Assembly (NCBI GenBank): GCA_016196035.1
Contig: JACPYM010000129.1
Coordinates: forward strand, 1 to 42,556
Source: Acidobacteriota bacterium
Lineage (GTDB): Bacteria; Acidobacteriota; Blastocatellia; RBC074
Reading direction: 5' to 3'
Length of the DNA stretch: 42,556 nucleotides
The notes below the pieces were generated by a model. It was not told the origin of the DNA. It made no database searches and saw only the letters and a list, made by a program, of their open reading frames with translations. The stretch's first letter is position 1; the number at the start of each line of letters is the position of its first letter. Of this stretch, positions 1 to 42,556 are shown piece after piece. A program made the translations under genes and the position numbers.

Positions 1-102
1 CTCCTCCTGAGCGCCTGCGCGTTGGCGCTTTTTCGGCTTCGGAATCGGCGTGATGAACTTGGCCTTGCGTCGGTCACTGACTATCCGCTGCGTAGGCTGG
101 GT
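1..102 (-). pseudogene. Start-less N-terminal piece of a second restriction (res) subunit, runs off the window
   Basis: Read on the minus strand from position 102, 34 codons stay open to the window edge. They include QPTQRI, then RR, then ITPIPKPK, which align with residues 29-50 of the complete res gene in this window (QPTQRI, RR, ITPIPKPK in the same order and spacing). The sequences differ at several positions, so this is a divergent paralogue and not an exact duplicate. About the first 28 residues are missing: the homology begins exactly where mod homology ends, in a different reading frame. No start codon of its own is seen. The rest lies outside the window, so whether a downstream start rescues it cannot be told. 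This could be a true recombination scar or an assembly join. Confidence 0.7.
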
Positions 103-1465
103 CGGTGGTCATAAGAATGCATCGTTCCAAGACGGTGAGAGCTGTCTGGACAACATAAGTTTTTGGGCCACCAAACTGGTTTTGACCAAGCGTGTCATTC
201 CAAACGTCTGTGAGTTCGTAAACTGGATAATCGTCAAGATAGCGAATATAGCCCAAGTTGCTGGTTGAACTTGCCTCTGCCCGGTTCGCCTTAATGAGCC
301 GGTCAAATCCCTGCTCATTTGTTTTCCAGCGCACGCTCAGCGACGGCTTTATCACGCGACCTTCAAAATTCACACCAAACCAAGAAGCTGCGCCTTCCCC
401 TTTGTCACGCCCAACGCTCTGACTCGTGAGATTATCGCGGAAGTAAATCTTGGCATCACTTGGCAGTGAATCTGGATCGTCAATCTCATCTTTTGTGAGT
501 GGCCGACGAGAGAGATCGGCTAGTTGGACGCTCTTGTAGCCAGTTCCACCTTTCTGCCCCGGCGCTTTCTTGAGTAGAAACTTTCGGTACTTCACCGATT
601 CTTTTCGCTTGGCGTACCAAAGCAAATAATCAAAAGTCGGCCCAAGAAAATCGCCTGTCGAGCCGGATGTTTTCACAAAGACGATGCAACTGATGAACGA
701 GTCAATGCCAAAAACCTCATCCATCACCGCCCGCACCCGATGCACATTCTCATCCCCAATCTACACAAAGATCGAACCGCCCTCCGTCAGCAGATCGCGC
801 GCCACCGTCAACCGGTCGCGTAGATAGGTCAGATACGAATGAATGCCGTCGCGCCACGTATCCCGAAAGGCTTTGACCTGCTCCGGCTCGCGCGTGATGT
901 GGTCGGTGTGGCCGTCTTTGACATCGCGGCTGGTGGTTGACCACTGGAAATTGGAGTTGAACTTGATGCCGTAGGGCGGATCGAGATAGATGCATTGCAC
1001 CTTGCCGCGCAGCCCTTCGCGTTCGGCCAGGCTCGCCATCACCTGCAAACTGTCGCCCAGAATCATCCGGTTCGCCCAATGCGCGTCGTGCTGATAAAAC
1101 TCCGTCTTGGCGTCATCGTCAGGCAAGCCATTGAAATCGGCGAACAGATCGAACTGAAGCTCGGCGGCCTTGTGCTCGGCCTTTGACCGGCGCAGCAGAT
1201 CGTCAATCAACACCTTGGGATGAACCTTTTCCTGGATGTAAAGCGGCGGCGCCTGCACGACCAAATCCGACCAATCCTGCTCATCCTTGCCGCGCCAAAC
1301 CAACTGCGGATCAAGATCGCGGTCGCGCCGTTCGTAGGCTACGCGGACGGGATGCTTGTCTTCCTGCCGCAGCACGGATTGGAATTCGGCGGTCGGGATG
1401 TTCTTGCGCGAAGCATCATCGTGCGTGAGGGTTTCGACGGATTTCTTGGTTTGGTTCTTTGCCAT
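74..1465 (-). pseudogene. Type III-like DNA methyltransferase (mod), broken by an amber codon and 3' truncation
   Basis: An N6-adenine methyltransferase of the beta class, normally partner of the neighbouring res subunit. The start at 1465 gives MAKNQTKKSVETLTHDD; the catalytic motif IV, DPPY, is at residues 162-165. At 761-763 the frame meets TAG just after GGSIFV, and continues in the same frame with IGDENVHRVRAVMDEVFG. Family members usually read GSIFVQIGDEN here, so a single CAG to TAG change explains the stop. The second half ends at MTTDP, exactly before the expected DPxxGSGTTA SAM-binding motif I, and then runs into a res-like sequence and stops at 74. With the amber and without motif I the protein should be inactive. 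No Shine-Dalgarno sequence is seen before 1465, where an inverted-repeat element separates it from res. Confidence 0.85.
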
Positions 1466-1497
1466 ATCAGTGTACGGAATTCAATTCACGCAAAGCC

Positions 1498-1608
1498 TAT
1501 GGAGTGCGGTGGCTCGACACCGCTTTTCGTTCGCCGCCAAAGCCTTCGCTGTCCCGCGAGATTTCGACAGCGAACGCAAAAGCTGCGTCAAGCCGCAGCA
1601 CTCCAAAG
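1498..1608. repeat. Imperfect inverted-repeat element between res and mod
   Basis: Left arm 1498-1532 and right arm 1570-1608 are imperfect reverse complements: both contain GGAGTGC, then GGCT, GAC, GCTTTT and GTTCGC in order when read inward. A second, inner hairpin is formed by GCTGTC (1548-1553) and GACAGC. The element fills almost the whole gap from the res stop codon to the mod start. It looks like a small non-coding mobile or REP-like element. Confidence 0.7.
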
Positions 1609-1609
1609 A

Positions 1610-4600
1610 TTACGCGACGATGGTCTCAATCATCCGGTTGAACTCGGCTTCGATCTTCGCCGCAAAATCCTCTTCCATCTGAAACACATCGGTGAATTCG
1701 GCAAACGCCCAGCGGCCATAGCTGCCCAGATTGTTCACGCCCGGCACCCAATACACATCCATCGTCTCTTTCTTCACGACGGCATCCTGACGGCGGTAGC
1801 CTTTGATCTCGACGATCAAATTGAGCGGGTCTTCGTGTCCATCGTCTACCAGCACGATGAAGTCGGGAATGTATTTGCGGTTTTCCGAGCCGAACCGGTA
1901 CGGCACTTCCAACCCCAGATTGTGATTCTTGACGTAGGCTCGCACTTTCGGATGCGCTTCGACGACGCGGCAAAACTCGGCTTCCCAACTGCTGTCGAGG
2001 ATGACCCAATTCAAATGGCAGCGCCGCGCGTCCGTCAGCCAGCGTTCCGTCTTTGAGGTGTTGAATTTGACGTGCAGCGTCGAGCCGGTCGGGTTGTAAG
2101 GATCGAGGACGGCTTTGATCGGGCGGCGGCCTTCTTCGGCGCGCACGATGGCGGCGGTGATGCGTTCGCAAGCCATATCGGATAGCTCCTGATACAGCAA
2201 CTGCGCCGGATAAGTGCCGCCTTTACAGACCAGACTACTGTCCAACCATTGCTTGGTGATTTTCCTGAGTTGGAAGAACAGATTGGGATTGAAGCCTTCG
2301 CCCGAGTCACGCCACTTGGTGTTAAGCAACCGAGACGCCAGGTGTGTCAGCAACGTGGAATGCCGCATGTCGCCCAGATGTTTCAGGTTCAAATCCACGG
2401 CCTCGCCGATGATACCCTCATTGCGCGTGATCGAAGGGCCGACCAGATCAGGCGTTAATTCCAGCGCGGAATCAGCGTTGAAAGTGGCGGTCAACCGCTC
2501 TTCCGGCAACTCGACGCGATAACCCGCCACACGCGGAAAACGAATTTCCAACGCGTCGCGGTCAGGGCGCAAGGCTTTGACTTGAATGGTTTCGCGTGGC
2601 TTTTGCGGCGGGGCGACAACGGGCTTGGCATTGAAATCAAAAGGAATGCCCAGCACATCGGCATATTCGACATTGAACAAACCGTCCTCATTCAGTTCGT
2701 AAGACTGACGGCGCAACGCGCGGCCAATCACCTGTTCGCACAGCAACTGCGTGCCGAACGCGCGCACGCCCAAGACGTGCGTGACGGTGTTGGCATCCCA
2801 GCCTTCGGTCAGCATCGAGACCGAGACGACGCAGCGGATGGATTCGCCCAATTGACCGGGCTTGCCGACGGTGTTCATCACTTCGCGCAGCAGTTGCTGG
2901 TCGGTCAGGTTGTCGGCCTGACGGCGGTCGCCGGTGCGTTCGATGATCTCGCGGCGAAAGCGTTCAATCTCCGGCTCAGCCATTTTGCGGAAGCTGTCAT
3001 CCAGCGCCTCGCCGGATTCGAGTTGTTCGCTGTCAATCAGCAGCGTGCGCGGGCGCGGATAGGCGTTGCCGTGCTCATCGAAATTGCGAAACAGCGCGAG
3101 CCGCCCGGCCACTGGCATTGACGATCCGTCTTCATTGACTTGGTCAAAACCAGAGATGTAATCGTAAACCAGCTTCGAGGTCGAAGTGTTGTTGCAGACG
3201 ACGATGAAACAGGGCGGCACGCGAATGCCCGCCGCCCGCCATAACTCGTAGGTCTTTTCGTAATGGCCGTAAAGGGCTTCGAGCGCGGTTTGCAATTCAA
3301 CCGGCAGGCTGAGCGGGTCGAGTTCGCCCGCCTTGCTCTTGCCTTTCTTCGGCATCTTTTTGCTGATGTGTTCCCACAGATTGCGGAACTTGGGCGCGTC
3401 TTCGCCGGGAATGTTGTCGGCCACGGGTACGCGCGGCAATTTGACGATGCCGCATTCGATGGCGTCCATCAGCGAAAAGTCGCTCATCGTCCACGGGAAC
3501 AACGTGCCTTCGCGGTAGCCGGAACCGCGCAGGAAAAACGGCGTGGCCGATAGATCAAGCACGCGCGCCACGCCCAGCTTCCGCTTGACCGTTTCGAGAC
3601 CGGAAATCCAGAGCCGCGCGGCTTCGTTGTTCTGCTGGGCCTCTCGCTTGTCATCGCCGGTCAAGGCTTCTTCGTCAGCGCGGGGCGGTCGCTCACGGTA
3701 ACAATGATGCGCTTCGTCGTTGAGCACCAGAATGTTTTTCAGCCCCATCAAATCGGGCATCACCCGTTGCAACATCTGGCCTTCGGTTTCGAGCGTGTTC
3801 AAGGCCGCGCCGCGTCCTTGCAACAAAGAGCGGTTGCCCTTTGTCAGCTCAAGCCGTTCGCGCAATTTGAAGGCGTGATAATTGGTGATGACGAGCTTGG
3901 CGCGCTTGGCGTCTTCGAGCAGATCGCTGGGCACGAGTTCGCGGTCGGCGTAATAGCTGTCAGGGTCGCTGGGCTGCAATACGCGCAACCGGTCTTTGAT
4001 GGTCAGCCCCGGCGCGACGACCAGAAAGCCGCGCGTAAACCTGTTGCTGCCGGGGTGCCGCACGGCATTGATTGTTTGCCAAGCAATCAGCATCGCCATC
4101 ACCGTGGTTTTGCCTGCGCCGGTCGCCAGTTTCAACGCCAGCCGCGACAGTTCAGGGTTCGCATCGTGGTTGGCGTTGGCGAGATGATCGAGAAACTTCT
4201 TGCCGCGCGGGCCAAGCGTGGGGGCGACTTCGGTCAGCCAGATGGCGGTTTCGACGGCTTCGACCTGACAAAAGAACGGGCGCACGCCGCTAAACGGATG
4301 ATGCCGCCAGTGTTGCAACAAGCGGGCGGTTTCAGGCGTGACCTGCCAGTCGGCGGGATTGGGCAAGGCGCGCCATTGGTTAATGTAATGCCGCATCTCA
4401 TTGATGATCGGCACCGGATCATATTTTTGATTTTCCGTCGAAATCCCGGTGTCGTCGCTAAAGCGCAAATCAGCTTGTTGCGCGGCGCTCTTGCGCTGTT
4501 TGGGTTTCGGAATCGGCGTGATGTACTTTGACTCGCGACGCTGTTCGAGGATGCGCTGAGTTGGTTGGCCTAGTGCATCAAGCTCCCAATGTCGAGCAGG

Positions 4601-4651
4601 GTAGGCATAAGGCGAGTTGAGCACCGGCTGTTCAAAGAATTGATTCCGCAT
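1610..4651 (-). CDS. res: Type III-like restriction subunit: DEAD/DEAH helicase with C-terminal nuclease
   Basis: This 1,013-residue protein should be the ATP-dependent translocase and endonuclease of a restriction-modification pair with mod. Seen in the sequence: Walker A ATGAGKTT at residues 176-183, DEAH at 312-315, an LSATPF motif III, and a motif VI of the form QVIGRALRR. Near the C-terminus a PD-(D/E)xK-like site has PDF at 929 and ExK at 948-950. The N-terminus (MRNQFFEQPVLNSPY) resembles proteins I recall as the BPTD_3080 family. I chose ATG 4651 because the longer frame to 4720 would overlap the EVE gene and adds unrelated residues. The reading frame is intact. Its methyltransferase partner is broken, so an active Res would need another Mod, or DNA recognition may be lost. 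Confidence 0.88.
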   Translation of the reverse strand: MRNQFFEQPVLNSPYAYPARHWELDALGQPTQRILEQRRESKYITPIPKPKQRKSAAQQADLRFSDDTGISTENQKYDPVPIINEMRHYINQWRALPNPADWQVTPETARLLQHWRHHPFSGVRPFFCQVEAVETAIWLTEVAPTLGPRGKKFLDHLANANHDANPELSRLALKLATGAGKTTVMAMLIAWQTINAVRHPGSNRFTRGFLVVAPGLTIKDRLRVLQPSDPDSYYADRELVPSDLLEDAKRAKLVITNYHAFKLRERLELTKGNRSLLQGRGAALNTLETEGQMLQRVMPDLMGLKNILVLNDEAHHCYRERPPRADEEALTGDDKREAQQNNEAARLWISGLETVKRKLGVARVLDLSATPFFLRGSGYREGTLFPWTMSDFSLMDAIECGIVKLPRVPVADNIPGEDAPKFRNLWEHISKKMPKKGKSKAGELDPLSLPVELQTALEALYGHYEKTYELWRAAGIRVPPCFIVVCNNTSTSKLVYDYISGFDQVNEDGSSMPVAGRLALFRNFDEHGNAYPRPRTLLIDSEQLESGEALDDSFRKMAEPEIERFRREIIERTGDRRQADNLTDQQLLREVMNTVGKPGQLGESIRCVVSVSMLTEGWDANTVTHVLGVRAFGTQLLCEQVIGRALRRQSYELNEDGLFNVEYADVLGIPFDFNAKPVVAPPQKPRETIQVKALRPDRDALEIRFPRVAGYRVELPEERLTATFNADSALELTPDLVGPSITRNEGIIGEAVDLNLKHLGDMRHSTLLTHLASRLLNTKWRDSGEGFNPNLFFQLRKITKQWLDSSLVCKGGTYPAQLLYQELSDMACERITAAIVRAEEGRRPIKAVLDPYNPTGSTLHVKFNTSKTERWLTDARRCHLNWVILDSSWEAEFCRVVEAHPKVRAYVKNHNLGLEVPYRFGSENRKYIPDFIVLVDDGHEDPLNLIVEIKGYRRQDAVVKKETMDVYWVPGVNNLGSYGRWAFAEFTDVFQMEEDFAAKIEAEFNRMIETIVA

Positions 4652-4686
4652 TGCTTTCAACCGTCTTCCGCAGCCCGCCCGGCAGT

Positions 4687-5097
4687 TCAGAACTTGAGCA
4701 GGTCTTGCAGCAATTCCCAATACTCTTTGCTGATGGGCACGACCGAAAGGCGCGGCAGCCGCACCAAATCGAATTCGCTGAAGGCTTCATTGGCTTTGAT
4801 TTCGGCCAGGGTCAGCGGCTGGGCTAAGCGGCGTTTGGGTTTGAGGTTGACGACCAGCAAATGTTCGTCATTGGCAGTGGGGTCTGGGTAAGCGTCCTTG
4901 ATGACTTCGGCCAGCCCGACAATCGCCTTCTCGTTGCCGGTGTGGTAGATCAAAATCTCGTCACCCAGCTTCACCGCGCGCAAATTCTTGAGCGCCTGGT
5001 TGCTGCTGACGCCGTCCCAAATGCACTTTTTATCCCGCTCAAGATCATCGTAGGAATACGCTTCTGGCTCCGTCTTAAACAACCAACGATTAGGCAT
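4687..5097 (-). CDS. EVE domain protein
   Basis: A 136-residue single-domain protein starting MPNRWLFKTEPEAYSYDDL, with WDGVSSNQA, a GDEILIYHTGNEKAIVGLAEV stretch and a C-terminal LPRLSVVPIS. These are hallmarks of the EVE fold, a PUA-like domain that binds modified bases in DNA or RNA. The start at 5097 has a good ribosome binding site (AGGAG, 10 bases upstream); the longer frame to 5259 is low-complexity and lacks homology. It lies 35 bases upstream of res on the same strand, so co-transcription is likely. EVE proteins are known near modification-dependent restriction systems but are also common alone, and its other neighbours (YbaK, ABC-F) are translation-related, so its role is open. Confidence 0.85.
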   Translation of the reverse strand: MPNRWLFKTEPEAYSYDDLERDKKCIWDGVSSNQALKNLRAVKLGDEILIYHTGNEKAIVGLAEVIKDAYPDPTANDEHLLVVNLKPKRRLAQPLTLAEIKANEAFSEFDLVRLPRLSVVPISKEYWELLQDLLKF

Positions 5098-5255
5098 GCA
5101 ATCTCTCCTCTCAGCACCGCAGGGCATTGATGCTGCGAGTGTGTGTGTGTTTGCGCCGGGCATTCTTTGACACCCTGGCTGTTTAGTTCCCAACGTGAAC
5201 GACTGGGAGAATTCAAACGTATGAGTATTTGGGGGGCAATACTGTAGTTGGCAGA

Positions 5256-5735
5256 TCAAGCTGACAACGGTTTTGTTAATGCGGCCAATTGGGCTTGGGC
5301 GGCACGCTGTAAATCCTGGGGCGCTAAGATCATTTGTAAGCCACGCTGCCCAGCGCTGACGCTGATAAGGTCGTGCATCAGCGCTGTTTCGTCAAGGAAG
5401 AGCGGATATTTCTTTTTCGTCCCCAAGGGCGAAACACCGCCGCGCAGATAGCCCGTCAACGCCTGAATTTCTTTGACGGCCACCAACTCTACTTTTTTAT
5501 TGCCCGTGACGGCGGCAAATTTCTTCAAGTCCAGTTCAGTGTCGCCGGGAAGGCAAGCCATGACCACGCCGGTTTTATCGCCCCGCGCGACCAAGGTTTT
5601 GAACGTCGCCTCCGGCGGCATGTTGACCTTGCGTGCCACCGTGATGGCATCTAACTCGTCCTCATTGACTTCATAAGCGCGCAACTCGTAATTGATTTTG
5701 AGTTGATCGAGCAAGCGCGCCGCAAGGGTTTTCAT
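5256..5735 (-). CDS. ybaK: Cys-tRNA(Pro)/Cys-tRNA(Cys) deacylase YbaK/EbsC
   Basis: A 159-residue protein of the YbaK family, which hydrolyses Cys-tRNA(Pro) mischarged by prolyl-tRNA synthetase. Seen: the N-terminal [23 protein letters not shown], the conserved K in [12 protein letters not shown], and [17 protein letters not shown], matching the family's conserved GG(I/V)SP(L/I)G loop. Length is normal. The start at 5735 follows the ABC-F stop codon by only 6 bases, so translation is probably coupled and the two genes form an operon. No signal peptide or membrane segment; a cytoplasmic enzyme. Confidence 0.93.
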
Positions 5736-5741
5736 ACTGCG

Positions 5742-7673
5742 TCAGCCCCCCGCAGCCGCGGTGGCGGCTTCAAGAGCTTGCTCCCAAGTTTTGTAGAGTT
5801 CCTGCAAGCGCGTTTCCAGTGTCCGGTAGCGTTCGCTCAAGGCAGTTAAACGAACGTGGTCGCGAGCGACTTCTTCGGCGGACATGGCGGCAGAAACCTC
5901 GTGCATTTCCGCTTCCGTCGCTTGAATCATTGCCTCGATGTCCGCCGGTTTTGGCCCTTGTTGGCGCGACTTATTGGTTTTGCCGGGTTTGACGGCGGTC
6001 TTGGTGGTTTCCACCAGGCGCGCTTCTCGCTCGACGCGCTGCGCTTCGGCAAGGCGGGCCTGCACTTCGGTTAACGCGCGGTGATGCGCCTCATAAAATT
6101 CGCTGTAGCTGCCGTCGTAAAACTCTACGCCCTGTTTGCCGAAGTAGAGAATCTGGGTAGCGATGCGATCCAGAAAATAGCGATCGTGCGAGACGGTGAT
6201 GATCGTTCCACCATACTCGTTCAAAGCCGCCTCCAGCGCCTCGCAGGAAGCGATGTCCAGATGGTTGGTCGGCTCGTCCAGGATCAGCAGCGTGACCTGC
6301 GAATAGATCAATTTCGCCAGTGCCAGCCGGCCCTTTTCGCCGCCGGACAACGCGGCTACTGGTTTGAAGACGTCATCCCCACTAAAGAGAAACCGGCCCA
6401 GAAAGCCGCGCAACTCGCCATCCGTCGTCGTCGCCGCAGCAACGGTGCGCAATTCATCCAGCACCGAGTTGCGATCATCCACCGTGTGCAAGCGCTGGTC
6501 GTAGTAACCCAGTTTGACGCCGGTGCCCCAACGAATGTCACCAGCCAGCGGTTTCAATTCACCTAGCAGCGTGCGCAGCAACGTCGTCTTGCCCGTGCCG
6601 TTGCCGCCGATGATGCCAAGGCGTTCGCTACGCCGAAGCGTAAATGATAAGCCGCGCGCCAATATCTTCGGCGCATAACCAATCGCCAGTTCGTCGAGAA
6701 TCATCACCTGATCGCCGGTGCGGGCGGCTGGTTTGAGTTTGAAGTTGGCGGTGTCGAGATTGTTGACGCTTTCCAGCCGATCCATGCGTTCAAGCATATT
6801 GCGGCGGGATTTGGCCTGCTTGACCTTTTGCCCCGCCAGGTTGCGGCGGATGAAATCTTCGGTTCTGGCGATGAGTTCCTGCTGCTGTTCGTAGGCGCGT
6901 TGCTGCTGCTCGCGGCGCTCTTCGCGCTGTTCGAGGTAGGCGCTGTAATTGCCCTTGTAACTATCCACCTTGCCGAATTCAAGATCGAGCACGCGCGTCA
7001 CGGTGTGATCAAGGAAGAAGCGGTCGTGCGAGATGATGAGGTAGGCCGATTTGTAAGCGGCCAAAAACTCTTCCAGCCATTCGACCGCATCTACGTCAAG
7101 GTGGTTGGTCGGTTCATCCAGCAACAGGATGTCAGGTTCGAGCAACAGCAGGCGCGCCAGGCCGAGGCGGTTTTTTTCTCCGCCAGAAAGGCTTTCGGCC
7201 TTCTTCTCAAACGCATCTTTGGCAAATCCCAGGCCGAGTAAAACGGCTTCGGCGCGCGCGTGATAAGTGAAACCGCCTTGGTGTTCGTAAGCGTGCTGCG
7301 CTTCGCTGTAATCGTGCATTACGCGCTCAAGGTCGTCGCCTTGCACCTCTGTCATCGCGTGTTCGAGTTCGCGCATCTGCGCTTCCAAGGCGCGCAACTC
7401 ACTGAAGACGGACAGCGCGGCCTCAAGGATCGTATCGGCCCCGGCAAAATCCACGTGCTGCGCCAACACCCCGACGCGCAAGCTTTTCAGGCGCTCCAAT
7501 TCGCCCTGATCGTGCGTCTCCACACCCGTGATCAGACGAAAGATCGTGGTTTTCCCCGCGCCGTTGCGGCCCACGAGGCCCACATGTTCGCCGGGATTGA
7601 GTTGAAAGCTCACGCCGCGCAACACTTCCTGTGCGCCGTAGGCTTTGGTGACTTCGGATAAACGGAAAAGCAT
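5742..7673 (-). CDS. ABC-F family ATPase (ribosome-associated)
   Basis: A 643-residue protein with two ATP-binding cassettes and no membrane segments, the layout of ABC-F factors that act on the ribosome E-site to relieve stalling or confer antibiotic protection. Cassette 1 has Walker A GRNGAGKTT (35-43) and LSGGEKNRLGLA followed by LLLDEPTNHLD; cassette 2 has GGNGTGKTT and LSGGEKGRLALA followed by LILDEPTNHLD. A charged linker rich in Q, R and E lies between them, and a C-terminal coiled-coil region rich in A, E and R ends the protein. It could be Uup-like or a general ABC-F; the subfamily cannot be settled by eye. ATG at 7673 has no recognisable Shine-Dalgarno sequence: the upstream bases belong to a repeat (CAGTAGT units). 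Confidence 0.92.
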   Translation of the reverse strand: MLFRLSEVTKAYGAQEVLRGVSFQLNPGEHVGLVGRNGAGKTTIFRLITGVETHDQGELERLKSLRVGVLAQHVDFAGADTILEAALSVFSELRALEAQMRELEHAMTEVQGDDLERVMHDYSEAQHAYEHQGGFTYHARAEAVLLGLGFAKDAFEKKAESLSGGEKNRLGLARLLLLEPDILLLDEPTNHLDVDAVEWLEEFLAAYKSAYLIISHDRFFLDHTVTRVLDLEFGKVDSYKGNYSAYLEQREERREQQQRAYEQQQELIARTEDFIRRNLAGQKVKQAKSRRNMLERMDRLESVNNLDTANFKLKPAARTGDQVMILDELAIGYAPKILARGLSFTLRRSERLGIIGGNGTGKTTLLRTLLGELKPLAGDIRWGTGVKLGYYDQRLHTVDDRNSVLDELRTVAAATTTDGELRGFLGRFLFSGDDVFKPVAALSGGEKGRLALAKLIYSQVTLLILDEPTNHLDIASCEALEAALNEYGGTIITVSHDRYFLDRIATQILYFGKQGVEFYDGSYSEFYEAHHRALTEVQARLAEAQRVEREARLVETTKTAVKPGKTNKSRQQGPKPADIEAMIQATEAEMHEVSAAMSAEEVARDHVRLTALSERYRTLETRLQELYKTWEQALEAATAAAGG

Positions 7674-7676
7674 AGG

Positions 7677-7741
7677 TAGTCAGTAGTCAGTAGTCGGCAG
7701 TCAGTGGCCGGTTTGAAATTCCCGGCCACTGACTACTGAAT
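7677..7741. repeat. AGTCAGTAGT repeat with 13-bp hairpin
   Basis: Three overlapping copies of CAGTAGT or AGTCAGT are followed by a perfect 13-base inverted repeat (7699-7711 and 7722-7734, AGTCAGTGGCCGG) around a 10-base loop. It separates the PPIase gene from the ABC-F gene and takes the place where the ABC-F ribosome binding site should be. It could attenuate or terminate read-through. Confidence 0.75.
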
Positions 7742-7747
7742 TACCGC

Positions 7748-8896
7748 CTACTTCCTTTTCGGAGATGCCACAGCGGCGGGGCTGGCCGCAGCGCCTGGCG
7801 AGGCATTTGGTGAAGCCGCCGGTGCTGAAGCGACCGGACGCAACACGCCAAAACTGTTCGGGTTTTCGAGCGTGCGCGCGGCCAGGAAGTTTTCGATCTT
7901 GGCTTCGTCGCGCGCGCGCGTCAGCAGCGCCTCATTCAACAACGAGCGCCGTTGATTCAGGATGTAATCGGAAATCTGTTTGCGCACGTCCGGATCGTCC
8001 AATGTGAGTTGGCGGCTATCGGTGCGTTTCTGCGTGAGCTTGAAAATATGCCAGCGTCCGCGCGCGTCCTTGACGGGGCCGAGCAAATCGCCTTCGTTCT
8101 TGCTCATCATCTGGTTGCCCAGTTCGGCGGGCAGGCCGGCTTGCGCCAATCCCGCAAAATCGGCTTGTCGCACGAATCCCAAGTCGCCGGCTTTCATGGC
8201 GCTTTGATCTTCGGATTGCACACGGGCGACGGTGGCGAAATCGGTGCCAGTATTGAGCCGCTGGCGAATTTCGTTGATCTTCTGCTGGGCAGCCACGTCC
8301 CCTTTGACATCGTTTTTCATGCCGTTGTCGGCGGGGTCAACGATGATGTCCGACAAGCCTACGCCTGGCTCGGCCACAAATTGTTTCGGATTGGAGTTGA
8401 AGAAATCGCTGATCTCGCGGTCTTGCACCTTGAGCGTCGCGCCAAGCTTGTCTTGCAGTTTTTGAATCGCCATCTGTTTGCGCACATCGGCGCGGAAGGA
8501 ATCCTGCGTCTGACCGCTTTCCTTGAGTTGTTTATCGAATTCTTCCTCGGTCAGGCCGCCTTCCTGCTTCCCTTTTTGGATGAACTCATTGATCTCTTGA
8601 TCGGTGGGGTTGATGCCTTCTTTTTGGGCGCGTTGATAGAGGACTTCCTGTTGGATCATCTCTTCCAGCACCTGCAAGCGCGCCGCCGCCAATTCCAGTG
8701 GCGAAAGCTGGCCCTTTTGCGCACCGGCGCGCTGGGCGGTGATGCGATCCACGTCGTCAACAGTGATGTTGTTCCCATTGACGGTCGCTGCTGCTTCTTT
8801 CCCATTGCTGGAGGCGCTGGTTCCGCCCCCTCCTCCGCACGCTGTGGCAACGAGCGCGAGGCCGATCACTGACGATGCAATCAATAATTTACGCAC
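7748..8896 (-). CDS. SurA/PpiC-type peptidyl-prolyl isomerase lipoprotein
   Basis: A 382-residue exported protein. The N-terminus has a hydrophobic signal followed by LVATAC and a glycine run, read as a lipobox, though the -3 residue is not the usual L. Residues about 30-160 form a SurA_N-like helical chaperone part (AAATVNGNNITVDDVDR, then a long Q/E/K-rich stretch). A parvulin domain follows, with ARVQSEDQSAMKAGDLGFV and a later GPVKDARGRWHIFKL. The C-terminal tail is an A/P/S linker. The probable role is folding of outer-membrane or periplasmic proteins. The start is GTG at 8896, with an AAAGGAG Shine-Dalgarno sequence 10 bases upstream; no ATG fits the signal peptide. It is transcribed divergently from rpmB. 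Confidence 0.88.
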   Translation of the reverse strand: MRKLLIASSVIGLALVATACGGGGGTSASSNGKEAAATVNGNNITVDDVDRITAQRAGAQKGQLSPLELAAARLQVLEEMIQQEVLYQRAQKEGINPTDQEINEFIQKGKQEGGLTEEEFDKQLKESGQTQDSFRADVRKQMAIQKLQDKLGATLKVQDREISDFFNSNPKQFVAEPGVGLSDIIVDPADNGMKNDVKGDVAAQQKINEIRQRLNTGTDFATVARVQSEDQSAMKAGDLGFVRQADFAGLAQAGLPAELGNQMMSKNEGDLLGPVKDARGRWHIFKLTQKRTDSRQLTLDDPDVRKQISDYILNQRRSLLNEALLTRARDEAKIENFLAARTLENPNSFGVLRPVASAPAASPNASPGAAASPAAVASPKRK

Positions 8897-8985
8897 TTTG
8901 TCTTAGCTCCTTTTGCTTAGATACTCTGCTAACTGATGATAACTGCTTACAATGACGTTGAGCCTGCCGATTAGTGCGCCCGTGT

Positions 8986-9014
8986 TTGACGCTTGAGCAG
9001 GTGTCTGTTATAAA
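8986..9014 (+). promoter_or_regulatory. Sigma70-type promoter of rpmB
   Basis: TTGACG at 8986-8991 and TATAAA at 9009-9014 are separated by exactly 17 bases, 78 bases before the bL28 start. Five of six -35 and five of six -10 positions match consensus. Confidence 0.7.
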
Positions 9015-9092
9015 GCCGACTTCGTTTTTCGCACTGATCAATCACTAACTAGATAACCACCCAACACTTTGGGGAAAACTTTGGAGGTAATT

Positions 9093-9284
9093 ATGGCTAC
9101 TCGTTGTGAACTATGCGGCAAAGGCCCGCAATTCGGCAACAATGTTTCCCACGCGAATAACAGGACCCGCCGCCGCTTTGATCCGAACCTACAAACCGTC
9201 CGCGCGCTGATCAACGGCGCCGGCAAGCGCATCAAAGTTTGCACCCGCTGTATTAAAGGCGGGAAGGTTGTCAAAGCCGCTTAG
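9093..9284 (+). CDS. rpmB: 50S ribosomal protein bL28
   Basis: A 63-residue ribosomal protein. [20 protein letters not shown] opens it, followed by a basic [13 protein letters not shown] segment typical of bL28. The CxxC pairs CELC and CTRC mark the zinc-binding form. ATG 9093 is chosen because GGAGG stands 6 bases upstream and the family starts there; the frame is open 24 bases further upstream without homology. The gene stands alone between its own promoter and terminator, divergent from the PPIase gene and convergent with ridA. Confidence 0.95.
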
Positions 9285-9314
9285 CGTCCGCATTTTCCCA
9301 TCCAGTTTCAAAGC

Positions 9315-9357
9315 GCGCGAGTTCATCAAGGGATTCAATTGAGGACTCGCGCTTTTT
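9315..9357 (+). terminator. Rho-independent terminator after rpmB
   Basis: GCGCGAGT (9315-9322) pairs with ACTCGCGC (9345-9352) across a 22-base loop and is followed by TTTTT, 30 bases after the rpmB stop codon. Confidence 0.75.
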
Positions 9358-9392
9358 GTCTTTGCTGCCTGCATTCGTTTCACCACTCAAGC

Positions 9393-9767
9393 TTAAGCCA
9401 AGGCCACAACCTCAATTTCGACGCGCACGTCGCGGGGCAAGCGTGACACTTGCACAGTTGAACGCGCCGGACGATTGTTGCTGAAATAAGCGGCATAGAC
9501 TTCGTTCATCGCCGCAAAATCATTCATATCCAGCAAGAAGACGGTCGTCTTGACAACGCGCTCCAACGACGAGCCAGCCGCTTCGAGTACGGCACTCAGG
9601 TTCACCAAGACACGTTCGGTCTGTGCCTTCACGTCACCTTCGATCACCTGCATCGTCGCGGGGTCAAGCGGGATTTGGCCTGAACAAAAGACCAAGCCAT
9701 TGACTTTGACAGCCTGCGAGTAAGGGCCAATCGCCTGTGGCGCGCGGCCGGTCTGGATACTTTCCAT
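9393..9767 (-). CDS. ridA: RidA family enamine/imine deaminase
   Basis: A 124-residue cytoplasmic protein. RidA hydrolyses reactive 2-aminoacrylate-type enamines released by PLP enzymes. Seen: APQAIGPYSQAVKVNG, FCSGQIPLDP, a V(I)NLSAVLEAAGSSLERVVKTTVFL stretch, and the signature RSTVQVSRLPRDVRVEIEVVA with the catalytic Arg. I take ATG 9767 as the start because AGGA stands about 9 bases upstream and homology begins there; the frame is open to 9947 but with unrelated sequence. It lies downstream of the EF-G-like gene on the same strand, separated by a strong hairpin. Confidence 0.93.
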   Translation of the reverse strand: MESIQTGRAPQAIGPYSQAVKVNGLVFCSGQIPLDPATMQVIEGDVKAQTERVLVNLSAVLEAAGSSLERVVKTTVFLLDMNDFAAMNEVYAAYFSNNRPARSTVQVSRLPRDVRVEIEVVALA

Positions 9768-9951
9768 CGGTTGTGTTCCTGCTTGATTGGGTTTGGTGCT
9801 TTGATTGAAATGAGATTCTACAGGATGAACGCAGTTTGTTGAAGTGCTTGCCGCTGGAATCTCAGCTTTACCGTGACTTGTTGAGTTCAAGTCGGCCTTT
9901 TCGAGAATGGCCAACCGCGAACTAAGCAAACCAGCCGCCGCTTCCAAAAGA

Positions 9952-9983
9952 ATAGGCGCGTCCCACTGGTGGGACGCGCCTAT
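9952..9983 (-). terminator. Perfect 14-bp hairpin after the EF-G-like gene
   Basis: ATAGGCGCGTCCCA (9952-9965) and its exact complement (9970-9983) flank CTGG. It lies 24 bases past the EF-G-like stop. The U-tract on the minus strand is short and broken, so it may also be a palindromic repeat unit. Confidence 0.65.
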
Positions 9984-10006
9984 GAATTGCTAATTGGCTA
10001 ACGCTT

Positions 10007-12112
<2,106 letters not shown>

Positions 12113-12612
12113 CACTTGGCTCCTTTGCGGAAATGGTTATCGAGTTGATGGAAAAACGAAACGGCCAGCCGCATCGTGCAGCGCGGGCAGGCAGTTTCAA
12201 CGTGAAAGCAGTATCGCGCGCGTGAGCAAGCGGGTTTTCCGGTAAGTGAAACACGGAAGCCCCGCTTGCTCACGCGCGCGGTACCGTTAGCGGTTTTTTG
12301 AGAATCCGTTTGTGCCGGTCGCGGGCGGCCACGGGCAAGGCGAGTAGAGGCGGAACCGTTTGAATGATTGCGAAGCGTGCAGAGAGTCGTTGCCTGCTCA
12401 TCCGCTCTTCCTCCAAATAAATTGGCGAATTCAGTTTGAAAATTTCGTGCGCGGGAATCGTCCGATGCGATTACGGGCGGATACTAGCACAGGCGATTTG
12501 GGGTGTGAAGATGGGCCAGGCGTGCCGCTCGAATTGCCTGCTTCCGGGCTTCGCCTATATGCTGTCTGTAACTTCATCACTGTTGCGACTGTCAGAAAAT
12601 AGGATTTTAGGC
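12113..12612. other. Divergent intergenic region, 500 bases
   Basis: It lies between the EF-G-like gene (minus) and the antiporter (plus). Apart from the inverted repeat at 12211-12284, I see no coding sequence: the open frames here have no recognisable motif. Promoters for both genes should lie here, but none stands out. Confidence 0.5.
12211..12284. repeat. Palindromic element, family A copy 1
   Basis: Arms 12211-12234 and 12261-12284 are reverse complements over 24 bases with one mismatch, around a 26-base centre. The core CGCGCGTGAGCAAGCGG is shared with the element at 34061-34150, whose centre is unrelated. Confidence 0.85.
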
Positions 12613-13947
12613 ATGCCACATTTACTGCAATTGCTTTTGCTGTTGGTCATCATCGTCGTGTGCGCTAAGGCTGCGGGGGCGCTCAGCGTGCGGTTCGGTC
12701 AACCTGCCGTCTTTGGCGAGATCCTCATCGGTTTGCTGCTCGGCCCTACGTTTTTAGACGTGTTGCACTTGGGCGTCTTTGCGCGCGGGGCGGAGGCTTA
12801 TGCGGCACTCAACCATACGCTGAAAGACCTGGCTGAAATTGGCGTCATCCTGCTGATGTTCGTGGCCGGTCTGGAAACCGATTTGGTCGAGATGAAACGC
12901 GTCGGGCGCGCAGCCTTTTGGGCGGCGACAGGTGGCGTCATCTTGCCGATGTTGGGCGGCGCCCTGGTCGCGCGCGGCTTCGGCTACGGCTGGCGCGAAG
13001 CCATTTTTATCGGCACAGTACTCACGGCCACCAGCGTTTCGATCTCGGCGCAAACGCTGATGGAATTGAAGCAATTGCGCTCGAAGGAAGGCTCGACCAT
13101 TTTGGGCGCGGCGGTGATTGATGACGTCATGGGCATCATCGTGCTTTCCTTCGTCGTCGCCTTTGCCGCCATTGGCAACGCACAAACCCAAACCGACACC
13201 ACGCTGCCGCAATTGCTCGCCCTGCGCCTGTTTGATGGCAGCAAGCTTGCCGAGTTGAGCCTGGTCGTCGTGCTGATGACGGCTTTCTTTGTTCTTGCCA
13301 CCTGGTTCGGCTGGCAGTATTTCGAAGCTTTGCTGGACAGGTTTGCGCGCACGCCTGCCAGCCAGGCGTTATTGGCAGGCGCTGTGGCGCTCGCACTGTT
13401 TTATGCTTTCATCGCACAATATGTGGGACAAGTCGCCGCCATCACGGGATCGTACCTCGCTGGCGTGTTGATGGCCCGCACGCGGTTCAAACACAAAATT
13501 GACGAGGGTATTCATCCACTCACCTACAGCTTCTTCGTCCCAGTCTTTTTTATTTCGATTGGCCTGGAAGCCAATGGACGCGAATTGCTGGCCGACACTT
13601 CAAAACTCGGGCTGCTGCTGGCCATCCTGCTGGTCGCCATCATTGGCAAAATTGTCGGCAGTGGCGCGGGGGCGCGGTTTTGCGGCTTCACCAATCAAGA
13701 AGCCCTGCGCGTCGGCATCGGCATGATCTCGCGCGGCGAAGTCGGGCTGATCGTGGCTGGTGTGGGGCTGTCCAGCGGAGTCATCGGGCAGCAAGTGTTC
13801 TCGATCATGGTGATTATGGTGCTGGTGACCACAATGGTGACGCCGCTGTTGTTGCGGCGGGTCTTCCCGCTTTGCGAAGAAGCGGTGGGGGTGGAAGTTT
13901 ACGAATCCGTTGCCGGGATGGGCGAGACTGAAGAAAGCTTGGAATGA
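12613..13947 (+). CDS. Monovalent cation:proton antiporter (CPA2/KefB type)
   Basis: A 444-residue inner-membrane protein with about 12 hydrophobic segments. Residues about 1-420 match the Na+/H+ exchanger fold of CPA2 transporters: FGEILIGLLLGP, a FVAGLETDL loop, ATSVSISAQTLMEL, AAVIDDVMGI (the acidic pair expected at the ion site), and SFFVPVFFISIGL. There is no C-terminal TrkA/RCK nucleotide-binding domain. I start at ATG 12613 because the first membrane helix (MPHLLQLLLLLVIIVV) begins there; the frame is open to 12436 but that part is not conserved. An AGGA stands about 8 bases upstream, a weak site. Probably Na+ or K+/H+ exchange for pH or salt homeostasis. Confidence 0.9.
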   Translation: MPHLLQLLLLLVIIVVCAKAAGALSVRFGQPAVFGEILIGLLLGPTFLDVLHLGVFARGAEAYAALNHTLKDLAEIGVILLMFVAGLETDLVEMKRVGRAAFWAATGGVILPMLGGALVARGFGYGWREAIFIGTVLTATSVSISAQTLMELKQLRSKEGSTILGAAVIDDVMGIIVLSFVVAFAAIGNAQTQTDTTLPQLLALRLFDGSKLAELSLVVVLMTAFFVLATWFGWQYFEALLDRFARTPASQALLAGAVALALFYAFIAQYVGQVAAITGSYLAGVLMARTRFKHKIDEGIHPLTYSFFVPVFFISIGLEANGRELLADTSKLGLLLAILLVAIIGKIVGSGAGARFCGFTNQEALRVGIGMISRGEVGLIVAGVGLSSGVIGQQVFSIMVIMVLVTTMVTPLLLRRVFPLCEEAVGVEVYESVAGMGETEESLE

Positions 13948-13961
13948 GTGCGCAGCCTGCA

Positions 13962-14061
13962 ACCTGGGTACGCACGGCTTCCAGAGTGCAGGCTTCACTA
14001 CCACAATCAAAGCAACTGTAGTGGTAAATCAGCCCGTATGCGGAAAGCGATGCGTACCCGG
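13962..14061. repeat. Inverted-repeat element, family B copy 1, filling a convergent gap
   Basis: The left end (GGGTACGCA then GCTTCC) and the right end (complement of the same at 14033-14061) form an imperfect inverted repeat. An inner CACTAC/GTAGTG pair adds a second stem. It begins 14 bases after the antiporter stop codon and ends 6 bases before the stop codon of the convergent PQQ-propeller gene. Family B copy 2 is at 28972-29078. Confidence 0.75.
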
Positions 14062-14067
14062 AACAAA

Positions 14068-15309
14068 TCACTTCGCCTTTATGTCGTAACAGGTCAAGGC
14101 ACCTTGATTCCGAATATAGAGTTTGCCGTTGAGCACTACCGGGTGTGCCCAGCTTTCGCGGCCCATGTCCTGAATTGGGAAGCGCCCTTTTTCGACATAA
14201 GCTTTCGGGTTCGCCTCCGCTAAACCGACCATCTGTTTTTCACCCAACAAAAAGAGCATACCGTCCGCATACGTCACAGCGCCTTTACCAACGCTGCGGT
14301 CGCGCCACATTACCTTGCCGGTGTTGAATTCCATGCAGGTCAGAATCTGATTCGAGAAACCGTACAGGTAGCCGTTCACCAACACCATCCCGCCGTGATG
14401 ATTCATCATATCGCGGGTGAAATAAGCCTCTTGCGCCTTCACTTCCCCGCCCTGCGCCGACAGGTTGAGCAACGCCGCCCCGGTGTCGTAAGCCGAAGAG
14501 AAAAAGACTTTGTTGTCGGCAAACACAGGCGTGGTGCAATTGGCCGTGCGATTGGCCACCTTGTCGTACTGCCACATCAGCTTGCCATCACTGGCGCGCA
14601 CGCCGACGGCGGCATTCGCCGTAAAGTTCATGTATGTGCGCACCCCGCCGATGTCGGCCACAATGTTGGAGGCGTACCCCGCGGTTGAACTCAAATCCTT
14701 CGCTCGCCAGATCTCCTGGCCGGTCATTTTATCCAGGGCGACGATGCCCGCTCCGCTCCCCCCCGGTGAAACGACTACACGATTGTCATCCACCAAAGGC
14801 GATTCGCTGATCAGCCAGCCCGGATTGCGTCCGCCGTAATCTTTCAAAATGTTCTTGCGCCAGACCGCCGAACCATCGCGTGCGCGTAAACAAGCCAGGT
14901 CGCCATTTTCGGTCAACACATAAACTCGGTCGCCATCCAACGTCGGCGTGCCGCGCGGCCCATTGCCGCGGCTTTCGCTTACTTTCGGCCCCAGCGAAGT
15001 TGACCAAATCGTTTTGCCATCGGCGCTATTCAAACAAAAGACCGTACTCGCCGCGCCGCTCGTGCCCTGCACATAAATGCGGCTGGCCTTGATGGCGAGC
15101 GAGCCATAGCCTTCGCCAAGCGTTGAAATAGCCCAGGTAACAGCCGGGCCGCTGGCGGGCCATTGTTTCAGAAACCCCGTCTCGGCGGACACTCCATTGC
15201 GCAGCGGGCCACGCCATTGCGGCCATTCCGCTTCGGCTGCGGTATTGCCGCTCGTGAGCGGAACGAGCGCCAGAGCGCCCAAAAGCAGCAGAGAAACTAG
15301 ATATTTCAT
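14068..15309 (-). CDS. Secreted PQQ-like beta-propeller protein
   Basis: A 413-residue protein with a signal peptide (MKYLVSLLLLGALALVPLTSG) and then the WPQWRGPLRNGVS opening typical of PQQ-binding-like propellers. Blade repeats have the form 'GDRVYVLTENGDLACLRARD', with DGKTIW, TGQEIW, DGKLMW and TGKVMW as the recurring (D/T)GxxxW ends. No catalytic residues of quinoprotein dehydrogenases are evident, so it may bind partners or scaffold and not oxidise. I choose ATG 15309 because GGAG is 8 bases upstream; a TTG at 15315 would be too close to it. Confidence 0.88.
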   Translation of the reverse strand: MKYLVSLLLLGALALVPLTSGNTAAEAEWPQWRGPLRNGVSAETGFLKQWPASGPAVTWAISTLGEGYGSLAIKASRIYVQGTSGAASTVFCLNSADGKTIWSTSLGPKVSESRGNGPRGTPTLDGDRVYVLTENGDLACLRARDGSAVWRKNILKDYGGRNPGWLISESPLVDDNRVVVSPGGSGAGIVALDKMTGQEIWRAKDLSSTAGYASNIVADIGGVRTYMNFTANAAVGVRASDGKLMWQYDKVANRTANCTTPVFADNKVFFSSAYDTGAALLNLSAQGGEVKAQEAYFTRDMMNHHGGMVLVNGYLYGFSNQILTCMEFNTGKVMWRDRSVGKGAVTYADGMLFLLGEKQMVGLAEANPKAYVEKGRFPIQDMGRESWAHPVVLNGKLYIRNQGALTCYDIKAK

Positions 15310-15776
15310 CAGCAAATCTCCTTAATGAAACTGTGAGCTTGTTTTGCTACGCACCGGGCATCGAACACCCGGTTTCTTTGTTTAGACCACAGCAAGTAAA
15401 ACAACAAGGCCGTAATTATGAGTTACAGTGTATGACTAACATGGCACGAAGCTGGTTACATACAACCTGCCTGAAGACTCAACGCTCAATAATAAGTAGT
15501 TAATTTTCTGAATATTTACAGAGACTACCATAGGGATAATTAATTAAAAACAGACTCCCCAAAAAGGTCTTGCTGAGTATAATGCTGGCACCCAATCTAC
15601 GATTGGTAACCAACCTGGAAATCCAAATAACTTGATATTTGACCTTGATGCCAGGTTCATCGCGGGGCGGCTTACGTAAGCCAAACCATCCAATCGTCGC
15701 GAACTCCCACTCGCTGTCGTTGGCACGACAGCGAAGTAAGATCACTCGTCAGCTTTAGTTTGAGGAGAGAGTTGCA
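15310..15776. other. Divergent intergenic region, 467 bases
   Basis: It lies between the PQQ-propeller gene (minus) and the M48 protease gene (plus). It is more AT-rich than the surroundings, mainly at 15410-15560. Small frames (for example 15500-15745, minus) have no familiar motif and are probably chance. The only clear structure is the hairpin at 15711-15734. Confidence 0.5.
15711..15734. promoter_or_regulatory. Perfect 10-bp inverted repeat upstream of the M48 protease
   Basis: TCGCTGTCGT and ACGACAGCGA flank TGGC, 43 bases before the start codon. It could be an operator or an mRNA leader hairpin; nothing in the window indicates which. Confidence 0.5.
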
Positions 15777-16919
15777 ATGGAATCACCGAACGCGTCTGCT
15801 AGGTTATGTAGTTTGAGTTTGGCATTCGGCTTAGTGTTAGCCGCTGCGTCCGCAAAGGCCCAAACCAATCCCAACAATAAAACCACCAACAAGCCTGCTG
15901 CCACAAACCCGACCCAATCCCAAAAAACACCGCTTTCTGAAGAAGAGAATCCCGAGATGATCGGCAAGCGGAATATCAACAAACACCAAGTCAATTTCTA
16001 CAACCTTGAAAAGGAAGTGGCGATTGGCCGCCAGTTCGCGCGCGAAGTGGATCAGTCGGCCAAATTGGTGGAAGACCCCATCGTCGTCGAATACATCAAC
16101 AAAGTCGGTCAAAACCTGGTGCTGCACTCAGACGCGAAGGTGCCGTTCACGATTAAGGTGATTGATAGCGACGAGGTCAATGCCTTTGCTTTGCCCGGCG
16201 GATTTTTTTACGTCAACAAAGGGTTGATCCTCGAAGCGGACAATGAAGCCGAATTAGCGGGGCCGATGGCGCACGAGATTGCCCACGTTTGCGCCCGTCA
16301 TGGCGTCGAGCAAGCCTCCAAAGGGCAACTCGTCAATTGGGGCACCTTGCCCTTGATCTTCATGGGCGGCTGGGGCGGTTTTGGCGCGCGACAGGCAGCG
16401 AGTCTGCTGATCCCGATGGGGTTCTTGCAATTTTCCCGCAATGCCGAGAATGAAGCCGACCGTCTGGGCGCGCAATATATGTGGGCCTGCGGCTATGACC
16501 CACACGCCTTAGCGAGCTTCTTTGAAAAGCTCCAAACCAAGGACAAGAAAAAGCCCGGCACGCTGGCGCGCATCTTCAGCACGCATCCGATGACGGCGGA
16601 TCGCATTGCCAACGTCAACGCGCTGATCGCCCGCTTCCCCGACCGCAACGAATACACGCTCAATACGTCTGAGTTCAATCAGGTCAAGGGGCGCCTGATC
16701 TCGATAACCAATGCCAAGGTCGCAGGTCGTGGTGGTTCCGATGCCGCCGCTGAAAACAAACGGCCCACGCTCAAACGCCGTCAGCCGGGACAACCGGAAG
16801 GTACCGACACGGGCGCTAGCGGCGGTGCTGAAGATTCCAAAGCGCCCGCTGATCGCCCCACGCTGAAACGCGGCGAACCGAAACCGGATAAACCAAACGA
16901 TAAACCGACGGGCAATTAG
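15777..16919 (+). CDS. M48 family zinc metalloprotease, secreted
   Basis: A 380-residue exported protease of the M48C/BepA-LoiP kind, probably acting in the periplasm on misfolded envelope proteins. The signal peptide ends near residue 28 (ASAKAQ). The zinc site is H166-E-I-A-H170, with the third ligand expected at E226 in [23 protein letters not shown] and [10 protein letters not shown] are family hallmarks. The C-terminal 70 residues are a low-complexity tail with two RPTLKR repeats and many P, K and E. BepA's TPR domain is absent. The start is supported by GAGGAGAG about 10 bases upstream. A strong terminator follows at 16960. Confidence 0.92.
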
Positions 16920-16959
16920 CCAGTTTCGTTTTTCATCATTGTCTTCCACTTCAATTACG

Positions 16960-16989
16960 GGCAAGGCGCTGTAGCGCCTTGCCTTTTTT
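16960..16989 (+). terminator. Rho-independent terminator after the M48 gene
   Basis: GGCAAGGCGCT and AGCGCCTTGCC form a perfect 11-base stem followed by TTTTTT, 40 bases past the M48 stop codon. Confidence 0.9.
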
Positions 16990-17077
16990 CTTTCTTATTC
17001 GCACAATGCCGCCGCAGACAACCAACTACCTGGTACGTTCAAATCATTTCAATCAACTTTCAAGGAGAAAGCTACGG

Positions 17078-17755
17078 ATGAAGATCAAAAGCTTATCGCT
17101 GCTTGCCAGCGCCCTGTTGCTTTGCGCCGCAACTGCGTTGGCACAAACTCCAAGCCCCGCCCCGGTGTTGCCGAAACCGCCAAAATTGAAAAAAGAAAAA
17201 GGCTTCAAAGTGCTCTTCGATGGCAAAACGATGAACGGCTGGAAAGTCGCCGAGGAGAATCAAGCCTCTTGGACAGTGCAAGAAGGCACATTGCAGGCGC
17301 ACGGCAACCGCTCTCATTTGTACTATGTCGGCGACCCGCAACCCTTCGTCAACTTCGAACTCAAAATTGACGCGTTGACGATGCCCAAATCAAACAGCGG
17401 CATCTATTTTCACACCGAATATCAAACGACCGGCTGGCCCAAGAAGGGCTTTGAAGTGCAGGTCAATCAAACCCACGGCGATTGGAAAAAAACCGGCAGC
17501 CTGTATGACGTGGTCAACGTGAAAGAAAACCTGGCCAAGGATAATGAGTGGTATAGCTATGACATCATCGTCAAAGGCAAACACGTGACGATCAAGGTCA
17601 ATGGTCAAGTCGCCGTGGATTGGGAACAACCGGTGGATCAACAGCCTGGCAAAGATTTCGCGCGCATTCTCGACAAAGGCACCATCGCCCTGCAAGCGCA
17701 CGACCCGGGCAGCACCGCGCGGTTTGCCAACATTCAAATCAAACGGCTGGATTGA
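17078..17755 (+). CDS. Secreted DUF1080 (3-keto-disaccharide hydrolase-like) protein
   Basis: A 225-residue protein with a signal peptide ([23 protein letters not shown]) and one concanavalin-like jelly-roll domain. [15 protein letters not shown] is the classical DUF1080 opening; [11 protein letters not shown] and [11 protein letters not shown] follow, and the domain ends with [15 protein letters not shown]. Some family members are 3-keto-glucoside hydrolases; others have no known activity. The ATG at 17078 follows AAGGAG by 10 bases; the open frame before it crosses the upstream terminator and is not coding. Confidence 0.9.
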
Positions 17756-18413
17756 TTCGGCCCTGCTTTTTCAGCACAAGTGCATGGTCTGGCGCATCGG
17801 TCAACTTGGCTGATACGCCGGACTTTGAACCGGCTCGGCCACAGCTAACATCCGCCGCGCTGCCAGCTTCAAGTATTCCTGCTAAAAAAAACCTTCAGGC
17901 CAAGAAATGTTTTACCGAACCAAACCATCATGGTTGATCGGTGAAACTTGAACCCAATTTCGAGTGCTCTCCTGATCCACTGCGCTTTCATTGTTGGGCG
18001 CTCTGCCAGGACGCTTCACGGTTACGCCAGCACGACGCGTCTGTTTTACGACCTCAGCCACAAGGAGCGCAGCGCATTGGCATTTGGCAAAAGTCAGGTC
18101 TTAGTTCCGCTCAAGCAACATCGCACGAGTCACGTCCCCAGCCAGGAGCAGCGTCCTCAGCCAATATTTTCCTCCTTGCACAATGCTTATCTTACAGTCC
18201 ATTGCCAAGCTTAAAACTGCGGGTTAAGATGCGCGCCGCTTTGATCGTAATCACCGCTGGCAAGCGGCGCTTTCAAAGCAGCCTTCACTTTCTGACCAGT
18301 CGCTAATTTTCAATTCAATCCGATTCCTGCGCGAGGGGTGTAAGCGCGCTTCGCAGGTGTTTTGTGCCGCGCCCGCCCTCGCCCAAACACAGCGTCTCAC
18401 AAGGAGGCCTCGC
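17756..18413. other. Intergenic region of 658 bases before the molybdenum hydroxylase genes
   Basis: Open frames here (for example 17941-18306) carry no recognisable motif or ribosome binding site. A possible promoter is at 18202-18230. Otherwise I see nothing that I can name. Confidence 0.5.
18202..18230 (+). promoter_or_regulatory. Possible promoter of the molybdenum hydroxylase operon
   Basis: TTGCCA (18202-18207) and TAAGAT (18225-18230) are 17 bases apart. The -35 matches five of six positions, the -10 only four, and the leader would be about 180 bases, so this is tentative. Confidence 0.3.
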
Positions 18414-18884
18414 GTGAAGATCAATCTTTCCATCAACGGGCAAGCCCACGCAGCGGATGTCGAACCGCGCTTGCTGCTCGTCCATCTCATCCGTGATGTC
18501 GCCGGCTTGACCGGCACTCACATCGGTTGCGAAACATCCATCTGCGGCGCCTGCACCGTTCACCTGAATGGCGCGGCAGTCAAATCCTGCTGTGTACTTG
18601 CTGTTCAAGCCGCTGGCGCTGAAGTCACGACTATCGAAGGTCTGGCCAGCAATGGCGCATTGCACGCGGTGCAAGAAGGCTTTTGGGAATGTCACGGCTT
18701 GCAATGCGGCTACTGCACGCCGGGCATGATCATGACCACGTGCGCACTGCTCACGGCCAATCCCAATCCCAGCGAAAGCGAGATTCGGCACGGGCTGGAA
18801 GGTAATCTGTGCCGCTGTACTGGCTACCAGAACATCGTCAAATCCGTGCAGTACGCGGCGGACAAAATGCAGGCCCAGGCTTAA
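18414..18884 (+). CDS. Molybdenum hydroxylase small subunit, 2x[2Fe-2S] (CoxS-like)
   Basis: A 156-residue iron-sulfur subunit that passes electrons from the molybdenum site to FAD. The plant-type cluster ligands are C39, C44, C47 and C59; the second cluster uses C98, C101, C133 and C135 (CGYCTPG and CRCTGY motifs). The length matches CoxS and related subunits. Translation starts at GTG 18414, placed by AAGGAGG six bases upstream; the frame continues upstream to 18357 without homology. No signal peptide, so the complex is cytoplasmic. The large subunit gene starts 30 bases downstream. Confidence 0.95.
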
Positions 18885-18914
18885 CAAAAGCCCGAACGAA
18901 AGGAGAGCACCGCA

Positions 18915-21233
<2,319 letters not shown>

Positions 21234-21260
21234 CCGCTCGGCAAAAAGGAGGCAGTTCAA

Positions 21261-22865
21261 ATGGCAAAACAACCGCTCACGAAAACCGCTGCAACCCCGC
21301 CTGCGCCGCCTGCGCTCTTGATGCTGCGCCATCATGGTGGGCTGCGCGGTCTTGAATCCACCGCCGGTTCACAACTTTTCGAAGGGCGTTTCGGACGTAT
21401 GTTCCGCACATTACCGGCGGCGGAGTTCCCCGATACCGCGCTGGAAGAATTGGCGAAGCTCGGTCACATGACAGCGGAGGCCGAGGCTACCCCGACGCCG
21501 GAAACCGAAGCGGACGCCGAAGAAAACACGGGCATCGCGGCGGGCTTCACCTATCTAGGTCAATTCATAGATCACGACCTGACCTTCGATCCGATGAGCA
21601 GTTTGCAAAAGCAAAACGACCCGGATGAGTTGACCGATTTCCGCAGCCCGCGCTTCGACCTGGATTCGCTTTACGGACGCGGCCCCGATGACCAGCCCTA
21701 TCTTTACGAAGACGATGGGCTGCGCTTCAAACTGGGACGCGCACTGACCGGCAGCGCCCTTGACGCCAAGGTACGCGACCTGCCGCGCCACGCCGCGAGC
21801 ACGCCCGGCAGCCGCGCGCGCGCCCTGATCGGCGATCCGCGCAACGATGAAAACGTTATCGTGTCGCAATTGCACGCGACGATGCTGCGCTTTCACAACC
21901 GGATGGCGGCTTTTCTGACTACGGGCGGACAGCCGCCCAGCTTTGCCGAGGTGCAACGCCAGGTGCGCTGGCATTATCAATGGGTCGTGCTCAACGACTT
22001 CCTGCCCACCATCGTCGGCAAAGACACGGTCGAAGCCGTGCTGCCGCACCTGAAAAAGAAGGAAAGCATTTATGAGCACAAACCCAACCTGCGTTTCTTT
22101 CACTGGCGCAGCCAGCCGTACATGCCGGTGGAATTCGCCGTGGCCGCCTATCGCTTCGGCCATTCGATGATTCGCCCGCAATACCGGCTCAACACCACCA
22201 TTCTGAGCGGCGGCATTGACGGCAAAGGGCGTTTCGCCATCTTCACGCCCGACGACGGCGTGCTGGGCCTCAACGGCTTCCGCGAGTTTCCGGCCAACTG
22301 GGCGATTGATTGGAGCCTCTATTTCGACTTGGGTAACAACGCGCCGAAATTCGGGATTAAGCGCGTGCAGCCCGCCTACAAAATTGACAGTTCGCTGGTC
22401 AATCCGCTCGGCATGTTGCCCGAATCGGTCGCGCGCCAGATTCGCTCACTGGCCGAACGCAATTTGAAACGCGGCGTGCGCATGGGCCTGCCGTCGGGTC
22501 AAAGCGTGGCGCGGCTGATGGACATCGAACCAATCCCCGACGACAAACTGCGCGTCGGCAAAGCCACCGAAGAAGACGGCCCTAACAATCCCAAACTGAC
22601 TGACTTGTCGCCGGCCTTCCGAGACAACGCGCCACTCTGGTATTACGTGCTGGCCGAGGCGCAACAGCAATTCAAAAAAGACAGCACCCCGATACGCCTA
22701 GGCCCGGTGGGCGGACGCATCGTGGCAGAAGTTTTCATCGGCCTACTGCTCGGCGACCAGCATTCCTTCCTGGCGCAATGGCCGAGTTGGAAACCGGAGC
22801 CGTCGTTCATGAACAAAGGCAAGTTCGGCATCGCCGAGTTGGTCAAACAAGCGCTGCTGGCTTGA
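21261..22865 (+). CDS. Animal-type haem peroxidase (peroxidase-cyclooxygenase superfamily)
   Basis: A 534-residue protein of the myeloperoxidase/peroxidasin superfamily. The distal site GQFIDHDLTFDP at 100-111 has D104 (the haem ester position in mammalian enzymes) and distal H105, with Ca2+-binding D106. R194 in IGDPRNDEN fits the catalytic Arg. The proximal ligand is H301 in YRFGHSMIRPQY. No signal peptide is seen, unlike most members. It starts 27 bases after the CoxL-like gene, with AAGGAGG upstream, and ends 45 bases before the FAD subunit gene, so it lies inside the hydroxylase operon. It may use or remove H2O2 made by the molybdenum enzyme, or modify the same substrate; this is inference. 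Confidence 0.92.
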   Translation: MAKQPLTKTAATPPAPPALLMLRHHGGLRGLESTAGSQLFEGRFGRMFRTLPAAEFPDTALEELAKLGHMTAEAEATPTPETEADAEENTGIAAGFTYLGQFIDHDLTFDPMSSLQKQNDPDELTDFRSPRFDLDSLYGRGPDDQPYLYEDDGLRFKLGRALTGSALDAKVRDLPRHAASTPGSRARALIGDPRNDENVIVSQLHATMLRFHNRMAAFLTTGGQPPSFAEVQRQVRWHYQWVVLNDFLPTIVGKDTVEAVLPHLKKKESIYEHKPNLRFFHWRSQPYMPVEFAVAAYRFGHSMIRPQYRLNTTILSGGIDGKGRFAIFTPDDGVLGLNGFREFPANWAIDWSLYFDLGNNAPKFGIKRVQPAYKIDSSLVNPLGMLPESVARQIRSLAERNLKRGVRMGLPSGQSVARLMDIEPIPDDKLRVGKATEEDGPNNPKLTDLSPAFRDNAPLWYYVLAEAQQQFKKDSTPIRLGPVGGRIVAEVFIGLLLGDQHSFLAQWPSWKPEPSFMNKGKFGIAELVKQALLA

Positions 22866-22910
22866 ACCTAAACGGTTCAAGCCGCCGCGTCTAACAACCG
22901 TGGAGACACT

Positions 22911-23774
22911 ATGATTCCCAGCAATTTTGCCTATCACGCGCCGGACACCCTCGAGACAGCGCTGCAACTGCTCGACCAGCACGCCGACGACGTCAAGATT
23001 CTGTCGGGCGGCCACAGTTTGCTGCCGGTACTGAAACTGCGGCTGGCCGCGCCCGCCGTGCTGGTGGACATCGGACGCATTGCGGCGTTGCGTGCAATTA
23101 AGATTGAGAACGGCGTCATCCGCCTCGGCGCCAACGCCACACATGCGGCTATCGCTGCATCCGCCGAAATCAAACAACACTGCCCCCTGCTGGCCGAAAC
23201 CGCCGCGCAAATCGGCGATCCGCAAGTCCGCAATCGTGGCACCATCGGCGGCAGCCTCACGCACGCTGACCCGGCGGCGGATTGGCCCGCCGCGATGCTG
23301 GCGCTCAATGCCGAAATCGTCGTCCGCAGCAGCAGCGGCGAACGCGCGATTCAGGCGGCGGATTTTTTCGTGGACATGCTGACCAGCGCCGTTGAACCCA
23401 ACGAGATCGTGACCGAGATCCGCGTGCCAGTGCCCGCACAACCAAAGGCGGCGGCCTATTTGAAGGTCGCGCAGTCGGCCTCTGGTTTCGCCTTGGTCGG
23501 GGTGGCCGTGCAACTCAAACTCAACAATGGACAATGCGAAGAAATCAGCATCGGCGTCACCGGCCTCGCGCCCAAGGCCTACCGCGCCAAAGCCGTCGAA
23601 GATGCATTGCGCGGCAAAACCCTGGACGCAGCCGCCATCAGAGCGGCAAGCGGCCAAGCCGATGCCGATGCCAGCGATGCGCTGGGCGACATCCATGCTT
23701 CGGCAGATTACCGGCGGCATCTGAGCCGGGTTTACGCACAGCGGGCCATCAATGCCGCCCGGAGCAGAGCCTAG
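22911..23774 (+). CDS. Molybdenum hydroxylase FAD subunit (CoxM-like)
   Basis: A 287-residue flavin subunit. The FAD-binding motifs are ILSGGHSLLP (residues 30-39) and TIGGSLTHADPAADWPA; a CO-dehydrogenase flavoprotein C-terminal domain follows. It has only two cysteines and no extra [4Fe-4S] loop, which argues against the 4-hydroxybenzoyl-CoA reductase type. GGAG lies 7 bases before the ATG. The order small, large, (peroxidase), FAD matches form II S-L-M order with one inserted gene. A terminator-like hairpin follows at 23791. Confidence 0.94.
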   Translation: MIPSNFAYHAPDTLETALQLLDQHADDVKILSGGHSLLPVLKLRLAAPAVLVDIGRIAALRAIKIENGVIRLGANATHAAIAASAEIKQHCPLLAETAAQIGDPQVRNRGTIGGSLTHADPAADWPAAMLALNAEIVVRSSSGERAIQAADFFVDMLTSAVEPNEIVTEIRVPVPAQPKAAAYLKVAQSASGFALVGVAVQLKLNNGQCEEISIGVTGLAPKAYRAKAVEDALRGKTLDAAAIRAASGQADADASDALGDIHASADYRRHLSRVYAQRAINAARSRA

Positions 23775-23790
23775 CGAGTTTTACTTCTGG

Positions 23791-23844
23791 CGTCAGTGAA
23801 TGCACCAGCGCTAAGTTGGCGCCTTCACTGACGGTTACTTTTTC
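23791..23844 (+). terminator. Hairpin and T-run after the FAD subunit gene
   Basis: CGTCAGTGAA (23791-23800) and TTCACTGACG (23824-23833) are perfect complements; a GCGC pair adds an inner stem and ACTTTTTC follows. It probably ends or attenuates the hydroxylase transcript. Confidence 0.6.
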
Positions 23845-23982
23845 GCGCCAACCGCTGCCCGATTGAGCAGGCAAGCTGCTGATTAGCCCCGCCTGTCTGT
23901 TTTGAGTGGGCCATTACCAGCACTCGCCAAACACTCGGCCTGACCGGCCACCACCAAAAACTTTTTCCCGGAGACTGCGCCC

Positions 23983-25056
23983 ATGAAAATTTCCACCTTT
24001 GCCGACAAAACATTTTTGATCGAGAACAACGAGGCCCGCATTCGCCGCGACGACAATCTCGCCCTCACTGCCACCTTCGCGGCGGGTGACCCCTTGCCGC
24101 CCGGCGCGCTGGTAGGCGCGCCCAAAATCATTCCCAAACGGACGGAAGTGCGCGTCACAGAGGTGCGCGTGGATGAGGCACGCACCGTTTTTGTGCGGGC
24201 GCAACCGGTCAACGCAACCCTCAACCTGCCGGTGGGCTGGACGTTGGCGGCCAATTTGGAAGGGCAGTTTTTGAATGAGATCATCGGCTTCGCGCCAGAC
24301 AATTTGGAGTTGCCGCCGCAAGGTGACAACTTCACCGTGACCGACAACAAAGCGCTCATCCGCAATGGGCCGCCCGATTTCACTTCGACTGGTACCAAGC
24401 TCATGCCGGGTGCTTTCGTGCTGGTTGCCCAAGCATCCAAAAACACCGACCCGCTTGGTAAATTCGTCAAACTCAGTGAGGGTTCACTCGTCGCGGGACT
24501 GCCGCAGCCGGGGGCGGAACTCGGCTGGACGGCGGCGGCCAATCTGACGCCCGGTTGGGGCACGGCCTTTTCGTCGCCGAGTTGGCTGGATGAAAAGGGG
24601 CCGAACGCCTGTTGGGAACGCGGTCGCTATCTAGGCCCCAAATTGCTGGTCAACATCGTGGGCGTGGGCAGTGAGATGGAACAAATCACGTTGGACAGTC
24701 TCGAACCCTATTTGCGCTTGATCGAAGCCGCCGCCAAAAAGAATCTGGTCATTGCGGTGGAAAGCGGCTTCCGCACGTTCCCGAGCCAGGTGCGGCTTTT
24801 CCAGGCTTTCAAAGCAGGGCAAGGAAATAAAGCCGCTGAGCCGGGCCGTTCCAATCATCAGCATGGCCAAGCCTTTGATCTGAACACGCGCGGGTTTGAT
24901 GGAAGCCCAGTTTACGACTGGCTGAAAAAGAACGGCCCGCGCCTGAGCTTCATTCGCACGGTCAACAAAGAGCACTGGCATTGGGAATACCGGCCTGAAG
25001 AAGCCGCCGCGCTGGCGGCCAAGGGGAAATTTGCGTTGGCTAGCGTTACTCGCTAA
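23983..25056 (+). CDS. M15-type D,D-peptidase with duplicated N-terminal module
   Basis: A 357-residue protein whose C-terminal part is a VanY/M15-like zinc peptidase. The SxHxxGxAxD motif is S290-N-H292-x-x-G-x-A-x-D299 and the ExWH motif is E330-H-W-H333, giving ligands H292, D299 and H333 and the catalytic E330. The usual target is a D-Ala-D-Ala or other D-amino acid peptide bond. Residues about 8-95 and 108-185 look like two copies of one small domain: each has IENNEARIR or VTDNKALIR, then LPPGALV or LMPGAFV, and ends near GWTLAANL or GWTAAANL. No signal peptide is visible, odd for a cell-wall enzyme. Its place between hydroxylase genes and coxG is unexplained. Confidence 0.85.
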   Translation: MKISTFADKTFLIENNEARIRRDDNLALTATFAAGDPLPPGALVGAPKIIPKRTEVRVTEVRVDEARTVFVRAQPVNATLNLPVGWTLAANLEGQFLNEIIGFAPDNLELPPQGDNFTVTDNKALIRNGPPDFTSTGTKLMPGAFVLVAQASKNTDPLGKFVKLSEGSLVAGLPQPGAELGWTAAANLTPGWGTAFSSPSWLDEKGPNACWERGRYLGPKLLVNIVGVGSEMEQITLDSLEPYLRLIEAAAKKNLVIAVESGFRTFPSQVRLFQAFKAGQGNKAAEPGRSNHQHGQAFDLNTRGFDGSPVYDWLKKNGPRLSFIRTVNKEHWHWEYRPEEAAALAAKGKFALASVTR

Positions 25057-25110
25057 GCTCCGTTCAAATGCGTAGCCGGGCAAGCCGCGCCTGGTTACGC
25101 TTCGTCGCAT

Positions 25111-25140
25111 AGCGGTAAGTTGGGCGCCCACCTTACCGCT
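25111..25140. promoter_or_regulatory. Near-perfect 30-base palindrome before coxG
   Basis: AGCGGTAAG pairs with CTTACCGCT and, after one mismatch, TGGGC pairs with GCCCA. It lies 24 bases before the coxG start and could be an operator, an attenuator or a short terminator after the peptidase gene. Confidence 0.5.
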
Positions 25141-25164
25141 TCCCTTGAGAGTGGAAACCAATCT

Positions 25165-25692
25165 ATGAAGATCGAAGGCTCGCACACGCTCAAAATCCCG
25201 CGCGCGCAATTGTACCGGATGTTGATTGACCCGGTGGTGATTCAACGCTGCGTGCCGGGTTGCGAGGCGCTTGAAGCGCACGAGGATGGAACTTACAAGA
25301 TGACGTTGAAGGCCGGCGTGGGTTCGGTCAAAGGCGTCTTTAACGGCCAAATCAAGCTTGACGAACTGCGTGAGCCTGAGCATTACAAAATGATTGTCGA
25401 GGGCACGGGCAAGGTCGGCTTTGTCAAAGGCGCCGGCCTGCTCGATCTGGTCGAACAAGGCAATGAAACCATCGTCAATTACACTGGCGATGTCAGCATC
25501 GGCGGCAATATCGCCAGCGTGGGCCAGCGTATGGTACAAGCGGCGGCCAAAATGATGGCCGGGCAATTTTTCAAAGCTGTCGAGGCTGAAGCCAACCCTG
25601 ATGAAGCTCCCAAGCCAGGGTTGGTCAAACGTTTGATGAATCGTGTGGCGGGAAGTGCCGAAGATTCCGCGACGCCCCCTGAACAACCGTGA
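25165..25692 (+). CDS. coxG: CoxG/SRPBCC family protein
   Basis: A 175-residue protein of the CO-dehydrogenase subunit G family, a START-like fold. MKIEGSHTLKIPRAQLYRML, then VVIQRCVPGCEALE and YTGDVSIGGNIASVGQRMV are typical. In Oligotropha CoxG is implicated in anchoring or maturing the enzyme at the membrane; in actinobacteria a homologue extracts quinone to take electrons from CO dehydrogenase. It therefore probably serves the upstream molybdenum hydroxylase. ATG 25165 is chosen from homology, with a weak GTGGAA site. The C-terminus ends in a charged, proline-rich tail. Confidence 0.9.
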   Translation: MKIEGSHTLKIPRAQLYRMLIDPVVIQRCVPGCEALEAHEDGTYKMTLKAGVGSVKGVFNGQIKLDELREPEHYKMIVEGTGKVGFVKGAGLLDLVEQGNETIVNYTGDVSIGGNIASVGQRMVQAAAKMMAGQFFKAVEAEANPDEAPKPGLVKRLMNRVAGSAEDSATPPEQP

Positions 25693-25699
25693 GGTTTTG

Positions 25700-27448
25700 A
25701 TGTCCAATCTGCTAAAGCTTTGTTTCCTGCTGTTGTTCGCCTCCCCCACGGCATTCGCCCAGCTCAACGCCAAACTGCTCGGTCAACTTAACCCTTACCC
25801 CGGTATACACAATCGTTACGGCGATATTTGGGGCGAAGGTCAGTATGCCTATCTCTGCTCGTATCAAGGCAGCAACGTCACGATCATTGACATCAGCGAT
25901 CCGCGCGCGCCCAAAGTGGCGGGCGTTTTTGAACCGCCGGGCGGCCCCTCCTTGCGCGATGCCGTAGTCCTGAATGGCATCGGCTATTTTTCCAGCGATG
26001 ACGGCAAGGGGCTTTACATCGTTGACGTGCGCGACCCCAAAAACCTGCGGCAACTCAGCAACATCACCGCCGCCCAGAGCGGGCATAATAACGTCCACGA
26101 GATTTCGGTCAGTGAAGGCTTTCTTTATGAAGCCGATTCGCGCACGCCGCGCGTCAAAGTAATTGATGTCAGCGATCCGGCGCGCCCGGTTTTCAAATGG
26201 GACATTGATTGCCAGACCACCGGCGCGGTGCACAGCGCGCTCGCCATCAACGGGCGCTTATATGCTTCCGGCCTGGGCGGCTCGACGGAAATTTATGACG
26301 TGCGCAATACGGCAACCACTGCGCCGCGCCGTCTGGGCGTGGTCGCTTCGGGGCTGGCTTCGCACAGCAGTTGGCCCAGCAATGACGGGCGCGTATGGGC
26401 CACGTGCAGCGAACGCGACAACGGCGACACGCGCTTGTATGACCTCACCGATCCCGCCACGCCGCGCCTGCTTTCGACCATCACCGCCGCGTCTATCGGC
26501 ATTGACGCCTTCACGCCGCACAACCCCGTCATCGTCGGCAACCTGCTGTTTGTCGCGTGGTATCAAGCGGGCACCCAAGTCTTCGACATCACCGATCCCA
26601 CGCGGCCCGTGCGCGTCGGCGAATATGACTGCTATCCCGGCCCGCTTTGCCCAAACAATTTTTGCTACGCGGGCAATTGGGGCGTCTATCCGTTTCTGGG
26701 CCTGGATCGCGTGCTGTTGAGCGATCTGGATGGCGGTTTATTCATCGTAGACTTCAGCGCGGCGGGCACCGGGGTGAAAACGGTTTCCGCCGCCAGTTTC
26801 AGCCCTGCGGCGATCACGCCAAAAGCCATCGTAGCGGCCTTTGGCAGCAATTTGGCGGGCGATACCCGCGCGGCGTTGACCCAACCCTTGCCCACCGATT
26901 TGGCGGGCGTGCGCGTGAGCGTGCTGGATTATGCGGGCGTCGAACGCGCAGCCCCGCTGTTTTTCGTTTCCCCGGCCCAGATCAATTATCAAATCCCTGC
27001 CGACAGCAAGCCCGGCCCGGCGTTGGTCAAAGTCAGCAGCAGCGATGGCACGGTGCGCCAAGGGGCGACGACGATTTTGCCCACCGCGCCGGCCATGTTC
27101 ACCACCAACCAAGCGGGCAACGGCCCCGCTGTCGCGCTGGATGCCCTGACTTATAGGCCCGCGCCCTTTGCGGCGACGCGCGCCAATGGCGAGCCGAATA
27201 TCATCGCGCTGTTCGGCACCGGCTTGGGCAATGACGCCACGGATGCTGCCCTTGATGTCGGCAGCAATGTCAGCGCCACACTCAACGCCGTGCCCGTTAC
27301 CGTGCTGTATGCGGGCGCGACGCCCGGCCTGACAGGCTCGAATCAAATCAACATCGTTTTACCCACGGGATTGACGGCTGGTGAATACCGGCTGACGATC
27401 TGGCGCAATGGCATCGGCAGTAACGAAGTCACCCTTGCCATTCGCTGA
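25700..27448 (+). CDS. Secreted LVIVD beta-propeller protein with TIGR03437-like C-terminal domain
   Basis: A 582-residue exported protein. A signal peptide (MSNLLKLCFLLLFASPTAFAQ) precedes about six LVIVD-type blades, recognisable by VTIIDISDPRAP, LYIVDVRDP, VKVIDVSDPARP, LYDLTDPATP and VFDITDPTRP. From about residue 365 the sequence (VSAASFSPAAITPKAIVAAF, later FFVSPAQINYQIP and IALFGTGLG) matches my memory of TIGR03437, a domain largely limited to Acidobacteria. The start follows the coxG stop codon by 7 bases, so the two are likely co-transcribed. Function unknown; a cell-surface or periplasmic binding role is possible. Confidence 0.85.
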   Translation: MSNLLKLCFLLLFASPTAFAQLNAKLLGQLNPYPGIHNRYGDIWGEGQYAYLCSYQGSNVTIIDISDPRAPKVAGVFEPPGGPSLRDAVVLNGIGYFSSDDGKGLYIVDVRDPKNLRQLSNITAAQSGHNNVHEISVSEGFLYEADSRTPRVKVIDVSDPARPVFKWDIDCQTTGAVHSALAINGRLYASGLGGSTEIYDVRNTATTAPRRLGVVASGLASHSSWPSNDGRVWATCSERDNGDTRLYDLTDPATPRLLSTITAASIGIDAFTPHNPVIVGNLLFVAWYQAGTQVFDITDPTRPVRVGEYDCYPGPLCPNNFCYAGNWGVYPFLGLDRVLLSDLDGGLFIVDFSAAGTGVKTVSAASFSPAAITPKAIVAAFGSNLAGDTRAALTQPLPTDLAGVRVSVLDYAGVERAAPLFFVSPAQINYQIPADSKPGPALVKVSSSDGTVRQGATTILPTAPAMFTTNQAGNGPAVALDALTYRPAPFAATRANGEPNIIALFGTGLGNDATDAALDVGSNVSATLNAVPVTVLYAGATPGLTGSNQINIVLPTGLTAGEYRLTIWRNGIGSNEVTLAIR

Positions 27449-27460
27449 TGAAACCAAAAC

Positions 27461-28972
27461 ATGAACGCTGCACGCATCACCCTCGACAACCTCGAAAAAT
27501 ACGGCGAGTACGTCTCGACCTGGTTTGAAGGCCACAGCTTTACCAATGTCGAGCGCTATGCCGCCGCCTGCCGTTTGGCTGAAGTGTTGCGTGCGCACGG
27601 CGCGCAACCGGGCGACCGCATCGTCGTGATGATGCTCAATTCGCCCGATGTCGCCGCAGCTTTCACCGCCATCTGGGCCATCGGCGCGGTCATCGTGCCG
27701 GTCACGCCGATGTGGACGGCGCGCGAAGTGCGCTATGTCTTGCAGGATTCCGGCGCGCGCTTGGTCATCACTTCGCCCGAATTGGCAGCGCGGTTGAAAG
27801 AAGCGTCTGCTGACTTGCCCGGCTGCAACACAGTGCTGGTCATCGGCGCGACTGCGGTTGCAGGAGTCACCGACATCACCGCCGCCTACGACCAGGCCCA
27901 GCCGTTTGAACAAGTGGTGGATTGCGCGCCGGACGAGTTGGCGCTGTTGCTTTACACTTCAGGCACCACGGGCAACCCCAAAGGCGTGATGCTCAGCCAC
28001 GACAATCTGATTTTCATCGCCGATGCGGTGTATGCCAACAGCAGCGGCCTGGGCCAGATTCGCGGCATGCAGGTGTTGCCGCTCAGTCACATTTACGGCG
28101 TGCTGATGATGAATCTGGGCGCACGGATGGGGAATGCCAGTTACATTCTGAAACACTTCGACGCGGGCCAGGTGCTGCAACTCATCGAGAGCTTCCGCGT
28201 GCAACGCCTGGCCGTGGTGCCGACGATGTTGACGCTGCTCATCAATCACCTCGACCGCGCGAAATACGATTACGCCTCGCTCGAAGCCGTCGGCTCCGGC
28301 GGCGCGCCTTTGTCTGAAGCGACGCGACAGGAATTCGCGCGCCTCTTCAATTGCCGCGTCACGCAGGGCTACGGTTTGTCCGAAAGCTCCGGCGCGCTGA
28401 CCGGCTTTCATCACGACGCTGAATACCGCGTCGGTTCGGTCGGGCCGGCCTTGCCCGGCGTCGAACTGTGCGTGATGGATTTCAACAACCAAGTTTTGCC
28501 GCCCGGCGAGATTGGCGAACTCTGCTCGCGCGGACGGCACATCATGCAAGGCTACTTCAACAACCCACAGGCCACTGCTGACTCGATCATTGAAGGTTGG
28601 TTGCACACCGGTGACGTTGGTTGGATGGACGCGGACGGTTACGTTTACATCACCGACCGCAAAAAGGATTTGATCATCAAAGGCGGCGAGAACATTTCGC
28701 CGCGCGAAATCGAGGAAGGCATCTACGCGCACCCGGCCATCGCCGAAGCCGCCGTCGTCGGCGTGCCCGATGAACTTTATGGCGAAAACCTGCTGGCGGC
28801 AGTCGTGCTGAAACCCGGCCAGGCGCTTTCAGAGGAAGAGTTGAAGCAGCACCTCAGCGGTTATGTGACCAAGTTCAAAGTACCGGGGCGGGTTGTCTTT
28901 CTGGGTGCTTTGCCGAAAGGCTCGACCGGCAAGATTCTGAAGCGGGCGATTAAAGAACAGTTCGCAGGCTGA
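27461..28972 (+). CDS. Acyl-CoA synthetase (AMP-binding, class I adenylate-forming)
   Basis: A 503-residue cytoplasmic ligase that would activate a carboxylic acid to its acyl-CoA through an acyl-AMP. Seen: the P-loop LLYTSGTTGNPKGVMLSH, QGYGLSESSG (A5), GWLHTGDVG, the A8 hinge YITDRKKDLIIKGGENI, and C-terminal PKGSTGKILKR with the catalytic Lys. Substrate class cannot be read from the sequence. It starts 12 bases after the LVIVD gene and ends at a 29-bp inverted repeat. An acid produced by the molybdenum hydroxylase could be its substrate; that is inference only. Confidence 0.9.
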   Translation: MNAARITLDNLEKYGEYVSTWFEGHSFTNVERYAAACRLAEVLRAHGAQPGDRIVVMMLNSPDVAAAFTAIWAIGAVIVPVTPMWTAREVRYVLQDSGARLVITSPELAARLKEASADLPGCNTVLVIGATAVAGVTDITAAYDQAQPFEQVVDCAPDELALLLYTSGTTGNPKGVMLSHDNLIFIADAVYANSSGLGQIRGMQVLPLSHIYGVLMMNLGARMGNASYILKHFDAGQVLQLIESFRVQRLAVVPTMLTLLINHLDRAKYDYASLEAVGSGGAPLSEATRQEFARLFNCRVTQGYGLSESSGALTGFHHDAEYRVGSVGPALPGVELCVMDFNNQVLPPGEIGELCSRGRHIMQGYFNNPQATADSIIEGWLHTGDVGWMDADGYVYITDRKKDLIIKGGENISPREIEEGIYAHPAIAEAAVVGVPDELYGENLLAAVVLKPGQALSEEELKQHLSGYVTKFKVPGRVVFLGALPKGSTGKILKRAIKEQFAG

Positions 28973-29078
28973 CCCTGGGTACGCACCGCTTCCAGCGTGC
29001 GGTCTTGGTAGTTTGTACCTTGGTTTCCATTGCGTCTTACATCACACCTGCACGCTGGAAGCGGTGCGTACCCAGGGT
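28972..29078. repeat. Inverted-repeat element, family B copy 2, filling a convergent gap
   Basis: A perfect 29-base inverted repeat: 28972-29000 and 29050-29078, around 49 bases. The left arm includes the last base of the ligase stop codon and the right arm ends 2 bases before the AlaX stop codon. Its end GGGTACGCACCGCTTCCAG is close to the end of the element at 13962. Confidence 0.9.
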
Positions 29079-29080
29079 GC

Positions 29081-30292
29081 TCACATCAAGATTTTCTCTT
29101 TGGCGCGCGCCAACACCACATCTAACAATTCAACGCGACTGCCGCCGCCCTGCGCAAAATCCGGCTTGCCGCCGCCGCGCCCGCCCAGTTCTTCACACGC
29201 AGCCCGCAACAAGGCATTCATATCGCCTGACGCATCCGCCGCACGCGCAAAGATGAGTTTGACGCCGCTCGCCTGTTCTGTTGCCAGCAAAGCGACCACA
29301 CCCGATTGCGCGGCCAATTTGTGCGCCAGCATTTTGACTTCATCCAAGCCACGGTCAGTGAAAGTGCGCACGATCACGCGCAAGCCGTTGCTGACGCCCA
29401 CCGCTGAAAGAAGCTCTTGTGCTTCGAGTTGCGCGGCGGATTCGGCGAGCAGGCGGCTGCGCTTTTGTAGCGCCTTGTGTTCATCCACCAGCCGCGTGAC
29501 CGAAGCGACTGTTTCGTCGCGGCCCACCGTGAACTGGCGCGCCAGCGTGTCGGCGATACGATTGTTGAGGCGATAGTCACGCAAGGCGCGCGTGCCGCAG
29601 ACGAAATCCACCCGCATCATTTGCTTGGCCCGTTCCCACCCGCGCACCGCTAGCAAACCGACTTCGCCCGTCTGTTTGGCGTGCGTGCCGCCGCAGGGCG
29701 ACCAATCGAAATCGGCAATCTCAATGACACGGATGCAATCGCTGATGAAGCTTTCTTTACGCAAGGGCAAGTCGGCGGCCTCTTCGGGTGTGACCTCGTG
29801 AATCCGCAGCGGGCGGTTGTCGAAGATGACTTGGTTGGCTAACTCTTCGGCGCGCTCGATGGCGTGCTCGATTTCGTCAGGTTGCAATTCCAGCGCGAGA
29901 TCAATCTGCGTGACAGTATCGGCGATACGGAAGCCTTTGGTTTCGGCACCGAACAGTTGAAAGAAGGCTTGCGAAAGGATGTGCTGACCGGTGTGCTGTT
30001 GCAGCATCTCGCGGCGGCGCGCCCAATCAATCGAACCGTTGACGGTATCGCCAACCCGGAATTCATTGTTGTCGTCCAGATAATGCAGGATGCGGCCCGC
30101 TGCGTCAGCCGCGACATTCAGCACGACCGCGCCATCAATCCGCCCGGCATCGCAGGGCTGGCCGCCGCCTTCGGGATAGAACGCCGTTTGATCCAGCACC
30201 AGCACGCGCTGTTGCTCTTCGACCCACGACTCGACGACACGCGCGGTAAACCGGGTCAAATGGGAATCTTGCCAATAAAGTTTGGTGGTCAT
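29081..30292 (-). CDS. AlaX-type alanyl-tRNA editing protein with DHHA1 domain
   Basis: A 403-residue cytoplasmic trans-editing factor that hydrolyses Ser- or Gly-tRNA(Ala). It resembles the AlaRS C-terminal half without the aminoacylation part. The editing site has HxxxH (HTGQH) and a later CGGTH motif; residues 1-100 form a threonyl/alanyl second-additional-type barrel (DQTAFYPEGGGQP). The last 120 residues form a DHHA1-like domain with GRGGGKPDFAQGGG. The start at 30292 gives MTTKLYWQDSHLT. It is read towards the acyl-CoA ligase, with the 29-bp repeat between. No signal or membrane segment. Confidence 0.9.
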   Translation of the reverse strand: MTTKLYWQDSHLTRFTARVVESWVEEQQRVLVLDQTAFYPEGGGQPCDAGRIDGAVVLNVAADAAGRILHYLDDNNEFRVGDTVNGSIDWARRREMLQQHTGQHILSQAFFQLFGAETKGFRIADTVTQIDLALELQPDEIEHAIERAEELANQVIFDNRPLRIHEVTPEEAADLPLRKESFISDCIRVIEIADFDWSPCGGTHAKQTGEVGLLAVRGWERAKQMMRVDFVCGTRALRDYRLNNRIADTLARQFTVGRDETVASVTRLVDEHKALQKRSRLLAESAAQLEAQELLSAVGVSNGLRVIVRTFTDRGLDEVKMLAHKLAAQSGVVALLATEQASGVKLIFARAADASGDMNALLRAACEELGGRGGGKPDFAQGGGSRVELLDVVLARAKEKILM

Positions 30293-30316
30293 CGTTGGAA
30301 ATCAAAACGTAGTTGC

Positions 30317-30387
30317 GCCGCAGATGAACGCGGATAAACGCCGATTTGCATGGGGTTGATCGGCGTTTATCCGCGTTCATCTGCGGC
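30317..30387. repeat. Perfect 29-bp inverted repeat, family C
   Basis: GCCGCAGATGAACGCGGATA begins the left arm (30317-30345); the right arm (30359-30387) is its exact complement, around a 13-base loop. It lies between the HMBD gene and the AlaX gene. Similar 'cagatgaacgcggataaacg' repeats occur in many environmental bacteria, from memory. It could block transcription into AlaX. Confidence 0.85.
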
Positions 30388-30399
30388 TAAATTTTGAGG

Positions 30400-31455
30400 T
30401 CAGCGCAACCGCGGCACAGCGATCGTAAAGGACACGGTGATCAACCGGCCACTGCGTTGAAATTGCGACCAGATGCGATAGTTGCCCGGACGCGGGAAGA
30501 AGGTCTCAAACGTAATATCGGCACTGCCCGTTAACTGGCTGCGCTCCACGCCTTCGGGAATCATCTGGGCGGGATGCGAATGCAGGTAATCCGTCGCGTC
30601 TTCGCTCAGAATCAGCGTATGCCCCCACGCGCCCAGATAGGGCTGCAAATCGTTGACCGGCTGACCGGTTTTCTCGTCGGTCAGGTGGTACTTCAATTCC
30701 GCTGGCTTGCCGGCATATGGTTGCGCCGGTTCAAAGTGCAACTCGAAGCGTGTGCCGTCAAGCGTCTTGGTCAGCAGCTTATCCGGGACAAGCTTGGCTT
30801 GCGCCGAAAGCAGGTCGCCACGAAAGCCTGCGGTGACCAAGTAATGATGGATGACCTGCGGCGTGCCGCCTTTGGGGAAGAAGTCGCAAAAGATTTTGTA
30901 ATACCCCGCACGCGGCAACATGGTTTCGATGATGAAGCTGCCATCGGCCTGTTGGGCTGGGTGTATGTGCTGGAATGCTTCGAAATCCTGACTGACGACG
31001 AAGAGGTGAAACGGCATGTCATGCAGGATGTTGAACTCTTTGATCTGTTTTTCAGAGATCGGATGAAAGATGGTGAAGCGCAATTTGACCGGCGCTCCGG
31101 CGCGCGGCGCTTTGGGGGTGGCTTCCAGCTTGACGAGGTAATCGGTTGATTCGGGCGGCGCGGATTTGACCAGCTTCATATTGCAGCGCGGGCAATTGCC
31201 CGGCTTGTTGTCGGTCACTTCGGGATGCATCGGACAGAGATAAAAATCATCACTGCCGGTCGCGGCGGCGGGTTGTGCGACCAGTTTCATTTGGCACTTG
31301 GGGCACTTGCCGGGCACTTTGCTTTGCACGTCGGGGTGCATGGGGCAGACATAGACGACGGACGCGGGCGCTTGCTGATCTTGCGCCAAACCGCCCAGTG
31401 GTAAGAGGACACAGGTCAAACCGCCGAACAAAAATTGTCTTCGCGCTGGATTCAT
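30400..31455 (-). CDS. Tat-exported protein with two heavy-metal-binding domains
   Basis: A 351-residue exported protein. The N-terminus MNPARRQFLFGGL fits a twin-arginine signal. Two copies of a metal-binding motif follow: YVCPMHPDV then KCPKCQMKLV, and YLCPMHPEV then NCPRCNMKLV, like the domain found on Cu+-ATPases and CusB-type proteins. The rest is Ig-like, with His- and Met-containing stretches (HDMPFHLFVV, FQHIHPAQ, YLHSHPAQM) that may also bind copper. Periplasmic copper binding or delivery is likely. ATG 31455 lacks a Shine-Dalgarno site and is 4 bases past the preceding stop codon, so translation is probably coupled to the Rpn-like gene. Confidence 0.85.
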   Translation of the reverse strand: MNPARRQFLFGGLTCVLLPLGGLAQDQQAPASVVYVCPMHPDVQSKVPGKCPKCQMKLVAQPAAATGSDDFYLCPMHPEVTDNKPGNCPRCNMKLVKSAPPESTDYLVKLEATPKAPRAGAPVKLRFTIFHPISEKQIKEFNILHDMPFHLFVVSQDFEAFQHIHPAQQADGSFIIETMLPRAGYYKIFCDFFPKGGTPQVIHHYLVTAGFRGDLLSAQAKLVPDKLLTKTLDGTRFELHFEPAQPYAGKPAELKYHLTDEKTGQPVNDLQPYLGAWGHTLILSEDATDYLHSHPAQMIPEGVERSQLTGSADITFETFFPRPGNYRIWSQFQRSGRLITVSFTIAVPRLR

Positions 31456-31459
31456 ATTT

Positions 31460-32407
31460 TCAGTTGGTAAGCGGTTGCTCTTGGTGCGCGCGCAACCAGG
31501 CTTGTAATTCGTCCACGGATTTCAGTTCCAAGAGGCTCAACTCCCGGATGCGTTCAAAGGGCAGCGCCAGCAGTTGCGTTTTTGTCTCCGTCCCCAATTC
31601 GCCCAGCCGCAGTTGCAAGAGGTTGAGCAGAATCTCGCCGCCGCCTGTTTGCACTCCTTTCGCGATTCCCATGCGTTCGATGGTTGTGACGTAAGGCATC
31701 TTTCTTTCCTCCTCGAAACGGTCAATTTCGTCGCGGTATTCGTGCTGCAAATCTGCTGGTAAGAACATAAGCCAATCAAGGAAGCGAAACAACCCGATGA
31801 TCGTGAGTTCGTCATAGCCCCGGTCATAGAGCAGTTTGGTCAATTCCAGTTTGTCGGCCAGCCGTTGCTGCGGCGCGCGCCGAGCCTCCAGCATGCGCAA
31901 ATGCGCCATCACGACAATCGCAAAAGGATTGGCGCTTTGTTCCAACTCCGCCCAGCGCGTTTGGTAATCAAGCAGCTTGACGACCGAAAACTGTAGCCGC
32001 AGCGTCGTACCCAGCAATTCGTATTGAAAGGCGCGCGGACGCCAACGCCGTTGTCCGTCAGTCAGAATAACAAAGGTCGCCACGCGCTGGTTGAAGCGGT
32101 CGCTGAGGCGGTGATGATAGACATAGATGCGTTCAGCAAAAGCCTGTTCGCGCTGGCCCTGCACCTCGGCGTGAATGAGCGCCACTACATCCTCGCCCGA
32201 TTTCAGCCAGACCTTGACCAGTTTATCCACCGCGCGGCGACCCAGGGCGGCATCGGCCGTGAGCTTTTGCAGCTCTTTGTCGAGAAACTCATAACCGCGC
32301 GCCCAATCAATCTGCGCGTGCGCGGCAGGAAAGAAGAACGCCATGAACGCCTCAAAGAAACGGTCGAGCAAATCTTTCCACGGGCTGTCTTGATCGGGCG
32401 TAACCAT
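31460..32407 (-). CDS. Rpn/PD-(D/E)XK transposase-like nuclease with DUF4351
   Basis: A 315-residue protein. The N-terminal part has a PD-(D/E)XK-type nuclease outline of the Rpn (recombination-promoting nuclease) family: DWARGYEFLDKELQKL, GRRAVDKLVKVWL, then the HAEVQGQREQAFAERIYVYH core with the ExQ site. The C-terminal part (GGGEILLNLLQLRLGEL ... LLELKSVDELQAWL) matches DUF4351. Such genes are spread in many copies in cyanobacteria and acidobacteria and may be mobile or a defence component. No transposon ends are visible. It is tightly packed: 15 bases after the MFS gene and 4 bases before the copper-binding gene. GAGG is about 11 bases upstream of the start. Confidence 0.83.
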   Translation of the reverse strand: MVTPDQDSPWKDLLDRFFEAFMAFFFPAAHAQIDWARGYEFLDKELQKLTADAALGRRAVDKLVKVWLKSGEDVVALIHAEVQGQREQAFAERIYVYHHRLSDRFNQRVATFVILTDGQRRWRPRAFQYELLGTTLRLQFSVVKLLDYQTRWAELEQSANPFAIVVMAHLRMLEARRAPQQRLADKLELTKLLYDRGYDELTIIGLFRFLDWLMFLPADLQHEYRDEIDRFEEERKMPYVTTIERMGIAKGVQTGGGEILLNLLQLRLGELGTETKTQLLALPFERIRELSLLELKSVDELQAWLRAHQEQPLTN

Positions 32408-32422
32408 CGGCGGCTAACCTCA

Positions 32423-33799
32423 TCAAGTTGATTTCGCGGCGGCCCGTTCCGCCGCCGCCTGCATCCAGGCCTGCAATTTTTCCATATCGCGCGCCACCGT
32501 GCGCGCGCCGGCAAAAAGCACGAGCGCCAGTACCAGCGACACCACCGGCGCAATATAAAAGGCGCTGTGCAAGCCGCTGGCGCGGGCCGCTTCCGCCGTG
32601 ACCAAGCCGCTGGCGCGCGCGACGGCGGCGTAATGATCGCTCAGATTGCCCAGAATCTTCGCGCCGAACGCGCCGCCCAGCATGTACATCGCAAAGAAAT
32701 AGAGCGCCATCGCCGTGCCGCGCAAACTCGGTTCGACCACGTCTTGCACAACCGGATACACCGTCACGTAATAAACATAGATCAACATCCAACCCACGCC
32801 CATCAACAGCATAAAACTCAGCAACGAGCCTTTGGGTCGTTCGAGCGCGAGGAAGATACAAGGCGTCGAAATCAACAATGAAAACGCCGCCAGCAACATG
32901 CGTCCCTTGGCGCTGCGTTTGCGCACCCAGTCCGCGCCCCAGCCACCGCCCAGCAACCCCACGATGCCGACCGCACCCAAGACGACAGCGGAAACATAAC
33001 CGGCCTGATCTACCGGCAAGCCGTGATAGCGGCCCAGGTAAAGCGGCATAAATGAATTGACGGCGTAGGCGTTGAAATTGTGCAGCGCGCCCGAAAGGAT
33101 GATCCACCACATCGTCGGAATGCTGAACACGCGCCGGTAAGGTTCCCAGCCAGTATGATGCTCGTGCGCAATCTTGACCGCTTCGGTGCCGCCGCGCGCC
33201 GGTTCGCGAATCCAGAGCGCCAGTCCGGCGAGCAGCAAGCCGGGCAGCGCGGCCAGCATCAGCGTCTTGCGCCAGCCGTAATGCAAGGCGATGACCCCGC
33301 CGAACATGTTGCTCAGAAAAATTCCAATCGGCAGCCCCATCATGAAAATCGAAGTCGCCCGCGCGCGCCGATTCGCCGGGTATAAATCTCCGATCAACGA
33401 ATTGGCGGCGGGCGAGCAACTGGCCTCGCCCACGCCAACAAACATCCGCGCAATAAACAGCGAGCCATAGCTCCAGGCCAAGCCGCCCATCATCGTAAAG
33501 AGACTCCACAATCCCACTCCAATACTAAGAATCTTTGTGCGTCTGCCGCGATCCGCGAGACGGCCCAAGGGCACGCCGACAAAGGCGTAGATCAAGGTGA
33601 AAGCCATCGCCATGTTGCCGAAATCAGAATCGGTCAGCTTGAATTCATCAATGACCGGCTTGCCAATAGAAGCCGCGATTTGCCGGTCAAAAAAATTCAT
33701 CGTGTTGATGGCGAACAAAACCGTCAACGCAAACCAGGCTTGTTGATTGCCCGCTGACGTGGATAAGGTGGACGGGGCGGACTGCGCGTGTTGTTTCAT
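32423..33799 (-). CDS. MFS transporter, spinster-like
   Basis: A 458-residue inner-membrane protein with about 12 transmembrane segments. Features of the major facilitator superfamily: an early NFFDRQI (as in the spinster/ACS groups), the loop 2-3 motif GRLADRGRRTK, and FVGVGEASCSPAANSLIGDL. The central loop between helices 6 and 7 is GGTEAVKIAHEHH. Substrate cannot be inferred. ATG 33799 is preferred over 33817 because GGAAG stands just upstream. It is the first gene of a minus-strand run MFS, Rpn, HMBD protein. Confidence 0.88.
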   Translation of the reverse strand: MKQHAQSAPSTLSTSAGNQQAWFALTVLFAINTMNFFDRQIAASIGKPVIDEFKLTDSDFGNMAMAFTLIYAFVGVPLGRLADRGRRTKILSIGVGLWSLFTMMGGLAWSYGSLFIARMFVGVGEASCSPAANSLIGDLYPANRRARATSIFMMGLPIGIFLSNMFGGVIALHYGWRKTLMLAALPGLLLAGLALWIREPARGGTEAVKIAHEHHTGWEPYRRVFSIPTMWWIILSGALHNFNAYAVNSFMPLYLGRYHGLPVDQAGYVSAVVLGAVGIVGLLGGGWGADWVRKRSAKGRMLLAAFSLLISTPCIFLALERPKGSLLSFMLLMGVGWMLIYVYYVTVYPVVQDVVEPSLRGTAMALYFFAMYMLGGAFGAKILGNLSDHYAAVARASGLVTAEAARASGLHSAFYIAPVVSLVLALVLFAGARTVARDMEKLQAWMQAAAERAAAKST

Positions 33800-34257
33800 A
33801 GCAGCTTCCGTGCGCAACCGTAACGGGAAATCCGGGCGGTTTGCCGCGCCAGCGCCGTCACGTGCGAAAGTAATGCTTGTTGATGGATTCAGGTGATGTG
33901 GAAAAAACGCGCGCCATTGTCGCTGAAGCCTGCCGCTTTGACAACGCGCCGTTGACAGAGTTGTCGGCGTTGCTCTAGCTTTGCTCCGTTATCGCAAAAG
34001 CAATCAAAATTCCTTCTTCCTGCGCATAATTCAAGGGCAGCGCCAGGGAAGAGCAAACGAGACAGTACCGCGCGCGTGAGCAAGCGGCGGTTGGAACGTT
34101 GCCCCCTTGCGCCAAACCTACGGTGCCGCTTGCTCACGCGCGGTACTGTCACAGTCGCCGCGCTTGGTCTGAACTGCATTGGCACGCCAAGTTCATGTAA
34201 GGGCAGCAACAGTCCGCAAGATTTACAGGAAGAATTCCCTTTCCAGCAAAAGACATA
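33800..34257. other. Divergent intergenic region, 458 bases, with family A element
   Basis: It lies between the two MFS genes. It contains the long palindromic element at 34061-34150 and no recognisable gene; the open frames lack motifs. Confidence 0.5.
34061..34150. repeat. Palindromic element, family A copy 2
   Basis: Left arm 34061-34088 and right arm 34125-34150 are complementary over 26 bases; the left has one extra GC in its alternating CG run. The centre is 36 bases. The shared core with the copy at 12211 is CGCGCGTGAGCAAGCGG. Confidence 0.85.
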
Positions 34258-35436
34258 ATGTTCAAAGACAAACGGCTGATCCCGATCTTTATCGTCGTCT
34301 TTATTGATCTGTTGGGTTTTAGTTTGATCCTGCCGCTGCTGCCTTATTACGCCAGCACCGTCGGCGCCTCCCCGCAAACAATCGGTTATCTGGTGGCCTC
34401 CTATTCGCTCTGCCAATTTCTGGCCGCGCCCTTTCTCGGCGCCTGGAGCGACCGCTATGGCCGCCGCCCGTTGCTGCTGTATAGCCAGATGGGTTCGTTG
34501 CTAGGCTTCATCCTGTTGGCGCTCGCGCCGAATTTGCCGAACGCGCTATTGTGGCTGTTCGTCTCGCGCATCATTGACGGCATTTCAGGCGGCAACCTGA
34601 CGATTGCCCAGGCCTACATCAGCGACATTTCCGCGCCGCAAGAACGCGCGCGGAATTTCGGGATGATCATCGGTGTTTCCTTCGGCCTGGGTTTTCTGCT
34701 GGGGCCGACGTTCGGCGGCTTCCTCTCGCGCTGGGGGTATAGCGTGCCCGCTTTGGCCGCCGCGTTGTTGGCCTTCTCCAGCATTCTGGCGACGTACTTT
34801 CTGTTGCCGGAAACCCAACATCAAGGCGACGAACAGCGCGTGACGGGCGTGAGAGCTTATACGCGCGTGCTCGAATACCTGAACCTCACCGCCGTGCGCC
34901 AATTGCTCTGGGTCTTCCTGTTCAATGCGCTGCCTTTCTCGCTCTACGTCACGATGTTTGCGCTGTTTGCCAAAACCCAACTCGCTTTCACGGCGGAGCA
35001 GACGGGGTATTACCTGGGGTTTGTCGGCTTGCTGGGCATCATTTGGCAAGCGAGCGCCATTGGCCCGCTGACAAAGCGGGTCGGCGATCACAAAACCTTG
35101 CTCATCGGGCTGGCGCTGAGCGCCGCCGGCTTGTTCGCGGTCGCCTTTGTAGATGTTTGGTGGAAGCTGGGCTTCGTGGCGTTGCTCTTCTCGTTAGGCC
35201 ACGGGTTGGCGCGGCCTTCATTGACCAGTCTGATTACACAGGCCGCCCCGCCTAATCGGCGCGGCGGCGTATTAGGCGCAGCGACCTCCTTAGAAAGTTT
35301 TTCGCGCATCATTGCGCCGATCCTGGGCGGCTGGATCATTGCAGTGCATCCGACCTGGCTGGGCTGGCTGGGCGGCCTGCTTTATTCGGTGGCCGTGGCT
35401 ATCGCGTTTACGGTAACGGTTACGCCGAACGAATAG
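34258..35436 (+). CDS. MFS transporter, TetA/DHA1-like
   Basis: A 392-residue, 12-helix efflux-type transporter. Start [20 protein letters not shown]; the loop 2-3 motif is [14 protein letters not shown], and helix 5 has [18 protein letters not shown] (the antiporter motif C form). Closest in outline to tetracycline-resistance-like DHA1 proteins, but drug specificity cannot be claimed. The site before ATG (CAAAAGAC) is weak. It is divergent from the other MFS gene and 130 bases upstream of the PIG-L gene. Confidence 0.9.
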
Positions 35437-35566
35437 TCACGGAAATGTAACCGTCACAGACGACCTCACGTCTTTAGAGTCAACCATCGTCAAACGAGCC
35501 GTATTCGCAATTGAACACTATCCAGAAGGGCAGAAAAGCCGTCGCTGCTCTTCGCGGGAGCTAACG

Positions 35567-38263
35567 ATGAAAAAAGCACTCTTCTTCGGGCTGATGTTTT
35601 GCCTGCTCGGTTCAACGTTTTTCTTCTCCACCCAAGCACAAGTGCAGGAAGTACGCGAAAACACCGGCGCGGCAGCCGCCTGGCGCGCGTTGTTGCGTTT
35701 GCGCACGACGGCCACCGTCTTGCACACCACGGCGCATCCTGATGATGAAGACGGCGCAATGCTCACCTGGCTGACGCGCCACGAAGGCGTGCGCACCGGG
35801 CTGCTCACGCTCAATCGCGGCGAAGGCGGCGCGAATGTGGTCGGGTCGGAGCTGTACGATCAACTCGGCATCCTGCGCACCGAAGAGTTGCTGGCCGCCG
35901 GGCGCTATTACGGCGTAGACCAGATGTTCACGCGCGTGACCGACTTCGGCTTTTCCAAGCGGATGGACGAAACGCTCGAACACTGGGGCAAAGAGGTCGT
36001 GTTGAAAGACGTGGTGCACGCCGTGCGGCTATATCGGCCCGACGTGATCATTTCCAGGTTTCACGGTAAACCGCGCGACGGCCATGGCAATCATCAGACC
36101 GCCGGATTGATGAGCGCCGAGGTCTTCAAAGCCGCCGCCGACCCGAACATGTTCCCCGAACATTTCAAAGAAGGTTTGCGCCCCTGGCAAGTCAAGAAAC
36201 TGTATCGCAGCGTCGGTGGCTTTGGCGGCGGTGGTCGCGGAGCGGAGCCACAGGAAGCGACAGTCAAGGTGGATGTCGGCGCGTATGACCCGTTGCTGGG
36301 CCGCTCTTATTTGCAAATTGCGCGTTACGGGCTGGGCTTTCAACGTTCGCAAAACGGAGGTGGCGCACTGGCCGCGCCCGGTTCGTCCATCTCTTCGTGG
36401 TTGCTGGAAGAAAGCTTGGTGGGCAAACGCACGACGGAAGAAAGTATTTTTGAAGGACTGGACACGACCATTCCCAGCTTGGCAAGGCTCGCCGGTTCGA
36501 CCAACGTCAACGCTGAACTAAGCGCCATCAACAACAGCGTGGAAGCGGCGATCAAGAAATTCGACGCCCGCCAGCCCTGGTTGACTGCGACAGATTTGGC
36601 TGCCGGACAAAAGGCTACGCTATCCCTGATCGAAAGGGTCAAAGCGTCCAGTATCACCGCCGACAACAAAGACCAGTTGCTCTTCCTGCTCAGCAACAAG
36701 GAAACCGAATTCAACGACGCGATGAACAAGGCGTTGGGCTTGGCAATGGAAGTGCTGGTTGATCCGCCGCCAGCAACAGGCGGCGGCCCCGGTGGCTTTG
36801 GCGGGCCACGCGAAACCTTCAACGTCGCGATTCCGGGGCAAAAATTCTCGCTCACGCTGAGCGTCGTCAATCGCAGTCCGGTGGCTTTTGAGCGCGCCGA
36901 AACCATCGTCGCGCCGCCCAAAGGCTGGGGCCTCAACGCCAAACCGCCCGAAGGCGGCTTGCCCGTCAACAACAGCCGCTTGCGCGCACAGTTTGAGTTG
37001 CAAGTGCCGGAGAATGCCGAATACACGCGCCCCTATTGGTCGCGCGCCAATCACTTGCGCGAGCACATTTACCAGATCAACAAACCCGAATTGTTGCACC
37101 TGCCCTTTGCACCGCCCGACGTTATGGGCTGGTTCAATTACGTCGTCAACGGCGTGCGCTTCCACCTGACGCAACCGGCGCAAACCACTTACATTGACCG
37201 GCCCTGGGGCGAACAGCGCCGCTTGCTGACCGTCGCGCCCGCGCTCAGCGTAGCGCTCTCGCCGCAAGTCGGCGTCGTTTCCATCGCGGCAACCAATTCA
37301 ACCTTCGACGCCAGCGTCAACGTGCTGAACAACGTCAAAGGCAACGCCACTGGCAAAGTGCGGCTGCAATTGCCTGCGGGCTGGACAAGCACGCCCGCCG
37401 AAGCCCCGTTCAGCTTTACGCACGAAGGCGAACTCGCTAACTTCTCGTTCAAAGTAACCGTGCCGCGCGTCGCTGCCGGGCAGGAATACAAAGTCCAGGC
37501 TGTCGCCGAATACAACAACAAACAATACAGCGAGGGTTACGAAGTCATCGCCCATCGCGACAATGAACCGCGCCACCTTTATCATCCGGCGACGATGGAA
37601 GTGCGCGGCATCGAAACCAACGTCGCGCCGAATTTGAACGTCGGTTACGTGATGGGCGTCGGCGATGAAATCCCGAAGGCGCTCGAACAAATTGGCGTCA
37701 AGGTGACACTGCTCAGCGAAAACGATCTGGCGAAAGGCAATCTCGACGGTTACGACGCCATTCTCATCGGCATTCGCGCAACGGCGGTGCGCGACGATTT
37801 GAAGGCGTATAGCAAACGCCTGCTCGACTATTGCGAACGCGGCGGCAATCTGGTTTATCAGTATCAAACGCAGGAATTCGACGCCGCGCCTTACGGGCCG
37901 TATCCCTACAAACTGGGCGCGCGCGCCGAAGAGGTTTCGGAAGAAGATTCCAAAGTCACGCTGCTGGATACGGCCAATCCGATTTTCAACTGGCCGAACA
38001 AAATCAGCGCGGCGGATTTCGATGGCTGGGTCGAAGAGCGCGGCTCGAAATGGATGAGCACTTGGGACGAGAAATACACGCCCTTGCTGGAATGCCACGA
38101 CCGCGAGCAAGCGCCGCAGAAGGGCGGGCTGATGTATGCGCCCTATGGCAAAGGGACGTTCGTCTATGCGGCCTATGCGTTTTACCGGCAATTGCCTGCC
38201 GGGGTGCAAGGTGGTTACCGGCTGTTTTCCAATATCATCAGTTTGAAAAAACGCCCGCGTTAA
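35567..38263 (+). CDS. Secreted PIG-L family deacetylase with C-terminal beta domains
   Basis: An 898-residue exported protein. The signal peptide (MKKALFFGLMFCLLGSTFFF, ends near STQAQ) is followed by a PIG-L/LmbE N-acetyl-sugar deacetylase domain: the zinc motif AHPDDE at about 57-62, RGEGGAN, and HGNHQTAG. Residues 400-660 contain Ig-like or NEW3-type domains. The last 200 residues look like a ThuA/glutamine-amidotransferase-like fold (GYDAILIGIRA, CERGGNLVYQYQT). Large PIG-L proteins of this form are common in Acidobacteria and Bacteroidetes; substrate unknown. GGGAG lies 7 bases before the ATG. Confidence 0.9.
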   Translation: MKKALFFGLMFCLLGSTFFFSTQAQVQEVRENTGAAAAWRALLRLRTTATVLHTTAHPDDEDGAMLTWLTRHEGVRTGLLTLNRGEGGANVVGSELYDQLGILRTEELLAAGRYYGVDQMFTRVTDFGFSKRMDETLEHWGKEVVLKDVVHAVRLYRPDVIISRFHGKPRDGHGNHQTAGLMSAEVFKAAADPNMFPEHFKEGLRPWQVKKLYRSVGGFGGGGRGAEPQEATVKVDVGAYDPLLGRSYLQIARYGLGFQRSQNGGGALAAPGSSISSWLLEESLVGKRTTEESIFEGLDTTIPSLARLAGSTNVNAELSAINNSVEAAIKKFDARQPWLTATDLAAGQKATLSLIERVKASSITADNKDQLLFLLSNKETEFNDAMNKALGLAMEVLVDPPPATGGGPGGFGGPRETFNVAIPGQKFSLTLSVVNRSPVAFERAETIVAPPKGWGLNAKPPEGGLPVNNSRLRAQFELQVPENAEYTRPYWSRANHLREHIYQINKPELLHLPFAPPDVMGWFNYVVNGVRFHLTQPAQTTYIDRPWGEQRRLLTVAPALSVALSPQVGVVSIAATNSTFDASVNVLNNVKGNATGKVRLQLPAGWTSTPAEAPFSFTHEGELANFSFKVTVPRVAAGQEYKVQAVAEYNNKQYSEGYEVIAHRDNEPRHLYHPATMEVRGIETNVAPNLNVGYVMGVGDEIPKALEQIGVKVTLLSENDLAKGNLDGYDAILIGIRATAVRDDLKAYSKRLLDYCERGGNLVYQYQTQEFDAAPYGPYPYKLGARAEEVSEEDSKVTLLDTANPIFNWPNKISAADFDGWVEERGSKWMSTWDEKYTPLLECHDREQAPQKGGLMYAPYGKGTFVYAAYAFYRQLPAGVQGGYRLFSNIISLKKRPR

Positions 38264-38433
38264 GCTGGCGCTTTCACTGTATGGGCGTACAATCGCGATC
38301 ACAGCCTGACGCTAGATCAGGCGCATCTGGCTTTCCTGCTGGCATGAATCAACGCTGACAAATTGATTAACTCCGTGGCGCACTCACCGCGCGCGGTCGC
38401 TGACTCTTTCTTTGACAATGACTAGGAGGGTTT

Positions 38434-41400
38434 ATGCAAAGCAGTTTTCGTTTACTCAGTGCTGCGATGTTCGTACTCCTGAGCGCAGCATTCACTTTTG
38501 GACAAGCCGTCACAGGTTCCATCGTCGGGACCGTCACCGACAACTCCGGCGCAGCCGTCGCCGGAGCCAAAGTCACCATCACAGAAACCAATACTGGTAA
38601 CGCACGCACCGCGGCAACAAATAACGACGGCGGTTATGTCGTGCCTTATCTGATGCCCGGCACGTATAAACTCGAAGTCGAAAAGAATGGCTTCAAGCAA
38701 TTTGTGCAAACCGGCGTGCTGCTGGCGACGGGCGAAAAATTGCGGCTGAACGCCGCCCTCGAAGTCGGCCAAATCAGCGAACGCGTCGAGGTTTCGACCG
38801 CCGCGTCGTTGCTGCAAACCGAAAGCGCCGAGGTCAATCAATCTTTCGAGGCAAAAAAGATTCAGGAGTTGCCGCTCAATGGCCGCAACTTTCAATCGCT
38901 GCTGACGCTGGTGCCGGGCGTGCAGCCGTCCAACTCGCAGGTCGGCATTTTTGACAACCCGCAAGGTACGCAGTTTATGCAGGTCAACGGCCAGAATAAT
39001 TCGGCCAACAACTTTCAAATTGATGGCGTAGACAACAACGAACCGCTGCTCGGTCTGGTCGTACAAATCCCGCCCGCCGAAGCGATTCAACAGTTCAGCG
39101 TTTCGACCAGCAATTACGACGCCGAATTCGGGCGCGCGGTCGGCGCGGTGGTCAACGTTACGACCAAGCCTGGCTCGAACCAATTTCACGGCAGCCTTTA
39201 CGAATTCCACAACAACAGCGCTTTCAAAGCGCGCAACTATTTCCAACTCACGGGCAATCGCAACAGCGATGGCCGGTTGAAAGTACCGAATGCAATCAAG
39301 AATCAGTTCGGCGGCACTTTCGGCGGGCCGATCATCAAGAATCGCACGTTCTTCTTCGGCGATTATCAGGGCCAGTATCAACGCATCGGGCGTCCTTCGG
39401 TCGTGCAAACGGTGCCGACCGAAGCCTTCCGCAACGGCGATTTCAGCGCGCTGCCGGCGGCTTCGATCATTTGGGATCCGGCCAGCAATGCCAATCCGAC
39501 GCTGCGCACAGCGTTTGACGGCAACAAGATTCCGGCCAGCCGCATCAGCCCCGTGGCGTTGAATATCTTGAAGTTCCTGCCGCTGCCGAATCTGCCGGGC
39601 TTCGCCAATAACTATCTGCCGCCTGCGCTGCCGTTCTCGCTCAACACCTACGCCTTTGACACGCGCATTGATCACCAGTTCAGCGACCGCACGACTTTCT
39701 TTGGCAAGTACAATTACTTCCAGTCGCTGATGGCCGATCCCGGCATCTTCGGCATTGCGGCAGGGCCGACGGCGGTGGGCGGCGCGGATGCGTTGGCCAA
39801 CGGCAAAGGCCGCAATCAAGTCGTCACGCTGAACCTGACACGCACCTTCAGTTCGACGCTAACGACCGAGGCCCGTTTTGGCTTCACGCGCTATTTCATC
39901 AACGCGCAAGGGCCGGGCAACGATCAGGAACTGTCAAAATCGGTCGGCATCAACGGCTCCAACGAATCCGACCCCGCGCACAAAGGCCTGGCATTGATCG
40001 CCATTGAGGGCTATCCGGTCTTTGGCATGTCCACCAACATGCCGACGATCAACGCCGATAACATTTTCAACTACGTGAACAACTGGACGAAGGTGTCGGG
40101 CAATCACACCTTCAAGTGGGGCGCGGACATCCGCCGCTTCCGCATGGATCGCTTACAGATTCAAGGCACGTCCAGCTTCGGCCCGCGCGGGCGTTTCAAT
40201 TTCAATTCGGGTGTGGCGTTGAGACAGGGCGCGCCCTCGCAACCGAACACGCTGGCCAACGGCTTCGCCAGCTTTTTGCTGGGTCTGCCGGATCAAATTG
40301 GCCGCGCGGTCTTCACCACGACGCCGACCAATCGCACAACCAACTACTTCTTCTTTGGTCAAGACACCTGGCAATTCAATCGCAAGCTGACCTTCAACCT
40401 TGGTCTGCGTTATGAAATCTATACGCCGATCACTTCGCGGCTGGCGGGCGGCCAGGGCAACTATGACCCCGAAACCAACAACCTGCTGGTTGCGGGCGTA
40501 GGCGATGTCAGCCTGTCGGCGGGCGTGAAAACCGATTGGAACAACCTCGCGCCGCGCGTCGGCTTTGCCTATCGTTTCGGCGACAAAGACCGTAACGTGC
40601 TGCGCGGCGGCTTCGGCATCAGCTATTTCACGGCGCGCTTCGGCTTCACGGGCGGGACGCTCTCGACCAGCTTCCCGGTCATCGCCGATCAGACCATCGG
40701 CGCGGCGGGCGATTTTCTGGCCGCCGGTTCGATCACCACGATTCCGGCCTTCACGCCGGTGCCGATTCCCACGAACGGCATCATCAATCCCGCGCCAAAC
40801 ATCGGCCTGTTTGCGATTCCCTTCCACAACAATCTACCGACCGTGCTGAGTTACAACCTGACCGCACAACGCGAAGTGCTGCCCGGCATGAGTGTCGAAC
40901 TGAGTTATGTCGGCAATCGCGGTTATAACCAGCCTTACAACCGGCAACTGATGGTCTCGCAACCGGGCACGGGTTTGGCAGGTGTGCCGCTCAACCAGAA
41001 GTTCGGTCGCACCGCGACGACGACCCTGCGCGCCTATGGCGTGGATTCCTGGTACAACTCGTTGCAGGCTTCAGCCGAAAAACGGCTCTCGAAAAACGTC
41101 GCATTCACGGCGGCGTATACCTGGTCGCGTTCGATTGATTTCACCAGCAACAACGGTGGCCTGGGCAATCCGCTGATTCTCGAATACAACAAAGCCGTCT
41201 CCGATTTCGACCGCAAACACGGCTTCACGCTGAGTCATACGGTCGAACTGCCCTTTGGTCGCGGCCAAAAGTATTTGAGCAAGGGCGTGGCGTCCGTGAT
41301 CCTGGGCGGCTGGCAAGCGAACGGTATTTTTCAGGCGTTCAGCGGACGCCCGTTCAGCGTCTCAATGAGCAACGCCGCGCTCAACGGCGGCCCAAGCAAC

Positions 41401-41775
41401 GCGCAGCGGCCTGATCAATTGCGTTACCCGGCCATCAGCGGCGCGGTTGGCCCCGGCACGCAATGGTTCGATGTGACGGCCTTTGCCGCACCGACGACCG
41501 TGCGGTACGGCACGGCGGGGCGCAACACGCTGCGCGGGCCGAAGCTGGTCAATTATGACTTCTCGCTGTTCAAGAGCTTTGCCATCACCGAAGGCAAGCG
41601 CATTGAATTCCGCACGGAGTTTTATAACCTGACCAATTCGCCGCACTTCAACCAACCGGCGGCCAATTTCAGCACAGCGGCTTCCTTCGGTTCGATCACC
41701 AGCACCATCGGCGCGAATGGCGTCGCGGGCGGCGGCGAACGCGAAGTGCAGTTTGCGTTGCGGTTTTTGTTTTAG
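38434..41775 (+). CDS. TonB-dependent receptor, Oar-like, with carboxypeptidase-regulatory domain
   Basis: A 1,113-residue outer-membrane protein. It has a signal peptide (ends near TFGQA), then a carboxypeptidase-regulatory-like domain (VTGSIVGTVTDNSGAAVAGA ... GGYVVPYLMPGTYKLEV), a plug (IQELPLNGRNFQSLLTLVPG; FQIDGVDNNEP) and a long beta-barrel ending in aromatic FALRFLF. This architecture is heavily expanded in Acidobacteria and probably takes up oligosaccharides or peptides using TonB energy. No SusD-like partner is next to it. AGGAGG lies 5 bases upstream of the start. It follows the PIG-L gene by 170 bases; a joint role in glycan use is possible. Confidence 0.93.
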   Translation: MQSSFRLLSAAMFVLLSAAFTFGQAVTGSIVGTVTDNSGAAVAGAKVTITETNTGNARTAATNNDGGYVVPYLMPGTYKLEVEKNGFKQFVQTGVLLATGEKLRLNAALEVGQISERVEVSTAASLLQTESAEVNQSFEAKKIQELPLNGRNFQSLLTLVPGVQPSNSQVGIFDNPQGTQFMQVNGQNNSANNFQIDGVDNNEPLLGLVVQIPPAEAIQQFSVSTSNYDAEFGRAVGAVVNVTTKPGSNQFHGSLYEFHNNSAFKARNYFQLTGNRNSDGRLKVPNAIKNQFGGTFGGPIIKNRTFFFGDYQGQYQRIGRPSVVQTVPTEAFRNGDFSALPAASIIWDPASNANPTLRTAFDGNKIPASRISPVALNILKFLPLPNLPGFANNYLPPALPFSLNTYAFDTRIDHQFSDRTTFFGKYNYFQSLMADPGIFGIAAGPTAVGGADALANGKGRNQVVTLNLTRTFSSTLTTEARFGFTRYFINAQGPGNDQELSKSVGINGSNESDPAHKGLALIAIEGYPVFGMSTNMPTINADNIFNYVNNWTKVSGNHTFKWGADIRRFRMDRLQIQGTSSFGPRGRFNFNSGVALRQGAPSQPNTLANGFASFLLGLPDQIGRAVFTTTPTNRTTNYFFFGQDTWQFNRKLTFNLGLRYEIYTPITSRLAGGQGNYDPETNNLLVAGVGDVSLSAGVKTDWNNLAPRVGFAYRFGDKDRNVLRGGFGISYFTARFGFTGGTLSTSFPVIADQTIGAAGDFLAAGSITTIPAFTPVPIPTNGIINPAPNIGLFAIPFHNNLPTVLSYNLTAQREVLPGMSVELSYVGNRGYNQPYNRQLMVSQPGTGLAGVPLNQKFGRTATTTLRAYGVDSWYNSLQASAEKRLSKNVAFTAAYTWSRSIDFTSNNGGLGNPLILEYNKAVSDFDRKHGFTLSHTVELPFGRGQKYLSKGVASVILGGWQANGIFQAFSGRPFSVSMSNAALNGGPSNAQRPDQLRYPAISGAVGPGTQWFDVTAFAAPTTVRYGTAGRNTLRGPKLVNYDFSLFKSFAITEGKRIEFRTEFYNLTNSPHFNQPAANFSTAASFGSITSTIGANGVAGGGEREVQFALRFLF

Positions 41776-41779
41776 TTGT

Positions 41780-41889
41780 GGATGGGACGGATGGGATGGA
41801 TGGGACTAATGGGACTAACGGGATGGATGGACGTTATCAGTCTCATCAGTAACATCCATCCATTTAGTCCCATCCGTCCCATTAGTCCT
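41780..41889. repeat. GGGA(C/T)-type repeat and inverted copy in a convergent gap
   Basis: The left part (41780-41830) is made of ATGGGAC, GGATGG and TAATGGGAC units; the right part (41854-41889) carries the complementary TCCCAT/CCATCC units. The element fills the gap between the TonB receptor stop codon and the convergent four-helix gene, and supplies the latter's stop codon (TAA at 41882-41884). Confidence 0.8.
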
Positions 41890-42423
41890 CATCACCCTTT
41901 CCCTTTTGCTTCTGTTTATCACGCTCTTTTAAGCGCGCGCGGGTCATCCGTTCCCGCAAGCCGCCGTCTTTCAAAAAGTCTTTTTCCAAGCGCCTGATTT
42001 GCTGGTCGAGCAAATAGTTGGCCTGGTGAATCAGACAGAGAGCGATGTTGGCGAGGACTTCATCCGTGCGCGTTTCGCAAAACTCGCGGAACAGTTCAAA
42101 GGTCAGCGGTTGTTGTTGGCCGAGCTTGCGCACAAACAACGCCTCTTTGGAATCTTTGTCCCAACGAAGTAAATCCCGCACACGCAAATAGTCTTCGTAA
42201 TCCACCAGCAGTTCTTCCAGACTGGCGCGGGCGACGTTGGTCAGTTTGATTTCCATCTCTTTCGACGTCCCCGACGCTCGACTGCCTTCGGCGATATTTT
42301 GTTTGCCGGAGCAGGCCGCCTGCACCATCTGATCAATTGTGCGGTCACCGCGTTTAAGAAAGCGCCGCAAAATCGATAAGTCAGGTCATAAATCACTTCC
42401 GCCTTTTGGTAAGCTATAGTTTT
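41882..42423 (-). pseudogene. Four-helix-bundle suffix-domain protein, frameshifted and lacking a clear start
   Basis: The body (41882-42364) matches four-helix-bundle proteins of the 23S rRNA intervening-sequence type: RTIDQMVQAACSGKQNIAEG, then ASLEELLVDYEDYLR. The expected N-terminus (AYQKAEVIYDLTYRFC) is present in another frame at 42367-42417. Between the two frames only two bases (42365-42366) stand where one codon belongs, so one base has been lost. No start codon with a ribosome binding site is seen before AYQKAEV: the upstream sequence turns into a repeat. The only start of the long frame is a TTG inside the gene. A sequencing error could explain the shift but not the missing start. 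Confidence 0.75.
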
Positions 42424-42436
42424 TAAGAAAAAGAAT

Positions 42437-42556
42437 TTCCGAAAAGCCCCAAAGGGACGATCAGCCAACAGCCCAGGGCTGCACCCTGGGGAGTCGTGCA
42501 AATGGTTCGGCCAGCCCTGAAAGGGCACCAGCCAATCCTACGGCTGTCGCCCTTTC
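42437..42556. repeat. Short-palindrome-rich intergenic repeat at window edge
   Basis: Contains GCCCAGGGC-TGCA-CCCTGGG, GCCCTGAAAGGGC, and ends GGCTGTCGCCCTTTC, i.e. several short GC-rich hairpins in a row. I recall such 'AGCCCTGAAAGGGCGACAGCC' sequences from many environmental genomes. It continues beyond the window. Confidence 0.65.

What the first reader, a model, noticed from the sequence alone, without database searches (positions are those of the whole stretch)
18414..28972. Form II molybdenum hydroxylase operon containing an animal-type haem peroxidase
The S and L genes are followed by a haem peroxidase gene and then M, in the same direction with gaps of 27 and 45 bases and good ribosome binding sites. 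Standard clusters are S-L-M in variable order without a peroxidase. The L subunit has AYRGAGR, so it is not a CO oxidiser. Molybdenum hydroxylases of this family can give H2O2 when O2 is the acceptor; a cytoplasmic peroxidase (no signal peptide seen) in the same operon could use that H2O2 to oxidise the product or protect the cell. This may be an undescribed two-enzyme oxidation system.
Basis: partly seen in the sequence, partly recalled or inferred. Interest (0 to 1): 0.7.

Follow-up and report, generated by a model that had tools for sequence, protein, structure and literature searches.

The report
Peroxidase gene inside molybdenum-hydroxylase operon
A soil-type bacterium carries a peroxidase gene, related to those of animal immune cells, between the genes of a three-part molybdenum enzyme; the arrangement is real and recurs in two relatives but is missing from others, so it is a patchy add-on and not a standard part of the enzyme.

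Summary
The window has S (18414-18884), L (18915-21233), a PF03098 haem peroxidase (21261-22865) and M (22911-23774) on one strand, gaps 30, 27 and 45 bases, no promoter-like match between L and M, and a terminator-like hairpin after M. The peroxidase keeps the superfamily signatures, has no visible signal peptide and is under purifying selection. L carries AYRGAGR (form II); its best family models are glyceraldehyde dehydrogenase, just under cut-off.

The same S-L-peroxidase-M order occurs in a relative of another genus (G009) and on contig L011, labelled Gammaproteobacteria but compositionally a mis-binned Acidobacteriota-like contig. It is absent at that junction in 5 of the 7 family genomes that have L. 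On the L tree, carriers and non-carriers alternate. Unrelated genes or ORFs occupy the same junction in four other genomes. Elsewhere this peroxidase is rarely near such genes: 2 of 83 other places; in 396 sampled phylum genomes (G009 not among them) only the window has both on one contig.

Best reading: an accessory cytosolic peroxidase inserted in a conserved form II operon, plausibly using or removing H2O2. A dedicated H2O2-coupled system is possible but not shown. New variant of a known kind; modest interest.

The parts
18414..18884 (+). S subunit, [2Fe-2S] protein of a xanthine-dehydrogenase-family hydroxylase (GTG start behind AAGGAGG)
   Evidence: Pfam Fer2_2 4e-33; NCBIfam glyceraldDH_gamma 251 bits, cut-off 290; ribosome site
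18915..21233 (+). L subunit, molybdopterin protein, 772 aa, AYRGAGR at 19998-20018, GVGEAG at residue 728
   Evidence: Pfam MoCoBD_1/2; glyceraldDH_alpha 769 bits, cut-off 790; CO_dehy_Mo_lg 728, cut-off 991; motifs
21261..22865 (+). haem peroxidase of the peroxidase-cyclooxygenase superfamily, 534 aa, no signal peptide seen; distal GQFIDHD 21558-21578, RNDEN 21840-21854, proximal AYRFGHS 22146-22166, Asn401 at 22461-22463
   Evidence: PF03098 9.2e-18; signatures invariant in 17 rows; AlphaFold2 model pLDDT 81.5, best PDB match a cyanobacterial peroxidase, then myelo- and lactoperoxidases
22911..23774 (+). M subunit, FAD-binding
   Evidence: Pfam FAD_binding_5 4.4e-52, CO_deh_flav_C 6.6e-20; glyceraldDH_beta 310 bits, cut-off 350
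23792..23843 (+). terminator-like hairpin followed by a T-rich tail; likely end of the S-L-peroxidase-M unit
   Evidence: RNA fold of 23775-23850, -28.1 kcal/mol, z -3.4, 0 of 200 shuffles as good; not listed by the simple terminator scan, whose total is near chance
25120..25692 (+). CoxG (SRPBCC) gene, downstream of the hairpin and of a VanY/M15 gene; also lies near M in some relatives
   Evidence: Pfam COXG 6.3e-25; a CoxG match within about 300 bases of M in 8 of 19 relatives' loci

Best explanation
A form II (AYRGAGR) molybdenum hydroxylase operon S-L-M, probably an aldehyde oxidoreductase and not a CO dehydrogenase, has acquired a cytosolic haem peroxidase gene at its L-M junction in some members of one Acidobacteriota-like family. 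The gene is read from the same mRNA as S, L and M and works in the same compartment. Its active site is complete (distal His between two Asp, catalytic Arg, ester-forming Glu, proximal His with Asn), so it should bind haem covalently and reduce H2O2 while oxidising a small donor. Most likely it is an accessory enzyme, co-expressed with an enzyme that can leak electrons to O2, that lowers or spends peroxide. It is not an obligate subunit or partner. Shown: order, spacing, intact signatures, purifying selection, patchy recurrence. Inferred: co-transcription, haem binding, H2O2 as substrate, benefit of co-expression.
For: Order and spacing; the one promoter-like match in 17700-25200 is upstream of S, none lies between L and M, though the match is not above chance (1 found, 2.2 expected); hairpin after M. 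Same order in G009 and L011. The three operon peroxidases form one clade (98/98) with dN/dS 0.10-0.18, like L and M (0.09-0.17). Signature residues invariant in 17 rows. Loci without peroxidase or other insert have L-M gaps of -4 to 87 bases, and G004, the outermost family member on the L tree, has M48-S-L-M without it. This makes the peroxidase an addition to a conserved S-L-M core. H2O2 can inhibit a relative: it coordinates molybdenum in Desulfovibrio gigas aldehyde oxidoreductase (PMC3877041, abstract read).
Against: Nothing measured links the two enzymes. Close relatives have the hydroxylase without the peroxidase at the locus (5 of 7 family genomes with L). Two of these, G006 and G008, have a PF03098-type gene elsewhere in the genome; for G001, G004 and G007 the protein search found none. 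Other genes or ORFs sit at the same junction in G001, G011, G019 and G023, so the position may carry no functional meaning. Co-transcription was not measured. The peroxidase tree disagrees mildly with the L tree (WIN+G009 held as a clade: AU p 0.046), so transfer and not shared descent with L may explain it.
Confidence: 0.55

Rival explanations
1. Incidental insertion. The L-M junction of this operon tolerates inserted genes, and a mobile peroxidase gene with an unrelated function landed there and is kept for its own sake, borrowing the operon's promoter.
For: 7 of 25 loci (L at 60% identity or more, M visible; plus the window) have more than 500 bases between L and M. Three of the 7 hold the peroxidase; the others hold a GxxExxY/PDDEXK_3 gene, a DUF29 gene, a BNR-repeat protein with a small ORF, and a short lipoprotein-like ORF without a Pfam match. 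The neighbours scanned beside peroxidase homologues elsewhere are varied (20 ORFs).
Against: The same peroxidase clade sits at the same junction in three lineages that are not sisters on the L tree, in the operon's direction with ribosome sites. Repeated unrelated insertions would not be expected to pick one gene three times, although one old insertion with losses would explain it equally.
Confidence: 0.33
2. A dedicated two-enzyme system: the hydroxylase oxidises its substrate with O2 as acceptor, and the peroxidase uses the resulting H2O2 to oxidise the product or a second substrate.
For: Co-directional order in three contigs; no signal peptide seen on the peroxidase; [quoted passage not shown]
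Against: Patchy presence; no link in the other homologues (2 of 83 other places) or in the sampled phylum genomes; no sign that this hydroxylase is an oxidase rather than a dehydrogenase.
Confidence: 0.1
3. A fatty-acid dioxygenase-like member of PF03098 and not a peroxidase.
For: PF03098 includes cyclooxygenases and alpha-dioxygenases (PMC4420034, section 7 part 1 of 2 read).
Against: It keeps GQxxDHD and the Asn partner, from which that paper excepts families 4 (cyclooxygenases) and 7, and has Arg298 three residues before the proximal His, where cyclooxygenases have the catalytic Tyr (recalled).
Confidence: 0.02

Closest known systems
Form II (AYRGAGR) 'CO dehydrogenase' coxSLM operons with coxG, e.g. 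Kyrpidia spormannii (PMC7248562, passages read)
   Same: S-L-M order, AYRGAGR in L, coxG close by; CO oxidation doubtful for this form
   Different: A haem peroxidase gene between L and M; coxG lies beyond a terminator-like hairpin and a VanY/M15 gene
Archaeal glyceraldehyde oxidoreductase (NCBIfam NF041018-NF041020; Sulfolobus tokodaii GAOR, PMC4726530, passages read; PDB 4zoh)
   Same: Best NCBIfam match of all three subunits
   Different: All three score under the curated cut-offs (769/790, 251/290, 310/350); among PDB chains 4zoh is only sixth, after CoxL and quinoline oxidoreductase chains
[quoted passage not shown] PMC4420034)
   Same: GQxxDHD, RxxE, proximal His and Asn; a single short domain of about 530 aa
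   Different: Encoded inside a molybdenum hydroxylase operon; which of the seven families it belongs to was not tested; the role of family 5 is called completely unknown in that paper

Membership tests
Form II molybdenum hydroxylase (xanthine dehydrogenase family) | AYRGAGR in L in place of the cysteine motif of form I | tested here: met
   nt 19998-20018; also in the 7 other L proteins examined
Form II molybdenum hydroxylase (xanthine dehydrogenase family) | S, L and M subunits in the order S-L-M | tested here: met
   with one gene between L and M
Form I CO dehydrogenase | Score over NCBIfam TIGR02416 cut-off | tested here: not met
   728 bits, cut-off 991
Glyceraldehyde dehydrogenase (NF041018-NF041020) | Scores over the curated cut-offs | tested here: not met
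   769/790, 310/350, 251/290: near but below
Peroxidase-cyclooxygenase superfamily (PF03098) | Pfam match over gathering score | tested here: met
   64.5 bits, cut-off 25; the best stretch covers 129-310 only
Peroxidase-cyclooxygenase superfamily (PF03098) | GQxxDHD, RxxE, proximal His with Asn (PMC4420034) | tested here: met
   D104 H105 D106 R194 E197 H301 N401 invariant in 17 rows; in 21 rows H105, D106, R194 invariant and D104, E197, H301, N401 at 90% or more
Peroxidase-cyclooxygenase superfamily (PF03098) | Fold of the superfamily | tested here: met
   Foldseek E 2e-15 to 8s6c, then myelo- and lactoperoxidases; TM 0.53 to the model and rmsd 9.9, so a loose fit over the whole chain
Peroxidase-cyclooxygenase superfamily (PF03098) | Covalently bound haem, peroxidase activity | not testable with these tools
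   Needs purified protein
Conserved hydroxylase-peroxidase operon | Peroxidase kept at the locus across the lineage | tested here: not met
   2 of 7 family genomes with L, plus contig L011

The most novel reading that the evidence does not exclude
A switchable H2O2 module: the hydroxylase works alone in most strains, and where the peroxidase cassette is present at the L-M junction the pair forms a cytosolic relay in which the hydroxylase's H2O2 drives a second oxidation. The cassette moves between relatives by exchange at that junction.
Probability: 0.12. Interest if true: 0.6.

Novelty: new variant of a known kind. Interest (0 to 1): 0.3.

Why it matters
Passages read in PMC6794299 and PMC7248562 say that CO is probably not, or not firmly shown to be, the substrate of form II hydroxylases. 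The role of family 5 (short bacterial PF03098) peroxidases is called completely unknown in PMC4420034. A shared operon gives a handle on both: carriers and their close non-carriers (G009 and G006, L 96.5% identical) make a natural comparison of nearly the same hydroxylase with and without a peroxidase beside it.

Tried and rejected
Horizontal transfer to Gammaproteobacteria (contig L011) was considered and rejected. Four stretches of that contig have 57-58% GC and a tetranucleotide correlation of 0.90-0.93 with the window and 0.76-0.82 with stretches of three other contigs of its bin, which have 64-69% GC; L places it beside G001. So the bin label is not used as evidence of spread. Only composition and the L gene were compared, not every gene of the contig. 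The rpoB tree was meant to give a species tree: no branch is starred and G001 is half empty, and it supports only the group G006, G008, G009 (90/99).

Recombination breakpoints in L and M of G009 were sought by sliding identity: none seen, G006 or G008 being closest (or level) in every window.

Neighbours of homologous peroxidases gave no shared theme (20 neighbour ORFs from 8 loci chosen by me). A wider link was tested two ways. First, tblastn of S, L and M in 87 loci holding a homologue (83 distinct places, four fetched twice; other overlaps between collections cannot be excluded; 41 of the 87 have 3 kb or more on both sides): two hits, L011 and G009. Second, PF03098 in 396 phylum genomes (29 with a match) against L in 396 (80 with a match at E 1e-150; the samples are taken to be the same draw, and G009 is not in them): 11 genomes have both, only the window has them on one contig. 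One search scored at most two candidates per genome, so a weaker hydroxylase next to a peroxidase could be missed.

Rows left out: the peroxidase tree used 25 of the 89 ORF matches, which include repeats and fragments; the L tree used 20 rows, though more L relatives were found. One peroxidase row (L002) is cut at the contig start.

Literature: the searches (haem peroxidase with molybdenum hydroxylase and operon; xanthine dehydrogenase family with animal haem peroxidase; a six-term aldehyde oxidase query; haem peroxidase with CO dehydrogenase and Acidobacteria) returned no paper. The library lacks most subscription journals and every term had to be present, so this is weak evidence of novelty.

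Full report
What is there. The window lies in genome G000 (9.6 Mb, 139 contigs). Acidobacteriota is inferred from the Soli_cterm domain TIGR03437 in the window and from named Acidobacteria among the closest homologues; the genome itself is unnamed. Four genes on + form a tight unit: S 18414-18884, L 18915-21233, peroxidase 21261-22865, M 22911-23774, with the Pfam matches. A hairpin with a T-rich tail follows M (z -3.4; not listed by the simple scan). The only promoter-like match in 17700-25200 is upstream of S and is not above chance. VanY/M15, CoxG, an LVIVD protein and an AMP-ligase follow and are best seen as separate.

The hydroxylase. L has AYRGAGR. All three subunits match glyceraldehyde-dehydrogenase models best but just under their cut-offs, and L is far under the CO-dehydrogenase cut-off. 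In the PDB the best chains are CoxL proteins, and 4zoh (S. tokodaii) is sixth of the seven listed. I read it as a form II hydroxylase of unknown substrate, an aldehyde being likeliest. Passages read in PMC7248562 and PMC6794299 say that CO is not firmly shown, or is not, the physiological substrate of form II.

The peroxidase. Its PF03098 match covers residues 129-310, but the signatures that PMC4420034 gives for the superfamily are all there: GQFIDHD, RNDE, proximal His301 and Asn401 (17 rows, 21 rows). The AlphaFold2 model (21 rows, pLDDT 81.5, pTM 0.84) matches cyanobacterial peroxidase 8s6c (E 2e-15), myeloperoxidase and lactoperoxidase, with TM near 0.5. The first 41 residues are of low confidence, and no strongly hydrophobic stretch is seen in the first 60. 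It is the only PF03098 match in G000.

Recurrence. Of 11 held genomes of the family, 7 have L at E 1e-100. The order S-L-peroxidase-M is in the window and in G009, and on contig L011. In G006, G007 and G008 M follows L after 11, 87 and 11 bases, in G004 after 24, and in G001 (the only other held genome of the genus) after 705 bases holding a GxxExxY gene. G006 and G008 have a peroxidase homologue elsewhere in the genome; in G001, G004 and G007 none was found. Searching the 162 held genomes of the class found 10 with a peroxidase at E 1e-90; only G000 and G009 show it beside L (neighbourhoods of G008 and G068, of G031, G038, G062, G082, G474 and G534, examined; the G534 contig starts about 530 bases before the gene).

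Contig L011. Its bin is called Gammaproteobacteria and has a different rpoB (43-52% identical to the family's), but the contig itself has the composition of the window and not of three other contigs of that bin. I treat it as mis-binned, so the arrangement is so far seen only in one Acidobacteriota-like group.

History. The three operon peroxidases are one clade (98/98), nested among homologues without the hydroxylase. On the L tree the carriers alternate with non-carriers: L011 with G001, the window with G007, G009 with G006, each fork starred, and three changes are the least. So there was either one gain with about four losses, or repeated gain or exchange at the same junction. The peroxidase tree mildly conflicts with the L tree (AU p 0.046). 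dN/dS of the peroxidase is 0.10-0.18 among carriers, about that of L and M (0.09-0.17; synonymous sites are near saturation).

The junction itself. Of 25 loci with L at about 60% or more and M visible (the window; L011, L126-L138, L140-L142, L145; and L095-L100), 7 have more than 500 bases between L and M. Three hold the peroxidase; G001 holds PDDEXK_3, G019 DUF29, G023 a BNR-repeat protein and a small ORF, G011 a lipoprotein-like ORF without a Pfam match. The S-L junction varies too, up to about 500 bases. This weakens any argument from position alone.

Wider link. Among 83 distinct places with a homologue other than the window, only L011 and G009 have S, L or M near by; 41 of the 87 loci searched had 3 kb on both sides. 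In 396 sampled genomes of the phylum, 29 have PF03098, 80 have a close L, 11 have both, and only the window has both on one contig. G009 was not in that sample.

Mechanism. Co-expression of a cytosolic peroxidase with an enzyme family that can pass electrons to oxygen makes peroxide removal or use the simplest role. H2O2 inhibits at least one relative by binding molybdenum (PMC3877041, abstract). But relatives do without it at this locus, and no measurement links the two. I put accessory co-expression at 0.55, incidental insertion at 0.33 and a dedicated relay at about 0.1.

Noticed in passing
window 74-1465, strand -: A DNA methyltransferase-like gene (beside a restriction-helicase-like ORF at 1610-4720) is interrupted by one in-frame stop at 761-763; reading continues in frame beyond it. 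Names are by eye.
   Followed up: partly
L011 (contig JAJVHZ010000065.1) 1-10678 and L166-L168: 66-kb contig in a Gammaproteobacteria bin that looks like a mis-binned Acidobacteriota-type contig by GC and tetranucleotides.
   Followed up: yes
L132 7537-8013, L140 5570-7069, L141 6806-7309, L130 6617-7000: Other genes or ORFs at the same L-M junction of this hydroxylase operon in different genomes; the junction may be an insertion-prone place.
   Followed up: partly
L126 7908-7994: The L-M gap of G007 holds a short inverted-repeat element (by eye), possibly REP-like.
   Followed up: no
window 25643-27448, strand +: LVIVD-repeat protein with a Soli_cterm domain; the listed GTG start overlaps CoxG, and the real start is probably the ATG near 25700 before a signal-like stretch.
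   Followed up: no
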